A stretch of DNA of 64,000 bases, taken from assembly GCA_017540645.1 (NCBI GenBank), contig JAFYAQ010000001.1:1-64000 (forward strand), read 5' to 3'. This DNA is from Oscillospiraceae bacterium. GTDB lineage: Bacteria; Bacillota; Clostridia; Oscillospirales; Oscillospiraceae. The translations under genes and the position numbers were made by a program. Below, one piece after another: positions 1-64,000 of the stretch (its first letter is position 1; every line of letters begins with the position of its first letter). The notes beneath the pieces are model-generated. The model was not told the DNA's origin. It ran no database searches and was given only the letters and a program-made list of their open reading frames with translations.

Positions 1-1221
1 ATCTTCCTGCAGCAGCTCGGCCGTGGACTGCGACTGGCGGAAGATAAAGAATGCCTGACCGTTCTCGACTTCATTGGCCAGGCAAATAGGAAGTATAACT
101 TTGAAGAAAAGTTTGCTGCGCTTCTCTCCAACACCGCTCGCAGCGTGACCCGCGAGATCAAGGACGGCTTTGTATCCGCGCCCAAGGGCTGCTATATCCA
201 GCTTGAGAAAAAGGCAGCCAAATACATACTCGATAATATTCGGGCCTCCTATGGCAACACCGCCGGCCTGGTGACGAGAGTTGCTTCCTTTGAGGAAGAT
301 ACCGGCATGAAGCTCAACCTTGCCAATTTCCTGGACTATTATCATCTCGATCCACGGAGCGTTTACAAGTTTGCCACGTTCTCCCGGCTGTGTGCCCGTG
401 CTGACGTGATCGACGATTTCACGGAGCCACTGGAAGAGACGATGACAAAGGCGCTGGCTAGGCTGGCGGTGATCGACTCTCGGCGGTGGATCACCTTCCT
501 GCTGGATCTTCTGCCGCGGCTGGACGATGTGGATTTCGACAAGCTCTCCGACATTGAAAAGCGGATGCTGCAGATGTTCTATATCACAGTCTGGGGCAAG
601 GCGGCCGAGGACTGGAGCAGTGACGAGGTTTGGGATAATCTCTATGCCTTGGCGGATAGCCCGGTGCTGCTGGGCGAGCTGGTCGATCTACTGAAATACC
701 AGTACGATCGTATCGACTTTATTGACGCTCCGGTAGATGTGGGCTTTGACTGCCCGCTGGATCTGCATTGCACCTATACCCGTGACCAGTTGCTGGTTGC
801 GCTGGACTTCCTGAAGCCCGCGACTGTGCGTGAGGGCGTGAAGTGGCTGCCGGAGCAGAAGCTGGACGTGTTCTTTGTGACGCTGAATAAAGCGGACAAG
901 GACTATTCGCCCACGACCATGTACAATGACTATTCGATCAACGAGTGGCTGTTCCACTGGCAGAGCCAGAGCACAACGGCGGAGCGTTCCTCCACCGGTC
1001 AGCGGTATATCCACCATAAGGAGCAGGGGAGCCGTGTGCTGCTGTTCGTCCGGGAGTTCAAGGCTGACCGGATTACCAACGGTGCCGAGGCCTACACCTA
1101 TCTCGGCACAGCAAACTATGTGAAGCATGAGGGCGAAAAACCCATGAATATCACCTGGCGGCTAGATGCACCAATCCCTGCGAAGTATTTGAAAAAGACA
1201 AACAAGCTGGTGGTGGTATAA
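1..1221 (+). CDS. DEAD/DEAH-type SF2 helicase, C-terminal part with DUF3427 (5' end outside window)
   Basis: The reading frame is open from base 1 and begins inside helicase motif VI (IFLQQLGRGLR), so the ATPase core lies upstream of the window. The remaining ~390 residues match the DUF3427 layout: a basic linker, a helical middle, and a terminal segment with the typical KHEGEKPMNITW pattern close to the stop. DUF3427 helicases often carry an N-terminal phospholipase-D-like nuclease and sit in defence islands; whether this one does cannot be seen here. Its base composition is GC-rich like the helicase at 4782, unlike the AT-rich genes that follow. Role as a DNA translocase or nuclease of a defence system is inference. 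Confidence 0.85.
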   Translation: MFLQQLGRGLRLAEDKECLTVLDFIGQANRKYNFEEKFAALLSNTARSVTREIKDGFVSAPKGCYIQLEKKAAKYILDNIRASYGNTAGLVTRVASFEEDTGMKLNLANFLDYYHLDPRSVYKFATFSRLCARADVIDDFTEPLEETMTKALARLAVIDSRRWITFLLDLLPRLDDVDFDKLSDIEKRMLQMFYITVWGKAAEDWSSDEVWDNLYALADSPVLLGELVDLLKYQYDRIDFIDAPVDVGFDCPLDLHCTYTRDQLLVALDFLKPATVREGVKWLPEQKLDVFFVTLNKADKDYSPTTMYNDYSINEWLFHWQSQSTTAERSSTGQRYIHHKEQGSRVLLFVREFKADRITNGAEAYTYLGTANYVKHEGEKPMNITWRLDAPIPAKYLKKTNKLVVV

Positions 1222-1273
1222 GGTTTTTTTAGAAAAGACCCCATGCTCTTTCAACTAGAATCGGAGGGTAAAA

Positions 1274-2461
1274 ATGAATAGCCAATTTCCTGATTCTTTT
1301 TGGATCTACAAGAATTTTAATATGGTTAATGAATTGAATATTGCCGGCGAATTTATTTACGATGGGATTGATGCTCTCAACCGGATGAACACAATAGATG
1401 AAATCCCGTTGCTGTTTTCATTTTTATATCACGTATCTGTCGGAATCGAAAGAATTCAAAAGATCATCCTCGTTTTGTTCGGGCTTAATGAGCAAGATGA
1501 TTATCAGACTTTTGAAAAAAGCCTGATATCACATAGTCATGATGACCTGAACAGAAGAATTAAAGAACTGTGTTCATCTTTTTCTAGCACGTCCAGAGAG
1601 AATGCATTTCTTGCAGTGTTATCACAATTCTATATAACTGCAAGATATTCGAGGTTTAATGTTGGAACGGAGTATGACCTCGAAAGACGGCTTGTATCAG
1701 AGTATATTCAGAGTAATCTATCAAGCGAAAGGATAGAACATCATTTTATAACTGGCCAAATAATCATTAATCATGATGTAAAAGAATTGTTTGGTAGGGT
1801 GATTGGTTCACTTTCAAAGAAATACTATTGTGCTATTCGGGAAGGCTGTGATAAGGCAGGCACTTTTTCATATGAGTTACAGCCTAATTCAAAGGCCGAA
1901 CGAATATTCTATTCAACCGAACAAAAGAATTCCCTCTACAGAGAAAAAGTCAATGAAAGCATAGCACTCATAGAATTTTTCGTGTATTTACGAAATACGT
2001 CGGATAGCAACGCATTCATTAGGTTTATTGAAAGCATCAACCCATTGGAAATGGATCCGGGAATGACTAATGAATACATATCTGATTTCTGTAACGGTAT
2101 TATTCCTCAGGCACTCATAGATGAGATAGAAACACTATATGAGGGAATATCAATTAAGGATCGAATCCAACTTATTAGTGGTCTGGGTGAAATGAATGCT
2201 GATTTTGAGTGGATCGATGTAAATCAGTGTTTTTTGCTGCTGAAAGATTTAAGGGAACAGAAGCGGGATTGCAAGGATTTTATAAAATTGATTCTTCCGA
2301 TTGTTGAAAGGATCAAAGAGGATGATACATACTACGAGTTGGTTGACGGGATTCCCGCGCTCTGTCAACAATTGCTATTACATTCAATAGGCGAAATCGA
2401 CTTCTTAAAACACATGGAATGCTATTATGAGAAACTAGACCAGTTTTACAAAGAAGTTTGA
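1274..2461 (+). CDS. unrecognised 395-residue helical protein
   Basis: I do not recognise a family. The start follows a GGAGG at about 1264. The protein is predicted mostly helical, has no signal peptide or membrane segment, and has no nuclease or NTPase motif that I can see. An N-terminal helical stretch with RIQKIILVLF followed by SHSHDDL is loosely reminiscent of HEPN-like bundles, but no clean Rx4-6H motif is evident. The gene is visibly AT-rich compared with both flanking helicases. Its stop lies 32 bases before the start of the CoiA-like gene, which shares its composition, so the two probably form one transferred cassette. Confidence 0.6.
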   Translation: MNSQFPDSFWIYKNFNMVNELNIAGEFIYDGIDALNRMNTIDEIPLLFSFLYHVSVGIERIQKIILVLFGLNEQDDYQTFEKSLISHSHDDLNRRIKELCSSFSSTSRENAFLAVLSQFYITARYSRFNVGTEYDLERRLVSEYIQSNLSSERIEHHFITGQIIINHDVKELFGRVIGSLSKKYYCAIREGCDKAGTFSYELQPNSKAERIFYSTEQKNSLYREKVNESIALIEFFVYLRNTSDSNAFIRFIESINPLEMDPGMTNEYISDFCNGIIPQALIDEIETLYEGISIKDRIQLISGLGEMNADFEWIDVNQCFLLLKDLREQKRDCKDFIKLILPIVERIKEDDTYYELVDGIPALCQQLLLHSIGEIDFLKHMECYYEKLDQFYKEV

Positions 2462-2493
2462 TCAATCTCCATTATTGCCTGAAGGAGGCGTCA

Positions 2494-4452
2494 ATGGAAC
2501 GATTTATAGTTATAGTCGGAAAGACTATACTGTCTACATTGGATGACAGAATCCTATTCACAAGAAAAGATGATTCCTGCAGTATTGAAGAGTGGCTGTC
2601 TAACACTTTTCAGGCACACTTACTAAGACAGGAAGCACACCATCAGCTCAACATAAGTTTCTTATATACTTCTGATATTAAATCTCCCGGCTACAAACTG
2701 ATTTCTGTTCCAATGGCAAGAAAACTTGTTGAAATCTCGACTCCACGGGGGAGAGATATTTCAGAGCTTCTTTCAGATTTGCAAACGGGACTAACTATTC
2801 AATTGAAGTATGGGCTACGCGACGACAGGATAATATCCATCTTGGAAATCAAACCAGAAGAACGAGGACTCAAATGTAATTGTATATGTCCCGGGTGTGG
2901 CCTCCCGCTTATCGCAAGGCTGGGCAAGAAAAAACAGTGGCATTTTGCTCATCAAGGAGAAGCGTGCGATATTGCTGCTGCCCAACAAACTGCTTTGCAC
3001 ATGCTCGCGAAAGAAATCATCGAGGACAGCAAGAAACTGTTGTTCCCCGGTATTTCCATAAAGAGAGATGATTATACCGATGATATAGCGGACTACAGAG
3101 TACAAGTGAGGATTCCTCAAACCATCGAGTACAGGAAGGCAGTTGTTGTAAACTGCGATTTTGTCTCCCTTGAAAAAAAGATATCTAATATAGTCCCAGA
3201 CATTATGGTTACGGCCAAAGGGCGCAGGTGCTTGATAGAAATTGCGGTGACACATTTTGTCGATGAAGAAAAAGAACAAAAGATAAAAGAGATCGGTCTT
3301 CCTCTATTTGAGATAGATTTGAGTGATCTTTACAATTCAGAATTCTCAAGAAAAGATTTAGCAGAAGCAGTATTATTCAGTCCTAGTAATCGAACGTGGA
3401 TTTTCAATCCACTCTATGACGACGCAAGAAGATGGGCCAAAGAACAATACTCACAGTACATCCATTCAGCAGAGGAAGAACTCGAAAGGCAGGATGAAAA
3501 GGAGGCCATCAGGGCAGAAAATAAACAGCAGCGACGAGAAATCGGAGAAAAAAGAATTAAAGAGATTTTCGAGCCAGACAATTATCAAAAAACTGTTGCA
3601 GCCCTTGCGAACGAAGAGGAAGCTGCAAAGCAAATAAAGCTGCTTCACATGAAAACAGATATAGATAAGCTCCCTTTTTTCCTAAATATTCCGATAACCG
3701 GAGAAATGGTGTTCCCATGTGATCGGCGTATATGGCAAAGTGCACTTTTTGATAAATTCGTGTTCAATCGAAATACTGAAGATGAGAACAAACCATCTGT
3801 ACATATCAAGAGAGTCCAAAAATGGATTGAGAAATACAACAAACAATTCCCGATTGATTGGACGCTGACATATAAGACAGAAGTTTCTGCTTCTCGAGAA
3901 GAGAAGAAGACTGTTTCATTGCTGTATGATGTTGTAGTTACGTTTTTCAATTATCTCGTATATCTTGGCTTCCTTGAGCCTTTCATCTATCAGGAGGCAG
4001 CATTAAAGCAACCACATTCCCTTGAGCCGCCAAACAGAGAGCATGCCGAAATCCTTTATGACGCGATCAACAAAGTAGACTGGTACGACCCTTTTGTTGA
4101 TGATAAAATAATGCAATTTCTAACACCGATTGGGAGTGCCTCAAACTACTATTTGCCGAGAAATAGGACAATGCTCCTAAATGAAATAGAAAACAAAGAG
4201 ATTATTGTCCCAAAAACGAACTGGGAGGACAGGAAAAAAGAAATTGAAAATGACCGGGCTACTGGTTTTGCAGATGTTCAAGACAAAGACTTTGACGGAA
4301 ACGAGCCCATCTTCGATAGGTTCAATTGGAGATGGCTCAAATGTGCAAATTGCGAGAATCTGTACCGAGCAGATCAGATGGCCAGCTATGGGGGTCGTGG
4401 CAACATAAACAAAGGGATTTGCAGAAAGTGCAGTAATGATCGGAGAAGCTAA
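2494..4452 (+). CDS. CoiA-like protein with nuclease core and C-terminal zinc ribbon
   Basis: The ATG at 2494 is chosen because AAGGAGG lies 5 bases upstream; an in-frame TTG at 2458 overlapping the previous stop has no such site. The first third contains a CoiA-type zinc-binding segment (CNCICPGCG then WHFAHQGEAC). It is followed by a PD-(D/E)XK-like core: VPDIMV, then LIEIAVTHF, then a switch to FEIDLSDL. A charged coiled-coil region follows, and the protein ends with a CANC...CRKC zinc ribbon. CoiA itself acts in competence, but CoiA-like nucleases also occur in defence loci. It is longer than classical CoiA because of the C-terminal half. AT-rich composition pairs it with the upstream gene. 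Confidence 0.7.
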   Translation: MERFIVIVGKTILSTLDDRILFTRKDDSCSIEEWLSNTFQAHLLRQEAHHQLNISFLYTSDIKSPGYKLISVPMARKLVEISTPRGRDISELLSDLQTGLTIQLKYGLRDDRIISILEIKPEERGLKCNCICPGCGLPLIARLGKKKQWHFAHQGEACDIAAAQQTALHMLAKEIIEDSKKLLFPGISIKRDDYTDDIADYRVQVRIPQTIEYRKAVVVNCDFVSLEKKISNIVPDIMVTAKGRRCLIEIAVTHFVDEEKEQKIKEIGLPLFEIDLSDLYNSEFSRKDLAEAVLFSPSNRTWIFNPLYDDARRWAKEQYSQYIHSAEEELERQDEKEAIRAENKQQRREIGEKRIKEIFEPDNYQKTVAALANEEEAAKQIKLLHMKTDIDKLPFFLNIPITGEMVFPCDRRIWQSALFDKFVFNRNTEDENKPSVHIKRVQKWIEKYNKQFPIDWTLTYKTEVSASREEKKTVSLLYDVVVTFFNYLVYLGFLEPFIYQEAALKQPHSLEPPNREHAEILYDAINKVDWYDPFVDDKIMQFLTPIGSASNYYLPRNRTMLLNEIENKEIIVPKTNWEDRKKEIENDRATGFADVQDKDFDGNEPIFDRFNWRWLKCANCENLYRADQMASYGGRGNINKGICRKCSNDRRS

Positions 4453-4770
4453 ATGGTAAAGACATACAATAAACTTGTTCGTGATCGAATCCCGGAAATC
4501 ATCAAATCCTCTGGCAAATCCTGTACAACAGTAACTCTATCCGCCGAAGACTATCTACGTATGATTGATGCAAAGCTGGATGAAGAGCTTGCGGAATACC
4601 ATAAGGATCAGAACATTGAGGAATTAGCCGATCTCCTAGAAGTAATCCGAGCGGCTGCTATAGCCAGAGGTTACACACTGGATGATTTGGAGCGGGTACG
4701 CGCAGAAAAAGCCGCCAAGCGCGGCGGCTTTGCGAAACGAATTCTGCTGAAAGAAGTATACGAAGACTGA
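4453..4770 (+). CDS. MazG/phosphoribosyl-ATP pyrophosphohydrolase-like protein
   Basis: This 105-residue protein begins KTYNKLVRDRIPEII, the signature of small all-alpha NTP pyrophosphohydrolases annotated as phosphoribosyl-ATP pyrophosphohydrolase-like. The metal-binding helices are visible as DEELAEY and EELADLLEV. Such proteins hydrolyse nucleoside triphosphates, and free-standing copies outside his operons are often house-cleaning or phage and island genes. The ATG abuts the stop of the preceding gene, and the next helicase starts 12 bases after its stop, so it is probably co-transcribed with them. The exact substrate cannot be read from the sequence. Confidence 0.8.
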   Translation: MVKTYNKLVRDRIPEIIKSSGKSCTTVTLSAEDYLRMIDAKLDEELAEYHKDQNIEELADLLEVIRAAAIARGYTLDDLERVRAEKAAKRGGFAKRILLKEVYED

Positions 4771-4781
4771 GGTGAACCACC

Positions 4782-7043
4782 ATGCCTGAATACAGATCAG
4801 CCTCCGGCAGTGCGGCCGAGGATCTGTTCATAGACCTTTTCGCGGATACCTTCGGGGCAGAAAAAGCCGGGTATCTGTATTCACAGTACCCGTTTTACGA
4901 CATTTATCAGAATGCCCGCTTTGCTGATTTCGTACTGGAAAACGGCGCGACTCGCGTGGCCATTGAGATCGACGATGAGGCCTCCCACAATCCGCGCCTG
5001 GTATCGCAGGACAAGTTCTATGATGATCTGCTGAAACAGAACAGCATGATTCACCTGGGCTGGGATGTGTACCGCTGGGCAGTTCGGCAAATGCAGAAGC
5101 AGCCGGAAACCGTAAAGGACGAGCTGCGCGTGTTCCTCGGCAGCGATCCGCGCTTCAAAGAGATTGAGGACTACCTGCCTACCCAGCAAGGCCGGGCGCT
5201 GAAAGCCGATCAGCTGGAACTGCGGGAGTATCAGCAGGAAGCACTGGACTCGCTGAAGGCTATGCGGCAGAACCGGGAGACCATCGCCCTGCTTTACCAT
5301 GCCACCGGTACAGGTAAAACCGTAACCGCAGTCATGGATGCCAAACGCTGCGGCGGCCGGGTGCTGTTCGTGGCGCACACGATGGAATTGGTGAACCAAG
5401 CCTACAACACCTTCCGCGACCTGTGGCCGGAAGTGACTGCCGGCAAGTTCGCGGACAATCTCAAGGAGCCGGGCGCCCACGTGGTATGCGGCAGCATCCA
5501 GAGCGTAGCGCTGAACCTGGATCAGTTCCGGGAGGATGCTTTTGACTATCTAATCATCGACGAGGCGCACCACGCCTCCGCAGATACATATCAGAAGGTG
5601 CTGGCCTATTTCAAGCCGCAGTTTACACTGGGGCTCACCGCTACGCCGGAGCGGGCGGACGATGTAAATATCCTGGAGATCTTCAAGAACACCGCCCACA
5701 AGCTGGATATCCAGACCGCCGTGGAGATCGGCGCCCTGGTTCCTGTTCGCTGCATCCGCATCCATACAAATATCGACATGACCAAGGTGCGTTTCAACAG
5801 CGTCCAGTATAATATCCGCGATCTTGATGTGAAGATCTGCGTGACCGAGCGCAACCAGCTCATCGTGGATACCTGGCTGGACTACGTAAAGGACAAGCGT
5901 ACTGTCGTGTTCTGCGCATCTGTGAAGCACGCTGAGCAGATCGCGGAGCTGTTCCGGGCGGTGGGTGTCGCGGCGATTGCGGTGTCCGGCAGCATGAAAA
6001 CCTCCGAGCGAAACGAACAACTTGCCAAGTTCGCCAGCGGTGAGATCAAAGTGCTTTGCGCCTGCGATCTGCTGAATGAGGGCTGGGACTGCCCGCAGAC
6101 GGAAGTGCTGTTCATGGCGCGCCCCACCATGTCCAAGGTGCTGTATACGCAGCAGCTTGGCCGCGGTATGCGCACGGCTGAGGGCAAAGATTACCTGATG
6201 GTCTTTGACTTTGTAGACAACGCCAGCCAGTACAATATGCCCTACTCGCTTCACCGCCTGTTTAAACTGAACGAGTACCACGCAGGCGGCACGGTGGTCG
6301 GCAAGAAGGGGCAACGTGAGGCCGAGGACGACCTCTACCGCAAGGGTGAGAAGCCGGACGCCATCATCGACTATCCCGTGGACGCCACCGATTACGAGCT
6401 GGTGGATATCTTCAACTGGCAGGAAGAGGCTGCCGGGATGATCTCGCAGATGGAGTTTGTACGCAGGGTGGATGTTCAGACCGAGACCATCGAGCGTTAT
6501 GTGCGTGAAGGAAAGCTGGTGCCGGATCTGATCGTGCCCATGAGCGAGCGCCGCACCTTCAAGTATTTCAAAGAGGAAACCCTGCAGTCCTATGCCGAAC
6601 AGTACGGCTGGAAACTCATCGACGACAGCAACCGCAAGCAGCTGTTCATGGAAATGGTCGAGCAGATGGACATGAGCTATTCCTATAAGCCGGTGCTGCT
6701 GAAAGCGATCCTGACTTACGCCGATGCTGCCGGCCGTGTAAAGATCAGTGATATTGTCTCCTATTTCCGCAGCTTCTACGAGGCCCGCCGCGCTGCCGGC
6801 CTAAAGGTTGAGAAAGCCAACAGCATCTTTGCCAAGGGCGGTTACACCGACAAGGAAGCCGAGCGGAATATCCTCTCCAACCCTTTTAAGCGCTTCGAGG
6901 ACATGAACATGATGCGCCATACCAAAACGCTGGGTATCATCGAGGTAGACGGCACGGTGTGGAAGAAGATGAGCGAGGATGAGAAGAAGCGGGTTGAGGA
7001 AATCTGCGACGAAAAGCTGGCGAGCTATTATTTGCGCTCATAA
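4782..7043 (+). CDS. SF2 DEAD/DEAH helicase with N-terminal nuclease-like domain
   Basis: This 753-residue protein has an N-terminal ~130 residues resembling DUF559/PD-(D/E)XK-type domains (VAIEIDDEASH, then a basic tract ending HLGWDVYRW). The RecA-like helicase core follows, with motif I HATGTGKT near residue 172, motif II DEAH near 260 and motif VI QQLGRGMR near 457. The last ~270 residues are uncharacterised. The architecture resembles type III restriction or Hef-like helicases found in defence islands. It follows the MazG-like gene by 12 bases with AGGTGAACC upstream of ATG. It is GC-rich like the partial helicase at the window start, so the AT-rich genes 1274-4452 may have been inserted between former neighbours. 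Confidence 0.85.
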   Translation: MPEYRSASGSAAEDLFIDLFADTFGAEKAGYLYSQYPFYDIYQNARFADFVLENGATRVAIEIDDEASHNPRLVSQDKFYDDLLKQNSMIHLGWDVYRWAVRQMQKQPETVKDELRVFLGSDPRFKEIEDYLPTQQGRALKADQLELREYQQEALDSLKAMRQNRETIALLYHATGTGKTVTAVMDAKRCGGRVLFVAHTMELVNQAYNTFRDLWPEVTAGKFADNLKEPGAHVVCGSIQSVALNLDQFREDAFDYLIIDEAHHASADTYQKVLAYFKPQFTLGLTATPERADDVNILEIFKNTAHKLDIQTAVEIGALVPVRCIRIHTNIDMTKVRFNSVQYNIRDLDVKICVTERNQLIVDTWLDYVKDKRTVVFCASVKHAEQIAELFRAVGVAAIAVSGSMKTSERNEQLAKFASGEIKVLCACDLLNEGWDCPQTEVLFMARPTMSKVLYTQQLGRGMRTAEGKDYLMVFDFVDNASQYNMPYSLHRLFKLNEYHAGGTVVGKKGQREAEDDLYRKGEKPDAIIDYPVDATDYELVDIFNWQEEAAGMISQMEFVRRVDVQTETIERYVREGKLVPDLIVPMSERRTFKYFKEETLQSYAEQYGWKLIDDSNRKQLFMEMVEQMDMSYSYKPVLLKAILTYADAAGRVKISDIVSYFRSFYEARRAAGLKVEKANSIFAKGGYTDKEAERNILSNPFKRFEDMNMMRHTKTLGIIEVDGTVWKKMSEDEKKRVEEICDEKLASYYLRS

Positions 7044-7068
7044 TATGATGACATTTGCTTTCTGGATC

Positions 7069-7096
7069 TTGAAAAAGAGTACATTATAAATATAAT
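7069..7096 (+). promoter_or_regulatory. sigma-A-type promoter for the retron
   Basis: TTGAAA at 7069-7074 and TATAAT at 7091-7096 are separated by 16 bases. The expected start near 7103 is about 17 bases before the a1 arm of the retron RNA. It lies in the gap after the helicase stop, so the retron has its own promoter. Confidence 0.65.
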
Positions 7097-7119
7097 AGAT
7101 TTAGCCTGGCAAAAGGATA

Positions 7120-7267
7120 GAGCGTGTGACAAGATTTTGGGCTTGTGTTTCGCAAGCTTTGATTAAAATGGTAGATGGATTTGCTATCTATCGTCATTTC
7201 CAGTACTGTTATGTTTATGTTCTGTTTACCCGTATGCACCATCCGCATAATGAGTTGTCACACGCTC
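7120..7267 (+). ncRNA. retron msr-msd RNA
   Basis: The 13-base arm GAGCGTGTGACAA (7120-7132) is perfectly complementary to TTGTCACACGCTC (7255-7267), the a1/a2 inverted repeat that defines retron RNAs. Inside, an msr-like part shows two hairpins: 7141-7157 (7 bp, loop TTT) and 7170-7192 (7 bp, 9-nt loop). The msd-like remainder, about 7193-7254, includes TATGC/GCATA and outer TCAT/ATGA pairings, but its fold is not obvious. G7133, just after a1, is a candidate branch guanosine, by analogy only. The RT gene starts 19 bases after a2. The RNA boundaries are those of the arms; the true transcript starts slightly earlier. Confidence 0.85.
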
Positions 7268-7286
7268 GATTTCCTGGAGAATCAGA

Positions 7287-8987
7287 ATGATTAGTTTTAG
7301 TGAAATAAAATCAAGAAACGACTTCGCAGACGCACTTCAGATTCCTCGGAGCGTTCTAACGCATGTTTTGTATATTGCAAAACCGGAAAGCTTTTATGAG
7401 AGCTTTACTATTCCAAAAAAGAACGGTGAAGATCGAATAATAATGGCGCCAAAAGGGACGCTAAAGAGTATACAAACAAAACTGTCTAAACAGTTAGTAG
7501 AATACCGCGCGTCCATTTCTCAGAAAGGACAGGAAAAGTCTAACATTTCTCATGGATTTGAAAGAGAAAAAAGCATTATTACAAATGCTCAAATTCATAG
7601 GAATAAGAGATATGTCATCAATTATGACCTAAAAGACTTTTTCGACTCTTTTCATTTTGGAAGAGTTGTAGGGTTCTTCGAAAAGAATAAGCATTTCTTG
7701 CTTCCATACGAGGTGGCAGTAATTATTGCACAACTTACTTGCTATAATGGCCGGCTTCCTCAGGGCGCACCGACCTCGCCAGTAATAACAAATCTGATAT
7801 GTGAAATCTTGGATTATCGAGTACTAAAAATCGCAAAACGGTATAAGCTAGACTATACAAGATATGCAGACGATCTAACTTTTTCCACAAACTATTCCCG
7901 CTTTTTGGAAGTGTTTGATTCGTTTGCAAAAGAATTGCTTCAGGAGATAAGCAATTCTGGTTTTACAATTAACCAATCAAAAACACGCCTGTTGTATCGA
8001 GATTCCCGGCAAGAGGTTACAGGATTAGTTGTAAACAAAAAGATAGGTGTCAATAGAGAATACGTAAAATCAACAAGAGCGATGGCTCAGGCGCTTTACT
8101 CAACAGGTGAGTTTACCATTAACGGAATCCCAGGGACTATAAAACAACTTGAAGGAAGATTCGGGTTTATTGATCAATTAGATCATTATAACAATGTGAT
8201 AGATGATGCAAAGCATGACGCATATTCACTAAATGGACGCGAAAAACAGTTTCAAGAGTTCCTTTTTTTCAAGACTTTTTTCTTTAATGAATATCCACTG
8301 GTTATTACAGAGGGAAAAACAGATATTCGCTATCTAAAAGCAGCACTAAAGAGTCTGCATCAGAAATACCCCGAATTGATCTGCAAAGAAGATGATGGCA
8401 CGTTTCGTTTTAAGATTTCTTTCTTTAGAAGATCAAAACGCTGGAAGTACTTCTTCGGGATAAGCAAGGATGGTGCAGATGCGATGAAACTCCTTTATAG
8501 ATTCTTCACTGGTCAAAAAGGAGTAAAAAACTACTATAGACTATTTGCGGAAAAGTATAAGGCGGTACAGAGAAATCCAGTTATTATGCTCTTTGATAAT
8601 GAGATGGAAAGCAAACGCCCGCTTAACAAATTTATAAGTGAGGAGGTAAAAATCCCTTCATCGGAACAGCAATTATTTAAAGAGCAACTTTATTATCATC
8701 TAATACCAGGTTCAAAAACTTACCTCATGACGCACCCATTACCACCAGGGAAAACAGAAGCAGAAATTGAAGATCTCTTCCCAACTGAGGTGTTAGGGGT
8801 AAAACTGGATGGAAAAAGCTTTTCAACAAAGGATAAGTTTGATACAAGTAAATTCTATGGAAAAGATATCTTTTCCAGTTATGTATATGAGCACTGGAAA
8901 TCTATTGACTTTAGTGGCTTTATTCCTCTGCTTGATAAGATTAATATGCTCGTACAAAATGAGAAGAAGCCTGGGCTAAACACATAA
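7287..8987 (+). CDS. retron reverse transcriptase fused to a TOPRIM-like domain
   Basis: Residues ~35-300 form a reverse transcriptase with the retron hallmarks NAQIH (100-104) and VTG (244-246) and the catalytic YADD (193-196). Residues ~335-566 are not typical of RT alone. VITEGKTDIRYL (339-350) and VIMLFDNE (432-439) look like the glutamate and DxD-type motifs of a TOPRIM domain, as in OLD nucleases and primases. RT-TOPRIM fusions are a described single-protein retron architecture (subtype I-C as I recall). The RT would copy the msd of the RNA at 7120-7267, and the TOPRIM part is the presumed effector in phage defence. GGAG precedes the ATG. It is strongly AT-rich, suggesting transfer. A perfect 10-bp terminator follows the stop. 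Confidence 0.9.
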   Translation: MISFSEIKSRNDFADALQIPRSVLTHVLYIAKPESFYESFTIPKKNGEDRIIMAPKGTLKSIQTKLSKQLVEYRASISQKGQEKSNISHGFEREKSIITNAQIHRNKRYVINYDLKDFFDSFHFGRVVGFFEKNKHFLLPYEVAVIIAQLTCYNGRLPQGAPTSPVITNLICEILDYRVLKIAKRYKLDYTRYADDLTFSTNYSRFLEVFDSFAKELLQEISNSGFTINQSKTRLLYRDSRQEVTGLVVNKKIGVNREYVKSTRAMAQALYSTGEFTINGIPGTIKQLEGRFGFIDQLDHYNNVIDDAKHDAYSLNGREKQFQEFLFFKTFFFNEYPLVITEGKTDIRYLKAALKSLHQKYPELICKEDDGTFRFKISFFRRSKRWKYFFGISKDGADAMKLLYRFFTGQKGVKNYYRLFAEKYKAVQRNPVIMLFDNEMESKRPLNKFISEEVKIPSSEQQLFKEQLYYHLIPGSKTYLMTHPLPPGKTEAEIEDLFPTEVLGVKLDGKSFSTKDKFDTSKFYGKDIFSSYVYEHWKSIDFSGFIPLLDKINMLVQNEKKPGLNT

Positions 8988-9003
8988 GAAACACAATAGA
9001 ATC

Positions 9004-9038
9004 AGCACCGCAGAGATTCCTGCGGTGCTGCCACTTTT
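9004..9038 (+). terminator. terminator of the retron operon
   Basis: A perfect 10-bp stem AGCACCGCAG/CTGCGGTGCT (9004-9013 and 9020-9029) is followed within five bases by a run of five T (9034-9038). It lies between the convergent RT and GHKL genes. Confidence 0.75.
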
Positions 9039-9073
9039 TGTCTAAATATGTATGGGTAGTCGCCAAAAAAGAT

Positions 9074-11080
9074 CTATATAATAATAGACGTAATTGAATC
9101 TACGGTCTCTCGGGAAGGCTCTGTGCCGGTTTGTGCAGACAGCTCTTCAGAAATTAGTTCTTTGTTAACCTTTAGCCGCTCCAACAAGAAGTCATGACTC
9201 AGTTCAAAACTTTTGAATACATCATCCCAAGTTAATGCATATATCTCATAGTTATCTATTTTTGTAACGAGCCCTTTCTTGCCAGATGCTTTTTGGGCAT
9301 CATAACGGCTTCTTACATCATCATCAACGGCCGTGCATACTGCAATGAATCGCCAATGGCGGAATTGACTGTTAAATTGGGGTTGCTTACGGACGAAGTC
9401 CATGTAGTCCTCAATTTGACGTAAGACTTTTTTTGACAAAATGACATTGGGGGCTTTCAACTCGATTACGAGATTCTCTTCTTCTGCATTACCAGAGTAG
9501 TTTTCTACTTTCCTCTTGCTACAGGTGAATATATCCATTCTTCGATTAGATTGTTCATCAGAGAGTAGTTTTGCTTCAGGAGCATCTTCACCATAAAGAA
9601 TGTATAAATACTGAGATAGAGCGCGCTTCATTCCTTGATCAGCTGAAACGAGATTGTATTGCTCACCAAACAGCCAGTAATTAGACTCAATTATTTCTTG
9701 AATGTGATCCCTTTCGTTCGCATAGTCATTTAGTTCATATAGAATACGCTTTAGACCAGCAATCACTTTATAACGTTCTTCAACAAAGTGGATTGTTTCG
9801 ACAATATTGGCTAGTTTTGTTCTTTCTAGAACCAGGGAGAATTCGGCTCTCTGCTCAGGTGTTAATTCAACAACACTTTCAATAATAGTGAGAATGTTCT
9901 CTCTTTCTTCACTTGAAAGAAGGAGATTCAAAAAACCAAGTAAAGATTTTTCTTGAACATCTCTAAGCTTAAAAAATATCCGCGGTTCAAAACAGTAAAT
10001 TTCTCTGGATACTCGTATTAAATCATTCCGTCGGAGTTGATCATATGGGCTGTTTCCAAAATGCGGAAAAGAATCGCGCTCAATCATGGCAGCAATGGCT
10101 TTGTCTGCTTGAGATGTCATATGCTGTTTCAATAGTGTGCCAATTATTTCTTGGAGCGCTTTCTTTAGTTTTCTTAACGTTGCCTTATCTTTGTCCCCTA
10201 ATGAAGTCTGGCCTTCAATTTCTGAGTTCGAGGACGTAAGAGTAACATTTTCTTTGTTATCGAAAAATGAAGACTTCACATAAACACTATGATTGAAATT
10301 AACTGTATTTCGGTTAAAGGTGGTAGTATCTTTACCGCGGAGAACGCCATTTTCATCAAGATAATATGAAGAAAAGTTTTCACGAATCTTTTCTTCCCAA
10401 ACTATGACAGAGACTGCAAATACATGAGAATCGATCGTAATGCTTTCTTTTCTGCTAGATTCTTCGTCGATATACTTAGAATAGTCTATCTTTTCGCCAT
10501 TAACTACAATGACTACGTCCTTTTCACGATTCAAAAAAAGATACCACGCAAAGCTCTGCAATAGAGTTTCCTCTAGTGCCTCGAACTGAACAGAATCCTC
10601 CGTAACATCAGCAATTCCATAGATGGTTACTACAGTGCCCGTCTCTTTTTCGGTAGGAATAGGTGCAGAAAAGTCATACTCATTTTTGTTCGACCCATTA
10701 ATATCTATATTATATTCTACATTCTTGCCTTCAAGCTTTACAACTGTATTCCATCTCACACTAGTGGCAAAAGAAAAACACGAAAAACGCCCTTTGCCTT
10801 TGTTGGCTTTTGTTTTCAATTGTAAAGATAAACTGTTTTTTGTAGAAGCAAGGAATGCGCCAAAAGTGTCTTCCAAAGAGTCAAACGGAATTCCATCACC
10901 GTTGTCTTTAATCGTTAAGCTATCCAATCCGCCAATGCCGTTTGGAACATAAGATACAATGATTTCTGTAGCATTGGCTTCAAATCCATTCCAAATATAC
11001 TCAATAATAGCTTCTCGATAATCTTTCGTGATTCCAGAAGTATCAACACTCTGATCCTTGACAACAAGTTCTTTTCTCAT
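9074..11080 (-). CDS. GHKL (HSP90/MORC-like) ATPase with C-terminal PD-(D/E)XK-like nuclease domain
   Basis: The N-terminal ~220 residues are a GHKL ATP-binding fold: IIEYIWNGFEANA carries the N-box asparagine and glutamate, DNGDGI is the G1 motif, and KGKGRFS is a lid-like segment. The C-terminal ~220 residues show HIQEIIESNYWLFG, then RMDIF and, after a spacer, LVIELKAP, arranged like the D-ExK core of Shedu/DUF4263-type nucleases. A MORC-like clamp ATPase coupled to a nuclease fits an anti-phage or anti-plasmid effector, but this is inference. It is convergent with the retron and shares its AT-rich composition. The first ATG is used; only short spacing separates it from the next gene's end. 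Confidence 0.75.
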   Translation of the reverse strand: MRKELVVKDQSVDTSGITKDYREAIIEYIWNGFEANATEIIVSYVPNGIGGLDSLTIKDNGDGIPFDSLEDTFGAFLASTKNSLSLQLKTKANKGKGRFSCFSFATSVRWNTVVKLEGKNVEYNIDINGSNKNEYDFSAPIPTEKETGTVVTIYGIADVTEDSVQFEALEETLLQSFAWYLFLNREKDVVIVVNGEKIDYSKYIDEESSRKESITIDSHVFAVSVIVWEEKIRENFSSYYLDENGVLRGKDTTTFNRNTVNFNHSVYVKSSFFDNKENVTLTSSNSEIEGQTSLGDKDKATLRKLKKALQEIIGTLLKQHMTSQADKAIAAMIERDSFPHFGNSPYDQLRRNDLIRVSREIYCFEPRIFFKLRDVQEKSLLGFLNLLLSSEERENILTIIESVVELTPEQRAEFSLVLERTKLANIVETIHFVEERYKVIAGLKRILYELNDYANERDHIQEIIESNYWLFGEQYNLVSADQGMKRALSQYLYILYGEDAPEAKLLSDEQSNRRMDIFTCSKRKVENYSGNAEEENLVIELKAPNVILSKKVLRQIEDYMDFVRKQPQFNSQFRHWRFIAVCTAVDDDVRSRYDAQKASGKKGLVTKIDNYEIYALTWDDVFKSFELSHDFLLERLKVNKELISEELSAQTGTEPSRETVDSITSIII

Positions 11081-11189
11081 TGATTATACCCTCACTCGTG
11101 TGACATGTTTTCCAAAAAAGGAAACACGCCACCCCGTTCCATAAGCATATACTGTAAAAAGAGGAAATCAGATAACGAAAGGATTTCGT

Positions 11190-11438
11190 TTATTCGTCCC
11201 TTCCAAGCAGCCAATCGACTGAAACCTTTAATATATCCGCAAGCGCATTCAGCTCAATATCGGATACCGGCCTTTTTTGACCTTCCAGCAGAGACAGTGC
11301 AGGCGTGCTGATCTCAATTCCAGCAGTCTGCAATTTGGCCAACAGCTCGTTTTGTTTCATGCCCAGAGCAAGCCGCGCCTCTGTGACGCGGGCACCGACT
11401 ATATTCCGATCTCCTCGTGGGAGTTTCCGAGTCTTCAC
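11190..11438 (-). CDS. XRE-family helix-turn-helix regulator
   Basis: The ~82-residue protein has a Cro/CI-type HTH: ARVTEARLALGMKQNELLAKL, then STPALSLLEGQKRPVSDIELNALADIL, ending VDWLLGRDE. I choose the GTG at 11438 because AGGGGTG lies 5 bases upstream; the ATG at 11456 has no ribosome-binding site. It is divergent from the SLOG gene, and the intergenic region holds three inverted repeats. Autoregulation and repression of the SLOG gene are therefore likely. Confidence 0.85.
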   Translation of the reverse strand: MKTRKLPRGDRNIVGARVTEARLALGMKQNELLAKLQTAGIEISTPALSLLEGQKRPVSDIELNALADILKVSVDWLLGRDE

Positions 11439-11445
11439 ATAATCA

Positions 11446-11478
11446 CCCCTATGCATACAAAGTATATGTGCATAGGGG
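11446..11478. promoter_or_regulatory. inverted repeat over the regulator's ribosome-binding site
   Basis: CCCCTATGCATA (11446-11457) and TGTGCATAGGGG (11467-11478) are complementary with one mismatch. The left arm overlaps the AGGGGTG site of the XRE gene. It could be an operator or an mRNA hairpin that masks translation of the regulator. Confidence 0.5.
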
Positions 11479-11483
11479 CTTGC

Positions 11484-11536
11484 TATATTTGGTAATACCA
11501 AATATACTATATTAAATTTGGAGACGCCAAATTTAA
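11484..11536. promoter_or_regulatory. twin operator TTTGG-N5-CCAAA
   Basis: A perfect 11-bp palindrome around 11495 (TATATTTGGTA/TACCAAATATA, 11484-11506) and a perfect 10-bp one (TTAAATTTGG/CCAAATTTAA, 11512-11521 and 11527-11536) share the core TTTGG-N5-CCAAA. Their centres are 29 bases apart. The second overlaps the AAGGAG of the SLOG gene. This pattern fits a dimeric XRE repressor binding two sites on one face of the helix. Confidence 0.7.
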
Positions 11537-11548
11537 GGAGACAGAGAC

Positions 11549-12064
11549 ATGACCAAAATCTGTGCCATTATTGGCTGTTCCCCGATATGTTTCCCATGGG
11601 GATTTGATGAGGAAGACGAATGCTGTGCGGCGCTGAAGCTGATTTTGATGAACCGGATCACCAGGCTGAGAAGCGAGGGCTACACGCGATTTCATATCAG
11701 CATGGACTGCGGCGCGGGGCTGTATGCAACGGAGATCCTTCACGGGCTGAAAGAATCAGATGATGATCTCGAAACGATCTGCTATGTTCCCTATGAGGAG
11801 CAGGCGACTAAGTGGACACCGGAACTGCGCGTTCGCTATTTCAATGCCTTGTCCACGTGCACGGAGGTCGTGAATGTTAGCTTCGAGAAAACCATAGGCT
11901 GCGAGTTCAAAGCCCATCTCGCGGCCATAAAAGATGCCGACACGGTGATTGCTCTCTACGATCCCGATAATCCACGCTGCGAGCGGGAGGCCGCTGCCGC
12001 AGCGGTCGCGGAAATGCTGCACAAGCAAGTCCTCACGCTTACTCCTAAAGCTATCCGCTTATAA
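11549..12064 (+). CDS. SLOG-family (YpsA/DUF1273-like) protein
   Basis: The 171-residue protein has a Rossmann-like SLOG layout: AIIGCSP at the first strand, LRSEGYTRFHISMDCGAGLYATEIL in place of the classical sGgalG loop, a PYEEQ-KW segment, and DADTVIALYD near the C-terminus. SLOG proteins bind nucleotide-derived ligands, and several sense or make signals in conflict systems. The catalytic role here is unknown. The ATG follows AAGGAGACAGAG, and translation and transcription are probably controlled by the divergent XRE regulator through the twin operator. A strong hairpin follows the stop. Confidence 0.75.
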   Translation: MTKICAIIGCSPICFPWGFDEEDECCAALKLILMNRITRLRSEGYTRFHISMDCGAGLYATEILHGLKESDDDLETICYVPYEEQATKWTPELRVRYFNALSTCTEVVNVSFEKTIGCEFKAHLAAIKDADTVIALYDPDNPRCEREAAAAAVAEMLHKQVLTLTPKAIRL

Positions 12065-12112
12065 TAAATCATGGATGGACAATTTGGGATATATCCGTTA
12101 TCTTTTGCTGAT

Positions 12113-12153
12113 AAATGCCGAAAAGCGTGAGCGATTCACGATTTTCGGCATTT
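12113..12153. terminator. hairpin terminator after the SLOG gene
   Basis: AAATGCCGAAAA (12113-12124) pairs perfectly with TTTTCGGCATTT (12142-12153), and CGTGA/TCACG pair inside. The A-rich and T-rich ends make it able to act in both directions. Confidence 0.65.
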
Positions 12154-12168
12154 AATAATGCAATAGCA

Positions 12169-12197
12169 TTGACTTTTTCGGTAGATACGGTTATGAT
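12169..12197 (+). promoter_or_regulatory. promoter of the DUF4143 ATPase gene
   Basis: TTGACT (12169-12174) and TATGAT (12192-12197) are spaced by 17 bases, giving an expected start near 12204, just before the coding region. Confidence 0.65.
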
Positions 12198-12229
12198 GGT
12201 CTCACATGACACTGCGATTGAAAGGGCTG

Positions 12230-13591
12230 ATGCGTCATATGAAACGGGATATCACGCAGGAGCTGCTTGCCTGGAAGGAGCAGCCGAACCGCAAGCCTTT
12301 GGTATTGAAGGGCGTGCGCCAATGCGGAAAGACATATATCCTCAAGGAATTCGGGCGGGAGTATTATAAGGACGTCGCCTATTTCAACTTTGAAGAAACC
12401 AGATCCTTGAGCTCTCTGTTCGAGCAGGACTATGACGTGAAGCGAATCCTGTTCGAGTTGGGGCTGTTCCTCGGCAGGACGATCACGCCCGGCAACACAC
12501 TGATCATTCTGGACGAGATCCAGGAGTGCCCGCGGGCAATCACGGCGCTGAAGTATTTCTGCGAGAACGCGCTGGAGTACCATGTGGCCTGCGCCGGCTC
12601 CCTGCTGGGTCTCGCCATCCATGAGAACCAGTCCTTTCCGGTGGGCAAAGTGGATATCCGCACGCTGTACCCCATGTCCTTCTATGAGTTCCTTTCGGCA
12701 ACGGGGAATGAGGCTCTGGCGGACTATCTGACCAGCTTCCAGCCGGGTTCGTCTGTTTCGGAACTGATCGGGGTAAAGCTCCGCACGACGTTGAAGCAGT
12801 ACTATGTGGTCGGCGGAATGCCGGAAGCGGTCTCCGTCTGGTGCGAGACGGGGGATCTGGAAAAGGTCGAGGCCGTCCAGCAGGATATCCTCGCAAGCTA
12901 CGAGCTGGACTTTGCCAAGCATGCCCCGCCCAGCGAGTTCCCCAAGCTCTCCGCGATCTGGGCGTCCGTGCCGCAGCAGCTGGCCAAGCCCAACAGCAAA
13001 TTCATCTTCAGCCACGTGAAAAAGGGCTGGCGCTCCAAGGATCTGGAAGACGCGCTGCAATGGCTGATCCGGGCCGGGTTGGTGTATCAGGTCTGTAAGG
13101 TGGAGAAGCCGTTTATGCCGCTGTCCTCCTATGCGGACGCCACCAGCTTCAAGCTCTATCTCTGCGACGTAGGTCTGCTGCGTCGGCTGGCTCGCCTGCC
13201 TGCCCAGGTCGTGCTGGATTCCTCAGGGATCTACACGGAGTTCAAGGGCGTCATGACCGAAAACTATGTGCTCGGAGAGCTGGTCAAGCACGTGGACGCC
13301 ACGCCGTATTATTGGGTTTCTGGCAACAGTGCCGAGGTCGACTTCATCGTTCAGTGCGGCGCCCACATCGTCCCCATCGAGGTGAAGGCGGAGAGCAACG
13401 TAAAGGCACGCTCTTTGGCCGAGTACCGCAAGAAGTACGCTCCACCCGTTTCGGTCAAGACCTCCATGCTGGATGACATCAGCGGAAACGAGGTGCGCCT
13501 GATCCCGCTGTATCTGATCGGGTCAATGGGAGCACTGATCCAGCCTGAACCCAAAACCCCAGGAGGAGATATTGACTCTGTTTCGTTGTAA
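12230..13591 (+). CDS. AAA+ ATPase with DUF4143 C-terminal domain
   Basis: The protein has a Walker A (GVRQCGKTYIL), a Walker B (TLIILDEIQEC) and sensor-like CAGSLLGLA in an AAA_14 domain. It is followed by DUF4143, whose C-terminal YWVSGNSAEVDFIV and PIEVKAE resemble a degenerate restriction-endonuclease fold (D, ExK). These are common free-standing ATPases of Clostridia and archaea with unknown cellular role. The start is uncertain between 12230 (AAAGGG 3 bases upstream) and 12239; an ATG at 12206 is too close to the predicted transcript start. The gene has its own promoter and ends inside a perfect 13-bp hairpin. Confidence 0.85.
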   Translation: MRHMKRDITQELLAWKEQPNRKPLVLKGVRQCGKTYILKEFGREYYKDVAYFNFEETRSLSSLFEQDYDVKRILFELGLFLGRTITPGNTLIILDEIQECPRAITALKYFCENALEYHVACAGSLLGLAIHENQSFPVGKVDIRTLYPMSFYEFLSATGNEALADYLTSFQPGSSVSELIGVKLRTTLKQYYVVGGMPEAVSVWCETGDLEKVEAVQQDILASYELDFAKHAPPSEFPKLSAIWASVPQQLAKPNSKFIFSHVKKGWRSKDLEDALQWLIRAGLVYQVCKVEKPFMPLSSYADATSFKLYLCDVGLLRRLARLPAQVVLDSSGIYTEFKGVMTENYVLGELVKHVDATPYYWVSGNSAEVDFIVQCGAHIVPIEVKAESNVKARSLAEYRKKYAPPVSVKTSMLDDISGNEVRLIPLYLIGSMGALIQPEPKTPGGDIDSVSL

Positions 13592-13615
13592 ATAGTCTAT
13601 TCTATTTACAACGAA
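13582..13615 (+). terminator. perfect 13-bp hairpin at the end of the ATPase gene
   Basis: TTCGTTGTAAATA (13582-13594) and TATTTACAACGAA (13603-13615) are perfectly complementary. The left arm contains the TAA stop. There is no good T run, so its action as a terminator is uncertain. Confidence 0.45.
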
Positions 13616-13651
13616 GGGTTTATTGATCTTACGTCAAACAATTACTCGTCA

Positions 13652-13699
13652 GAAAAACGATCCGGGGTCGCGGTACGGCAGTACAAACGATCCCGGATC
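13652..13699 (-). terminator. terminator of the DUF6061 gene
   Basis: GATCCGGG (13659-13666) and CCCGGATC (13692-13699) form the stem. Read on the minus strand it is followed by a T run (A653-A657 on the plus strand). It resembles the terminator at 17132-17178 in sequence as well as position. Confidence 0.5.
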
Positions 13700-13793
13700 A
13701 GTATTAGTCCCCAGCCAAGCGAAAGATCACGAAATCTGAGCGAGGTTTCGGACCCTTTATCACGTTTTCCGAGTTCTTCAACGAAAAGTCAAG

Positions 13794-14051
13794 CTATTGC
13801 CGCTCATCCTTCGGTCGGCAGGCGGTGACCTTGTCCAGATAATAGCGAATACAGCCGTTAAGCACCAGATCGGCGTAGCCCACCGGGTCGTGATGCAGCA
13901 GCCAGGTCAGCTCGGATCGCTCGGCGCTGTTCCGCGCGACCTCATCTTCGACGCCTAGACAGTCGATATCGACCAATGTCCCATCGGTATAACGCAGCTC
14001 CGCGCTCTCGGAATCTTCATGATACTCACAGCAAATCAGTCTCCGCATTGT
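13794..14051 (-). CDS. DUF6061 family protein
   Basis: This 85-residue protein starts MRRLICCEYH at 14051, with AAGGAG 7 bases upstream; the longer open frame to 14195 lacks a start signal. The sequence pattern (ELRYTDGT, IDCLGVEDEVA, YADLVLNGCIRYYLDKVT) matches DUF6061, a small Clostridia-restricted family of unknown function. It is cytoplasmic by sequence. It sits between a DUF4143 ATPase and an AbrB remnant in a region with several small repeated fragments. Confidence 0.75.
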   Translation of the reverse strand, partial: TMRRLICCEYHEDSESAELRYTDGTLVDIDCLGVEDEVARNSAERSELTWLLHHDPVGYADLVLNGCIRYYLDKVTACRPKDERQ

Positions 14052-14137
14052 GCGTCTCCTTCTATATTTTCCCAATTTTCGCCGCTTGACCCCTCTCGGA
14101 TGTGCATGGTAAATCGACCGTTTTCCGTCAATATGTA

Positions 14138-14314
14138 CTATTCCAGTCCCATTCTTTTGGCCAAATCCAACATAGAAAAGCTGAATTTTTGCCATTTTTC
14201 CAATGTCGTCTGTGACGGGTCACCCTCCCGGATGTGCAGGGTGCGGCGGATCTCCTTGGGGATCACGATGCGGCCCAGGTCGTCGATCCGCCGCACGATA
14301 CCGGTTGCTTTCAT
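14138..14314 (-). pseudogene. truncated AbrB/SpoVT-type DNA-binding protein
   Basis: The first ~35 codons give MKATGIVRRIDDLGRIVIPKE and continue RRTLHIREGD, a textbook AbrB/SpoVT swapped-hairpin domain. The following ~23 residues (PSQTTLEKWQKF onward) do not continue the domain and end at TAG 14138. The normal second strand pair and any C-terminal GAF-like part are missing, so I read it as a broken copy, although a 58-residue protein could still be made. AGGAGGG lies 8 bases upstream of the ATG but is buried in a 13-bp hairpin (14320-14372). Confidence 0.7.
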
Positions 14315-14319
14315 ATGAA

Positions 14320-14372
14320 AAACCCTCCTGTATTTCTATCTGTTGTCTCTGATAGTATTTACAGGAGGGTTT
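14320..14372 (-). repeat. leader hairpin masking the AbrB ribosome-binding site, copy 1
   Basis: AAACCCTCCTGTA (14320-14332) and TACAGGAGGGTTT (14360-14372) are perfectly complementary, and CTATC/GATAG pair inside. In the minus-strand mRNA the downstream arm contains the AGGAGGG of the AbrB gene. Closely related sequences recur at 17061-17093 and 23911-23980. Confidence 0.75.
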
Positions 14373-14559
14373 GCGTTATACGAAGAAAAACACGACACCC
14401 CATCGACACAACCGTTGTTGCTCGGATGATCGTGTTTTCTGTCTTTGGGGAGTTCAAATGGCTCCCTTCGATCGTTTCCGATCTATTTCTCTTGAAACAG
14501 CCGCTGTCGTGTGCTAATCTGAAAAGCACAGATTTTTTTGCAGAGGCTGAGATACTATT

Positions 14560-15240
14560 ATGAAATACGCACTGCGGGAGAATCGCACACCCGGCGCGAT
14601 TCTCCTGAACATGTTGATCGCGGCGGTCAGCCTGTTCATCAACGGCTTCGGGATCTACCTGACCATTCAGGCCAATATCGGCGCGGCGCCCTGGGATGTG
14701 CTCAGCCTGGGACTTTCCAGGACACTCGGCATCCTCTACGGGAACGCTGCCATCGCGGTGTCCGTAACGATCCTCATCATCGACATGCTGTTGAAGGAAC
14801 CGATCGGTATCGCCATGTTCATCGACGCCGTGGTCGTCGGCAAAGCGGTAGACTTTTTCAACTGGCTCCATCTCATTGGACCCTGTAAGTCGCTGCTGAC
14901 CGCGATTCCGGTCATGCTCATGGGCCTGCTTATTTTGGCCTATACGCAGTACACCTATATGACGGCATCTCTTGGCTGCGGGCCTCGCGACACGCTCATG
15001 GTCGGCCTTGCCAAGCGCTTAAACCGCCTCCCTATCGGGCTTATCAGTGTCTCGCTCCTCGGCACGGCGACCCTGATCGGCTGGCTGCTCGGTGGCCCGG
15101 TCGGGATCGGGACGCTCATCTGCGCCTTCTGCTCCGGCCCAATCATGCAGCTTGCCTTCCGCACTGTGCGCTTCGATGCGACCGGCGTCCGGCATCAGAG
15201 GCTGAAAGACTCGTATAAAGTGTTCGCAGCGAGGAACTGA
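14560..15240 (+). CDS. YczE/YyaS/YitT-family integral membrane protein
   Basis: The 226-residue protein has five to six hydrophobic segments and the family signatures GIYLTIQANIGAAPWDVL near the N-terminus and SLGCGPRDTLMVGLAKR in the middle. The function of YczE-type proteins is unsettled; transport or membrane regulation is assumed. No clear ribosome-binding site precedes the ATG. The 245 bases upstream hold the AbrB-leader hairpin and sequence I do not recognise. It is convergent with the gamma-glutamyltransferase gene. Confidence 0.8.
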   Translation: MKYALRENRTPGAILLNMLIAAVSLFINGFGIYLTIQANIGAAPWDVLSLGLSRTLGILYGNAAIAVSVTILIIDMLLKEPIGIAMFIDAVVVGKAVDFFNWLHLIGPCKSLLTAIPVMLMGLLILAYTQYTYMTASLGCGPRDTLMVGLAKRLNRLPIGLISVSLLGTATLIGWLLGGPVGIGTLICAFCSGPIMQLAFRTVRFDATGVRHQRLKDSYKVFAARN

Positions 15241-15288
15241 CCCATAACGGAAGCAGGGGAAACCTTATTTACCGCGAGCTTTTCCCGC

Positions 15289-16917
15289 TCAGAAGCATGC
15301 GATATTACTGTCGGTGCGGGATTCCGTCCCGCCAACCAGCACGCCGTTGGAGAGGCGCACGATCATTTGCCCCCTGCCGAAAATCGGTGTGTCGGAATCG
15401 AAGCCGATTTCGTGCCCCCGCTGCTGCAGGGCGCGGGCGATTTCCGGGTCGAAGCAGGACTCCACCCTGACACGGCCGTCGCGCAGCCATTGCCAGCGCG
15501 GGGCGTCCAGCGCCTGCTGCGGGTCCATGTGAAAGTCCACGTAGTTCATGACAACCTGCACATGTCCCTGCGGCTGCATGTACGCGCCCATGACCCCGAA
15601 TGGCCCGACCGGCGCGCCGTCCTTCATCAGGAAGCCCGGGATGATCGTGTGATAGCTCCGTTTTCCGGGCTTGAGAAAGTTCATGTCCGCGGGATCGAGC
15701 GAGAAGTCCGCGCCGCGGTTCTGGAGCGAGATACCCGTCCCGTCCACGACAATGCCGGAGCCGAAGCCCATATAGTTGGATTGGATGTAGGAGATCATAT
15801 TCCCCTCTCCATCCGCACAGCAGAGATACACCGTGCCGCTCTTCGGCGGGATCGCATGAGACCAGACCTGCGCCCGGTCCGTCATCTCGCGCGCACGCTG
15901 CGCGCCATAGGCGGGGTCCAGGAGCCTGTGACAGTCGATGTCCATCTCCGTTGGATCCGTCACATAGCGGAATGCGTCTGCGAAAGCTATCTTGATGGCT
16001 TCGAGCTGCCGGTGGCAGGTCTCCGCGGAGTCTTTCTCCCTGAAGGTGAACTCTTTGAGGATGTTCAGCGCCATCAGCGCCACGATCCCCTGCCCGTTCG
16101 GTGGGATCTCACAGACCTCGTAGCCGCGGTAGTTCACGCGGATGGGCTCCACCCATTGCGCCTCATACGCGGCGAGATCCTCATAGCGCAGGTAGCCGCC
16201 GAACTTCCGGCTCTCCGCATCAATCTTCCGTGCGATCTCCCCGCGATAATAACTCTCGGCGTTCGTCGCGCCGATGGCCTCCAGCGTGGCAGCATGGTCC
16301 GGCAGACGGATCAGGTCTCCGGCCTCCGGGCCTTTCCCCTCCGGAGCGAAGGTTTTGAACCAGACCGCAAATTCCGGTCCGGTGAGCGTTTTCTTGTATT
16401 GTTCACAGGCCTTGTTCCACATCCGTGCCAGATTAGGCGCACAGGGATAGCCGTCCCGCCCGTAGGCGACCGCGGGCGACAGATCATCTGCCAGCGACAG
16501 CTTCCCGAAGTGGCCGACAAGTTCCGCCCAGGCTTTGGGTGCACCGGGGACGGTCACGGGCGTCCAACCGTGGGTGGGCATCTTCCCGTTTCGATCTCTT
16601 CCCTCCGCTTTGATCTGCTCCGCGCTGGCGAGCATGGGCGCGGGGCCGCTGCTGTTGAGGCCGAAGAGCTTCTGCTCCTTCTCGGACCAAACCAGCGCAA
16701 AGGCGTCGGAGCCAAGGCCGTTGGCGGTGGGCTCCGTGACCGTGAGCGCGGCCGCGGCGGCGACCGCAGCGTCTATGGCGTTCCCGCCCCTGCGCAGCAC
16801 CTCGAGCCCCGCGGCGGAAGCCTGCGGGCTCGAGCAGTTCACCATCCCGCCCCGAGCGTAGATGGGAAAGCGTCGGGACGGATACTTCTGCGCAAGCGGA
16901 TCAAAAACGGTTTTCAT
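15289..16917 (-). CDS. ggt: gamma-glutamyltransferase
   Basis: The 542-residue precursor follows the Ggt family over its length: GGMVNCSSPQASAAGLEVLRR near the start, NGLGSDAF for substrate binding, and an autoprocessing site before the threonine of KSGTVYLCCAD. The C-terminal small-subunit motif GGTESRTDSNIACF ends the protein. It transfers or hydrolyses the gamma-glutamyl group of glutathione and related compounds. No signal peptide is present, so a cytoplasmic location is likely. The ATG at 16917 is preceded by GAGGAGG; the longer frame is arginine-rich and unlikely to be translated. Confidence 0.9.
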   Translation of the reverse strand: MKTVFDPLAQKYPSRRFPIYARGGMVNCSSPQASAAGLEVLRRGGNAIDAAVAAAAALTVTEPTANGLGSDAFALVWSEKEQKLFGLNSSGPAPMLASAEQIKAEGRDRNGKMPTHGWTPVTVPGAPKAWAELVGHFGKLSLADDLSPAVAYGRDGYPCAPNLARMWNKACEQYKKTLTGPEFAVWFKTFAPEGKGPEAGDLIRLPDHAATLEAIGATNAESYYRGEIARKIDAESRKFGGYLRYEDLAAYEAQWVEPIRVNYRGYEVCEIPPNGQGIVALMALNILKEFTFREKDSAETCHRQLEAIKIAFADAFRYVTDPTEMDIDCHRLLDPAYGAQRAREMTDRAQVWSHAIPPKSGTVYLCCADGEGNMISYIQSNYMGFGSGIVVDGTGISLQNRGADFSLDPADMNFLKPGKRSYHTIIPGFLMKDGAPVGPFGVMGAYMQPQGHVQVVMNYVDFHMDPQQALDAPRWQWLRDGRVRVESCFDPEIARALQQRGHEIGFDSDTPIFGRGQMIVRLSNGVLVGGTESRTDSNIACF

Positions 16918-17060
16918 GCAGCTTCCTCCTCGTTTGCGTCGCCGCCTGCGGCGGGATCGCAACAGTTTATTCTATTTTACAATACAATTCCGATCGCGCG
17001 CAAGACAGTTCTTCCTCGACTGACCTTCTTGCGGCACGGTATTTCGTCAGAAAAAACAGT

Positions 17061-17093
17061 TGCTTTCCTATGAAACCCTCCTGTATTTCTATC
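17061..17093 (-). repeat. AbrB-leader remnant, copy 2
   Basis: This stretch matches the AbrB leader and first codons at 14307-14340 almost base for base, but the start codon reads AGG and the second hairpin arm is missing. The 306-base gap around it (16918-17223) otherwise holds only the terminator at 17132-17178. Confidence 0.65.
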
Positions 17094-17131
17094 GCTTGTC
17101 CCCGCTGATTCCCGCGCTCCTCTATCAAGCC

Positions 17132-17178
17132 AAAAAAAATCCGGGACCGTTCGTACATCGGTGCGAACAGCCCCGGAT
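17132..17178 (-). terminator. terminator of the DUF2804 gene
   Basis: ATCCGGG (17139-17145) pairs with CCCGGAT (17172-17178), with GTTCG/CGAAC inside. On the minus strand the stem is followed by eight T (17132-17139). Confidence 0.8.
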
Positions 17179-17223
17179 CATCCTTTATGCCTGAGGGGGC
17201 GGGCGCGCCGCGGCCGGCGCGCT

Positions 17224-18297
17224 TTACCAGCGGTTTTCCACGTACTCGCAGAAGGCGGGCAGGTCCCGGACCTCCAACACCCGGCCGTCGTCCAGGGTGA
17301 CCGTGCCGTTCCAGAGCCCGTGCACCTGATGGCTGTGCATGCGCATGACCAGCACGTTCAGGTCGCTGTGGTGGTCGTAGCCGGGCGTCATGGTGAGATC
17401 GAAGCGCCCGTCCTCCGACACGAAGCGCCAGGGTTCCATCCAGCGGTCCGGCTTCGGGAAGGTCTCCACGTCCACGGCGCCGAACTTGTGGGCCTTGCCG
17501 TCGCAGAACAGGCAGGTCTCGGTGGCCTGGGACTCGTCCCCGATGCCCCAGGTGATCTCAAAGCCGAAAAGGTGCTTTTCCCCCTGGGCGTCCTGCGCCC
17601 AGCCGGAGCCGTTGCCCCAGTACCACACCAGGGAGTAGGGGGTGCAGACACGGCCCCAGTCCAGGGTGCAGAAGCAATCCTCTTTAGAGAAGCTCCAACT
17701 CTGACCCTTTGCCTGCACCGTGCCCTCACAGGGCATGCAGTTCTGCTTGGTGGTCATGAAATAGCGGTCCGGATGGCCCCGGAAGGGGAGCACGGTGGTG
17801 ATGTTCTCCAGCCCCGCGGGGATGTCGGCGCGCATCCGGCAGCGCACGTCCCCGTTTTCATAGCGGATGGTTTTCAGCTCTTCGCCGGTATCCACCTCAA
17901 ACAGGGCCTTCCCCACCCGGAAGCTCACCTTGTTCGGCACGTCGCCTCGGGCCGGCAGCACATAGCGATCCTTGCCGCCCAGAAAGGGGGCCATGTCCGA
18001 GACCAGGGTCTTGCCCTCCCGCAGGTCCACCAGCACCAGCGATGCGTAGCCGCCCAGGGAGATGTTGGCAAAGCTCACCTGCAGCATCATCCGGCCGTCG
18101 GAGATCTGATAAAAGTCCCACTCCTTGCGCCGCAGCACGTGCTTCACCGCGTCCCGGTCATAGCGGAAGACGTTCCTTCGTGCCCAGCCGGCGGCCAGGA
18201 GCGTCCCGTCCGGCCCCAGCAGCGGCGTCTCCTGGGTGTACTCCTTTTGCAGACTCGGTTTTTCCCATTCTTTCCAGCTTTTGTAGGTCCTGTCCAT
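17224..18297 (-). CDS. DUF2804 family protein
   Basis: The 357-residue protein starts at the ATG 18297, which is preceded by TGGAGGATGC. It matches DUF2804 along its length: an N-terminal PLLGPDGTLLAAGWARR, GGYASLVLVD in the middle, then CTLDWGRVCTPYSLVWYWGNGSG reduced here to its key residues DWGR and WYWG, and a C-terminal SHQVHGLWNG. DUF2804 proteins are beta-rich, lipocalin-like relatives of carotenoid 1,2-hydratase-type folds; the substrate is unknown. There is no signal peptide. It stands alone with its own terminator. Confidence 0.85.
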   Translation of the reverse strand: MDRTYKSWKEWEKPSLQKEYTQETPLLGPDGTLLAAGWARRNVFRYDRDAVKHVLRRKEWDFYQISDGRMMLQVSFANISLGGYASLVLVDLREGKTLVSDMAPFLGGKDRYVLPARGDVPNKVSFRVGKALFEVDTGEELKTIRYENGDVRCRMRADIPAGLENITTVLPFRGHPDRYFMTTKQNCMPCEGTVQAKGQSWSFSKEDCFCTLDWGRVCTPYSLVWYWGNGSGWAQDAQGEKHLFGFEITWGIGDESQATETCLFCDGKAHKFGAVDVETFPKPDRWMEPWRFVSEDGRFDLTMTPGYDHHSDLNVLVMRMHSHQVHGLWNGTVTLDDGRVLEVRDLPAFCEYVENRW

Positions 18298-18734
18298 GAT
18301 GCATCCTCCATTTCGGCAGCGAATTGCGGCTTGCTTTGTGATCACAGTATAACATACATCCGTCTCTATCGCTTGTTTCCGATCGATTTTTCCGGAAGAT
18401 TTTTCTTATGCGAAAGCCGGCTCCAAGCCTCCGAAGATCTCTTTGATCGCTTCATAGATCCACGCTGTAATAATTTAGCGGCTTTCCTGCAGGAGCTGTC
18501 GTTTCTCTTTCCCGTCGATGTGTACTATCCCCAATCCATACGCTTAGGCAAACCGACACAGAAGAGCGGCCACCTGTCGAAATAAAACGACAGATGGCCA
18601 CGTCCCTTTATAAAAAGGTGGAAAAAGAGTGTGCTTTATGTCATAATACCAATTGATATATAGCGTTGCCTACAACACAGCCTGTCATCCGAGTTGAAAG
18701 ATCGAAGGACTCGGATGTCCGGGCAGATTATAAT
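18298..18734. other. gap upstream of tracrRNA with degenerate repeats
   Basis: No gene is supported. Two short stretches (about 18369-18390 and 18510-18560) resemble sequence at 14464-14484 and 14120-14165, suggesting degenerate duplicated fragments. A hairpin CATCCGAG/CTCGGATG lies at 18686-18717. A cas9 promoter probably lies here, but I cannot identify it with confidence. Confidence 0.4.
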
Positions 18735-18848
18735 AAAAAAAGCCCCCGAAGGGGCTGTTTCTCACACACTGTGAGTTCGCCAAAGGCGATGATTTCGCTA
18801 AAAGCTTATTTGAACTTGTAGTGTAATTTCAAGTGGTAGCTTGAAACA
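18735..18848 (-). ncRNA. tracrRNA
   Basis: On the minus strand the sequence from about 18836 to 18810 is complementary to the CRISPR repeat: CTACCACTTGAAATTACACTAC, shown here by its core AAATTACACTAC, then AAGTTCAAAT. The bulged arrangement equals that of type II-A duplexes (GA in the repeat against AAG in the tracrRNA). A nexus-like hairpin CGCC-TTT-GGCG, a CACA/TGTG hairpin and the terminator AGCCCC-TTC-GGGGGCT with a T7 run follow. The promoter at 18855-18883 sets the 5' end near 18848. Confidence 0.92.
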
Positions 18849-18854
18849 ACTGTT

Positions 18855-18883
18855 ATTATAAAAGCACAGACCCTGTTTGTCAA
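18855..18883 (-). promoter_or_regulatory. tracrRNA promoter
   Basis: Read on the minus strand, TTGACA and TATAAT are both consensus and spaced by exactly 17 bases. The -35 box overlaps the start of the cas9 ribosome-binding site on the other strand, so the two transcription units are divergent and tightly packed. Confidence 0.85.
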
Positions 18884-18899
18884 GGAGGAGGAACAGAAA

Positions 18900-21800
18900 A
18901 TGAATACATCGCTAGCTTCTGCGGCACCCTACTATCTTGGCCTAGATGTCGGGACGAATTCCGTCGGATGGGCAGTGACGGATCGGGATTATCAACTGCT
19001 CAAATGCAAGGGAAACGCCATGTGGGGTGCACGTCTTTTCGATGCAGCGCAGGACGCCTCCGGCCGTCGTACAAACCGAACAAGCCGCCGCAGGCTGGCG
19101 CGCAGGAACCAACGGCTGCAATTGCTTGAGCTGCTATTTGCGCCGGAGATCGCCAAGGTGGACCCGCTGTTTTTCCGCCGCATGGAGGAAAGCGCTCTTT
19201 GGCTCGACGACAAGACAGATAAAACCTGCCGCTTTGCGTTGTTTAGTGACCCCGACTTCACCGATAAGGACTATCACCGCCGGTATCCCACGGTTTACCA
19301 TCTACGCTCGGAACTCGCTTCATCGAGCCAAGCGCATGATGTCCGCCTGGTTTATCTGGCGCTGCATCACATTGTCAAAAGCAGAGGGCATTTTCTGTAT
19401 AATACCGCTGGTCAGGAGAACCAGATCCGCCCGATTGAAAGTGTATTCCAGGATGTAAAGGAACTCCTGGACACGGAGTATGGGATGGACTTTGAGCCGA
19501 GGGATCTTGCCGGATTCCTCACCGCACTACAGCAGAACGGTCTGGGCGTAAATGCCAAACTGAAGCTGCTCCGGGAAATGTGGGGAAATGAAACCGACGC
19601 TGAATCGGCATTTGACCTGACAAGCATCCTTGGGCTTCTCGCGGGGAAAAGCGGTATCAAGCTTGCTGCACTGTATAAAGATGATGCCCTTGCAGACAAC
19701 GAGATCAGCAAAATATCCCTTAATTCGGATCTGGAAGAGCATTTTGATGCTCTCAGCGATCTGCTGGGCGACCGAATGGAGCTGTTGGCCCAGCTCAAGC
19801 AGCTATATGATGTGGCACGCCTTGGTCAGATGCTGCAGGGGCATTCTTCGCTCAGTGAAGCCAAGGTCGCGCTCTATGACAAAAACCGCGCCGATCTGCG
19901 TATCCTGAAACGCTACGTCCGTCAGTATGCCCCAAACAAGTATAAGGAGATATTCTCAGAAAGACACGCCGGTCTCAACAACTATGCCGCCTACAGCGGG
20001 TATCAGACAAAGAGCGGAGAACACAACTGCAAGCAGGAGGATTTCTGCAAATACCTGGCCAAGACGCTTCCGAATCCGGAAAGCCAGGACGCAGAAATAG
20101 ACCGTATTTTTCGGGAGATCAAGGACGGCGTGTTTCTGACGAAGTTGAAAGGCACGGACAACGGCGTGGTGCCGTATCAGCTTCATCGGCAGGAATTGCT
20201 TGCCATTTTGGAAAACGCTTCGTCTTACCTTCCGTTTTTGAACAACTGCGACGAGGATGGATATACCGTAAAGGAAAAGATCGTTCGGATTTTTGAATTT
20301 CGGATCCCGTATTATGTCGGACCGTTGAATCAAAAAGCCGGAGCTTACTGGGCGGTTCGCTTCCCTGGAAAAGAAAAGGAAAAGGTTTTCCCCTGGACCT
20401 TCGATTCGGTGATCGACCGGGAGGCTTCTTCGGTGAAGTTCATAGGCAATCTGATCGGTCGCTGCACCTATACCGGCGAGCCGGTCCTCCCGAAGGATTC
20501 TCTGCTCTATTCGGAGTATATGCTGCTCAATGAGCTCAATTCTTTGAATGTTAACGGAAATCCCATATCAACAGAGGCAAAAAAAGCGATTATCCGGGAT
20601 CTGTTTGAAGCATCGCGGAAAGCGGTCACCAAAAAACAGCTTCGCGGCTATCTGTTGAGCCAGGGGTACATACAGCCTTCCGATGAGCTCGGTGGGATCG
20701 ATGACCGGGTCAAGAGCAGTCTGCGCTCTTTCCACGATTTTCGCGTGATTCTGGAAAAAACCGGCGACAAGGAAATGGTGGAGGATATCATTCGGCATGT
20801 CGTGATATTCGGTTCGGATCCCGGTATGCTGAAAAAGTGGCTCCGCAGCCACACCCATGGCTTGGACGAGAGAGACATTTCGTTTATCTGCCGCCTGAAA
20901 TATACTGAATGGGGGCGGCTGTCCGGCTGCCTGCTGACAGAGCTTTACAGTGCAGATCCCCAAGAGGACACCGGGGAGGCCCACTCCATTATCGATCTGC
21001 TGAGAAACACGAATCGCAACCTGATGCAGCTGCTTTCCGGTGAGTTTTCCTTCGCTTCGCAGGCGGAGGAACATCGCCGTGCGCTCTTCGGCGTCAACCA
21101 GTCTTTGGACGACAGGCTGGACAGCCTGTATGTTGCCCCGGCTGTACGGCGCAGCGTACGGCAGACGCTGAAGATCGTCGATGAGATTGTCGGCATTCGT
21201 AAAGGCGTACCGGAGAAAATCTTTATTGAGATGGCGCGTGACAGCGCGAAAGAGATGAAGGGCAAGCGCACCGAATCCCGGAAGGCCAAGCTGCTGGCTC
21301 TGTATGCCAACTGCCGCGACCAGGCGGCGGAGCTTCTCCCCCGGTTGGAACAGGAGGACGAAAACCGGCTGCGCAGCGACAAGCTGTATCTCTACTATAC
21401 GCAGTTCGGTAAATGCATGTATTCCGGGGAACCCATCGATCTGGATGCTCTGATGGATGGGCGGCTGTTTGATATCGACCACATTTTCCCGCAGTCGCGC
21501 GTGAAGGATAACAGTCTGGAAAACCGTGTGGTGGTGAAGAACACTCTCAACCGAGAGAAAACCAACATTTATCCCATTAACGCAGAAATACGCTCCCGTA
21601 TGAAGCCCTTCTGGGATATGCTGAGGGCAAACGACATGATCGGTCAGAAAAAGTATGACCGGCTTGTCCGCGGCACGGGACTGAGCGAGCAGGAGCTCTC
21701 CGCCTTTGTAGCCAGACAGCTGGTGGAAACGCAGCAATCGACCAAGGCGCTGACCGTCCTCCTGCGGGAGCGTTATGGGCAGTCCACGCGCATCATTTTT

Positions 21801-22904
21801 TCCAAGGCAGGGAATGTGAGCGACTTCCGGCACGATTTCAAAATGATCAAATGCCGGGAGGTCAACGACCTGCATCATGCCAAGGATGCGTACCTGAATA
21901 TCGTAGTGGGGAACGTATACAACACCCGCTTTACCGACCGTTTCTTTGCCAATATACAAAATGAGCAATACAGCTTGAATCGGGTATTTGACTATCCGGT
22001 AAAAGGCGCCTGGATTCCCGGAGAAGCCATTCAAACGGTTCGGAAAGTCATGGCCAAAAATAACCCGATCATTACCCGCATGCCCCGCGAGGCGAAGGGA
22101 CAGCTGTTTGATTTGCAGCCGGTCACCAAAGCAGAGGCAAAGATTCCAAGAAAGCTCAGGTTGCCTGTTGAACGATACGGAGGCTATACAGGTCGATATG
22201 CGTCGTTCTTTATTGTTGTAGATCATCTGCAGCGGAAAAAGCGCATCAGGACAATCGAACCGGTATATTTGTATGCAAAAAGTCTGTTTGATCATGATCC
22301 TCAAGAATACTGCCGAAGAGAATTGGGGTTAGTCGATCCCAGACTGGTTGTTCCCAAAATCAGAATCGATTCCTTGCTCGAACTTGACGGGCAAAGACTT
22401 TTCCTTACCGGAGGAAGTGACAGTCAGGGCGATGGACGGGATATCTATGATCTGTCATCACAGCTGATTATTGATTATGACGGACAGATCCTGATCAAAG
22501 CCATTTTTAAATTCTTAGACCGTGCCGAAAGGGAAAAAGAGGACATGGTCCCTACAGCCTGGGATGGGCTTAGTGAAAAACGCATAATCAAGTTATACGA
22601 TTGGTTCATTCAAAAACTGGAAGCGCCAGTGTATCGCGATTTCTTTTCGCAAGAAAAAGAGATCTTGGACAAACACCGTGAAACATTTATAGGACTTTCC
22701 TCTATCGCAAAGTGTCGGATCCTTAAACAAATTGTTCTTATGCTCCAGTGCAACGCCGTTATTCCGAACTATACGGAGCTTTGCGGGAAAAAAGTTGGTA
22801 AACGTATCAGGAAGAATTGCAAACTGTCCGGTCTTTCGACCGCCTATCTTATCCACCAATCACCCACCGGCCTGTATGAGGTAAAGGAAGACCTGTTGAA
22901 ATGA
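18900..22904 (+). CDS. cas9: CRISPR-associated endonuclease Cas9 (type II-A-like)
   Basis: The 1334-residue protein keeps all catalytic residues: RuvC-I D16 in LGLDVGTNSVGWAV, an arginine-rich bridge helix with RRTNRTSRRRLARRNQR, RuvC-II E777 in IFIEMARD, HNH H861 in FDIDHIFPQS, and RuvC-III H992/D996 in HHAKDAYLN. The length and the repeat/tracrRNA form fit subtype II-A. It cleaves DNA matching a crRNA paired with the tracrRNA encoded just upstream on the other strand. AAGGAGGAGGA precedes the ATG. Its TGA overlaps the ATG of a cas1 remnant, showing the former cas9-cas1-cas2-csn2 operon. The gene appears intact although the adaptation genes are gone. Confidence 0.97.
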   Translation: MNTSLASAAPYYLGLDVGTNSVGWAVTDRDYQLLKCKGNAMWGARLFDAAQDASGRRTNRTSRRRLARRNQRLQLLELLFAPEIAKVDPLFFRRMEESALWLDDKTDKTCRFALFSDPDFTDKDYHRRYPTVYHLRSELASSSQAHDVRLVYLALHHIVKSRGHFLYNTAGQENQIRPIESVFQDVKELLDTEYGMDFEPRDLAGFLTALQQNGLGVNAKLKLLREMWGNETDAESAFDLTSILGLLAGKSGIKLAALYKDDALADNEISKISLNSDLEEHFDALSDLLGDRMELLAQLKQLYDVARLGQMLQGHSSLSEAKVALYDKNRADLRILKRYVRQYAPNKYKEIFSERHAGLNNYAAYSGYQTKSGEHNCKQEDFCKYLAKTLPNPESQDAEIDRIFREIKDGVFLTKLKGTDNGVVPYQLHRQELLAILENASSYLPFLNNCDEDGYTVKEKIVRIFEFRIPYYVGPLNQKAGAYWAVRFPGKEKEKVFPWTFDSVIDREASSVKFIGNLIGRCTYTGEPVLPKDSLLYSEYMLLNELNSLNVNGNPISTEAKKAIIRDLFEASRKAVTKKQLRGYLLSQGYIQPSDELGGIDDRVKSSLRSFHDFRVILEKTGDKEMVEDIIRHVVIFGSDPGMLKKWLRSHTHGLDERDISFICRLKYTEWGRLSGCLLTELYSADPQEDTGEAHSIIDLLRNTNRNLMQLLSGEFSFASQAEEHRRALFGVNQSLDDRLDSLYVAPAVRRSVRQTLKIVDEIVGIRKGVPEKIFIEMARDSAKEMKGKRTESRKAKLLALYANCRDQAAELLPRLEQEDENRLRSDKLYLYYTQFGKCMYSGEPIDLDALMDGRLFDIDHIFPQSRVKDNSLENRVVVKNTLNREKTNIYPINAEIRSRMKPFWDMLRANDMIGQKKYDRLVRGTGLSEQELSAFVARQLVETQQSTKALTVLLRERYGQSTRIIFSKAGNVSDFRHDFKMIKCREVNDLHHAKDAYLNIVVGNVYNTRFTDRFFANIQNEQYSLNRVFDYPVKGAWIPGEAIQTVRKVMAKNNPIITRMPREAKGQLFDLQPVTKAEAKIPRKLRLPVERYGGYTGRYASFFIVVDHLQRKKRIRTIEPVYLYAKSLFDHDPQEYCRRELGLVDPRLVVPKIRIDSLLELDGQRLFLTGGSDSQGDGRDIYDLSSQLIIDYDGQILIKAIFKFLDRAEREKEDMVPTAWDGLSEKRIIKLYDWFIQKLEAPVYRDFFSQEKEILDKHRETFIGLSSIAKCRILKQIVLMLQCNAVIPNYTELCGKKVGKRIRKNCKLSGLSTAYLIHQSPTGLYEVKEDLLK

Positions 22905-23008
22905 GTTGGCGGATCGTGTCCGTGGCCAGTCTCAGCAAATTGGATTACAAAATGGGATACTGCAAAGGAGATTCTTTGGAAAACAGTTGTTTATTTTCTG
23001 CGGGCTAA
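22901..23008 (+). pseudogene. cas1: cas1 remnant (5' end only)
   Basis: The ATG overlaps the cas9 stop (ATGA). The frame reads MSWRIVSVASLSKLDYKMGY, the conserved N-terminus of type II-A Cas1. It then runs out of Cas1 similarity after about 21 codons and stops at 23006. The rest of cas1, all of cas2 and the front of csn2 are absent, so no integrase can be made. Confidence 0.85.
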
Positions 23009-23163
23009 AAGCCTATATGAGTGATGAAGAACTCCGGCTGTTTTACCGATCTGTCTTCTATGAAAAGCTGTCTGTTCTCCTGATAGAGTCCTTGCAGCGG
23101 GAGACCACCCGGCCTGAAGAACAGCTGACCATTGTTGATAACGATCTTTGCGTGCTGGCATAA
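22965..23163 (+). pseudogene. csn2: csn2 remnant (3' end only)
   Basis: In a frame different from the cas1 remnant, the sequence encodes GKQLFIFCGLKAYMSDEEL, then YRSVFYEKLSVLLIE and, before the stop, LTIVDNDLCVLA. This is the C-terminal third of type II-A Csn2. The junction with cas1 falls at about 22962-22975. It is a scar left by an internal deletion of roughly two and a half genes. Confidence 0.8.
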
Positions 23164-23345
23164 CTCCGGCCCGTTCTGCCCGCAAGGAGCGCATGACAAA
23201 AGAATCTGAATATGATATCATAGCTTTGCCGCTTGAAGACACACGTTTGGTAGTGACGAAAAGCTCTCTCCCGAAAAGACGATTCGCCCCCTGTTTTTAC
23301 TCAACCGGGAAAAAAGACAGGCTCAAAAAGGGGTTGGAGTTTGAG
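23164..23345 (+). promoter_or_regulatory. CRISPR leader
   Basis: The 182 bases between the csn2 stop and the first repeat have no supported gene. They end in GTTTGAG directly before the first repeat, one base different from the ATTTGAG leader-anchoring sequence known from Streptococcus thermophilus type II-A arrays. A promoter for the array should lie here but is not obvious. Confidence 0.6.
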
Positions 23346-23910
23346 GTTTGAGAGTAGTGTAATTTCAAGTGGTAGTAAAACTTTTTATGCGCCCTGTCCC
23401 ACGCCTTTTTCGTTTGAGAGTAGTGTAATTTCAAGTGGTAGTAAAACCGACCTGCCATGGGTGCCCGCCAATATGCCGTTTGAGAGTAGTGTAATTTCAA
23501 GTGGTAGTAAAACCCCGCTGAAGCCGGCAAGCTGTTCGCTTATGTTTGAGAGTAGTGTAATTTCAAGTGGTAGTAAAACACAACCACCTGACAGGCGTGG
23601 CTCTTACAGGTTTGAGAGTAGTGTAATTTCAAGCGGTAGTAAAACTCCCGACAGGCGGCGGCGCTACTCAGCATAGTTTGAGAGTAGTGTAATTTCAAGT
23701 GGTAGTAAAACAGCTGTCAGCGATGAAGATGTTGTTCTTGTGTTTGAGAGTAGTGTAATTTCAAGTGGTAGTAAAACCGCGCCGCAGTACTTACACTTCG
23801 TCTCCCTCGTTTGAGAGTAGTGTAATTTCAAGTGGTAGTAAAACAGAGAAACGAACTTCCCGTTTTTCTCCATGGTTTGAGAGTAGTGTAATTTCAAGCG
23901 GTAGTAAAAC
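23346..23910 (+). CRISPR. type II-A-like CRISPR array, 9 repeats and 8 spacers
   Basis: The 36-base repeat begins GTTTGAGAGTAGTGTAATTT and ends GTGGTAGTAAAAC. Repeats start at 23346, 23412, 23478, 23544, 23610, 23676, 23742, 23809 and 23875. Spacers are 30 bases, except the seventh (23778-23808), which is 31. Repeats 5 and 9 carry the same T-to-C change (AAGCGG for AAGTGG). The polarity follows from the tracrRNA: the repeat's 5' half pairs with the anti-repeat, so the array reads on the plus strand from the leader next to csn2. With cas1 and cas2 lost it should no longer grow. Confidence 0.97.
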
Positions 23911-23980
23911 GCATAAGAAAACCCTCCTGTATTTCTATCTGTTGTCTTCGATAGTATTTACAGGAGGGTTTTTCTCATGC
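23911..23980. repeat. AbrB-leader-type hairpin, copy 3, abutting the array
   Basis: GCATAAGAAAACCCTCCTGTA (23911-23931) pairs with the stretch 23959-23980, giving a stem of about 21 bp with one bulge, and CTATC/GATAG inside. It is nearly identical to the AbrB leader at 14320-14372 but no AbrB coding sequence follows; on the minus strand the ATG at 23914 runs straight into the last CRISPR repeat. It may serve as the array's terminator (GGAGGG then T5). Confidence 0.75.
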
Positions 23981-24061
23981 GTGGCTTTCACATGCCGTTC
24001 TTTTGCTTTTTTAGCCCGATCCTCTGGGTTCCTGCCGTACTCAATAAAGCCCATGTTATCA

Positions 24062-24577
24062 TCATGGGCAGCGACTTTTGCGAGGCCAGTCTGCGTCATC
24101 CCCGTTCTTCTGCTTTTGTTCACAGGCCGTTTTGAAAAACCGCGGTCCCTCTTCTCCCATGACGCCGGACGGGAGGAAGCCGCATTTTTCAAGGACCCTC
24201 TGGGAGGCCCGGTTGTCCGGCTCCGTCTCCGCCTCCACCCGGGACACGGAAGGCTGCCCCAGCGCCCAGTTCACCGCCGCATCCGCCGCCTCGGCGGCGT
24301 AGCCCTGTCCCCGGTATTCCTCCCGGATGCCGTAGCCGATCTCCGCCATGCCGTCTGCGCCGAGGCCTTTAAAGCACAGGTCTCCGACGGGCGTTCCATC
24401 CGGCAGCTCGATCATCCACATGGCATACCATTGCCATTGATCGGGATACCGCAGACAGCCCTCCAGCATTTCCGTATACGCCTTTTTGAGATCTGCATCC
24501 GTTTCCGCGTCGATGTATGCCTCCATCTGCTCCCGCCCGGCGGGATAGATTCTCAGCCGTTTTGTCTGGATCATCAT
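24062..24577 (-). CDS. GNAT-family N-acetyltransferase
   Basis: The 171-residue protein has the GNAT pattern: TKRLRIYPAG at the first strand, a long helix, AEIGYGIREEYRGQGYAAEA carrying the acetyl-CoA pyrophosphate loop (RGQGYA), and DNRASQRVLEKCGF near the C-terminus. This is the RimJ/RimL type that acetylates protein termini or small amines; the substrate is unknown. The last ~25 residues (KQKNGDDADWPRKSRCP) look non-native, so the 3' end may have been rewritten by the adjacent CRISPR/repeat insertion. Confidence 0.85.
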   Translation of the reverse strand: MMIQTKRLRIYPAGREQMEAYIDAETDADLKKAYTEMLEGCLRYPDQWQWYAMWMIELPDGTPVGDLCFKGLGADGMAEIGYGIREEYRGQGYAAEAADAAVNWALGQPSVSRVEAETEPDNRASQRVLEKCGFLPSGVMGEEGPRFFKTACEQKQKNGDDADWPRKSRCP

Positions 24578-24621
24578 GTTTTTTTACGCCTTCCCATAAA
24601 ATGAGTGGTGTTTCTCAGGCT

Positions 24622-25068
24622 TTACCTTTTCCGATATGCGACAAGCTCCGGCTCCGAACCGTTTACGCTGTAGCTGCAGAGCAGGATAAAGCCGGTATCC
24701 GCCACGACTCCGTAGCAGATGCCCAGGTCCGCGAATTCGATCTGCGCGCCGAGATAGATGTTTTTGTCGTTCAGGAGCTTTACCTTTTCCCCGCTGGGCA
24801 TGGGGTATTCCAGATTGACATACTGTCCCGCCAGCTCAAAAAGGCCGTCGATCGCGCCGAGCCCCCGGTCTGCCAGCAGGGTGTTGATCTCGTCCAGCAG
24901 CGTCCGCTTGAACTGCCGATAAGCCTCCATGCCTCCGAATTTGATGTATTCCGCCGCGACGCAGCGCCCGCCGAAGGGCGAGCCGCCGGTTTCCATGCAG
25001 CCCCTGCAGTCCGCTTTTGACGGACAGCTCTCGCAGTCTGCCCCGCAATAGTTTCTCATTCTTTCCAT
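24622..25068 (-). CDS. DUF3795-like cysteine-rich protein
   Basis: The 148-residue protein opens RNYCGADCESCPSKADCRGC, the cysteine cluster of DUF3795 proteins, which probably bind a metal. The rest is alpha/beta with no recognisable catalytic motif. The gene lies in the minus-strand group GNAT-DUF3795-nitroreductase. Its function is unknown. Confidence 0.65.
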   Translation of the reverse strand: MERMRNYCGADCESCPSKADCRGCMETGGSPFGGRCVAAEYIKFGGMEAYRQFKRTLLDEINTLLADRGLGAIDGLFELAGQYVNLEYPMPSGEKVKLLNDKNIYLGAQIEFADLGICYGVVADTGFILLCSYSVNGSEPELVAYRKR

Positions 25069-25136
25069 CCTTGTCCTCCTTGTTTAAATCGTCGTACGGT
25101 TTTCCGCCGGGAGCCGCCCTTTGAACGGCAGGCTGT

Positions 25137-25799
25137 TCACTCCCAAACGAAGTTTTCTTTCCCCGCGCCCAGTTCAAAATGGCATTTGACGATGCCGAGG
25201 TCGATCTTCAGACAGGAGCCGATCCGGCCCGCCCGGGCGCTCACCCGGTTCCCGGAGCGGATGAAGGTGAATTTCTGCTGGTTGACGGCGGTGGGAGCCA
25301 GCAGTGCCGCCTCCACCCCCCGCTTGAACCACTCAGGGGAATCGGGCGTGATATTGCTCACGGCCTCCGGGGCTTTGCTCTTTCTGGCGCTGCCCTGGGT
25401 CTTGCCGTAGCCCAGGGCGATGAGGATGACCTCCGTTTCCCCCTCCCGGACCTCCGCCCTGCTCTTTCCGTGGGTCATTGCGGCCCAGCAGGTATTCAGC
25501 CCCAGCTCCTGGGCCTTCAAAACGAGCCGCTCTCCGGCGTCGCCGCAGCGCTCCTCCAGGTCCGGAGCCTTCTTCCCCACCAGGGCGACGTAGTTTCGGC
25601 AGTTCACAAAGCGTCCGTACCGGGCCAGGAGGTTGTTGAAGCACTCCGGCTCATCGTAGAGGATCTGGATATGCAGCCCGGCCGTCTGATTCAGCTCCTC
25701 CGCATACTCGTCCAACCGGGCGCGGATCTCCCCGGAGATGGTCTTTTCGGTGTACTGCCGGACGCTGTGCCGGGCACGGATCAGCTCCATCGTTTCCAT
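25137..25799 (-). CDS. nitroreductase family protein
   Basis: The protein starts METMELIRARHSVRQYT, the FMN-binding signature RHSVRxY of nitroreductases, and continues with GLNTCWAAM and an ILIALGYGK strand. It is a putative NAD(P)H-dependent flavin oxidoreductase. The ATG at 25799 has GAGGAGA upstream, while the longer frame to 25868 lacks a site. It is the first gene of a minus-strand group with DUF3795 and the GNAT gene. Confidence 0.85.
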   Translation of the reverse strand: METMELIRARHSVRQYTEKTISGEIRARLDEYAEELNQTAGLHIQILYDEPECFNNLLARYGRFVNCRNYVALVGKKAPDLEERCGDAGERLVLKAQELGLNTCWAAMTHGKSRAEVREGETEVILIALGYGKTQGSARKSKAPEAVSNITPDSPEWFKRGVEAALLAPTAVNQQKFTFIRSGNRVSARAGRIGSCLKIDLGIVKCHFELGAGKENFVWE

Positions 25800-26099
25800 A
25801 CAGTGTCTCCTCTCAAAAAGCGTTATGTCCTTGTTTTTCATGATACCATCTTCATAAGGAAGAATCAATCACGCCGGTGCGGATGATAAAGCATGTATAA
25901 CCCTCCCCCACTCCCGTTTGCTGCCGCAGAGAGGTTTGCGGGAGGTTTTTTCTTGTGTTTTCCGGATTCCCGGGCCAACAGAAACAGACGTGTTTCTTAT
26001 CGTCCGGAACCGAGGCGGCGGCATTCGGCAAGCCGCATAAAAAAGCTCCGAAGGGCCCGGAGCATTCTGATATAAAATATATAATAATATACCTCGCGC
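25800..26099. other. gap between nitroreductase and opp operon
   Basis: No gene is supported. It holds a hairpin with T6 on the plus strand (CTCCCG 25911-25916 with CGGGAG 25939-25944) that follows no plus-strand gene. A second stem, GCTCCG/CGGAGC at about 26044-26062, is followed by T6 when read on the minus strand. Both could isolate the operon promoter from antisense or read-through transcription. Confidence 0.45.
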
Positions 26100-26128
26100 T
26101 TGCAATCCGTCTTTTCCTTTGATATAAA
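26100..26128 (+). promoter_or_regulatory. opp operon promoter
   Basis: TTGCAA (26100-26105) and TATAAA (26123-26128) are spaced by 17 bases, about 65 bases before the start of the solute-binding protein gene. Confidence 0.65.
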
Positions 26129-26192
26129 GGGTATTATCTCTTCACCCATGCGAAGCGATAAAGATTTAAATAACGAAAGGAAGTACCCAAAA

Positions 26193-27878
26193 ATGAAAAA
26201 GATGATCATCTTTCTGATGGTCGCGGTCATGCTGCTGGGCCTGGCGGCCTGCGGCAGCAGCGCTCCCGCCGACAACGGCGCGGCGGCCCCCGCCGCTCAG
26301 GCCAAGACCCTGGGCGTCATGCTGGGAACCAACGTCATGAGCCTGGACACCGATCTGGCCACGGACGGCGATTCCTTTGAGGTCATTGCCGACTGCATCG
26401 ACGGTCTGATGCAGATGGACGCCGACGGCGCCGCCGTTCCCGCCATCGCGGAGGGCTACGAGGTCAGCGAGGACGGCTGCACCTACACCTTCAAGCTGCG
26501 GGATGCCAAGTGGTCCAACGGCGATCCTGTGACGGCCGGCGACTTTGTGTTTGCCTGGCGCCGGATCTGCCAGAACGCGGGCGAGTACGCCTACATGTTC
26601 GACTCCAGCGTGGGCTGCGTAAAGAACGCCGACTCCATCATCTATGATGGCGCCGACCCCGCCACCCTGGGCGTCTCCGCTCCCGACGACAAGACCCTGG
26701 TGGTGGAGCTGGAGGTCCCCGTGTCCTTCTTCCCCTCTCTGATGTATTTCCCCACCTTCTACCCCATCAATGAGAAGTTCTACACCGGCCTGGAGGACGG
26801 CACCTACGGCACCAGCCCCGAGACCTTCCTGTCCAACGGTGCCTTCGTGCTGGACAGCTACACCCCCGGCACCGCCAGCCTCTCCCTGAAAAAGAACCCC
26901 GATTACTGGGACGCCGGCCGCATCCAGCTGGACGGCATCAACTACCAGGTGGTAGGCTCCTCTGACAACGCCCTGACCGCCTTCAGGAACAACACCCTGG
27001 ACGTGGTCATGATCAGCGGCAACCAGGTCTCCGCCGCCGAGAACGACGCCAATCTGAGCAGCAATCTGAAGGTCACCGGCGCCGGCTACATGTGGTATCT
27101 GAGCTTCAGCCAGACCGAGAAGAACGCCCAGGGCGGCATGCTGGCCAACGCCAACCTGCGCCTGGCCATCTCCAACGCCATCGACCGGGAGTCCCTGGTG
27201 GACAACTACGTGATGGACGGCTCTCTGGCCACCTATACCGCCGTGCCTCCTCAGTTCGCCGCCAGCTCCACCACCGGCGAGGACTTCTCCGCCGACCAGG
27301 CCAAGTTTGCCGACTATGTGGGCTACAATCCCGAAAAGGCCGCGGCTTACTTTGACGACGCCGCTGCCGAGCTGGGCACCGATTCCTTCACCTTTACCAT
27401 GATCTACGGCAACAACGAAGGCGACGAGGTCGCCAAGGTCGCCCAGGCCATCAAGGCCCAGGTGGAAGAGGCTCTGCCCGGCGTGACCATCAACCTGCAG
27501 CCCATGACCAAGGCCGAGCGTCTGGACAAGATGCAGAACGACAACTACGACATCGCCCTGACCCGCTGGGGCCCCGACTACGCCGACCCCATGACCTACC
27601 TGGGCATGTGGATCACCGACAACTCCAACAACTACGGCTTCTGGAGCAACGCGGAATATGACCAGCTCATCAAGGACTGCACCACCGGCGCCTACATCTC
27701 CGACTATGACGCCCGCTGGGCCGCCATGTACGAGGCCGAGACCCTGGTCATGCAGGAGGCCGTCATCGCCCCGCTGTACACCAAGGCCAACGCCAACCTC
27801 ATCAGCGAAGGTGTCGCCAATATCGAGTTCCACCCGGTCGCTCTGAACCGCGTGTACAAGAACACCACCATCGGCTGA
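26193..27878 (+). CDS. oligopeptide ABC transporter solute-binding lipoprotein
   Basis: The 561-residue precursor has a lipoprotein signal (KKMIIFLMVAVMLLGLAAC) with the lipid-anchoring cysteine at about residue 20. The SBP_bac_5 family follows, with YTFKLRDAKWSNGDPVTAGDFVFAW reduced to its core WSNGDPV as the signature. The start at 26193 is chosen because it gives the signal peptide. It would capture peptides at the membrane for the permeases and ATPases encoded next. The gap of 103 bases to the permease gene is the largest inside the operon, which suits the usual excess of binding protein. Confidence 0.93.
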   Translation: MKKMIIFLMVAVMLLGLAACGSSAPADNGAAAPAAQAKTLGVMLGTNVMSLDTDLATDGDSFEVIADCIDGLMQMDADGAAVPAIAEGYEVSEDGCTYTFKLRDAKWSNGDPVTAGDFVFAWRRICQNAGEYAYMFDSSVGCVKNADSIIYDGADPATLGVSAPDDKTLVVELEVPVSFFPSLMYFPTFYPINEKFYTGLEDGTYGTSPETFLSNGAFVLDSYTPGTASLSLKKNPDYWDAGRIQLDGINYQVVGSSDNALTAFRNNTLDVVMISGNQVSAAENDANLSSNLKVTGAGYMWYLSFSQTEKNAQGGMLANANLRLAISNAIDRESLVDNYVMDGSLATYTAVPPQFAASSTTGEDFSADQAKFADYVGYNPEKAAAYFDDAAAELGTDSFTFTMIYGNNEGDEVAKVAQAIKAQVEEALPGVTINLQPMTKAERLDKMQNDNYDIALTRWGPDYADPMTYLGMWITDNSNNYGFWSNAEYDQLIKDCTTGAYISDYDARWAAMYEAETLVMQEAVIAPLYTKANANLISEGVANIEFHPVALNRVYKNTTIG

Positions 27879-27981
27879 TGACTCCCTCCCCGGGAAAAGT
27901 ATACACAGAACCTCAGCGACTTCCGCTCCCCGCCCAGATCGGCCGGGGAGCGGAAGCTCAATCTCATAAAGGTGCGAGAGT

Positions 27982-28926
27982 ATGGCTAAATATATCGTGA
28001 AGCGTGTGGGCTTGGCTCTGATCACGCTGCTGATCATCGTGTTTCTGCTGTTCGTGATGGTCAGGATCATGCCCGGCAATCCCTTCCCCTCGGAACGGAT
28101 GAGCGCCGAGCAGATCGCCAACAAGAGAATCGAGATGGGCCTGGACAAGCCGGTGCTGGTGCAGTTCCGGGATTACATGGTCAAGCTCCTGCAGGGAGAT
28201 TTCGGCAAGGGCACCAGCCTTTATTACGGCGCCCCCATCAAGACGGTGCTGAGCACCTGCGTGCAGAACTCCTTCCGGATTGGCGGACTCGCCATCCTGA
28301 TCGGCACCGCCGTGGGTCTGCTGCTGGGGATCACCGCCGCGCTGAACCGGGGCCGTTTTCTGGACGGCTTCTGCACGGTGTTCTCCATCGTGGGCGTGTG
28401 CGTGCCCAGCTATGTTTTTTTGATCTTCCTGCAGTACTACTTCTCCTATAAGATCCCCTATTTCCCCTATTTCTTCGACGCCAACCGCTTTTTATTCTCC
28501 TCCATCCTGCCCGCTCTGTCTCTGAGCCTGTTCACCATGTCCACGGTGGCCCGGTTCACCCGCAACGAGATGGTGGAGGTCATGGACAGCGACTATGTGC
28601 GCCTGGCCGAATCCAAGGGCATTTACGGGCCGCGGCTGATCCGCCGGCACGTCCTCCGCAACGCCCTGATCCCCATCGTCACGGTACTGGCGCCCCTGAT
28701 CGTGGACCTGCTCACCGGCGCGCTGGTGGTGGAGAAGATCTACGGCATCAACGGCATCGGCAAGCTGATGGTGGACGCCATCAGCGGCGAGGGCGTGGAC
28801 TACAACTACGTGCTGGCGCTGGGCATCCTGTACTCCGCGCTCTATATCGGGATCATGCTGGCGGTCGACCTGCTCTACGGCATCCTTGACCCGCGGATCC
28901 GCGTTGCTGCAAAGGGGGATGCGTGA
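27982..28926 (+). CDS. oppB: oligopeptide ABC transporter permease (OppB type)
   Basis: The 314-residue protein has six membrane segments. It shows the N-terminal KYIVKRVGLALITLLIIVFLL helix start of OppB/DppB proteins and the EAA-like loop ESKGIYGPRLIRRHVLRNAL that contacts the ATPases. It forms the translocation pore with the OppC-type protein. Its TGA overlaps the next start codon. Confidence 0.92.
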   Translation: MAKYIVKRVGLALITLLIIVFLLFVMVRIMPGNPFPSERMSAEQIANKRIEMGLDKPVLVQFRDYMVKLLQGDFGKGTSLYYGAPIKTVLSTCVQNSFRIGGLAILIGTAVGLLLGITAALNRGRFLDGFCTVFSIVGVCVPSYVFLIFLQYYFSYKIPYFPYFFDANRFLFSSILPALSLSLFTMSTVARFTRNEMVEVMDSDYVRLAESKGIYGPRLIRRHVLRNALIPIVTVLAPLIVDLLTGALVVEKIYGINGIGKLMVDAISGEGVDYNYVLALGILYSALYIGIMLAVDLLYGILDPRIRVAAKGDA

Positions 28927-29945
28927 TGGACGAAGTAAAACTCACAACGACCTCTTACGTCCCGGAGCCCGGGGATTTTTCCTTCCTTTCCCAGCAGGAC
29001 ATGAACGTGGACCGCAACTTCGCCTCCATGGGCTACTGGAAAGGCGTGCTGATCCACTTTTTCCGCAACAAGCGGGCGGTGACGGGTCTGGTGATCGTGC
29101 TGGTGATCACTCTTCTGGCCATTTTCGGGCCCCTGGTCAGCAGTTACGGCTATAAGGAGATCGTCTCCGCCGTCAACGACGCCGGAAAGAAAGTCACTGC
29201 CGGCAGCATCCCGCCCCAGATCCCCGGTCTGTTCGGCGGCAGGAACGTAAAGCCCCAGTTTGCCGACCGGACCTTCCTCTTCGGCACCGACACCGTGGGC
29301 CGGGATCTGTGGACCCGGACCTGGTACGGCGCCCGGGTCTCCCTGATCATCGCCTTTGTTACCATCATTATCGACATGATCATCGGCATGAGCTACGGCC
29401 TCATCTCCGGCTATTTCGGCGGCATGACGGACAACATCATGCAGCGCATCGTGGAGATCGCCAACAGCGTGCCCCGGCTCGTCATCGTCTCGGTGCTGGC
29501 CATCTTTATGCCCAAAGGCATGGGGCTGGTGATCGTGGCCCTGCTGCTGACCGAGTGGATCGGCATGAGCAAGATCGCCCGGGCCGAGATGCTCAAAAAC
29601 AAGGAGAAGGAATATGTGCTGGCCAGCCGCACCCTGGGCGCCCGGAGCTTTTCCATCATCTTCGGGCAGATCCTGCCCAACACCATCGGTCCCATCATCA
29701 CCCAGGTCATGTTCTCCATCCCCACCGCCATCTTCACCGAGGCCTTTTTGAGCTTTGTGGGCGTGGGCATTGTGCTGCCCCAGTGCTCCATCGGCTCCCT
29801 GATCGAGGACGGCTTCAACAACATCACCACCCTGCCCTATCAGATCCTCCCGCCGATCATCGTTCTGGCGCTGCTGATGCTGGGCTTCAACTTTGTGGGC
29901 GACGGGCTGCGGGAAGCGCTGGCTCCCAAGCTCGAGGATATGTGA
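28926..29945 (+). CDS. oppC: oligopeptide ABC transporter permease (OppC type)
   Basis: The protein has an N-terminal cytoplasmic extension typical of OppC (about 35 residues), then six membrane segments. The EAA loop contains ASRTLGARSFSIIFGQILPN. It pairs with the OppB-type permease. The ATG at 28926 follows AAAGGGGG; a GTG one codon earlier is also possible. Confidence 0.92.
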   Translation: MDEVKLTTTSYVPEPGDFSFLSQQDMNVDRNFASMGYWKGVLIHFFRNKRAVTGLVIVLVITLLAIFGPLVSSYGYKEIVSAVNDAGKKVTAGSIPPQIPGLFGGRNVKPQFADRTFLFGTDTVGRDLWTRTWYGARVSLIIAFVTIIIDMIIGMSYGLISGYFGGMTDNIMQRIVEIANSVPRLVIVSVLAIFMPKGMGLVIVALLLTEWIGMSKIARAEMLKNKEKEYVLASRTLGARSFSIIFGQILPNTIGPIITQVMFSIPTAIFTEAFLSFVGVGIVLPQCSIGSLIEDGFNNITTLPYQILPPIIVLALLMLGFNFVGDGLREALAPKLEDM

Positions 29946-29957
29946 GGAGGCGACGAT

Positions 29958-31037
29958 ATGAACGAAAAAGCGATCCTTGAACTCAAGGACCTGGACGTCA
30001 GCTTCCGCACCAACGCCGGTGTCATCCACGCCATCCGGGGCGTGAACCTGGACCTGCAGAAGGGGGAGACCGTCGCCATCGTGGGCGAGAGCGGCTCCGG
30101 CAAATCGGTCACCATGAAAGCCGTTACCGGCCTGCTGGACGAAAACGCCACCGTGAACCGGGGGCAGATCCACTATCGTCTGGCGGAAAACGGAAAGGAA
30201 GAGATCGTCGATCTGCTGAAGCTCCCCAAAAAGGAGCTGCGGCGACGCATCAACGGCCGCCACATCGCCATGGTCTTCCAGGATCCCATGACCAGTCTGG
30301 ACCCCACCATGCCGGTGGGCAAGCAGATCATGGAGAGCATGCTCCTCTACGGCGGACGCAGCCGGGAGGAGGCGAAGGCCCGGGCCCTGGAGCTGATGAA
30401 CCTGGTGGGCATCAGCGACGCCGAGCACCGCATGAAATACTACCCCCACCAGTTCTCCGGCGGCATGCGCCAGCGGGTGGTCATCGCCATCGCCCTGTCC
30501 GGCGACCCGGACATCCTGATCTGCGACGAGCCCACCACGGCTCTGGACGTGACCATCCAGGCCAAGATCCTGGAGCTGATCAAGGACATCCAGAAGCGCA
30601 TGGGCCTGAGCGTGATCTACATCACCCACGATCTGGGCGTGGTGGCCAAGGTAGCCGACTACGTCAACGTGATGTACGCGGGCAAGATCGTGGAAGTGGG
30701 CAACGTGAACGAGATCTTTTACGATCCCCGGCACCCCTACACCTGGGGCCTGCTGACGGCCATGCCGGATATGGACACGGACGACGACCGGCTCTACTCC
30801 ATTCCCGGCTCCCCGCCCAACCTGCTCCACGAGCCGAAGGGGGACGCCTTTGCCCCCCGCAACGCCTTCGCCCTGGCCATCGACGAAAAGGCCGAGCCCC
30901 CTCTCTTCAAAATCTCGGACACCCATTATGCCGCCACCTGGCTGCTGCACCCGGACGCTCCCAAGATTGAGATGCCGCCGGAGCTGCAGGCCAGACTGGA
31001 ACGCGAGAGAAAGGAGGCGGCAAAATACCTTGCGTGA
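29958..31037 (+). CDS. oppD: oligopeptide ABC transporter ATPase (OppD type)
   Basis: The protein carries Walker A (GESGSGKSV), the ABC signature FSGGMRQRV, Walker B ([12 protein letters not shown]) and an oligopeptide/dipeptide transporter C-terminal region with HPYTWGLL. It powers peptide uptake as a heterodimer with the OppF-type ATPase. The cysteine cluster that binds Fe-S in many OppD proteins is not visible in the C-terminal tail. AGGAGG precedes the ATG. Confidence 0.92.
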
Positions 31038-31953
31038 GCCTCTTTTGAAGGTCGAAAACCTGAAACAGTATTTCCCCGTCTCCCGCGGCCGGGTATTCAA
31101 GGCCGTGAACGGCGTCTCCTTTGAGATCTACCCGGGGGAGACCTACGGCCTGGTGGGCGAATCCGGCTCCGGCAAGACCACCATCGGCCGCAGCGTGATC
31201 CGCCTCTACACCCCCACGGAGGGCAGCGTGCACTTCAACGGCCAGGAGATCGCCGGGCCGCTGGACCACGCCGCCAGGACAATGCTCCGGGCGAACATGC
31301 AGATGATCTTCCAGGACCCCATGTCCAGTCTGAACCCCCGGAAACGGGTGGGCGACATCATCGGAGAGGGTCTGGACATCCACCACCGGGCCTCCGACCG
31401 GGCCCAGCGCGCCGAAATGGTGGCGGAGATGCTGGAAAAGGTGGGCCTGTCCTCGGCCCATGCCGAGCGCTATCCCCACCAGTTCTCCGGCGGGCAGCGC
31501 CAGCGGGTGGGCATCGCCCGGGCGCTGATCCTCAACCCCAAGCTGGTGATCGCCGACGAGTGCATCTCGGCCCTGGACGTGTCCATCCAGGCCCAGGTGG
31601 TCAATCTGATGAAGGATATCCAGGCCCAGACTCACTGCGCCTATCTCTTCATCGCCCATGACCTGAGCATGGTGAAGTATATCTCTGACCGCATCGGCGT
31701 CCTGCACCGGGGCTATCTGGTGGAGACGGGCACCACGGAGGAGATCTTCGACCACCCCGTCCACCCCTACACCAAGAGCCTGCTGTCCGCCGTGCCCTGC
31801 CCCAACCCCGAGGTGGAGAAGCGCCGGACCTCCGTGAGCTACGACCCCCGGGAGGAGGGCATCGACTACGCCCTGGGCACGCTCCACGCCCTGGAGGGCC
31901 AGCACGCCGTGCTCGCCACCGAGGAGGAACTGCGGCGCTGGACCGGCGCGTGA
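31030..31953 (+). CDS. oppF: oligopeptide ABC transporter ATPase (OppF type)
   Basis: The frame begins to match OppF at [14 protein letters not shown], so I place the start at the TTG 31030, which overlaps the end of oppD by 8 bases and has AAGGAGG at 31011-31017. Walker A (GESGSGKTT), signature FSGGQRQRVGIARAL and Walker B (VIADECISALD) are present. Note DECIS instead of the more usual DEPVS. It ends the operon, and a strong terminator follows. Confidence 0.9.
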   Translation: MREPLLKVENLKQYFPVSRGRVFKAVNGVSFEIYPGETYGLVGESGSGKTTIGRSVIRLYTPTEGSVHFNGQEIAGPLDHAARTMLRANMQMIFQDPMSSLNPRKRVGDIIGEGLDIHHRASDRAQRAEMVAEMLEKVGLSSAHAERYPHQFSGGQRQRVGIARALILNPKLVIADECISALDVSIQAQVVNLMKDIQAQTHCAYLFIAHDLSMVKYISDRIGVLHRGYLVETGTTEEIFDHPVHPYTKSLLSAVPCPNPEVEKRRTSVSYDPREEGIDYALGTLHALEGQHAVLATEEELRRWTGA

Positions 31954-31979
31954 ACGCTCCCTGCCATGAAAAGAAAAAG

Positions 31980-32024
31980 CCTCCCGCCCGCTATCCGACG
32001 GATAGCGCGGCGGGAGGTTTTTTT
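31980..32024. terminator. terminator between opp operon and LysR gene
   Basis: CCTCCCGCC (31980-31988) pairs with GGCGGGAGG (32009-32017), with CGCTATCC/GGATAGCG inside, and seven T follow. It overlaps the 3' end of the convergent LysR gene by two bases. Confidence 0.9.
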
Positions 32025-32937
32025 ATCTCTGTCCGTCCCGGAATACCTCCCGGATCACGTCCTCCATGGCAAAGGCCGCCCGGGAGTGGTATTCTCTCGA
32101 GGGCATAGCCACTCCCAGATCCAGGAACACTCCCTCCTTCCCGATGCGGAACAGCTCCAGCGGCTCGTCCGGATCCAGGCAGGAGGCATAGGAAAAGGCC
32201 AGGCCGATCCCCGCTTTGGCCATGGCCACCGACATGGCGGCGGAGATGTTGTCGTAAAGCGCGGTGTAACGGATCTTGTTCTTCTGGAAGAGATCCCGGC
32301 TGATGTTGCCCAGAATGGTGTCGTGATAGCTGAGGACGAAGGGGTATCGGGCCGCCTCCCGGAGGGAGATGCTGCGATGGCGCCCGTCCGGGCTGGTCAC
32401 CGCTTTTCCCGCCAGCGGATGATCTTTTTGCGCCACGATGTAAACCTCATCCCGGGTGAAGCGCTTCACCTCGTTTTTCAGTTTGGCCGCCGGCATGGCG
32501 ATGACGGCCACGTCCACCGCTCCGTCCAGCAGCAGTTCCTCCAGCTTCAGGCTGTTTTCCTCCACCACGACCACCTGCACCTCCGGGTAGCGCTGGGAAA
32601 AGCGCTGCAGGACCCGGGGCAGGATCTGCCGGCCCCGGTAGGTGCTGATCCCCAGGGAGACCCGGCCGCCCTTCATGTCCTCCTTGTCCCAGAGCTCCCG
32701 CTTGGCCTGCTCGTAGTAGGAGAGCATCTGCCGGAGATGGCCTATGAACACCTCTCCGTTGGAGGTGGGCCGGATGCCCTTGGAGGTGCGGATGAAGAGC
32801 TTGACCCCCAGCTCGCTTTCGTACTGCTGCAAAAACTGGCTCAGACTGGACTGGGCCATATACAGCCGGTCGGCGGCCCGGGAGACGCTGCCCTCCTCGG
32901 CCAGGGCGATCAGGTACTGGAAATCTCTTAGATCCAT
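32023..32937 (-). CDS. LysR-family transcriptional regulator
   Basis: The 304-residue protein starts MDLRDFQYLIALAEEGSVSR, the standard LysR HTH, with AGGGGG upstream of the ATG at 32937. The inducer-binding domain follows with GRVSLGISTYRG and a C-terminal KAGIGLAFSY. The gene is divergent from DUF6282 and the MatC-like carrier, and a LysR-type dyad lies between them, so control of that catabolic pair (perhaps also the opp operon) by a small organic acid is likely. Confidence 0.9.
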   Translation of the reverse strand: MDLRDFQYLIALAEEGSVSRAADRLYMAQSSLSQFLQQYESELGVKLFIRTSKGIRPTSNGEVFIGHLRQMLSYYEQAKRELWDKEDMKGGRVSLGISTYRGRQILPRVLQRFSQRYPEVQVVVVEENSLKLEELLLDGAVDVAVIAMPAAKLKNEVKRFTRDEVYIVAQKDHPLAGKAVTSPDGRHRSISLREAARYPFVLSYHDTILGNISRDLFQKNKIRYTALYDNISAAMSVAMAKAGIGLAFSYASCLDPDEPLELFRIGKEGVFLDLGVAMPSREYHSRAAFAMEDVIREVFRDGQR

Positions 32938-32966
32938 CTTGGCTGCCCCCTGTGCTATCAGTTTTA

Positions 32967-32983
32967 CCGATACATTGCATCGG
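32967..32983. promoter_or_regulatory. LysR-type dyad
   Basis: CCGAT-N7-ATCGG forms an imperfectly extended dyad of the T-N11-A type between the divergent LysR and DUF6282 genes, 30 bases upstream of the regulator's start. Confidence 0.5.
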
Positions 32984-33088
32984 GTATTTTGGATTGCGGC
33001 ATTTTCTGCCCCTATTGTACAATGAAAACACCTTAAAAAACAAGCGGGGAGACACAAAAGAAAACGAAGACCGGAAAGGAGCATGCTT

Positions 33089-33952
33089 ATGGCAAAGGTA
33101 TCCATGCAGGGCGTCATCGACATGCACGTCCACTCAAACCCCGACATCCGCGTCCGTGCCTATGACGACTTCGAGCTGATGGAAGCGGGCATCCGGGTGG
33201 GCGCCCGGGCCATCGTGATCAAGACCCACCAGGGCATCACCGTGGACCGCGCCTATCTCTGCAACCGCCACAACCAGATCGTCCACGGGGGCGACAACAA
33301 CTTCCAGATGTTCGGCAGCATCACCCTCAACCGCCAGATGGGCGGCATCAATCCCGCCGCCGTGGAGAGCGGCCTGAAGCTGGGCGGCAAGGTGGTCTGG
33401 CTTCCCACCGCCTCTGCCTGCAACCACCTGCGCAAGATGGGCAAGGACCCCTCTCAGGGTGTGGAGTGCGTGCGGGACGGCAAGATCGTCCCGGAGCTGA
33501 AGGACGTGTTCCAGCTGGTGAAGGACTTTGACGTGGTGCTGGGCACCGCCCATGTCTCCCCGGAGGAATGCTTCATCGTGGTGGAGGCCGCCCGGGCCAT
33601 GGGCGTGAAGAAGATCGTGGTCACCCACCCCGAGTGGTGGATCGTAAACATGAGTCTGGAGGATCAGCTCCGGATCGTGAAAGACTACGACGTGTACCTG
33701 GAGCGCTGCTTTGCCCAGAACATGGGCGGCGGCAAGTACAAGAGCAACCTGCCCGACAATCTGGAGGTCATCCGGACCGTGGGCTACAAAAACGTCATCA
33801 TCTCCACCGACGGCGGCCAGACCGAGAACCCCAACTGGGAGATCGCTTATGAACAGTACATGCAGTACATGGCCGACCACGGCGTCACCGATGAGCAGCT
33901 GCGCTACATGACCCACGACATCCAGATGGGCCTGCTGAATCTGAAAGACTGA
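33089..33952 (+). CDS. DUF6282 family amidohydrolase-like protein
   Basis: The 287-residue protein begins with a metal-binding motif IDMHVHSNPD and later has IVIKTHQG, GTAHVSPEE and VVTHPEW, spaced like the histidines of the amidohydrolase/PHP-type barrel, and ends with IISTDGGQTENP. This matches DUF6282, a family of predicted metal-dependent hydrolases. The ATG 33089 has AAAGGAG 7 bases upstream; an ATG at 33083 is too close to it. It precedes a MatC-like carrier by 19 bases, suggesting hydrolysis of an imported carboxylate or amide. Confidence 0.8.
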   Translation: MAKVSMQGVIDMHVHSNPDIRVRAYDDFELMEAGIRVGARAIVIKTHQGITVDRAYLCNRHNQIVHGGDNNFQMFGSITLNRQMGGINPAAVESGLKLGGKVVWLPTASACNHLRKMGKDPSQGVECVRDGKIVPELKDVFQLVKDFDVVLGTAHVSPEECFIVVEAARAMGVKKIVVTHPEWWIVNMSLEDQLRIVKDYDVYLERCFAQNMGGGKYKSNLPDNLEVIRTVGYKNVIISTDGGQTENPNWEIAYEQYMQYMADHGVTDEQLRYMTHDIQMGLLNLKD

Positions 33953-33971
33953 TTGAGAAAGGGAGAGAAAA

Positions 33972-35285
33972 ATGAACGGTATTCTGATCATCGCGGCCAT
34001 CGTCCTGGCCGTCTACCTGGGCTACAAGACCAAAATCAACACCGGCTTCTTCTGCATCGCCTTCGCCTACATCATCGGCTGCTTCGTGGTGGGACTCAAG
34101 ACCAAGGACCTGATCGGCATGTGGCCCACCAGCACCATGTTCGTCATCTTGTCCGTGTCTTTGTTCTATAACTTCGCGGCCATCAACGGCACGCTGGAAA
34201 AGCTCTCCGGCAGCCTGCTGTACGCCTGCCGCAGCTTCCCGGGCCTTCTGCCCTTCGCCCTGTTCTTCGTGGCGGTGGTGCTCTCGGTCATGGGCGCTGC
34301 CTACTTCACCGTGCTGGCCTTTCTGGCCCCCATAACCATGGCCATCTGCGAGGAATCCAAGATGGACAAGCTGACCGGCGCAGTGGCCATCAACTGCGGC
34401 GCCCTGGCCGGAGGCAACTTCCCCACGGCGGCCCTGGGCGTGGTGTTCCGCGGCCTGATGGACACCGCCTATGAGGCCACCCCGGAGCTGGCCCTGGCCG
34501 ACACCTTCGGCCCGGAGCTGAAGGTCTTTGCCCTGGCCATCGTCTTCTCCCTGATCCTGATCGCCATCTTCCGCTTCGGCTTCAAGTCCAACCGGGACAT
34601 CGGCAAGGGCGTCACTTTCAAAAAGCCCGAGCCCTACGACGCCAAGCAGAAGACCACCCTGAACCTGATGCTCATCATGATGGCCGTGGTCCTCATCTTC
34701 CCCCTGCTCAAGCTCCTGCTGCCCAACGTGGCCTTCATCAAGAACATCGCCGGCAAGGTGGATGTGGGTCTGGTGGCCTTCGTATTCACCGTCATCGGCC
34801 TGCTGCTGAAGCTGGCCCCCCAGAAGGACATCATTGCCAAGGTGCCCTGGAACACCATCCTGATGATCGCCGGCGCCGGCATGCTCATCGGCGTGGCCGT
34901 CAAGGCCGGGACCATCGAGGCCGTCTCCCACTGGATCGGCAACAACGTGCCCACCTTCCTGGTCCCCATCGCCTTCAGCTTCATTGCCGCCTTCATGAGC
35001 TTCTTCTCCTCCACCACCGGCGTGGTGTGCCCGGCTCTCTTCCCCCTGATCCCCGGCATCGCTCTGGCCACAGGCCTGAACCCCATCACCCTCTTTGCCT
35101 GCACCATCCTGGGCGCCCAGAGCAGCGCCATCAGCCCCTTCTCCTCCGGCGGCAGCCTGATCCTGGGCTCCTACGGCAACGACGAGGAGCGCAACAAGCT
35201 CTTCAACCGGCTGCTGTTCGTGGCCGTACCCATCAGCGTGGGCGTGGCGGCGATCTACAACTTCGTGGTCGCCATGGTCCTGTAA
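33972..35285 (+). CDS. MatC-like SLC13-superfamily carboxylate carrier
   Basis: The 437-residue protein has about twelve membrane segments. The N-terminus (GYKTKINTGFF, then SVSLFYNFAAINGTLEKLSG) matches the MatC N-terminal domain of dicarboxylate (malonate) carriers. A second conserved region reads FFSSTTGVVCPALFPLIPG. It probably imports the substrate of the adjacent DUF6282 hydrolase under LysR control. A terminator follows at 35334. Confidence 0.8.
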   Translation: MNGILIIAAIVLAVYLGYKTKINTGFFCIAFAYIIGCFVVGLKTKDLIGMWPTSTMFVILSVSLFYNFAAINGTLEKLSGSLLYACRSFPGLLPFALFFVAVVLSVMGAAYFTVLAFLAPITMAICEESKMDKLTGAVAINCGALAGGNFPTAALGVVFRGLMDTAYEATPELALADTFGPELKVFALAIVFSLILIAIFRFGFKSNRDIGKGVTFKKPEPYDAKQKTTLNLMLIMMAVVLIFPLLKLLLPNVAFIKNIAGKVDVGLVAFVFTVIGLLLKLAPQKDIIAKVPWNTILMIAGAGMLIGVAVKAGTIEAVSHWIGNNVPTFLVPIAFSFIAAFMSFFSSTTGVVCPALFPLIPGIALATGLNPITLFACTILGAQSSAISPFSSGGSLILGSYGNDEERNKLFNRLLFVAVPISVGVAAIYNFVVAMVL

Positions 35286-35333
35286 ATCCTCCGGCCATCG
35301 CGGGCACGGCGCCCGCTGCCTTTGGAAAGCGCG

Positions 35334-35363
35334 AAGCGGCGATCCTTTCGGATCGCCGCTTTT
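35334..35363 (+). terminator. terminator after the carrier gene
   Basis: AGCGGCGATCC (35335-35345) and GGATCGCCGCT (35350-35360) form a perfect 11-bp stem with a TTTC loop, followed by T3 and pyrimidines. Confidence 0.8.
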
Positions 35364-35412
35364 CCTTGTCCTGTTCCCGCCGGCTCCGTCCGGGGCGCGG
35401 AGCCGCCCGGCG

Positions 35413-35688
35413 TTAAAACGCCGCCCGCTCCCGCCGGGAGCGGCGGATCTCCCCTTTTGCGTCCACCAGGATGATATCCGGCCCCACCCGGGTGATGCTG
35501 CCCCAGGGGAGTACATAGTCGTCCTCCCGGCCGAAAAGTCCGAAAAACCGGGCCGGCCCCGGCACGATCAGCGCGGAGATGCGCCCGGCCCTGGTATCCA
35601 CCAGGGCGTCGGACACATAGCCCAGACGACGCCCGTCACTGATGCTGATGACCTCCCGGTCACGGAGGTCGGAGAGCCTCTGTTCCAT
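35413..35688 (-). CDS. YlmC/YmxH-family PRC-barrel protein
   Basis: The 91-residue protein has the PRC-barrel pattern: LRDREVISISDGRRLGYVSD, a middle strand ALIVPGP, and VLPWGSITRVGPDIILVD. YlmC/YmxH proteins accompany sigG in spore formers, as here. Their role in sporulation or peptidoglycan metabolism is not settled. It lies 53 bases downstream of sigG on the same strand. Confidence 0.85.
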   Translation of the reverse strand: MEQRLSDLRDREVISISDGRRLGYVSDALVDTRAGRISALIVPGPARFFGLFGREDDYVLPWGSITRVGPDIILVDAKGEIRRSRRERAAF

Positions 35689-35741
35689 GGATATACCACC
35701 CCCGCCCTATTTTATGGCGGGAGGGCCCTGTCCCATGCCGC

Positions 35742-36521
35742 CTATGAGGAAATGGCGTTTTTGATCTGGCCGATGGCCCCCTTTTCCAGCCGGGAGACCT
35801 GGGCCTGGGAGATGCCCACCAGGTCGGCCACCTCCATCTGGGTCCGCCCCTCGAAAAAGCGGAGGGACAAGATGCGCTTTTCCCGCTCCCCCAGCCGGCG
35901 CATGGCGTCCGCGAGAGCCATGGCGTCCAGCCAGTTGTCGTCCGTGTTCCGGGGGTCCCCCACCTGGTCCATCACCGTCACCGATTCCCCTGCATCGTTG
36001 TAGATGGGTTCCGACAGGCTGACCGGGTCGCTGATGGCGTCCAGGGCAAAGGTGATCTCCGCCCGGGGGATGCCCAGGGCCTTGGACAGCTCGTCCTCCG
36101 TGGGCTCCCGGCCCGTCTCGCCCAGGAGCTTTTCCCGGGCCTGCAGCACCTTGTAGGCCGTGTCCCGCATGCTCCGGGACACCCGCACGGCGCTGTTGTC
36201 CCGGAGATAGCGGCGGATCTCCCCCGCGATCATGGGAACGCCGTAAGTGCTGAAACGCACGTCGTGGGCGTCGCAGTCAAAGTTGTCCACCGCCTTGATG
36301 AGCCCCACGCAGCCCACCTGGAACAGGTCGTCCACGTTCTCTCCCCGGGCGGCGAAGCGCTGGATCACGCTGAGCACCAGCCGCAGGTTCCCGGCGATCA
36401 GGCTCTCCCGGGCGCTTTTGTCCCCGGACCGGGCCCGTTGAAGAAGCGTCCGGGTCTCAGCGGCGCTGAGTGTGGGCAGCCGGGCGGTGTTCACGCCGCA
36501 GATCTCTACTTTTCCCTGCAA
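35742..36521 (-). CDS. sigG: RNA polymerase sporulation sigma factor SigG
   Basis: The 259-residue protein starts QGKVEICGVNTARLP, diagnostic of sigma-G. It contains region 2 (NLRLVLSVIQRF, DDLFQVGCVGLIKA), region 3, and region 4 with LRFFEGRTQMEVADLVGISQAQVSRLEK reduced to its helix-turn-helix. It directs late forespore transcription. The start is a TTG at 36521, and the ribosome-binding site GGGAGGGG lies in the arm of a perfect 14-bp hairpin (36527-36565). In Bacillus subtilis the sigG leader also has a hairpin and a weak start codon that damp translation. Confidence 0.95.
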   Translation of the reverse strand: MQGKVEICGVNTARLPTLSAAETRTLLQRARSGDKSARESLIAGNLRLVLSVIQRFAARGENVDDLFQVGCVGLIKAVDNFDCDAHDVRFSTYGVPMIAGEIRRYLRDNSAVRVSRSMRDTAYKVLQAREKLLGETGREPTEDELSKALGIPRAEITFALDAISDPVSLSEPIYNDAGESVTVMDQVGDPRNTDDNWLDAMALADAMRRLGEREKRILSLRFFEGRTQMEVADLVGISQAQVSRLEKGAIGQIKNAISS

Positions 36522-36526
36522 AATAT

Positions 36527-36565
36527 CCCCTCCCTTGCGGCCTTAGTCTTTCCGCAGGGGAGGGG
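36527..36565 (-). promoter_or_regulatory. sigG leader hairpin masking the ribosome-binding site
   Basis: Fourteen base pairs with one G-U join 36527-36540 to 36552-36565 around an 11-nt loop. The arm nearest the start codon is the ribosome-binding site itself. Confidence 0.8.
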
Positions 36566-36738
36566 ATTTTATACATTTTGCTCCGGACGGAATCCATCCC
36601 GAAGCGTCTTGGTTTCGGGGAACTGTTTTGCCGTTGACCGGGCGGCGCAAAGTAAAGTCCTTTTTATCGGACCTCACATGTGTTATTCTTATCTTGAGGG
36701 GTAAAAAACAGGGTTTTTGCCCTTGCGATTGGAAAGGA

Positions 36739-36930
36739 ATGACGTATTCTATGGACGTAACGATCGTGGACCCGGCGTGGGAAAAGCTAACGTATAAAGA
36801 AAAGAACCATCAACTGTTCCTGCGGGAAAAGGCGCTCCTGGACGGATTCCTGGCCCATGGCGCCATCTCCCGGGCCCAGCACGACCAGAGTCTGCACGAT
36901 TTGACCGAAAAGATGGAGGAATCGAAATGA
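36739..36930 (+). CDS. small conserved hypothetical protein
   Basis: This ~63-residue protein (start 36739 or 36751; AAAGGA lies at 36733) reads DVTIVDPAWEKLTYKEKNHQLFLREKALLDGFLAHGAIS in its core. It is charged and helical, with no motif I recognise. Its TGA overlaps the ATG of the zinc-ribbon gene, and both precede the RNA-repair genes on the same strand, so they may belong to the same operon or simply be adjacent accessory genes. Confidence 0.6.
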   Translation: MTYSMDVTIVDPAWEKLTYKEKNHQLFLREKALLDGFLAHGAISRAQHDQSLHDLTEKMEESK

Positions 36931-37124
36931 AGCGCATCCGCTGGATCCGAAAGACGCATCTCTTCCGGGCGGACGAGTATATCTGCTCCCACTGCGGCGC
37001 GTCCTTCGGCAAGCCCCGGAAGGTCTGTCCCAACTGCCAATCGGTGATGGACAGCGCCAAATACGACCCGTCCTGGGTGGATGAGGCCGAAGCGTTGTCC
37101 GCTATTCTGGAAGAGGACTGGTAA
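36927..37124 (+). CDS. small zinc-ribbon protein
   Basis: The 65-residue protein has CSHCGASFGKPRKVCPNC, a four-cysteine zinc ribbon, in an otherwise acidic and basic context. It overlaps the preceding gene by ATGA, so it is translationally coupled. It lies 61 bases upstream of the kinase gene. Nucleic-acid or protein binding is the usual role of such ribbons. Confidence 0.7.
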   Translation: MKRIRWIRKTHLFRADEYICSHCGASFGKPRKVCPNCQSVMDSAKYDPSWVDEAEALSAILEEDW

Positions 37125-37185
37125 AAAACGACGATTTCGTGTATTCTGTGCCTGGAAAAAACAAACGGAGAATTGAACAGATCAA

Positions 37186-37638
37186 ATGAAAACCGCTACG
37201 ATTATGATCGGTATCCAAGGGAGCGGCAAGAGTGAATTCTGCCGGCGCTTTCTTCCGGAGACATGTCGAATAAACCTGGATACCCTGAAAACAAGGAATA
37301 ACGAAAAGCGCCAGCTCGAGGACTGTTTCGCCCGGGGTATAGACTTTGTCGTTGACAATACAAACCCCAACCGGGAAGCTCGTGCCCGCTATATCCCTGT
37401 CGCCAAAGAGCACGGATACCGTGTTGTCGGATATTTCATGCAGTCCCGTCTGCAGGAGTGCATTGCCCGCAACAATCTGCGCGAAGGAAAAGAAAAGATC
37501 CCCGCAAAGGCAATCGCCATGACTTCAAATATGCTGGAGATGCCCAGCAAGGCCGAAGGCTTCGACGAGCTCTATTTTGTGGCAAACGACGGCGCGGAAA
37601 TGAAAATAAGCAAATGGAGAGAAAACGATGAACTTTGA
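37186..37638 (+). CDS. polynucleotide-kinase-like P-loop protein
   Basis: The 150-residue protein has Walker A GIQGSGKS (residues 9-16), a DTLK/R segment, VVDNTNPNREAR (the DNTN motif of T4 Pnk-type kinases) and a lid-like RNNLREGKEKIP. These features fit an RNA/DNA 5'-kinase of the Pnk family rather than a metabolic kinase. It overlaps the Thg1-like gene by 11 bases. A 5'-kinase would prepare 5'-OH RNA ends left by ribotoxins for the Thg1-like polymerase or another ligase route. The substrate is inferred from context. Confidence 0.8.
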   Translation: MKTATIMIGIQGSGKSEFCRRFLPETCRINLDTLKTRNNEKRQLEDCFARGIDFVVDNTNPNREARARYIPVAKEHGYRVVGYFMQSRLQECIARNNLREGKEKIPAKAIAMTSNMLEMPSKAEGFDELYFVANDGAEMKISKWRENDEL

Positions 37639-38386
37639 TGATCTTGACGCAAAAATGCGCGTATATGAGCAATCCCTGGATCAGGTGTTGATCCCTGAAC
37701 TGTATCTGGTTGCTCGCCTGGACGGAAACCGCTTTACCCGTCTTACCAAGGAAATCTGCAGTTTTGAAGCTCCGTTTGATATCCGATTCCGGGATATGAT
37801 GGTAGAGACCGTCAAGGCCCTGATGAACTACGGATTCAGAGTTATCTATGGCTTTACGGAGAGTGACGAGATCTCTTTGCTGTTCCACCCCGACGAGGAC
37901 ACCTTCGGACGCAAAGTCCGTAAGTACAACTCCCTGCTAGCCGGTGTGGCCAGCGCCGCCTTTTCCCAGCAGCTCGGCCAGCAGGCAATTTTTGACTGCC
38001 GCATGGTGCCGCTCCCCACTGTTGAGCGTGTCCAAGATTATTTCCTCTGGCGGCAGGAGGATGCCCACAGGAACTCCCTCAACGCTCACTGCTACTGGAT
38101 GCTCCGCAAGCAGGGCAAGAGCGTTGCCGAAGCGACAAAGATGCTGGAAGGCCAATCGGTCGCCTTCAAAAATGAACTTCTTTTCCAGACCGGGATCAAC
38201 TTCGACAAGCTCCCCAGTTGGCAGAAGCGCGGCATCGGTGTGTACTGGGATACCTATGAGAAGCAGGGCTTCAACCCCAAAACCGGGCAGACGGGAATTG
38301 CGATCCGCCGCGGTCTGAAAGTTGATATGGAGATTCCTCTCCGGGAAGCCTACGCCGATTTTATTGCAAAGACGCTGGCTGAATAA
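37628..38386 (+). CDS. Thg1-like 3'-5' RNA polymerase (tRNAHis guanylyltransferase superfamily)
   Basis: The 252-residue protein shows the Thg1 catalytic core: RLDGNRFTRLTKE with metal ligand D32, and YGFTESDEISLLF with D80, then FDCRMVPLPT and a long C-terminal half. Thg1-like proteins of bacteria repair 5'-truncated tRNAs by templated addition in the 3'-5' direction. The family is rare in Clostridia. The start overlaps the end of the kinase gene, implying coupled synthesis. Two WYL genes, a structured RNA array and RtcB follow on the same strand, so a tRNA-repair role is well supported by context. Confidence 0.92.
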   Translation: MNFDDLDAKMRVYEQSLDQVLIPELYLVARLDGNRFTRLTKEICSFEAPFDIRFRDMMVETVKALMNYGFRVIYGFTESDEISLLFHPDEDTFGRKVRKYNSLLAGVASAAFSQQLGQQAIFDCRMVPLPTVERVQDYFLWRQEDAHRNSLNAHCYWMLRKQGKSVAEATKMLEGQSVAFKNELLFQTGINFDKLPSWQKRGIGVYWDTYEKQGFNPKTGQTGIAIRRGLKVDMEIPLREAYADFIAKTLAE

Positions 38387-38424
38387 GCGCAAAATCTTCA
38401 GCATTTCGCAAAGGAGGTGACGCC

Positions 38425-39657
38425 ATGGCTTACAGCGAGCTGATCAAAAGCTTTGAAAAGATCCGCGACTACATGCGGGAATTCTATATTTACGGATTCA
38501 AGAGCCGCGAGGACTACACGAAAAAGAGCGCCCGCAGCTATGACGACGAGCGCCGCCGGATCGAAAGCTGGCTGGGGGGCTACATGGCTTTCCGCCGCAG
38601 CTCCGAGGGGAAAAACGTCTTCATCTCCGTGGACAACCGCAGCGTCACCTTTAACCCGCTGCACAGCGCCTGGAAGGCCAAAAGCTTCACCGACAAGGAT
38701 ATCGTGCTGCATTTCTGCATCCTGGACATCCTTTCCGACGGCACGGCCCGCGGCGTGACCCAGATCTCCGACGGCGTGGCGGCGTATCTGTCCCACACGG
38801 AAACCCCCTTTGAGATCGATGAATCCACGGTCCGCAAGAAGCTGAAGGAGTACTCGGAGCTGGGGATCCTCCGCGGCGAAAAAGCCGGGCGCTCCCTCCT
38901 GTACCGCCTGGCGGACAGCCGGGTGGACCTCTCTTCCTGGGAGGACGCCGCGGCGTACTATTCGGAGGAAGCCCCTCTCGGCGTGATCGGCTCCTATCTG
39001 CTGGACCGGCAGGAGGAGGCGCCGGAGCATTTCCGCTACAAGCATCACTATCTGCTCCATACCCTGGACACGCAGGTGCTTTATGACGCGCTGTGCGCCA
39101 TGAAGGAGAAGCGCTGCGTGGATATCGTCACCTTCAGCATCCGCAAGGACGCGGAGCGGGAGCACCGGGTGTACCCGCTGCGCTTTTACATCAGCACCCA
39201 GACCGGGCGGGAGTATCTTCTGGCCTACCATTACAAATTCCGCAAGCCCATGTTCTTCCGCCTGGACACGGTGCGCTCCATCCAGGCCGGCCCGGTGGAG
39301 ACCCGGCACGAAAAATATGAGGGCTTTGCCGTCAAGTTCGATGAAAACCTCTGGGGGGTATCCACGGGCGGCGATTACAGTCTGGACCATGTGGAGCTCA
39401 CCATCCGTGTGGGGGACAGCGAGAGCTATATCCTCGACCGGCTGGAGCGGGAGAAGCGCCACGGGCGGATCGAGCCGATCGACGATCACACCTATAAGTT
39501 TACGGCGGACGTGTACGACGCCGGGGAGCTTTTGATGTGGGCCCGGAGCTTCATCGGGCGGGTGGTCCGCTTTGAGAGCGACAACTCCTTTGCCGTCACC
39601 CGCTTTTACGACGACCTGGGGCGCATGGCCGAGATGTACGGAGGTGAGGAGGCATGA
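38425..39657 (+). CDS. WYL-domain transcriptional regulator 1
   Basis: The 410-residue protein has an N-terminal helical region with a winged-helix-like part (DESTVRKKLKEYSELGILRGEKAGRS reduced to its core) and a C-terminal WYL domain with HRVYPLRFYISTQTGREYLLAYHY. WYL proteins bind nucleic acid or a nucleotide ligand and often control defence and repair loci. AAAGGAGGTG precedes the ATG. Its stop overlaps the next WYL gene. It probably senses RNA ends or damage products and activates the promoter before the RNA array. Confidence 0.85.
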   Translation: MAYSELIKSFEKIRDYMREFYIYGFKSREDYTKKSARSYDDERRRIESWLGGYMAFRRSSEGKNVFISVDNRSVTFNPLHSAWKAKSFTDKDIVLHFCILDILSDGTARGVTQISDGVAAYLSHTETPFEIDESTVRKKLKEYSELGILRGEKAGRSLLYRLADSRVDLSSWEDAAAYYSEEAPLGVIGSYLLDRQEEAPEHFRYKHHYLLHTLDTQVLYDALCAMKEKRCVDIVTFSIRKDAEREHRVYPLRFYISTQTGREYLLAYHYKFRKPMFFRLDTVRSIQAGPVETRHEKYEGFAVKFDENLWGVSTGGDYSLDHVELTIRVGDSESYILDRLEREKRHGRIEPIDDHTYKFTADVYDAGELLMWARSFIGRVVRFESDNSFAVTRFYDDLGRMAEMYGGEEA

Positions 39658-40568
39658 TCTTCTCCGAGATCTACGGCAGCTATTTCAAGGCCGTCTCGGC
39701 CATCCTCTCCAAGGCCGCGGACGGGGCGCTGACGGAGAAGGAGCTGACCCGCACCGTGCTGGAGAACGCTTTCGGGGAAAGCCTGATCACGATCCCCGCC
39801 AGGCTGACCGACGGCAGCTGGCCGCTGCTCACCCCGGACTTTGGCACCCCGTTGAAGCACAAGCCCCGCATGCCTCTGACGACGCTGGAAAAGCAGTGGC
39901 TCAAGGCCCTGCTGCTGGATCCCCGCATCCGCCTCTTCGCTCCCTCCGGGGAGGGTCTGGAGGACGTGGAGCCGCTTTTCACGCCGGATCAGTTCGTGTA
40001 TTTTGACCGCTACACGGACGGGGACGATTACTCCGACCCTCTTTATATCGAGCATTTCCGCAGCATCCTCCGGGCCCTGCGGGAAAAGCGAAAGCTCCTT
40101 GTCTGTTTCCACGGGCATCGGGGCAACCGGCGGAGCTGCGTCTGTATCCCTTACAAGCTGGAGTACTCCTCCAAGGACGACAAATTCCGGCTGATCACCG
40201 CCTTTCGGAACAAGCCGGTGACGGTCAATCTCTCCCGGATCGACTCGGTGCAGATCCTGGATCCCTGGGAGGAAAACGAATACAGCCCGCCCCGCGAACG
40301 GGAGGAAGCGCTTGTCATGGAGCTCATTGATTCGCGCAACGCCCTGGAGCGGGCCATGCTCCACTTCTCCGACCTGGAAAAGGAGACGGAGCGGATCGGC
40401 GAGGGGCGCTACCGGATCACCCTGCACTACCTCCGGGGGGATGAGACGGAGATTTTGATCCGCATCCTCTCCTTCGGTCCGGTGCTGAAGGTGCTCGAGC
40501 CGGAGAGCATGGTCTCCCAGATCCGGGAGCGGCTTGCAAGGCAGATGGCCCTGACGGCGGAAGAATAA
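39654..40568 (+). CDS. WYL-domain transcriptional regulator 2
   Basis: The 304-residue protein overlaps the first WYL gene by four bases (ATGA). It contains FRSILRALREKRKLLVCFHGHRGN followed by CVCIPYKLEYSSKDDKFRL, the WYL core, and a C-terminal WCX-like domain. It lacks the long N-terminal DNA-binding region of its partner, so the two may work as a heteromer. A strong terminator follows its stop and separates the regulators from the RNA array. Confidence 0.85.
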   Translation: MIFSEIYGSYFKAVSAILSKAADGALTEKELTRTVLENAFGESLITIPARLTDGSWPLLTPDFGTPLKHKPRMPLTTLEKQWLKALLLDPRIRLFAPSGEGLEDVEPLFTPDQFVYFDRYTDGDDYSDPLYIEHFRSILRALREKRKLLVCFHGHRGNRRSCVCIPYKLEYSSKDDKFRLITAFRNKPVTVNLSRIDSVQILDPWEENEYSPPREREEALVMELIDSRNALERAMLHFSDLEKETERIGEGRYRITLHYLRGDETEILIRILSFGPVLKVLEPESMVSQIRERLARQMALTAEE

Positions 40569-40577
40569 CGAAAAAAA

Positions 40578-40618
40578 TGCGAACTTTCCTCGAAAAAGGA
40601 GAGTTCGCAACTTTTTTT
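40578..40618. terminator. terminator between the WYL genes and the RNA array
   Basis: TGCGAACTTTCCT pairs with AGGAGAGTTCGCA with one mismatch around CGAAAA, and seven T follow. The preceding run of seven A allows action in both directions. It makes the array a separate transcription unit. Confidence 0.85.
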
Positions 40619-40620
40619 CC

Positions 40621-40656
40621 AGGAAAAACCCGGGAAAGGCTCGTATAGTGTAGCCG
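40621..40656 (+). promoter_or_regulatory. candidate regulated promoter of the RNA array
   Basis: TATAGT at 40644-40649 is a good -10 box, and the expected start near 40656 is eight bases before the first RNA. No -35 consensus lies 16-18 bases upstream, as in activator-dependent promoters. A GGCT/AGCC dyad brackets the -10 box. Confidence 0.5.
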
Positions 40657-40663
40657 TAAACAA

Positions 40664-40720
40664 AAGCACGAACAGCAACAACATATGAATCTGTCGCCAA
40701 AACAGTTACAACGTGCTTTG
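40664..40720 (+). ncRNA. array RNA 1
   Basis: The terminal helix is AAGCACG (40664-40670) with CGTGCTT (40712-40718). After the 5' arm comes AACAGCAAC. An inner hairpin CTGT/ACAG (40691-40705) has the 7-nt loop CGCCAAA. No T-arm is present. It ends in CTTTG, like the CTTG of the other elements. Confidence 0.8.
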
Positions 40721-40724
40721 CGAA

Positions 40725-40830
40725 AGACACAGACAGCAGCATTTTCGGTGCATTAGCTTCGTGGGAAGCACCCGGCAGCTAACCGGGGAACGGCGGGTTC
40801 GACTCCCGTATGCATAAAAACTGTGTCTTG
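40725..40830 (+). ncRNA. array RNA 2, tRNA-like
   Basis: The terminal helix is AGACACAG (40725-40732) with CTGTGTCT (40821-40828). Inside, TGCAT/ATGCA (40749-40753, 40810-40814) closes a cloverleaf: a D-like arm GCTTC-GTGG-GAAGC, an anticodon-like arm CCCGG-CAGCTAA-CCGGG and a T-arm CGGG-TTCGACT-CCCG with a consensus T-loop. There is no U33, and the acceptor is only 5 bp, so it is not a decoding tRNA. Confidence 0.88.
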
Positions 40831-40831
40831 A

Positions 40832-40925
40832 AAGGCGCCAACAGCAAATCCGAATCGCTGAATGGTTAAGCAGCCGGTTCATACCCGGCGTATGCGGGTT
40901 CGAATCCCGTTTCGACGGCGCCTTG
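40832..40925 (+). ncRNA. array RNA 3, tRNA-like with CAU-type anticodon loop
   Basis: The terminal helix is AAGGCGCC (40832-40839) with GGCGCCTT (40917-40924). Inside are a D-arm with GAATGGTTA loop including GG, an anticodon arm GCCGG-TTCATAC-CCGGC (40873-40889) with U33 and anticodon CAU, and a T-arm CGGG-TTCGAAT-CCCG (40895-40909). The acceptor equivalent is only CGAA/TTCG. ACAGCAAA links the outer helix to this cloverleaf. Confidence 0.9.
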
Positions 40926-40941
40926 TTCTGCGAAAACCATA

Positions 40942-41027
40942 AAGGTGCATACAGCAAATATCCCGATGACCCGGAACAGGTACTGCCTGACGGGTAAGTG
41001 GCATGGTGGAACATGCCGTGCACCTTG
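40942..41027 (+). ncRNA. array RNA 4
   Basis: The terminal helix is AAGGTGCA (40942-40949) with TGCACCTT (41019-41026), and TACAGCAAA follows the 5' arm. Inner pairings are CCCG/CGGG, CAGG-TACTG-CCTG and GGCATG-GTGGAA-CATGCC. I see no T-loop and no 7-nt loop, so it departs most from tRNA. The tail is CTTG. Confidence 0.82.
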
Positions 41028-41046
41028 TTTTATCACAAAGTAAATA

Positions 41047-41159
41047 AAGGTGCGTCATCCGCGACACCGCGTCTTGGTCGGAGTCTCGCCAACTCTTCCG
41101 CCCACACCAACCTGCGCATTCGGACGGAAACGCGCTCAAAGGCATGAGCACGCACCTTG
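41047..41159 (+). ncRNA. array RNA 5
   Basis: The terminal helix is AAGGTGCGT (41047-41055) with ACGCACCTT (41150-41158). The ACAGCA linker is missing. An inner stem GAGT/ACTC (41081-41095) carries the 7-nt loop CTCGCCA with U33. GCTCA-AAGGCA-TGAGC lies next to the 3' arm, and TTCCG/CGGAA closes another domain. Confidence 0.8.
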
Positions 41160-41162
41160 TAT

Positions 41163-41239
41163 AGATGCGCACACAGCAAATCAGCTTCGAATGTCTGCCT
41201 CGAAAGCAGAAGGTCAAGGGGATCTCCCCGCGCATCTTG
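41163..41239 (+). ncRNA. array RNA 6, anticodon-stem-loop mimic
   Basis: The terminal helix is AGATGCGC (41163-41170) with GCGCATCT (41230-41237), followed by ACACAGCAAA. A 5-bp stem TCTGC/GCAGA (41194-41210) has the 7-nt loop CTCGAAA with U33, and a GGGGA/TCCCC hairpin precedes the 3' arm. The tail is CTTG. Confidence 0.85.
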
Positions 41240-41244
41240 ACAAA

Positions 41245-41304
41245 AAGACGCCGACAGCAAAAGCCTTTCTGGTACGGTCTCGAAAACCGAAAAACGGCGT
41301 CTTG
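41245..41304 (+). ncRNA. array RNA 7, anticodon-stem-loop mimic
   Basis: The terminal helix is AAGACGCCG (41245-41253) with CGGCGTCTT (41295-41303). ACAGCAAAA follows, and the stem CGGT/ACCG (41275-41289) has the same 7-nt loop CTCGAAA as RNA 6. It ends 38 bases before the start of the DUF2828 gene, with no terminator between them. Confidence 0.85.
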
Positions 41305-41342
41305 TTTATGAAAAAATTCTTTTCTGCAAAGGAGGCTTTCCC

Positions 41343-42800
41343 ATGCTGGAATTCCTGAAAAAAGAAGCAAATATGACGCTCACCGAAAACGGCGCGGCCA
41401 CCAACCGCAGCACGGGAAAGGAGTGTCTGGATCTGTTCGCCGCCATCGGCGGCCTGCGCCGGGAGAGCGAGCAGGAGATCGCCGCCCGCTTCCTGCGGGC
41501 CTATGCCGAGGATCCGGACCTGGCCATGAAGATCGCCTTTTTCGCCCGGGATATCCGGGGCGGCCTGGGCGAGCGGAAGGTCTTCCGCGCCATCCTCCGG
41601 TGGCTGGCTCTCAACGAGAAGGCTTCTCTTGTCCGCAACCTGCCCTATATCGCCGAGTACGGCCGTTGGGACGACGTGCTGGTGCTGCTGGACACCCCCT
41701 GCCGCGCCGAGGCCCTGGCCCAGCTGAAAAAGCAGTTCGACGCGGACATGGCCGCCCTCACCCACGGCGGGGAGGTCTCCCTGCTGGGCAAGTGGCTGCC
41801 CTCCGTCAACGCCTCCAACGCCGACACCGTGCGCCGGGCCAAGATCGTCGCCCGGGCCTTCGGACTCTCCGACCGGGATTATCGCAAGGCGCTGGTGACG
41901 CTTCGCGCGCGCATCCGCATCATCGAGAACAACCTCCGGGAGAAGGATTATACCTTCGATTACGCCAAGCAGCCCTCCAAGGCCATGTTCAAGTACCGCC
42001 GGGCCTTTATCCGCAACGACGGCGAGCGCTACGGCGCGTTCATGGAGCGGGTGAAAAAGGGCGAGGCCCGCGTACATACCGGCACTCTCTTCCCCTATGA
42101 GATCGTGGCGCCCTTCTTCTCCCGCAATGTCTCCGGCGAGGAGCGCACGGCCATCGACGCCACCTGGAACGCCCAGGAGGACTTCACCACCGGGGAAAAC
42201 GCCCTGGTGGTCGTGGACGGCTCCGGCTCCATGTACGCCGCCCGGGATCCCATGCCCGCCGCGGTGGCGCTCTCCCTGGGCGTGTACTTTGCCGAGCGGA
42301 ACACCGGCGCGTTCCGGAACCACTTCATCACCTTCTCCGAGAATCCCCAGCTGGTGGAAATCAAGGGCGGAGATATTCTGGACCGGATCCGCTACTGCCA
42401 CGACTTCAACGAGGCGGCCAACACCAATATCCAGAAGGTGTTCGAGCTCATCCTGGCGGCGGCGGTGAAAAACCGGGTGCCCCGGGAGGATCTGCCCTCC
42501 ACCGTGTACATCATCTCCGACATGGAGTTTGATTACTGCACGAAGGACGCCTCTCTCACCAACTTCGAGTACGCGAAGAAGCTGTTTGCCCGGCACGGGT
42601 ATCCCCTGCCCCGGCTGGTATTCTGGAACGTGGCCAGCCGGAACCGGCAGCAGCCCGTCACGATCAACGACCGGGGCGTGGCCCTGGTGAGCGGCTGCAG
42701 CCCCCGGGTCTTCTCCATGGTCATGGACGGCGAGCTGGATCCGTATTCCTACATGCTCAGCATCGTAGATACGGAGCGCTACGCGCCCATCGCGGCGTAA
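41343..42800 (+). CDS. DUF2828 (Ro/TROVE-related) protein with vWA domain
   Basis: The 485-residue protein begins with a HEAT-like helical half (FLRAYAEDPDLAMKIAFFARD, then GERKVFRAILRWLA) as in DUF2828/TROVE proteins. It ends with a von Willebrand A domain whose metal site is D292-G-S-G-S in VVVDGSGSM, with ISDMEFD later. Ro60 and bacterial Rsr are ring-shaped RNA binders that hold Y RNAs and misfolded RNAs. Here the array RNAs immediately upstream are natural candidates for its ligands. AAAGGAGG precedes the ATG, and the gene appears co-transcribed with the array. Confidence 0.88.
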   Translation: MLEFLKKEANMTLTENGAATNRSTGKECLDLFAAIGGLRRESEQEIAARFLRAYAEDPDLAMKIAFFARDIRGGLGERKVFRAILRWLALNEKASLVRNLPYIAEYGRWDDVLVLLDTPCRAEALAQLKKQFDADMAALTHGGEVSLLGKWLPSVNASNADTVRRAKIVARAFGLSDRDYRKALVTLRARIRIIENNLREKDYTFDYAKQPSKAMFKYRRAFIRNDGERYGAFMERVKKGEARVHTGTLFPYEIVAPFFSRNVSGEERTAIDATWNAQEDFTTGENALVVVDGSGSMYAARDPMPAAVALSLGVYFAERNTGAFRNHFITFSENPQLVEIKGGDILDRIRYCHDFNEAANTNIQKVFELILAAAVKNRVPREDLPSTVYIISDMEFDYCTKDASLTNFEYAKKLFARHGYPLPRLVFWNVASRNRQQPVTINDRGVALVSGCSPRVFSMVMDGELDPYSYMLSIVDTERYAPIAA

Positions 42801-43068
42801 GGAGCAATTCTCCGTTTGGTTTGCAGAGGACAGGGTGTGAAAAAGGCCCCCGTAAACGGGTCGCGGAGTTTTGAGGTCGATGCGCGCCGACGCTCTGCGC
42901 GCATCGGCGCGGCGGTGTACGGTCTCTGATTGGAAACAGAGCCGCTGTGCGCCGCCGTCTATTAGGCAACACCTCCGATGGGCAGAGACTGGATAGAGCA
43001 AGCTTGGACCACCTGCCCATTCAGGAGTGAGAAGCAACGATATGGCCATGCTCTCCATATCGCGGCGG
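42801..43068 (+). ncRNA. structured spacer between DUF2828 and rtcB genes
   Basis: There is no supported gene, but the region is full of perfect stems: CGATGCGCG/CGCGCATCG (42878-42906), CTCTG/CAGAG with an outer GGCGG/CCGCC (about 42911-42956), ATGGGCAG/CTGCCCAT (42978-43020) and CGATATGG/CCATATCG (43038-43062). It may be a processed RNA or a regulatory leader of rtcB. It lacks the ACAGCAAA and CTTG marks of the array elements. Confidence 0.6.
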
Positions 43069-43111
43069 GCCGGGGAGGCGGACTATGTCCCCGTATCTCC
43101 CCGGCTTTTTT
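43069..43111 (+). terminator. terminator or attenuator before rtcB
   Basis: GCCGGGGAG (43069-43077) pairs with CTCCCCGGC (43097-43105), followed by six T (43106-43111). It sits directly before the GAAAGGA of rtcB, so rtcB expression needs read-through or antitermination. Confidence 0.75.
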
Positions 43112-43127
43112 GAAAGGACTGACAAAA

Positions 43128-44330
43128 ATGATCGAAATACACGGAAAATTCAATACCGCCGTCTGCTACACCCCCGCCCTGGAGCCCACGGCGGAGCAGC
43201 AGATCCGGGCCGTCTGCGACCAGGAGGCCTTTGCCGGCTGCAAGATCCGCATCATGCCGGACGTCCACGCCGGCATGGGCTGCACCATCGGTACCACCAT
43301 GACCATCCGGGACAAGGTCGTCCCCGGCATGGTGGGCGTGGACATCGGCTGCGGCATGGAGACCGTGCGCCTGGCGGAGAAGGAGCTCGACTTTGCCGCG
43401 CTGGACGCGCTGATCCGCGCCGAGATCCCCTGCGGCCAGAACATCCGCAGGGAAGAGCATCCGCTGAACGAGGAGATCAACCTCTACCAGCTCCGCTGCG
43501 CCCCCTATGTCTCCATCGAGCGGGCCAAGCGCAGCATCGGCACCCTGGGCGGCGGCAACCACTTCATCGAAGTCGACCGGGGAGAAAAGGGAGATCTGTA
43601 TCTCGTGATCCACTCCGGCAGCCGCCACCTGGGCACCCAGGTCTGCCAGTACTACCAGAATCAGGGCCGCTTTGCCATGTGGGGCGGCGCCCGCCACCAG
43701 ATCGACGCGCTGATCGCCGAATACCGGGCCGCGGGACGCTGGCAGGAGATCCAGCCCGCCATCGAAGAGCTGCGAAAGGAGCACGCCATCTCCATCCCCA
43801 AGGATCTGGCGTACGTGGAGGGCAAGCTGTTTGAAGACTACATCCACGACATGCGCCTCACCCAGCGTTTCGCCGTGCTCAACCGCAAGGCCATGACCGA
43901 TGTGATCTTGCGGGGCATGGGCCTGACCAAGGTGGAGGAGTTCACCACCATCCACAACTACATCGACACGGAAAAGATGATCCTCCGGAAGGGCTCCGTC
44001 TCCGCCGAGGCCGGGGAGAAGCTGCTGATCCCCATCAACATGCGGGACGGCAGTCTCATCTGCATCGGACGCGGCAACGAGGAATGGAACTGCTCCGCGC
44101 CCCACGGCGCCGGGCGCATCATGAGCCGCAAGCAGGCCTTTGCCCAGCTCTCCATGGACGAGTACGCCGCCGAAATGGAAGGGATCTGGTCCTCCTGCGT
44201 CGTGCGCGACACCCTGGACGAGTCCCCCATGGCCTATAAGCCCATGGATGAGATCGTGGCCGGGATCGCTCCCACGGCCGAGATCATCGAGCGCATCCGC
44301 CCGGTCTACAACTTCAAGGCCGCGGAGTAA
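43128..44330 (+). CDS. rtcB: RNA-splicing ligase RtcB
   Basis: The 400-residue protein has all RtcB motifs: MPDVHAGMGCTIGTT, GVDIGCGM with metal-binding C75, GTLGGGNHFIE, HSGSR, and NCSAPHGAGR with the guanylylated histidine H326. It joins 2',3'-cyclic phosphate (or 3'-phosphate) and 5'-OH RNA ends with GTP and Mn2+, the ends left by anticodon nucleases. It is shorter than the Escherichia coli type (about 400 residues), as common in Clostridia. The ATG 43128 follows GAAAGGA. No rtcA or archease gene is in the window. Confidence 0.96.
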   Translation: MIEIHGKFNTAVCYTPALEPTAEQQIRAVCDQEAFAGCKIRIMPDVHAGMGCTIGTTMTIRDKVVPGMVGVDIGCGMETVRLAEKELDFAALDALIRAEIPCGQNIRREEHPLNEEINLYQLRCAPYVSIERAKRSIGTLGGGNHFIEVDRGEKGDLYLVIHSGSRHLGTQVCQYYQNQGRFAMWGGARHQIDALIAEYRAAGRWQEIQPAIEELRKEHAISIPKDLAYVEGKLFEDYIHDMRLTQRFAVLNRKAMTDVILRGMGLTKVEEFTTIHNYIDTEKMILRKGSVSAEAGEKLLIPINMRDGSLICIGRGNEEWNCSAPHGAGRIMSRKQAFAQLSMDEYAAEMEGIWSSCVVRDTLDESPMAYKPMDEIVAGIAPTAEIIERIRPVYNFKAAE

Positions 44331-44405
44331 TTTGAGGCAAGCGATCCTTATCCTTTATATGCTTCGGTGGAGGCAGCGCAAGCTGTCCATCGGTGAATCC
44401 CTCCG

Positions 44406-44483
44406 CCCCATAGTCAAACCCCACATCCCCTCCGCTTCAACCGCGGCACGCTGTATGGCGTGCCGCGGTTCTTGACTATGGGG
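44406..44483. ncRNA. nested hairpin after rtcB
   Basis: CCCCATAGTCAA (44406-44417) pairs perfectly with TTGACTATGGGG (44472-44483). Within it AACCGCGGCACGC (44439-44451) pairs perfectly with GCGTGCCGCGGTT (44458-44470). No T run follows, so it is not a simple terminator. A further RNA of the repair locus, or an mRNA end structure, is possible. The rest of the 434-base gap carries the promoter of the next operon. Confidence 0.55.
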
Positions 44484-44555
44484 AAGGTTCCGCCTCTCCG
44501 GCAGGATGCGCATAGACAAGAGAAGCGAAAAACCGAAGGGGCACTATATTGAATA

Positions 44556-44584
44556 TTGAATTACGATTATAAAAATGGTATTAT
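44556..44584 (+). promoter_or_regulatory. promoter of the STAS signalling operon
   Basis: TTGAAT (44556-44561) and TATTAT (44579-44584) are spaced by 17 bases. The implied 5' leader of about 170 bases is GC-rich and full of potential stems (for example CCCGGGG/CCCCGGG near 44690-44737), but I do not recognise a riboswitch class. Confidence 0.7.
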
Positions 44585-44764
44585 ATTCCTGATATACAGT
44601 TTTTAGCTTGCACACTTTGCAGCCATCCGCGGCCGGGCCGGCGGAGGGCCGCATCAAGCGCCCGTAAGGGCTTTGCCGGAGCGGGCAGCCCGGGGAAAAC
44701 CTGTCCGGACCGGGGAACACATCTCCCCGGGCAAACATAAAAAACCATATGGGAGGAATATACG

Positions 44765-45064
44765 ATGCTGAACATTCAGAAGACCCTGGAAAACGGGAAA
44801 GCCCTCTTTGCCCTGGAGGGGCGGCTGGACACCACTACCGCGCCGGAGCTGGAGAAGGAGCTTCGTGATTCCATCGACGGCGTGAGCGCGCTGACGCTGG
44901 ACTTTACAGATCTTGAGTACATCTCCTCCGCCGGACTGCGGGTACTGCTGGCCGTGCAGAAGATCATGAACAAACAGGGCGAGATGAAGGTCTCCCACGT
45001 GAACGAGACGATCATGGAGATCTTCGAGGTCACGGGCTTCTCGGATATCCTGAGCATCGAATGA
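44765..45064 (+). CDS. STAS-domain anti-sigma factor antagonist
   Basis: The 99-residue protein is a SpoIIAA/RsbV-type STAS domain: LEGRLDTTTAPELEKEL, then LDFTDLEYISSAGLRVLL, whose serine is the phosphorylation site of the partner switch. It would bind a HATPase kinase when dephosphorylated by a PP2C enzyme; both partner types are encoded nearby. GGAGG precedes the ATG. Confidence 0.92.
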   Translation: MLNIQKTLENGKALFALEGRLDTTTAPELEKELRDSIDGVSALTLDFTDLEYISSAGLRVLLAVQKIMNKQGEMKVSHVNETIMEIFEVTGFSDILSIE

Positions 45065-45068
45065 AAGG

Positions 45069-45656
45069 ATGGGCGGACCTGTGGGTTTTCTGTCAAAGCT
45101 GAGCGGCTTTCATGCCGCGGGCGAAGGCCCGAATGAGATCCATCGGGAGAAATACGGCCTGCCGGGCCGCTCCCTGTATACGGAGCTGAAGCCCGGCGAT
45201 CTGCATCAGAAGATCGAGGTCAAGGACGAACAGGGGCGGACGCTCTACTGGACAAAGTCCTCGGTCATTGCCATCAAGGGCAAAACGGACATTTTTGACG
45301 CCTCCGGCGCCCAGGTGGCGCACCTGGAGAAAAAACCGATCAGCCTCCACGAAAAGCACTATATCACCATGGCGGACGGACAGAACTTCACCCTGTCCAA
45401 CGAGCTGTTCCACCTGGTCCGGGACATCACAAATATCGAGGGCTTGGGCTGGCAGCTTCAGGGCGATGTCATCGGTCTGAACTTCACTCTCTTTGATCAG
45501 AACGGCGACCCGGTCGCCTTCATCGGGCAGAAAATGATCTCCCTGCACAACCGCTGCAGCATCGACCTGTACCAGCCGCAGCACGAGAAGGTCGTGGTGG
45601 CCATCGTGATCCAGCTGCAGAAAATGCTCACGGCCCGTCGGGAGAACAACAACTGA
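45069..45656 (+). CDS. LURP-one-related (LOR/YxjI) family protein
   Basis: The 195-residue protein has the tubby-like repeat pattern of LOR proteins: DLHQKIEVKDEQGRTLYWTK, IFDASGAQVAHLEKKPISLH, and a second half ending FIGQKMISLHNRCSIDLYQP. These beta-barrels probably bind membrane lipid. The start (45069 or a GTG at 45081) is uncertain because the GAAAGG touches the first ATG. It lies 5 bases after the STAS gene. Confidence 0.85.
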   Translation: MGGPVGFLSKLSGFHAAGEGPNEIHREKYGLPGRSLYTELKPGDLHQKIEVKDEQGRTLYWTKSSVIAIKGKTDIFDASGAQVAHLEKKPISLHEKHYITMADGQNFTLSNELFHLVRDITNIEGLGWQLQGDVIGLNFTLFDQNGDPVAFIGQKMISLHNRCSIDLYQPQHEKVVVAIVIQLQKMLTARRENNN

Positions 45657-45774
45657 TCCCTCCCGCCTCGGACCGGCTGTTCCGGCCCGTCTTATGCACC
45701 TGTCTCCATTGTGTCAAGAGTTCCGTTTTCTCCGGAAGACGGAACAGAGCTATGAAAGAAAGAAGGATAGAACC

Positions 45775-47358
45775 ATGAAAAAACGGATTTGCATCGTCCT
45801 TTGTGCGGTCATGCTGTTCTCGCTCTGCGCCTGCGGCGCGAAGCCGGAAACCCCTGCGCAGGAGACGCCCGCCGAGTGGACGCGCGAAGGCTTTTTCTCC
45901 GATGACAATGGCAACATGCTCTCCGTCACCTGGATGGAAGACGTGGCCGACCCCGGCTGGTACGTCGGCTGCATGCTGGGCGAAGACCCCATCGAGGACT
46001 CCTGGGGCGGCACGCTGCAGCAGGAAGGAAACACTCTGCGCGGCGCGCTTCCTTCTTCCGGCAGCAAAGATGATCTGACGGTCACGCTTTCGGAAGAGGG
46101 TGAGGACGGTCTCCTCCTCGCTGTCGAGGGGGGCGAGACCTATCATTTTGTGCTCATGGACATGCCTGAGGCCACCATCATCGTCACCGTCAACACGGAG
46201 GGCTGGGGCGGCATGATCGGGTACGCCGAAGGCGAAGAAGCCCCCGAGATCGACCCCGAATGGCCCTACCAGTCCGCGCAGATCAACCTGGCCGAGCCCG
46301 CCGCCTACACCCTCGCCGCCGCGCCCGAGGCGGGCAGCCGGTTTGTGAAGTGGACAAAGAACGGCGAGGACTTTTCCACGGAGCCGGTCATCACCGTGCT
46401 GCTGGACGAGAGCGCGGACTTCATCGCCGTGTTTGAGGAGGATTCCGACTGGCAGAACCCGGTGATGAATTTCGTCGGCAATTATCAATGCGACAGGGCG
46501 CGCGCCACCGTGGAATGCTCCGGGACCGAGGATGCCTGGATCACCATCGAGTGGGCCGGCAGCGCCTGGGAACTGGCGCGCTGGGATATTGTAGAACCTC
46601 TGGACCCGGAAACGCTGACCATTCATTATTCCGGCGTCACCAAGTCCATCATCACCTATGACAGCAACGGTGAGATCGTCAGCCAGGAGCCGGAGTATGA
46701 GGACGGCACCGGCACCATCACCTTCAACTATGAGGAGAACAGCTTCACCTGGCACGAGGATCAGTCCCCCTATGGGACCGATATGGTGTTTGAGTGGGTG
46801 CCGGTAACGATCGGCGGGCCCGAGGCTGTCGGCGGCTGGACGCTGACAGAGGACGGCGCCCTGACCGATGAGGCGCAGAGCGCCTTTGACAAGGCCATGG
46901 AGGGCCTCGTCGGCGTGAACTATACGCCTCTGGCTCTGCTGGGTACCCAGATCGTCTCCGGGACAAACTACTGCTTCCTCTGCGAAGCGACGGGGGTCTA
47001 CCCCGGTGCGCAGCCCTACTATTCGGTCGTAACGGTCTATCAGGATCTCCAGGGCGCGGCGGAAGTAAGAAACATTGCGGCACTGGATCTGGGCCGGATC
47101 GCCGAGAGCGGCGAGATCACGGACGTCCAGCCGGACGGCAGTCAGCTCCTGGGCGGATGGACCGTGGATCGGGAGCGCAGCGTGGATGCGGAGGGTGCCG
47201 TGATGCATCTGGCGTCTCAGCTGGTCTCCGGAACGAATCACTGTGTGCTCTGCAAGGGCTGGACCCTGGCCTTTATCTATGAGGATCTGCAGGGCAACAC
47301 CGAGTTGAAGACGGAAGTTCCCCTGGATATCTCGGCGCTGTCCCAGCCGGCGGAATGA
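45775..47358 (+). CDS. secreted lipoprotein with WGSSAWE-type domain
   Basis: The 527-residue precursor has a lipobox signal (CIVLCAVMLFSLCAC). The first half has a PEDP/InlB-like repeat with FVKWTKNGEDFSTEPVITV. The middle carries a ~105-residue beta domain (EWAGSAWELARWDI, then YDSNGEIVSQEPEYEDGTGT and FTWHED). The C-terminal third is a tandem of two related segments (YTPLALLGTQIVSGTNYCFLC and HLASQLVSGTNHCVLC). The middle domain also occurs in the lipoprotein at 52885. The start 45775 follows GAAGGAT. Function unknown; it may be a surface sensor linked to the signalling cluster. Confidence 0.8.
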   Translation: MKKRICIVLCAVMLFSLCACGAKPETPAQETPAEWTREGFFSDDNGNMLSVTWMEDVADPGWYVGCMLGEDPIEDSWGGTLQQEGNTLRGALPSSGSKDDLTVTLSEEGEDGLLLAVEGGETYHFVLMDMPEATIIVTVNTEGWGGMIGYAEGEEAPEIDPEWPYQSAQINLAEPAAYTLAAAPEAGSRFVKWTKNGEDFSTEPVITVLLDESADFIAVFEEDSDWQNPVMNFVGNYQCDRARATVECSGTEDAWITIEWAGSAWELARWDIVEPLDPETLTIHYSGVTKSIITYDSNGEIVSQEPEYEDGTGTITFNYEENSFTWHEDQSPYGTDMVFEWVPVTIGGPEAVGGWTLTEDGALTDEAQSAFDKAMEGLVGVNYTPLALLGTQIVSGTNYCFLCEATGVYPGAQPYYSVVTVYQDLQGAAEVRNIAALDLGRIAESGEITDVQPDGSQLLGGWTVDRERSVDAEGAVMHLASQLVSGTNHCVLCKGWTLAFIYEDLQGNTELKTEVPLDISALSQPAE

Positions 47359-47409
47359 CCATCCGCGGGAGACGACCGTTGTGACCAGCTCGGGGAAGGA
47401 TAGGTAGGT

Positions 47410-49041
47410 ATGAAGATCCTGAAACAGCGCGTGACTTTCAAAAGCATTTCCGGCATGGTCCTCCTGCTGCTGGTGTTCTCCGTGATCATCAGCGTGATCG
47501 GCATCCGGGGCTTTACAGATGCGCTGCTGAATCAATACTCCGACAATGCCTTCCATACGGCTCGTGTCGCAGCTGCCGTCGTGGACGGAGACCGGATCGA
47601 TGAGTACTGGGAGAGCGGCGGAGAGACGGAGACCTATCGGGCCGTCTGGGATTCCCTGTCCCGGCTGTGCAATTCCTCCAGCGCCACTTTCGTCTATGTG
47701 ATCGAACCGGATCTCACGGACTACGCTCACATCCGCTTTCTCTTCTCCACGATCAACAGGAACAGCCATTATACGGTCTATGACTTCGGTTATCTCCGGG
47801 AGACGACCAACGACGAATACCGGCAGAAATACCGCGCGCTGTATGAGGGCACATCCACACAGGAACTGGTTATTCGGAACAGGGGCTATATCGAGACCGA
47901 CGCGCATATCACCGCCATGATCCCGCTGAAAAACTCCGGCGGCAAGGTGGTGGGGATCATCTGCGTGCAGCAGCAGCTCGACACGCTTATGCAGGCCCGC
48001 AACACCTATCTGCGCCGGGTGGTCATTGCCTTTATCTCCCTGGCGCTGCTTGTGATCGCGGGGCAGAGCCTGTATCTGCACCACGCTCTGCTGCGGCCGC
48101 TCAAGCTGATCTCTGAGGAGGCGACCCGCTTCTCCGAGGAGAATCTGACGACGGGCAGAAAGCTGCAGGAGATAGTCCGCAGTCAGGACGAGATCGGGCA
48201 GCTCGCCGCCTCCATAGACCATATGGAGGAGCAGATCCAGCGCAACGTGGAAAACCTTACGCGTGTCACGGCGGAAAAGGAGCGCATCGGCGCGGAACTG
48301 TCGCTGGCAACGCGCATCCAGTATGCGATGATGCCGCAAACCTTTCCGGCCTTCCCCGGCCGGTCGGAACTGGATATCTACGCCATAATGGACCCCGCCA
48401 AGGAGGTCGGCGGCGATTTCTACGACTTTTTCCTGGTGGACAACGACCACCTGGGCCTGGTGATGGCGGACGTCTCCGGCAAAGGCGTGCCCGCGGCGCT
48501 GTTCATGATGGCGTCCAAGATCATCCTGCAGAGCTGCGCCATGCTGGGACAGTACCCGGCGGAGATCCTCACGAACGTGAATCAGGCCATCTGCTCCAAC
48601 AACAAGGAAGAGATGTTCGTAACCGCCTGGGTGGGCATTCTGGAGCTCTCCACCGGCAGGCTGACGGCAGCCAACGCCGGACATGAGTATCCGGTCCTGA
48701 TGCCGCCGGGCGGAGACTTTGCCCTCTACAAGGACAAGCACGGTCTTGTCATCGGCGCCATGAACGACGCCAAATACAGGGAATATGAGCTTCAGCTGGA
48801 GCCCGGCACGAAGCTGTTCCTCTACACCGACGGCGTGCCCGAGGCGACAGATGCCGACAACCGGCTCTTCGGTAAGGAGCGGATGCTCACGGCCCTGAAC
48901 ACGGCCCGGGACAAGGCGCCCCAGGAGATCCTGCGGACGCTGCGCGCCGCAGTGGACGGATTTGTACAGGACGCGGAACAGTTCGACGATCTGACGATGC
49001 TCTGTCTGGAGTATCGGGGTCCCAAAGAAGCCGGACGATGA
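47410..49041 (+). CDS. membrane PP2C-type phosphatase (RsbU/SpoIIE-like)
   Basis: The 543-residue protein has an N-terminal membrane helix (~16-36), an extracytoplasmic sensor of ~160 residues, a second helix (~198-218) and a HAMP-like linker. A SpoIIE PP2C domain follows from ~310 to the end, with EVGGDFYDFF, ADVSGKGVPAALFM and FLYTDGVPEA as metal-binding motifs. It would dephosphorylate the STAS antagonists encoded next to it in response to an external signal. Confidence 0.92.
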   Translation: MKILKQRVTFKSISGMVLLLLVFSVIISVIGIRGFTDALLNQYSDNAFHTARVAAAVVDGDRIDEYWESGGETETYRAVWDSLSRLCNSSSATFVYVIEPDLTDYAHIRFLFSTINRNSHYTVYDFGYLRETTNDEYRQKYRALYEGTSTQELVIRNRGYIETDAHITAMIPLKNSGGKVVGIICVQQQLDTLMQARNTYLRRVVIAFISLALLVIAGQSLYLHHALLRPLKLISEEATRFSEENLTTGRKLQEIVRSQDEIGQLAASIDHMEEQIQRNVENLTRVTAEKERIGAELSLATRIQYAMMPQTFPAFPGRSELDIYAIMDPAKEVGGDFYDFFLVDNDHLGLVMADVSGKGVPAALFMMASKIILQSCAMLGQYPAEILTNVNQAICSNNKEEMFVTAWVGILELSTGRLTAANAGHEYPVLMPPGGDFALYKDKHGLVIGAMNDAKYREYELQLEPGTKLFLYTDGVPEATDADNRLFGKERMLTALNTARDKAPQEILRTLRAAVDGFVQDAEQFDDLTMLCLEYRGPKEAGR

Positions 49042-49085
49042 TGCGGCGCTCCGCCGGAATAACATAGGAAAGGATGCCTGGAAGC

Positions 49086-50639
49086 ATGACTATCAAACTG
49101 AACGGAAGAATCGATTCCAACAATGCCCCTCAGGTGGAAAAGGAGATCCTGGATCAGCTGGCCGGGCAGGCCGGTGCGCCCCTTGAGCTGGACGCCTCCG
49201 GCCTGGAGTATATCTCCTCCGCCGGGCTGCGGGTGCTGCTCCGCGTCCGGAAGCTGCATCCGGATATGCGCATCACGAATGTCAGCTCCGAGGTCTATGA
49301 GATCCTGGATATGACCGGCTTTACCGAGATGATGGGCGTGGAGAAGGCCTACCGCATCGTCTCCGTGGAGGGCTGCGAGGAGATCGGCCGCGGCGCGAAC
49401 GGCACCATCTACCGGATCGACCAGGACAACGTGGTCAAGGTCTACAACAACGCCGACGCGCTGGCGGACATCCAGCACGAGCGGGAGGTGGCCAAGCTCG
49501 CCCTGATCCTGGGCATCCCCACGGCGATCTCTTACGACGTGGTGCGGGTCGGAGAGAGCTACGGCTCTGTGTTCGAGCTGCTGAACGCCAGTTCCTTCTC
49601 CAAGATCCTCGCAAAAGATCCGGAGAAGCTGGACTGGTGCGTAAAGGAATATGTGGATCTGCTCCGCAAGATCCACGGCACCCTGGTCCCGGCCGGGAAG
49701 CTCCCGGACATGAAGGAGACCGCCCTCTCCTGGGCGCGCTTCATGGGGGACTATCTGCCCGAGGAGGCCGGAAAAAAGCTTGTCGCCATGGTGGAGGCGG
49801 TGCCCCACGACGACCATATGATCCACGGCGATTACCACACAAAGAACGTGGAGCTGCAGAACGGCGAAGTACTGCTCATCGACATGGACACCCTGGCGGT
49901 GGGCCATCCGATCTTCGAGCTCGCCTCCATGTTCAATGCCTTCATCGGCTATTCCGAATATGATCATGAGACGATCAAGAAGTTCCAGGGCTTCGATTTC
50001 GAGACCGGCACCGCCTTCTGGCGCAAGTCGCTGGCGGCCTATCTGGGGACCGGGTGCGAGACCAAGATCCGCGAGGTGGAGGACAAGGCGCGCATCATCG
50101 GCTATACCCGCATGATCCGCCGCTCCATCCGCCGCAAGGGCATGGAAAGCGAAGCCGGACGGGCGGAGATCAAGCTGTGGACGGACGAGCTGCTCGCTCT
50201 GCTGGAGAAAACGGATACGCTGACCTTCAGCACCGGTGAGCTGGAGCTGGAGGCCGCGGCGGAGAATCTCCCGGAGGTCCAGGCCTTCGTGGACGAGCAT
50301 CTCGAGCGGGCCGACTGCCCGCCCAAAGCCCAGATGCAGATCGCCATCGCGGTGGAGGAGATTTTCATCAACATCGCCAGCTACGCCTACGCCCCGGACA
50401 AGGGCAAGGCCATCGTGCGCGTGGAGGTCTCCGAGGATCCGGTCACCGTGACCATCACCTTTGTGGACCACGGCATGCCCTATGATCCCCTGGCAAAAGA
50501 GGACCCGGATATCAGCCTCCCGGCCGAAAAGCGCGACGCCGGCGGACTTGGCATCTTTATGACCAAGAAGATCATGGACAACGTGGTCTATGAGTATATT
50601 GACGGGCAGAATATCCTGACGCTGAAGAAAAACCTGTAA
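49086..50639 (+). CDS. STAS - aminoglycoside-phosphotransferase-like kinase - HATPase fusion
   Basis: Three signalling modules sit in one 517-residue chain. Residues ~1-90 are STAS (YISSAGLRVLLRVRKL). Residues ~95-370 are a protein-kinase-like domain of the TIGR02172/aminoglycoside phosphotransferase type (EIGRGANGTIYRID, HGDYHTKNVEL and LIDMDTL). Residues ~385-517 are an RsbW-type HATPase (IAVEEIFINIASYAYA, VDHGMPYDP, GGLGIFMTKK). An antagonist and an anti-sigma-like kinase in one protein suggests an internally closed partner switch. I use the ATG 49086; 49074 touches its own AAAGG. Confidence 0.9.
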   Translation: MTIKLNGRIDSNNAPQVEKEILDQLAGQAGAPLELDASGLEYISSAGLRVLLRVRKLHPDMRITNVSSEVYEILDMTGFTEMMGVEKAYRIVSVEGCEEIGRGANGTIYRIDQDNVVKVYNNADALADIQHEREVAKLALILGIPTAISYDVVRVGESYGSVFELLNASSFSKILAKDPEKLDWCVKEYVDLLRKIHGTLVPAGKLPDMKETALSWARFMGDYLPEEAGKKLVAMVEAVPHDDHMIHGDYHTKNVELQNGEVLLIDMDTLAVGHPIFELASMFNAFIGYSEYDHETIKKFQGFDFETGTAFWRKSLAAYLGTGCETKIREVEDKARIIGYTRMIRRSIRRKGMESEAGRAEIKLWTDELLALLEKTDTLTFSTGELELEAAAENLPEVQAFVDEHLERADCPPKAQMQIAIAVEEIFINIASYAYAPDKGKAIVRVEVSEDPVTVTITFVDHGMPYDPLAKEDPDISLPAEKRDAGGLGIFMTKKIMDNVVYEYIDGQNILTLKKNL

Positions 50640-50656
50640 AGGACGGCTTTTTTGCC

Positions 50657-51535
50657 ATGGCATTTCCCCGAACGATCGATCTGCATATGCACACCACCGT
50701 TTCCGACGGCACGGATACCCCGGAGGCGATTCTCGCCCGTGTGAAAGAGGCCGGGATCGCGCTGTTTTCGGTAACGGATCACGACGACATCAAGGGCTGC
50801 CAGATCATACGCTCGATCCGGACGCCGGGCGATCCCGACTTTCTGACCGGCGTGGAGTTCTCCTGCCGGGATGAGGCGGGGAAATATCACATCCTCGGCT
50901 ACGGCTACGATCCGGAGGCGGAGGCAATACGGCAGGTGGTGGAGCTCGGTCACAGCTACCGCATGAACAAGGTGCGCGGCCGGCTGGCTCTTCTCTCCGA
51001 GCAATTCGGCGTATCCTTTCCGGAAGAAGAACTGCGGGCTCTCCTCGCCCTGGACAACCCCGGCAAGCCGCACATCGGCAATCTCATGGTCAAATACGGC
51101 TACGCCCGGACCAAAGAGGACGCCATAAAGGAGTATATCGATCGGGTCCGGTTCCGCAGCGAATACGTGCGCCCGGAGGAGGCCATCCGCGGTATCCTTC
51201 GGGCCGGGGGCATCCCGGTGCTGGCCCATCCGGCCTACGGCAACGGGGACCAGCTCATCCTGGGTGATGAGATGGACGCGCGCCTCCGGCGGCTGACGGA
51301 CTTCGGCCTGCAGGGGCTGGAGGCCTTTTATTCCGGCTTTACGCCGCGGCTGATCCGGGACATGCTGTCCTTTGCGGAGCGCTACGGTCTCTACGTCACC
51401 GCCGGCAGCGACTATCACGGGAGCAATAAAATGGTCACTCTGGCCGACACTGGTCTGGGCGATCCGTCCGAATGGCCGGACGGACTGCGGCGCTTCCTGA
51501 GAGACCTGCGGGAAGAGGGCAGACATGAAATTTGA
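50657..51535 (+). CDS. PHP-domain phosphoesterase
   Basis: The 292-residue protein has the PHP metal motifs IDLHMHTTVSDGTDTPE, VTDHDDIKG, a GVEFSC strand, LAHPAYGN and GSDYHGSNK. It resembles the TrpH/YciV-type 3',5'-nucleotide phosphatase or 5'-3' exoribonuclease-like enzymes. It overlaps the YdcF-like gene by 11 bases. Substrate not identifiable. Confidence 0.88.
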   Translation: MAFPRTIDLHMHTTVSDGTDTPEAILARVKEAGIALFSVTDHDDIKGCQIIRSIRTPGDPDFLTGVEFSCRDEAGKYHILGYGYDPEAEAIRQVVELGHSYRMNKVRGRLALLSEQFGVSFPEEELRALLALDNPGKPHIGNLMVKYGYARTKEDAIKEYIDRVRFRSEYVRPEEAIRGILRAGGIPVLAHPAYGNGDQLILGDEMDARLRRLTDFGLQGLEAFYSGFTPRLIRDMLSFAERYGLYVTAGSDYHGSNKMVTLADTGLGDPSEWPDGLRRFLRDLREEGRHEI

Positions 51536-52781
51536 TACACTGGACAAAAAGCCGAAGGTCTGGAACGTCGGCGTGCTGACCCTGGTGCTGGGCATCGTCC
51601 TGTCGGCGCTGTGGTTTACCGGCGGGGAGGCGCGCGCCGTCGCGATAAGCGCCTCCGTTGCCGTCTATCTGCTGGCGGTCATCGTTCTGCTGATCCGCGG
51701 CTTTTTCCTGCAGCTCCGCTACAACCCCTATTCCTACAACACCGTTATTTACATGGGCTTTTCCCTGTTTCTGCTGGCCCTGCTGCTGATGCAGATCCGT
51801 CTCACCAGTCAGTTGATCCGGCATCCGGCGGAATACGGCGCCTCCGCGATCGTGAACATCCTGCTGGGATCGGCCAAAAACTATATGCTCCTGTCGTCCC
51901 CGTTTCTGTTCCTCTTCTCTGCGGCCCTGTGCGTGTCCAACGTGTCGCTGATCCGCCACGAGGGCTTTCGGACCGTAAACGTGCTGGGGATCATCCTCTC
52001 CTTTCTGCTGATCGGAGGAGTGGTGTTCATCTTTCTCTTCGATTACGCCGTGTCCGGCAGTCAGAGAGAGGTCATGATCCACGATCTGATCACCAATCTG
52101 TTTGCCTCGGTATATCTCTATTTTGAGTGCATGCTCCTGGGCGTCATGGTGGCGGATGCCATCGTGGTGCGCTATGAGCCGGAGCCGGACAAGGATTTCA
52201 TCATCATCCTCGGCTGCGGCATCCGGAAAGACGGCAGCCCCTCGCCGCTTCTGCGCGGCCGGGTCGACCGGGCGCTGGCCTTTGCGGAAAAGCAGGCGGC
52301 GCAGACCGGGAAAGAGCCGGTATTTATCACCTCCGGAGGGCAGGGCCCGGACGAGCCGATCTCCGAGAGCGCCTCCATGACGCGCTATCTGCTGGAAAAG
52401 GGCGTCCCGGCGGAACGGATCCTGGAGGAAAACCGATCCACGGACACCCTGGAGAACATGGCCTTCTCCAAAGAGTTGATCCTCCAAAGGGTCCGGCCGG
52501 GAAAGGAAGCTCCCCGGGGATACTGGCCCTCCCTGGAGGACCCGGAAGCCAAAATCGCCTTTTCCACGACCAACTATCACGTTTTCCGCGGAGGCCTTTG
52601 CGCCCGGCGGGTAAAAATGCGCGCCGTGGGCATGGGCGCCAAAACCAAATGGTACTTCTGGCCCAACGCGGCGGTGCGGGAGTTCGTCGGCCTCCTGACC
52701 GAGCACAGACTGAAGCAGGGCCTTGTCCTGGGCGGAATGGTCGTTTTCTACGTGGTGCTGACGGTCCTGGCCTATCGATAA
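51525..52781 (+). CDS. YdcF/ElyC-family membrane protein (DUF218)
   Basis: The first ~190 residues form about five membrane helices. The C-terminal half is a DUF218 domain: DFIIILGCGIRKDGSPSPLL, ITSGGQGPDEPISES, ENRSTDTLENM and a final helix. ElyC-type proteins act in envelope polysaccharide metabolism. It overlaps the PHP gene, so the two are co-transcribed. No specific function can be given. Confidence 0.85.
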   Translation: MKFDTLDKKPKVWNVGVLTLVLGIVLSALWFTGGEARAVAISASVAVYLLAVIVLLIRGFFLQLRYNPYSYNTVIYMGFSLFLLALLLMQIRLTSQLIRHPAEYGASAIVNILLGSAKNYMLLSSPFLFLFSAALCVSNVSLIRHEGFRTVNVLGIILSFLLIGGVVFIFLFDYAVSGSQREVMIHDLITNLFASVYLYFECMLLGVMVADAIVVRYEPEPDKDFIIILGCGIRKDGSPSPLLRGRVDRALAFAEKQAAQTGKEPVFITSGGQGPDEPISESASMTRYLLEKGVPAERILEENRSTDTLENMAFSKELILQRVRPGKEAPRGYWPSLEDPEAKIAFSTTNYHVFRGGLCARRVKMRAVGMGAKTKWYFWPNAAVREFVGLLTEHRLKQGLVLGGMVVFYVVLTVLAYR

Positions 52782-52884
52782 GGCATCTCCGGCGCCGCAG
52801 AAGCTTTTGCGGCGCTGCGGGCCGATTCAATGAAAAAAAGCGGGGACATCCGACCATGCCCCTGATAAAAGGATGGTAATCATT

Positions 52885-54234
52885 ATGAAAAGAACGAAAA
52901 TCATCGTCGTTTTTCTCCTGTGCGTGCTGCTGCTGACCGGCTGCGGGTCCAAGTCCTCCAATGCCGCGACGCCCTCGCCGGAACCCACGGCGGAGGTGAC
53001 CGCCACGCCGGAGGCCACCGCCACACCGGCACCGACGCCTACCGCCGCGCCGACGGCCACACCCACGGCCACACCCACGGCCGCCCCGACGGCCACGCCC
53101 ACCGCCACGCCCACGGCGACTCCTACGGCCACGCCTACGCCCGCGCCGGAGAAGCCCTTTGTGAAAAAGCATCCGGTAGACGCCACGGTGAGCGAGGGCG
53201 GTTCCTGCTTCTTCGAGGCGGATTACATCAACGCCATCTGGGCGGTGTGGCATTTTGTCAGCCCGGACGGGAAAACCGACCTCAGCTATGAAAACATCGG
53301 CTCCGTATTCCCCTATATGAAGGTCGTAAACGGCATGTACAGCAAGATGGAGCTGAGCAATATTCCTCTCGCCGCCAACGGCTGGAAGGTATACTGCCGC
53401 TACACCAACACCGCCGGGGATTCCGACAGCGCCAGAGCGACCCTGACGGTGACCAATGCCGCGCCCGGAGATTTCCCCGTGGTGGGCTCGTACATGGATT
53501 CCGTCTCCCAGCGGGCAAGCATGGAGATCACCGGCTACCCCGGCGCGTACAGCGCGAAGATCCATTGGGGCAGCAGCGCCTGGGAATCCACTGAGTGGGT
53601 GTTCAGCGGCAGCTTTGACACCAGCGGAGTGATGCGCTTTAACAATGCCACCAAGTACAACGTGGTCTATGACTCCGCCGGCCGGGAGACCCGCACCACC
53701 GTTTATTCCAACGGCTCGGGCACATTGACCTATTCCCGGGCGACGGATTCCATCGCCTGGAACGACGGCTATGGCACCACCGGAAACTTCGTTCGATCCT
53801 CCCAGCCGACGCCCACGCCGACCCCCGCGGTGAACCGCTGGACCGAGACCACCGACCTGAACGCCGCTGTCTCCAACTCCGGTGTGGAATTCCATCCCCC
53901 CATCCCCGAGGCGCTGCCCAACGGGGTCTCCCTGGATATCTACCGCAGCATGCCCGGCGTCATCGAGGCCCGGTACAGCAGCGGAACCATGCTCATCCGG
54001 AAATCCAACACCCTCAGCGGCAGCGACCTGAGCGGCGACGTGAACTCTTACTCCCAGACCTGGGACCACGGCTTTAAAAATGTGGGCAACGTCCGCTGCC
54101 GGGGCAACGGGACGCTCGTCAACGAGGCCACCTTCTCCGCCGGCGGGTATAACTATTCGATCTCCTATCTCCCCGGCCGGGAGGGCCAGGGCCTGACGCT
54201 GGACCAGATCAACTCCATCATCCAGGGTATGTGA
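52885..54234 (+). CDS. lipoprotein with Pro-Thr-Ala repeat linker
   Basis: The ATG 52885 starts a signal with lipobox LLLTGC. The next ~60 residues are a low-complexity linker of repeated PTATPTAAP units (53030-53150). Then comes an Ig-like segment with HPVDATVSEGG and TNTAGDSDSARATLTV, followed by the ~100-residue WGSSAWE domain (YDSAGRETRTTVYSNGSGTLTY, SIAWNDG) and a C-terminal part. The domain is shared with the lipoprotein at 45775. The linker may span the cell wall. Repeat number is probably variable because the DNA itself is repetitive. Confidence 0.82.
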   Translation: MKRTKIIVVFLLCVLLLTGCGSKSSNAATPSPEPTAEVTATPEATATPAPTPTAAPTATPTATPTAAPTATPTATPTATPTATPTPAPEKPFVKKHPVDATVSEGGSCFFEADYINAIWAVWHFVSPDGKTDLSYENIGSVFPYMKVVNGMYSKMELSNIPLAANGWKVYCRYTNTAGDSDSARATLTVTNAAPGDFPVVGSYMDSVSQRASMEITGYPGAYSAKIHWGSSAWESTEWVFSGSFDTSGVMRFNNATKYNVVYDSAGRETRTTVYSNGSGTLTYSRATDSIAWNDGYGTTGNFVRSSQPTPTPTPAVNRWTETTDLNAAVSNSGVEFHPPIPEALPNGVSLDIYRSMPGVIEARYSSGTMLIRKSNTLSGSDLSGDVNSYSQTWDHGFKNVGNVRCRGNGTLVNEATFSAGGYNYSISYLPGREGQGLTLDQINSIIQGM

Positions 54235-54265
54235 ACCGAAAACCGGATGCTCGTCGGGTGTATAT

Positions 54266-56038
54266 ATGAACGAACAGGCTGCCAATGCGAAAACCGTGAC
54301 CCGGCTGCTGTTTCGGCTGCTGCCGGTCCAAATCCTGCTGGCGTCGGTGAACTCGGTGAACGGCATCGTTTCCAGCTATTTTGCCAGCAACTACGTGGGT
54401 GTGGAGGCAATGAGCGCCGTGGGTCTCTACAGTCCCATCGGCATGCTGATCACCTCCGTCAACGCCATCCTTGTGGGCGGCTCCGTGATCCTGAGCGGAG
54501 AATACATGGGGAAAAACCAGCGGGACAAGCTGCAGGGCGTTTTCTCTTTGAATCTGACGGTAACCTCCCTGATCGCCGCGATCTTTACGCTTATCCTCCT
54601 GACGGCAGGACTCTTTGATCTCACCGGCTTTCTCACGGAAGACCGGGCGGTGCGTCAGCTGCTGGACCGCTACCTGATCGGACAGGCCATCGGTGTTCTC
54701 CCGCTTATGCTCGGCGGCTCGTTTTCCTCGTTCCTGTCTCTGGAGAACCGGGGAAAACGGACGCTGACGGCGAGCATCGTGTATATCGCCGTCAATGTGC
54801 TCCTGAACCTTCTCTTTGTCGGGCTGCTGCACCTGGAGGCGCTGGGCCTGGCTCTGGCCTCTTCCCTTGGCCTCTGGGTGTTCCTGGGCGTACAGATCCA
54901 GTATTATTTGTCCGGACGCTCCTTTCTTCGCGTCCGGACCGGAGCCCTTGTCTGGCGTGAGTGCGGAGAGATCTTTCGCATCGGCGTACCGGGAGCTCTC
55001 TCCAATCTCTATCAGACGGCCAGAGGCCTCATCGTCAACCGGCTGCTGGTGGTGTTCGTGGGAAGCGTGGGCATCTCGGCCTTCGCCGCGGCCAACAATC
55101 TGCTGACCGTCGTCTGGTCCATCCCGATAGGCATGCTGGCCGTGTCCCGTATGCTCATCAGCGTCAGCGTGGGGGAGGAGGACCGGCAGACTCTTGCGGA
55201 CGTGATGCGGGTCATGTTCCGCCGCTTCCTGCCCCTGCAGGGTCTGGTTTCCGCCTGCATCATCCTCTGCTCCGTTCCTTTGACGAGGATCTTCTTCCGG
55301 GATCCCTCTGAACCCGTTTATATGATGACCGTGTGGGGTCTGCGCATCCTGCCCTTGTGCATGCCGCTGAGCATCATCTACATGCACTTCGTCTGCTACG
55401 GCCAGGCCTCCGGCAAGCATGCCCTGGTGCACCTGCTGAGTTTTCTGGACGGCGTGGGCTGTGTGGCCGGCTTCACGGCGCTGCTGATCCGCTCTTTGGG
55501 GGTGAACAGCGTGTATATCGCCAATGTGCTCAACGGGGTCGTCACAACGCTGGTGATCATCGCGTACGCATGGATGAAAAAGAAACGCCTCCCCCGGAAC
55601 ATGGATGAGCTGATGGTCATCCCCGATGATTTCGGCGCGCCGCCCAGCGAGCGCATGGATCTGAGCGTCAGGAGCACGGAAGAGGTCGTCCGCGTTGCCG
55701 AGCAGGTCCAGCGCTTCTGTCTTGAGCGCGGCGTCGATTCCCGCCGGGCGTATCTGGCCGGACTGTCCATGGAGGAAATGGCGGGCAATATTGTGGATCA
55801 CGGTTTTACCAAGGACCGCAAGCCCCATTCCGTGGATGTGCGGGTGGTGCATAAGGGTGACGACGTGATACTGCGCATCAAGGATGACTGCGTGCCCTTT
55901 GACCCCGTCGAGCGGCAGAAGCTCGCCGAGGGCGGCGAAATCGGCAAAAACATCGGTATCCGCCTGATTTTCAAAATCGCGCGGGCCCTGCAGTATCAAA
56001 ATATCCTGGGTCTGAACGTGCTGACGATCCGGATCTGA
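54266..56038 (+). CDS. MATE-family transporter fused to an RsbW-type HATPase
   Basis: Residues ~1-440 form a twelve-helix MATE (NorM-like) protein beginning NAKTVTRLLFRLLPVQILL. After the last helix, residues ~455-590 are a GHKL ATPase: RSTEEVVRVAEQVQRFCLE, GLSMEEMAGNIVDHG with the N-box, and RIKDDCVPFDP with the ATP-binding aspartate, then GIRLIFKIA. The HATPase half resembles anti-sigma serine kinases, so the transporter may be regulated by the STAS proteins of this cluster. The fusion is continuous in one frame with no internal stop. Confidence 0.9.
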   Translation: MNEQAANAKTVTRLLFRLLPVQILLASVNSVNGIVSSYFASNYVGVEAMSAVGLYSPIGMLITSVNAILVGGSVILSGEYMGKNQRDKLQGVFSLNLTVTSLIAAIFTLILLTAGLFDLTGFLTEDRAVRQLLDRYLIGQAIGVLPLMLGGSFSSFLSLENRGKRTLTASIVYIAVNVLLNLLFVGLLHLEALGLALASSLGLWVFLGVQIQYYLSGRSFLRVRTGALVWRECGEIFRIGVPGALSNLYQTARGLIVNRLLVVFVGSVGISAFAAANNLLTVVWSIPIGMLAVSRMLISVSVGEEDRQTLADVMRVMFRRFLPLQGLVSACIILCSVPLTRIFFRDPSEPVYMMTVWGLRILPLCMPLSIIYMHFVCYGQASGKHALVHLLSFLDGVGCVAGFTALLIRSLGVNSVYIANVLNGVVTTLVIIAYAWMKKKRLPRNMDELMVIPDDFGAPPSERMDLSVRSTEEVVRVAEQVQRFCLERGVDSRRAYLAGLSMEEMAGNIVDHGFTKDRKPHSVDVRVVHKGDDVILRIKDDCVPFDPVERQKLAEGGEIGKNIGIRLIFKIARALQYQNILGLNVLTIRI

Positions 56039-56144
56039 ACGATCCGGCGGGGCTCATTTGCGCCCGGACAGACAAATCCTCGCCCCCTGTCCGGCGGCCG
56101 GGGTCCCATCGTGATCGCGGGTGCTTAAGAAAAGGGATGAAAAA

Positions 56145-56951
56145 ATGGGGATCCCCATCGAAAAACTGCATACGGACCGTTTTTCCATGGACTTTTTCCG
56201 CTTCGGAACGGGGGATAAAACTCTGGTGATCCTGCCGGGCCTGAGCGTCCAGAGCGTCATGGGCGCGGCCGACGCGGTGGCGGAAGCCTATCGGTCTTTG
56301 ACGGATCGTTACACCATCTACCTGTTTGACCGCCGCGCGGAGCTTCCCCCGGGCTATTCCGTCCGGGACATGGCCCGGGACACGGCGGAGGCTTTTCAGG
56401 CGCTGGGCCTTCAGAAGGTCAGCCTGTTCGGCGCGTCCCAGGGCGGTATGATGGCCCTGGTGATCGCCGTCGAGTACCCGGAGCTGGTGGGCAAGCTGGT
56501 GCTGGGCTCCACTTCGGCCCATGTAAAGGACGAGCAATACCGGGTCATCGAGGAATGGGTCCGTCTGGCGAGAGCCGGGGACCGGGAGGGTCTGTACCTC
56601 GCCTTCGGCCGGGAGATCTATCCGTCGGCCGTTTTCGACCAGTACCGGGAGGCCCTGCTCGCGGCGGCCGGGACGGTGACGGACGCGGACCTCCGCCGCT
56701 TTATCATCCTGGCGGAGGGGACAAGGGACTTTGACATCGTTTCGGATCTGGACAAAATCCAATGCCCGGTCCTGGCTCTCGGCGTATTTGAGGACAGCGT
56801 CCTGGATTCGGACGCCACCATGGAGATCGCCGAAAAGCTGGACGATCGGAGGGATTTCCGGCTCTACATGTACACCGGATACGGGCATGCCGCCTTTGAC
56901 ACGGCGCCGGATTACAAGCAGCGGATCCTCCGATTTCTTGAGCAGCCCTAA
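56145..56951 (+). CDS. alpha/beta hydrolase
   Basis: The ATG 56145 has AAAAGGG 8 bases upstream. The 268-residue protein has the hydrolase fold with nucleophile elbow FGASQGGMMAL (serine), a DRRAELPPG loop, an acid in GVFEDSVLD, and histidine in TGYGHAAFD. The substrate is unknown. It precedes the VanX-like gene by 20 bases and may form an operon with it. Confidence 0.88.
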   Translation: MGIPIEKLHTDRFSMDFFRFGTGDKTLVILPGLSVQSVMGAADAVAEAYRSLTDRYTIYLFDRRAELPPGYSVRDMARDTAEAFQALGLQKVSLFGASQGGMMALVIAVEYPELVGKLVLGSTSAHVKDEQYRVIEEWVRLARAGDREGLYLAFGREIYPSAVFDQYREALLAAAGTVTDADLRRFIILAEGTRDFDIVSDLDKIQCPVLALGVFEDSVLDSDATMEIAEKLDDRRDFRLYMYTGYGHAAFDTAPDYKQRILRFLEQP

Positions 56952-56971
56952 GAACACCGAGGGAGCAAAAC

Positions 56972-57631
56972 ATGAGAACAGAGTATAAAAACGACGTCAC
57001 CATGGACCCCTCGGGCTTTGTGGTGCTGGCGGATTACGTCCCGAACATCGTGCAGGAGATCCGCTACTATTCCACCTATAATTTCATCGGCGAGCGGATC
57101 GACGGCTATGAGGAGCCCTGCGCCCTGCTGACGATCGAGGCGGCCCGGGCGCTGAAATCCGTCAGCAGCGAGGTCTTTGTACTGGGCTATCGGCTCAAGG
57201 TCTTCGACGCCTATCGCCCGGCCTGCGCGGTGAAGCAGTTCGTCCTCTGGGGCATCGAGGATCAGGATGTGCGCATGAAGCCCTATTTTTACCCGGAGCT
57301 GGAAAAACAGGAGCTGTTTGCCAAGGGCTATATCGCAAAACTCTCCAGCCACAGCCGGGGCAGCGCCGTCGACCTGACCCTGCTGGACATGAAGACCGGC
57401 AAGGAGGTCGATATGGGCAGTCCCTTCGACCTGTTCAGCGGGCTGTCCCACCCGGATTGCCGGGATGTCACCGAGGAGCAGTTTGAAAACCGGATGCTCC
57501 TGCAGCGCGTCATGGTCCGCAGCGGCTTCCGTCCCATCGACTGCGAGTGGTGGCATTTTTCCCTGGAAAACGAGCCCTATCCGGACACCTATTTCAATTT
57601 CCCCGTTTCCTCGGCGTATCTAAGACGATAA
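56972..57631 (+). CDS. D-alanyl-D-alanine dipeptidase (VanX-like, M15D)
   Basis: The 219-residue protein has the zinc-binding SxHxxGxAxD as SSHSRGSAVDLTL and EWWHF near the end, and a KVFDAYRPA substrate-binding stretch. Enzymes of this family cleave D-Ala-D-Ala dipeptide. Without vanH or vanA nearby, a role in cell-wall recycling is more likely than glycopeptide resistance. No signal peptide; cytoplasmic. Confidence 0.9.
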   Translation: MRTEYKNDVTMDPSGFVVLADYVPNIVQEIRYYSTYNFIGERIDGYEEPCALLTIEAARALKSVSSEVFVLGYRLKVFDAYRPACAVKQFVLWGIEDQDVRMKPYFYPELEKQELFAKGYIAKLSSHSRGSAVDLTLLDMKTGKEVDMGSPFDLFSGLSHPDCRDVTEEQFENRMLLQRVMVRSGFRPIDCEWWHFSLENEPYPDTYFNFPVSSAYLRR

Positions 57632-57662
57632 ATGATAAGAATAGTTTGAAAGAGAGCTGCTT

Positions 57663-59024
57663 ATGGATTCCTTGACCGTATTCGCCCTGATCCTCTTCCT
57701 CGTGACCTATGTGCTGATGTTCTCGCTGCAGAAGCTGCGGCCCTATATCGCCCTGGCCTCCGCCGCCGTCTTTATCCTCGTCGGCAGTCTGGGCCTCTTT
57801 CCCGGCTTCCGCTATACCCTGCCGGACGCCCTGAGAGAGATCGACTGGAACGTGATCATGATGATCGTGGGCACCATGGGCACGGTCTATTTCTTCATTG
57901 AATCGAAGATGCCCATGCTTTTGAGCGATATCATCGTCTCCCATGTCCACTCCGTCAAGTGGATGATCTTTGCCATGTCCCTGTTCGCGGGGATCATTTC
58001 CGCTTTCGTGGACAATGTGGCCACCGTGCTGATGGTAGCCCCCGTGGCCCTGGCCGTGTGCAAAAAGCTGGATATCTCCCCGGTGCCGGCCATCATCTGC
58101 ATCGCGGTTTCCTCCAATCTCCAGGGCGCGGCCACTCTGGTGGGTGATACCACCTCCATCCTGCTGGCCAAGGCGGCCGGTCTGGATTTCATGGACTTCT
58201 TCTTTGTGCAGGGCAAGCCCGGCATGTTCTTTGTCACGGAGGCCGGCGCGCTGGCCGCGGCGATGATCATCCTCTGGATGTTCCGCCGGGAGAACCAGCG
58301 CATCGACGTCCACGACCGCACGTCCGTGGAGGACAAGGTCCCCACCTGGCTGCTGTGCCTGACGGTGCTGAGCCTGATCGCGGTGTCCTTTATCCCCTAC
58401 GCCGACAACGCCGCACCGGGTCAGTTTTATAAGCCGGATATCACCAACGGCCTGATCTGCATGCTCTTCTTCCTGGGCGGTCTCATCCGCCAGCTGATCC
58501 GCAAACGCAGCACCGCGGTGCTGCGCGGTGTGCTGGGAGAGATCGACTACTACACCATCGCCCTGCTGATCGGCCTGTTCATCGTCATCGGCGGCATCAG
58601 CGAGGCGGGCCTGATCGATCGGATCGGCGTCACCCTGGCCAAGCTCAGCGGGACCGGCTCCCGGGGCTCCATCTTCCTGGTCTACACGGTGATCGTGTGG
58701 ATGAGCGTGCTGCTCTCCGCCTTCATCGACAACATCCCCTACACCGCCACGATGCTCCCTGTGGTGGCGGTCATCACCCAGCGGCTCTCCGCTGCCGGCG
58801 GGATCGACGTCAGCCCCAACCTGCTGTACTTCGGACTGCTGGTGGGCGCCACCCTGGGCGGCAATCTGACCCCCATCGGGGCCAGCGCCAATATCACCGG
58901 CATCGGCATCCTGCGCAAGGAGGGCTATCAGGTCTCCTCCGGCGCTTTCATGAAATACGGCGTGCCCTTCACCCTGACCGCCGTTACCACAGGCTATCTG
59001 CTCATCTGGCTCATCTGGATGTGA
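57663..59024 (+). CDS. ArsB/NhaD-type ion transporter (IT superfamily)
   Basis: The 453-residue protein has ten to twelve membrane segments and two inverted-repeat signatures: FVDNVATVLMVAPVALA with LQGAATLVGDTTSILLAK, and FIDNIPYTATMLPVVA with GGNLTPIGASANITG. These are the substrate hairpins of the ion transporter superfamily (ArsB, NhaD, CitM). Ion specificity cannot be read from the sequence. A bidirectional terminator follows the gene. Confidence 0.88.
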   Translation: MDSLTVFALILFLVTYVLMFSLQKLRPYIALASAAVFILVGSLGLFPGFRYTLPDALREIDWNVIMMIVGTMGTVYFFIESKMPMLLSDIIVSHVHSVKWMIFAMSLFAGIISAFVDNVATVLMVAPVALAVCKKLDISPVPAIICIAVSSNLQGAATLVGDTTSILLAKAAGLDFMDFFFVQGKPGMFFVTEAGALAAAMIILWMFRRENQRIDVHDRTSVEDKVPTWLLCLTVLSLIAVSFIPYADNAAPGQFYKPDITNGLICMLFFLGGLIRQLIRKRSTAVLRGVLGEIDYYTIALLIGLFIVIGGISEAGLIDRIGVTLAKLSGTGSRGSIFLVYTVIVWMSVLLSAFIDNIPYTATMLPVVAVITQRLSAAGGIDVSPNLLYFGLLVGATLGGNLTPIGASANITGIGILRKEGYQVSSGAFMKYGVPFTLTAVTTGYLLIWLIWM

Positions 59025-59044
59025 ATCTTCCGGTTTGAATCGAT

Positions 59045-59088
59045 AAAAAGATCGGGGGCAGCTTTTGCAGCTGCCCCCGATCTTTTTA
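59045..59088. terminator. bidirectional terminator between convergent genes
   Basis: AGATCGGGGGCAGC (59049-59062) and GCTGCCCCCGATCT (59070-59083) form a perfect 14-bp stem, flanked by A5 upstream and T5 downstream. Confidence 0.92.
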
Positions 59089-60300
59089 TTGCTTTTCCGG
59101 TGTCGTTATTCGTTTTTCCTTGCTGTAAAGGAGCACCGAGTCGCCCTCCATCAGCTTCATGCTGCCGTGGGGGACCAGCATGGTGCCGCGGCGGCGTACC
59201 ATGACGATGTGGGTCTGCCGGGAGATGTCCAGATCCCGGATGGCGCAGCCGTTCCACTCGTGCCGGTGTCCCAGGGTCACCTCCCGGAGGTTGACGGGCT
59301 GGTCGTTTTTCAGCCCCTCGGCGCAGAGAGACAGCCGGTCACCGGGGCTGAGGACCACATCCCCCCGGGGCACGATCAGTTCCCCGCCGCGCCGTACCGC
59401 CGCGATCAGCAGGCCCCGGGGCAGTAGAAGATCCTTGATGGTTTTCCCTGCCCAGGAGTCCTTGGCGCCCAGCTCCACCGTAACAAAATTCAGGTCCTGC
59501 TCCCGGGCATAGTCCCCCAGGCGCTTGAACTGGGAGTACTGCTCCACAAAGCCGGCGGAAAGAATGCCGGTGGGGATGGCCACCATCAAAACGCCCAGGA
59601 AGGTGATAACGATGCTCACGGCCTTGCCCAGGGGCGTGATGGGGTAGATATCGCCGTAGCCCACGGTCAGCAGCGTGGACACCGACCACCAGATGCCGGA
59701 GAAGGCGTTCTGAAAAACCTCCGGCTGGGCCTCGTGCTCCAGGGAGTACATGCACAGGCTGGAGGCCAGCATCAGCACCGAAATGATGAACACCGAGGAC
59801 AGGAGCTGCTGTTTTTTGTTGACGATGACCTCCGTGATCACATTCAGGGAATCGTAGTAGGCATTGATGCGGAAGAGCCGAAAGATCCGGGCGATGCGGA
59901 AGAGCCGGAACACCACCGCCCCCGCCGGGAAAAAGAAGGGCAGATAATAGGGCAGAAAGGACAGCAGGTCCACGATCCCCGCAAAGGAGAAGGCATAGCG
60001 CGCCAGCGAAGGCCCCTCCGGCAGATCGGGATACAGATTGTTGGCGGTAAAGAGCCGCAGCACATAATCCAGGGCAAAAAACGCCACCGTGACCGCCTCG
60101 ATGCCGGAAAACAGCGGGCCGTAGACGCTCTCCACGCTCTCAAAGGTCTGGAGGATGGCAACGGCGAGGTTGGTGACCAGCGCCAGGGTGCTGATCACGT
60201 CATAGCCGCTGTTGATGGGATCGTCCACAATGCCGACGGAAACCATCCGGTATACCCTCTGACGAAACAGGGTAAAGCTTCTTTTTTTCTCCGCGTCCAT
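59086..60300 (-). CDS. voltage-gated K+ channel-like protein with C-terminal TrkA-C domains
   Basis: The 404-residue protein has six helices in voltage-channel order, an S4-like arginine ladder RLFRIARIFRLFRI, and the selectivity filter TVGYGD before the last helix. The C-terminal ~170 residues carry two TrkA-C-like segments (GLLIAAVRRGGELIVPRGD and THIVMVRRRGTMLVPHG), which bind ligands such as cyclic dinucleotides in other channels. The ATG 60300 has GGAGGTG 7 bases upstream. Confidence 0.9.
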   Translation of the reverse strand: MDAEKKRSFTLFRQRVYRMVSVGIVDDPINSGYDVISTLALVTNLAVAILQTFESVESVYGPLFSGIEAVTVAFFALDYVLRLFTANNLYPDLPEGPSLARYAFSFAGIVDLLSFLPYYLPFFFPAGAVVFRLFRIARIFRLFRINAYYDSLNVITEVIVNKKQQLLSSVFIISVLMLASSLCMYSLEHEAQPEVFQNAFSGIWWSVSTLLTVGYGDIYPITPLGKAVSIVITFLGVLMVAIPTGILSAGFVEQYSQFKRLGDYAREQDLNFVTVELGAKDSWAGKTIKDLLLPRGLLIAAVRRGGELIVPRGDVVLSPGDRLSLCAEGLKNDQPVNLREVTLGHRHEWNGCAIRDLDISRQTHIVMVRRRGTMLVPHGSMKLMEGDSVLLYSKEKRITTPEKQ

Positions 60301-60404
60301 GCCCGGCACCTCCGTCAATTCAAACCGTGATTCCTATGTCCATCTTACGCCGGAGCGGCAAAAACGCAAGAAAAATTTGTGCAACGCGGGTCTGTCCGCG
60401 CAAA

Positions 60405-60459
60405 ATGCTCCCTCCGCAGGGGACAGCCTGCGCTGAAGCTGTCCCTGCGGAGGGAGCAT
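60405..60459 (-). terminator. long hairpin after otnC
   Basis: The stretch 60405-60427 pairs with 60438-60459 over about 22 bp with one bulged G. Read on the minus strand it is followed by ATTTT, so it can end the otnK-otnC transcript. Confidence 0.65.
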
Positions 60460-60487
60460 ATCACTCTTTATTCAGAAGCGGGCAGGG

Positions 60488-61078
60488 TCACATCCCCGCT
60501 CTCCGAAGCTCCCAGGCGATGCGGGCGCTCTCCTCCAGCTCCTCCAGATTATAGAACGCCTCCATGATATCGGCCCCCGGGACCACCGGCCCGTGCTGCC
60601 GCAGAAGGAAACCGTCGCTGAAGGGCACCCGGGCCCGAAAGGCCGCAAACAGGGCCTCCGAGCCGGGCCGCTCGTAGGGCACGGCGCCCACGCTCCCCAG
60701 CTTCATGCGGAGATAGGGCGTATGGGGAGGGATGCAGTCTCTGTCCTCATCCCCCACGGCAAAGCTCCACAGCACGCTGTAGCTGCTGTGGGTGTGGATC
60801 ACCGCGCCGATCTCCGGGGATTTTTCGTACAGGGCCAGGTGCAGCGGCCATTCCTTGCTGGGCTTGCGGTCGGAGAGAGGCTTCCCGTCCATTCCTATGG
60901 GGACAAGATCCTCCTCCCGCAGCCGGCCGAAGCAGGTCCCGCTGGCCGTGATGTACACAGTATCCCCCACGCGAACGCTGAGATTCGCGCTGGAGCCCGC
61001 CGTCTTGCCCCGCTCAAAAAGGCTGTGGGCGACCCAAACGGCGTCGCGCAGCTCCTGATCCGGATTCTGTCGGTTCAT
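60488..61078 (-). CDS. otnC: class II aldolase (3-oxo-tetronate-4-phosphate decarboxylase, OtnC-type)
   Basis: The 196-residue protein starts MNRQNPDQELRDAVWVAHSL and has the class II aldolase motifs GKTAGSSANLSVR, TASGTCFGRL, the zinc pair VIHTHSSYS and a third histidine in LLRQHGPVV. With an OtnK-type kinase overlapping it upstream, it should decarboxylate 3-oxo-tetronate 4-phosphate to dihydroxyacetone phosphate. The start overlaps the stop of otnK (ATGA). Confidence 0.85.
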   Translation of the reverse strand: MNRQNPDQELRDAVWVAHSLFERGKTAGSSANLSVRVGDTVYITASGTCFGRLREEDLVPIGMDGKPLSDRKPSKEWPLHLALYEKSPEIGAVIHTHSSYSVLWSFAVGDEDRDCIPPHTPYLRMKLGSVGAVPYERPGSEALFAAFRARVPFSDGFLLRQHGPVVPGADIMEAFYNLEELEESARIAWELRRAGM

Positions 61079-62343
61079 TCTTCTGTCTCCTTTCCTTCCG
61101 CCGCTGTCATGCGCAGGGCGTGTGAGAAGAAATCTTCCTGTCCGAAATTGCCGCTCTTCAAAACCAGCCGGATGTCCCGGCGCTCCGCCGGCACCATGAT
61201 GGGCACGCCGGGGGCGACGCTGCGGCCGATGAGGAAGGAGGAAAAGCCCAGCGCCTTGGTGACCGCGCCGGAGGTCTCTCCCCCGGCGCTGATGATCCGG
61301 GTAAAGCCCTCCTCCACGGCGCGCCGGGCCAGGGCCGCGGTGAAGCCCTCCAGGGCCTCCGAGACGCGCTCCGCGCCCAGGGCTTGGTAGGCGCGGACCT
61401 TGTCCGGCGTATCCGAGCTGTAGATCAGCGGGGCCAGTCCCCGCTCTCTGCATTCGCAGACGAAGGGCCAGAGTTCCTCCACCGTCATCCGCCCCTCCAG
61501 CACGGCCGCCGGGTCCAGCTTGCGGGAGGGCAGTCCCCGGGCCTGGTAGCAGGCGATCTGTCCGAGCGTGGCGCGGGAACAGCTGCCGGCCAGCAGGATC
61601 GCGTCGCCCTCCGTGGCGCTCCGGGGGGCGGCGATGGACGTTTGGAGCTTGCGCGCCCAGATCCGGGCCAGCGGCTCCAGAAGGCCGCTGCCGCCGGTCA
61701 GAAGGGGGAGCTCCGCCGCCGCGGCCGCAATGCGCTCTCCGTCCTCCGCCGTCTCATAATCCGGCACCAGATAGCAGGGCTCCTCCGGCGGCCGGGCGGC
61801 CAGGCGCCCGATCTCCTCCGGCGTGGCCCGGCGGCTCTCCCAGCGGCTCTGGGGCGCCATCAGCCGCGTCAGATCCGAGTCCCGCATAGGCGTAAGGGGG
61901 TGGTCCTTCATGGGGCTGTCCTGCAGCAGGACCCCGTTCACATACAGACACCCGTCCCGGACCACCCGACCGTTCACGGGCAGGGCCGGGCAGAGGATGG
62001 AAAAGGGCGACGCGCTCCGCTCCATCAGCGCGTCTGCCACCGGTCCGATGTTCCCCCGGGGGGTGGAGTCAAAGGTGGAACAGTATTTGAAATACAGCTG
62101 CCGCGCCCCGGCCCCCAGCAGGAAATCCGCCGCCGCCAGGGAGTCCGCCACCGCGGCGCGGACCTCCTGTGTCCGGGACTTGAGGGCCACCACCACCGCC
62201 TGGGCATCCCCCGCCGCGGCGGCGCCGTACCCCTCCCCGGGGACGCCGTTGACCAGCCGGACGCTGAGCCCGCCCTTGACAAGAAAGGACGCGGCATCGC
62301 TCGCGCCGGTGAAATCGTCTGCGATCACTCCTAAAACCGCCAT
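61075..62343 (-). CDS. otnK: four-carbon acid sugar kinase (DUF1537, OtnK-type)
   Basis: The 422-residue protein begins LGVIADDFTGASDAASFL, the DUF1537 signature, with YFKYCSTFDSTPRGNIGPV for substrate binding and a C-terminal nucleotide-binding domain with SAGGETSGAVTKAL. It would phosphorylate 3-oxo-tetronate. GGAGGG precedes the ATG. A promoter lies just upstream, divergent from the sigma-54 activator that presumably responds to the pathway. Confidence 0.88.
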   Translation of the reverse strand: MAVLGVIADDFTGASDAASFLVKGGLSVRLVNGVPGEGYGAAAAGDAQAVVVALKSRTQEVRAAVADSLAAADFLLGAGARQLYFKYCSTFDSTPRGNIGPVADALMERSASPFSILCPALPVNGRVVRDGCLYVNGVLLQDSPMKDHPLTPMRDSDLTRLMAPQSRWESRRATPEEIGRLAARPPEEPCYLVPDYETAEDGERIAAAAAELPLLTGGSGLLEPLARIWARKLQTSIAAPRSATEGDAILLAGSCSRATLGQIACYQARGLPSRKLDPAAVLEGRMTVEELWPFVCECRERGLAPLIYSSDTPDKVRAYQALGAERVSEALEGFTAALARRAVEEGFTRIISAGGETSGAVTKALGFSSFLIGRSVAPGVPIMVPAERRDIRLVLKSGNFGQEDFFSHALRMTAAEGKETEE

Positions 62344-62396
62344 AATACCCTCCTGCTGCCGCCGCCGCGCCGATGGCGCCCCGCTGCGGCCTTTTT

Positions 62397-62425
62397 ATTA
62401 TATCCTAATAAGAATTAATAAGCAA
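62397..62425 (-). promoter_or_regulatory. otnK promoter
   Basis: On the minus strand TTGCTT and TATAAT are spaced by 17 bases. The arrangement is a sigma-A type, not the -24/-12 type expected for the neighbouring sigma-54 activator. Confidence 0.7.
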
Positions 62426-62474
62426 ATCCCGGGCCAAGCGAAAAGCCATTGCACAGGAAGTCCCCTCCTTTGGC

Positions 62475-62504
62475 TTGACAGCCTGTGTTGCAATTCTGTA
62501 TCAT
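62475..62504 (+). promoter_or_regulatory. promoter of the sigma-54 activator gene
   Basis: TTGACA (62475-62480) and TATCAT (62499-62504) are spaced by 18 bases. GTTGCA (62488-62493) and TGCAAC (62510-62515) form a dyad across the -10 box that could be an autoregulatory site. Confidence 0.6.
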
Positions 62505-62540
62505 GAAGATGCAACGCAACACACAGAGAGGGGAACACCT

Positions 62541-64000
62541 ATGATCCGACTGCTGTTTATCGTGCCGTATCCCGAGCTGAAGGAGACGGTGGACTTTGTT
62601 CTTCAGAATCACCGCTTCCAGGAGGAGGTGCAGGCGGACGTCCGGGTCCGGATCGTGCAGGAGGCGCTGAGCATCGATCCTTCCGGCTTTGACGCGATCA
62701 TCGCCCGGGGCTACACCGCCGAGCTGATGGGCAAGCGCTGGCCGGACAAGCCCCTGATCAACCTGCAGATCAACGGCTTTGACGTGGTGCGGGCCGTGGG
62801 CGAGTGTCTGCGGCTCTACCATCCCCGCCGGATCGCCGCGGTGGTGTCCGGCCGGCAGTTTTTTGAGGCCGAGGACGTGGCCGTGCCCATGCAGCTGGAT
62901 CTGCGGATCTACGAGGCCCTGCACCACGAAGAGCTGCCCGCCGTGGTGCGGCAGGCCGCCGCGGACGGCTGCGAGGCCATTGTGGGCGGCTACTCCTCCA
63001 GTCTGGAGGCCCGCGCCGTGGGACTTCCCGCCGTGGTGATCCGCACGGGCAGCACGGCGGTGCTGCGCGCCGTGGAGGAGGCCGTGAACACCGTGCTGCG
63101 CATCCGGCGGGAACACATCACCTCCCAGACTTACAAAACCATCATCTATTCCTACCGGGACGGCATCCTCTATGTGGACCGGGAGGGCGTGATCCGGGTG
63201 CGGAACCGGGCCATGCAGCAGATGCACGCGGGCAAGCGTCTGATGGACCAGCCGCTGGAGACCGCGCTGCCCTATCTCTACCCTCTGTTCCGCTCGGCCA
63301 TGGAGACCCGGGAGGAGAGCACCGGACATCTGCTGACCATCCCGGGGACGGACCGGCGTGTCTCCGCCGCCTGCCGCCCGGTGGTGGCCGACCAGACCAT
63401 GGCCGGCGTGGTCCTGGTGATCTCCGACATCACGGAGATCCAGCGTCTGGAGAGCCAGATCCGCCGAAAGCTGAACGAACGGGGTCTGAAGGCCAAATAC
63501 AGCTTCTCCGACATCACCCACGAGAGCGCGGCCATGAAAAAGACCATCGAGACGGCCCGGAGCTACGCCCAGTCGGAGGCAAACGTGATCATCGTCGGCG
63601 AGACCGGCACCGGCAAGGAGCTGTTCGCCCAGAGCATCCACCAGGCCAGCCGCCGCAGCAGCGGCCCCTTCGTGGTCATCAACTGCGCGGCGCTGCCGGA
63701 CAATCTGCTGGAGAGCGAGCTGTTCGGCTATTCGGAAGGCGCCTTCACCGGGGCCATGCGGGGCGGCAAGCAGGGCCTGTTCGAGCAGGCCCACGGCGGC
63801 ACGCTGATGCTCGACGAGATCGAGGAGATGCCCCTGTCCACCCAGACCAAACTCCTGCGCGTGCTGCAGGAGCGGCAGGTCCGGCGCATCGGCGACAACA
63901 AGATGATCGCCGTGGACGTGCGGATCATCTCGGCGACCAACAAGAGCATCGAGGCCCTTTGCAGCAGCGGCAAATTCCGGCGCGACCTGATGTACCGGCT
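62541..64000 (+). CDS. sigma-54-dependent activator with PrpR-N domain (3' end outside window)
   Basis: The frame is open from the ATG 62541 (GAGAGGGG upstream) to the end of the window, 486 codons. Residues ~1-185 match the PrpR N-terminal ligand-binding domain (FDAIIARGYTAELM, VVSGRQFFEAEDVA). A PAS-like domain spans ~190-300. The AAA+ domain has Walker A GETGTGKE near residue 353, GAFTGA at 400-405 for sigma-54 contact and Walker B LMLDEIEEM. The remaining AAA+ part and the Fis-type HTH are outside. It probably controls otnK-otnC or a further downstream operon. Confidence 0.93.
   Translation, partial: MIRLLFIVPYPELKETVDFVLQNHRFQEEVQADVRVRIVQEALSIDPSGFDAIIARGYTAELMGKRWPDKPLINLQINGFDVVRAVGECLRLYHPRRIAAVVSGRQFFEAEDVAVPMQLDLRIYEALHHEELPAVVRQAAADGCEAIVGGYSSSLEARAVGLPAVVIRTGSTAVLRAVEEAVNTVLRIRREHITSQTYKTIIYSYRDGILYVDREGVIRVRNRAMQQMHAGKRLMDQPLETALPYLYPLFRSAMETREESTGHLLTIPGTDRRVSAACRPVVADQTMAGVVLVISDITEIQRLESQIRRKLNERGLKAKYSFSDITHESAAMKKTIETARSYAQSEANVIIVGETGTGKELFAQSIHQASRRSSGPFVVINCAALPDNLLESELFGYSEGAFTGAMRGGKQGLFEQAHGGTLMLDEIEEMPLSTQTKLLRVLQERQVRRIGDNKMIAVDVRIISATNKSIEALCSSGKFRRDLMYR

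Follow-up and report, generated by a model that had tools for sequence, protein, structure and literature searches.

The stretch of Oscillospiraceae DNA analysed here (64,000 nt, hereafter the window) carries an array of seven small structured elements which, judged by sequence comparison, is part of a conserved system linked to genes for DUF2828 proteins. Across the related loci a single scaffold appears to hold varied cargo: whole tRNA-like inserts, bare anticodon arms, permuted tRNAs and fragments of 23S rRNA. We think it slightly more probable than an even chance that the elements are a library of decoys, held by the Ro-like protein predicted next to them and mimicking RNA sites that toxins target.

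The array is 0.64 kb of non-coding sequence between the second of two WYL regulators and a DUF2828/DUF7788 gene, in a plus-strand run that opens with a polynucleotide-kinase (PNK)-like kinase and a Thg1-like enzyme and closes with RtcB (Table 1). The kinase-like AAA_33 protein also matched the NCBIfam PNK-3'Pase family (TIGR01663, 2e-13), under the curated cut-off. Both this gene and the Thg1-like gene are accessory, each with a homologue at 2 of 80 related loci; homologues of the WYL regulators were present at 51 (regulator 1, many truncated) and 52 (regulator 2) of the 80, and RtcB, the neighbourhood feature of an RNA-repair operon, at 53. The linkage to a Ro-like protein and RtcB in the original prediction is thus borne out, the Ro fold being a structure prediction. 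Pfam returned neither an RtcA cyclase nor RtcR among the ten window proteins, the related loci being compared with the window proteins only, and PADLOC reported WYL alone. Of the 81 loci, 34 have a conserved box, TTCGCAAC(N0-2)TTTTTT, 5' of DUF2828; in 18 of the 34 its position relative to the first detected element is -54 to -62, and it is also present where the WYL genes face the opposite way (e.g. L003 and L009).

Table 1 Coordinates of the array elements and of the surrounding gene run in the window
Feature	Position	Strand	Basis or description
Polynucleotide-kinase-like P-loop protein (AAA_33)	37186..37638	+	Pfam AAA_33 7.9e-15
Thg1-like 3'-5' nucleotidyltransferase	37628..38386	+	Pfam Thg1 3.6e-30, Thg1C 3.9e-17
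WYL-domain regulator 1	38425..39657	+	Pfam WYL 2e-05
WYL/WCX regulator 2	39654..40568	+	Pfam WCX 3.4e-05
Promoter/operator-like conserved box TTCGCAACTTTTTTT	40604..40618	+	59 nt ahead of E1
TATAGT, candidate -10 box	40644..40649	+	By reading the sequence
E1	40663..40719	+	8-bp end stem, ACAGCAA, small hairpin, 7-nt loop
E2	40724..40829	+	9-bp end stem, ACAGCAG, whole tRNA-like insert
E3	40832..40924	+	8-bp end stem, ACAGCAA, tRNA-like insert
E4	40942..41026	+	8-bp end stem (+1 G-U), ACAGCAA, hairpin insert
E5	41047..41158	+	9-bp end stem, no ACAGCAA, structured insert
E6	41163..41237	+	8-bp end stem (41163-41170 with 41230-41237), ACAGCAA, hairpin TCTGC-CTCGAAA-GCAGA
E7	41245..41303	+	9-bp end stem, ACAGCAA
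DUF2828 + DUF7788 protein	41343..42800	+	Pfam 1e-33 and 1.5e-43
RtcB-family RNA ligase	42978..44330	+	Pfam RtcB 6.7e-63; the start may be the internal ATG at 43128

All seven predicted stem-closed elements proved real, lying on the plus strand at 40663-41303 with end stems of 8-9 bp: a 743-nt region held six perfect 8-bp TTG-ending inverted repeats, against a mean of 0.04 and a maximum of 1 in 2000 Markov shuffles, and the same stem type occurred twice on the remaining plus strand of the window and not at all on the minus strand. Scripts find these six; the seventh, E6, has lost its outermost A-T pair and for that reason was picked out by eye. ACAGCA is carried by six of the seven, in keeping with the five or six predicted; the exception, E5, has its full 9-bp end stem despite the missing tag, and its cargo was not recognised. 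The pattern AARRYRCNNACAGCAA has four occurrences in the 2.34-Mb genome (32 contigs), all within the array, and the reversed control has none.

Mimicry of tRNA is clearest in E2 and E3, where the predicted T-loops, TTCGACT and TTCGAAT, are both present: ARAGORN called the E2 insert tRNA-Ser (GCT), with an Rfam tRNA score of 36.3 bits, and the E3 insert tRNA-Met (CAT), which Rfam also found as a tRNA. Both inserts are enclosed by the end stem and lack a free 7-bp acceptor with a CCA end, which agrees with the earlier view that these are not decoding tRNAs. ARAGORN and Rfam nevertheless annotate tRNAs at 40747-40817 and 40848-40917 (the two inserts), and genome annotations may therefore carry false tRNA genes at such arrays. 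Positions 40875-40887 of E3 (CGGTTCATACCCG) reproduce exactly the core of the anticodon arm of tRNA-Met(CAT) from the same genome, the loop of E6 equals the anticodon loop of that genome's tRNA-Ser(CGA), and positions 41275-41289 of E7 (CGGTCTCGAAAACCG) share a 15-nt identity with the anticodon arm of that tRNA-Ser(CGA). The label of a tRNA-like array fits E2 and E3 and is too broad for E1, E4, E5, E6 and E7, which were not called tRNA; the inserts of E1, E4 and E5 were matched by no model RNA, and E4 and E5 had no rRNA match at E<0.06.

The protein encoded downstream of the array is predicted to have a Ro60/TROVE fold of helical repeats and a vWA domain. Its structure model (pLDDT 81.8, pTM 0.61) joins a helical-repeat ring to a vWA domain, the arrangement of TROVE/Ro60 proteins, and all 13 Foldseek matches at E<=0.001 were to Ro60, Rsr or TROVE. 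At the level of sequence, Pfam (E<=0.001) finds DUF2828 and DUF7788 only and not TROVE (PF05731), which had no match anywhere in the genome, and a PDB sequence search with the DUF2828 profile returned nothing at E<=1.

A DUF2828 protein scan of genome contigs gave 155 related stretches, the best 80 of which were kept and, with the window, make up the 81 loci; L083-L097, from a whole-genome search, are outside the final counts, and several duplicate L003-L082. Searching up to 1800 nt ahead of DUF2828, our element finder returned 350 matches; the opposite strand gave 37 and the 1800 nt downstream 69, figures which suggest that between a tenth and a fifth of the matches of this permissive finder may be due to chance. 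With E6 added, at least two elements were found upstream in 77 of 81 loci (opposite strand 5, downstream 17) and at least one in 80 (opposite strand 30, downstream 45), the sole locus without any, L012, having 252 nt of upstream sequence. The array that was singled out as unusual is therefore real but has much company, both in these loci and in many phages. Finder counts ranged from 0 to 10 elements per locus. In L013, L018 and L023 the upstream arrays exceed 1 kb and have gaps of about one element length, where the script probably misses further divergent elements.

The constant part of the elements is the stem, ACAGCAA and TTG. The consensus of 325 elements reads A-A-R-R-Y-R-C-N-N, ACAGCAA, a variable insert and N-N-G-Y-R-Y-Y-T-T-G, and is partly circular, the finder selecting partly for that consensus and for pairing. 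Over the 81 loci together, the 1500 nt preceding DUF2828 contain ACAGCAA itself 257 times, whereas the opposite strand has 5 copies and the 1500 nt after the gene 11. In a count that is independent of the finder's pairing rule, the nine bases 5' of ACAGCAA pair at 8-9 of 9 positions with their own TTG-ended partner in 69% of cases and with swapped arms in 8.3% (50 shuffles); by this swapped-arm control the end stems covary, as the original prediction had demanded of homologous loci. Its description of the stems as barcodes needs correcting in that they are not arbitrary, the consensus AARRYRC being shared among them. Six canonical TROVE loci (3.1-3.4 kb) had no ACAGCAA array, with 0-1 tags per plus strand.

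Cargo was counted in the inserts of 337 of 351 elements, those above 170 nt being dropped. ARAGORN, at a relaxed score, called a tRNA in 48 of the 337 on the sense strand and in 0 on the other, and six further inserts gave a call only when the insert was doubled and the call spanned the junction; three of these (L041, L067 and L072) are clearly circularly permuted, with the break at tRNA positions 35-39. An anticodon-type 7-nt loop on a 4-bp stem was present in 111 of the 337 against 22-28 in five shuffles, some of the anticodon-arm assignments being wrong; the loop was identical to an anticodon loop of the window genome's tRNAs in 38 inserts (0-3 shuffled) and had no such identity in 73 of the 111 (e.g. 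CTAAAAA). T-loop hairpins were found in 66 of the 337 (0-1 shuffled).

Searches against rRNA, with E. coli and L003's (L108) as references, gave 15 insert matches at E<0.02 (shuffles 2) and, at E<0.001, seven sense matches (shuffles 0), all at E. coli 23S 1934-1965, which we take to be H70/71; a comparison with E. coli rRNA gave 6 matches at E<0.01 (shuffles 1). The 1934-1965 module was present at nine loci and a module of 23S 866-911, presumably the base of H38, with its tip removed, at ten, both being post hoc patterns whose regular-expression classes were picked after the inserts had been read. A motif resembling a permuted version of the adjacent H37/38 strand is found in six more inserts, of which at least one (L018) seems unrelated. 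Counts of 10-mers favoured the sense over the antisense strand for both 23S (229 vs. 108) and 16S (107 vs. 58), the top 16S peak being a T-loop-like word. A 23S rRNA was not found in 20 related genomes; of the rRNAs taken instead, from E. coli and the genomes of L003 and L035, the L035 one was left out of the comparisons. In L029, positions 5209-5357 resemble a piece of 23S near E. coli 2450-2500, presumably the peptidyl-transferase region. To speak of an array of tRNA-like Y RNAs was right as to a structured array, and too narrow for a cargo that also includes anticodon arms, permuted tRNAs and 23S pieces.

Related elements differ most in the displayed arm. Among 52 tRNA-like elements, 147 pairs aligned at 72-98.5% identity, and the differing positions amounted to 34% of the anticodon loop (344/1010), 30% of the arm stem (426/1432) and 16% of the rest (1759/11245), with non-independent pairs that share members and with the conserved handle counted in the rest. 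Elements of L003, L009 and L017, for example, are ~87% identical and carry the loops TTCATAC, TTTGAGG and TTTACAT. Among the five closest pairs (>=94% identity) 2 of 35 loop positions had changed; the loop is mostly unchanged there, and loop change is thus not fast at that range. This pairwise comparison replaces an entropy comparison (42 elements with 34 different anticodon loops, the loop at 1.4-1.9 bits), which we set aside as a test because a T-loop motif had picked the elements and the low entropy of the T-loop was partly by construction. Two elements of one array in L024 have nearly identical 5' sides and the anticodon arms GTGACTGAAAATCAC and GTGGTTTATACCCAC, a pair which we read as duplication followed by a change of the displayed arm. 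Near neighbours (four pairs with DUF2828 proteins 94-96% identical) have most elements in common, and one pair shares all. A three-element block stands twice in L011, at 5199-5519 and 5636-5955, with its anticodon-type loops changed.

The tag and its arms extend to phages. DUF2828 was matched by 264 stretches in IMG/VR (best 80 of 264 kept) and by 682 of 50,697 phage records in INPHARED. Of 90 phage loci fetched, 79 were distinct. In these ACAGCAA occurred 194 times upstream and 3 times on the opposite strand, 58 of the 79 having it upstream and 45 having at least two copies. The arms of these tags paired 7/7 with their own partner in 24.7% of cases against 1.7% when swapped; a strict closed-hairpin test (7/7 pairs; own 0.5%, swapped 0.1%) was uninformative, and 17 looser closed-hairpin cases came without a control of their own. 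Stem-tagged copies lie near DUF2828, on either side, in Bacillus FADO, BcoS-136, Escherichia tootiki, Listeria LP-039 and others, and also in Staphylococcus CoN_Ph11 and Mycobacterium LeBron. Tags in Synechococcus B23 and Vibrio QD01 were unconvincing as elements, being mostly inside genes. A tRNA call lay within 2.5 kb in 52 of 80 IMG/VR loci (some duplicated), a count that may include the elements themselves. In phage tRNA-like genes, such as that of L155 upstream of DUF2828, the handle is a closed hairpin between the D arm and the anticodon arm, a layout which is a circular permutation of the bacterial one, and some phage elements retain tRNA ends. Mimicry of rRNA was not enriched overall in the phage k-mer test (E. 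coli 23S, 138 sense and 112 antisense positions). Upstream of DUF2828 in L158 and L239 are 23S-like stretches near E. coli 2450-2500, single cases noticed by eye. Phage DUF2828 proteins, among the matches listed, are annotated mainly as hypothetical or (Ro-like) RNA-binding; the DUF2828 search also matched LeBron gp53, a Ro-like protein whose overexpression is reported to be toxic (PMC13148394).

Were the elements decoys, each would be expressed as an RNA and processed, the neighbouring predicted Ro60-fold protein would bind it by the shared end stem and ACAGCAA tag, and the tRNA or rRNA site mimic that it displays would compete for ribotoxins that cut or bind that site. RtcB, here also the kinase and the Thg1-like enzyme, may mend cut tRNAs or decoys, the library would diversify as elements duplicate and their displayed loops change, and phages may carry it against host anticodon nucleases. 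We infer this scheme from features of the sequences themselves: the covarying handle, the sense-strand mimic inserts, the related elements with changed arms, the linkage to DUF2828, often with a WYL pair and RtcB close by, and the handle in phages. A constant handle bearing variable, sense-strand mimics of translation sites makes decoys our preferred reading, with a confidence close to one half. Against it, many inserts, those of E1, E4 and E5 included, were matched to no target, and none of the putative decoys was connected with a toxin gene. In Salmonella, YrlA may competitively inhibit an anticodon nuclease, a suggestion of Hughes et al. (2020, PMC7790460), who detected no YrlA fragments; the cutting of baits is thus unsupported by that one precedent.

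It is rather unlikely that the elements act as Y-RNA-like adaptors, which regulate or tether the Ro-like ring and whose tRNA-like parts recruit tRNA-handling or repair enzymes, not toxins. The predicted Ro fold of the DUF2828 protein fits such a role, and there are two published precedents: a D. radiodurans Y RNA that tethers Rsr to PNPase (PMC7790460) and a tRNA-like partner that serves TROVE proteins as a platform for repair (PMC7824862). Adaptors would be expected to have constant cargo, yet differences are about twice as frequent in the anticodon loops as elsewhere in the element, and 23S fragments are not obvious recruiters. The WYL pair adjoining the array and the conserved box preceding it would also suit damage sensors, baits which when cut by ribotoxins switch on a WYL-controlled operon and are reset by RtcB; we hold this more doubtful still, as the cutting of elements is an assumption of this reading and WYL is annotated in 0 of 10 named phage regions, where many genes are hypothetical.

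That the elements are permuted or intron-bearing tRNA precursors, spliced by RtcB into working tRNAs or circular RNAs, seems improbable: the permuted inserts with breakpoints at 35-39, the phage tRNA-like genes with the handle between two arms and the closeness of RtcB all point that way, but a tRNA was called in just 48 of 337 elements, rRNA pieces and bare anticodon arms cannot yield tRNAs, and arms and tag are kept across loci. Least credible to us is a structured cis leader of the downstream genes, or a set of decaying tRNA pseudogenes, without separate RNAs. In 64 of the 80 loci having elements the last one does end 20-60 nt short of the DUF2828 match, yet the number of elements varies from 0 to 10 per locus, some phage copies are interspersed with tRNA genes at a distance of hundreds of bases from the start codon or else lie 3' of the gene, and the covariation and constant tag speak against decay. 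Neither an adaptor nor a cis leader needs variable anticodon loops, which favours decoys. More generally, and with somewhat less than even confidence, we propose that bacteria and phages may keep encoded, expandable libraries of RNA baits, in which vulnerable translation sites (the anticodon arm, 23S H38 and H70/71) are copied onto a common Ro-binding handle and evolve by duplication and loop swapping, an array-based immunity that would record targets to protect and not invaders to attack.

In Y RNAs the two ends pair into a stem that closes the molecule. The elements have in common with Y RNAs and YrlA the end stem and the adjoining (predicted) Ro-fold gene, the ends of the stem being assumed here to be those of the RNA. 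Rfam lent no support to placing them in a described Y RNA family, since at the gathering score it matched tRNA alone, both for the window and for 10 of the 80 loci. Burroughs and Aravind reportedly described, in 2016, a tRNA-like RNA associated with SPFH/Band-7 proteins and Rot/TROVE repair systems; these share with the present loci an RNA-repair neighbourhood, a scaffold protein and a tRNA-like RNA, and are not known to include arrays that mimic several RNA targets. Literature titles and abstract openings, among the matches listed, gave no description of such arrays. TROVE or Rsr with a tRNA-like partner is described (PMC7824862, PMC7790460), and the latter calls the roles of bacterial Rsr and of Y RNAs with tRNA-like modules open. 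Diversified tRNA and rRNA mimics on one handle make the nuclease-competitor idea testable element by element, and offer a candidate role for DUF2828 proteins, including those of the phage records matched above.

Phage tRNAs have been proposed to evade anticodon nucleases as insensitive working tRNAs (PMC10264068). They share with our elements variation of the anticodon loop and a proposed shaping by anticodon nucleases, and differ in that the elements are mostly not called tRNA and are in some cases rRNA pieces on a Ro-type handle. The rsr-yrlBA-rtcBA operons of Ro60/Rsr proteins and Y RNAs likewise combine a Ro-fold protein (predicted here), a tRNA-like module and a nearby RtcB. Here, however, the protein is DUF2828 by sequence and not TROVE, WYL genes and not RtcR adjoin, and in place of YrlA and YrlB there are arrays of up to 10 finder matches, with diversified tRNA and 23S cargo on the shared handle AARRYRC-NN-ACAGCAA...TTG.
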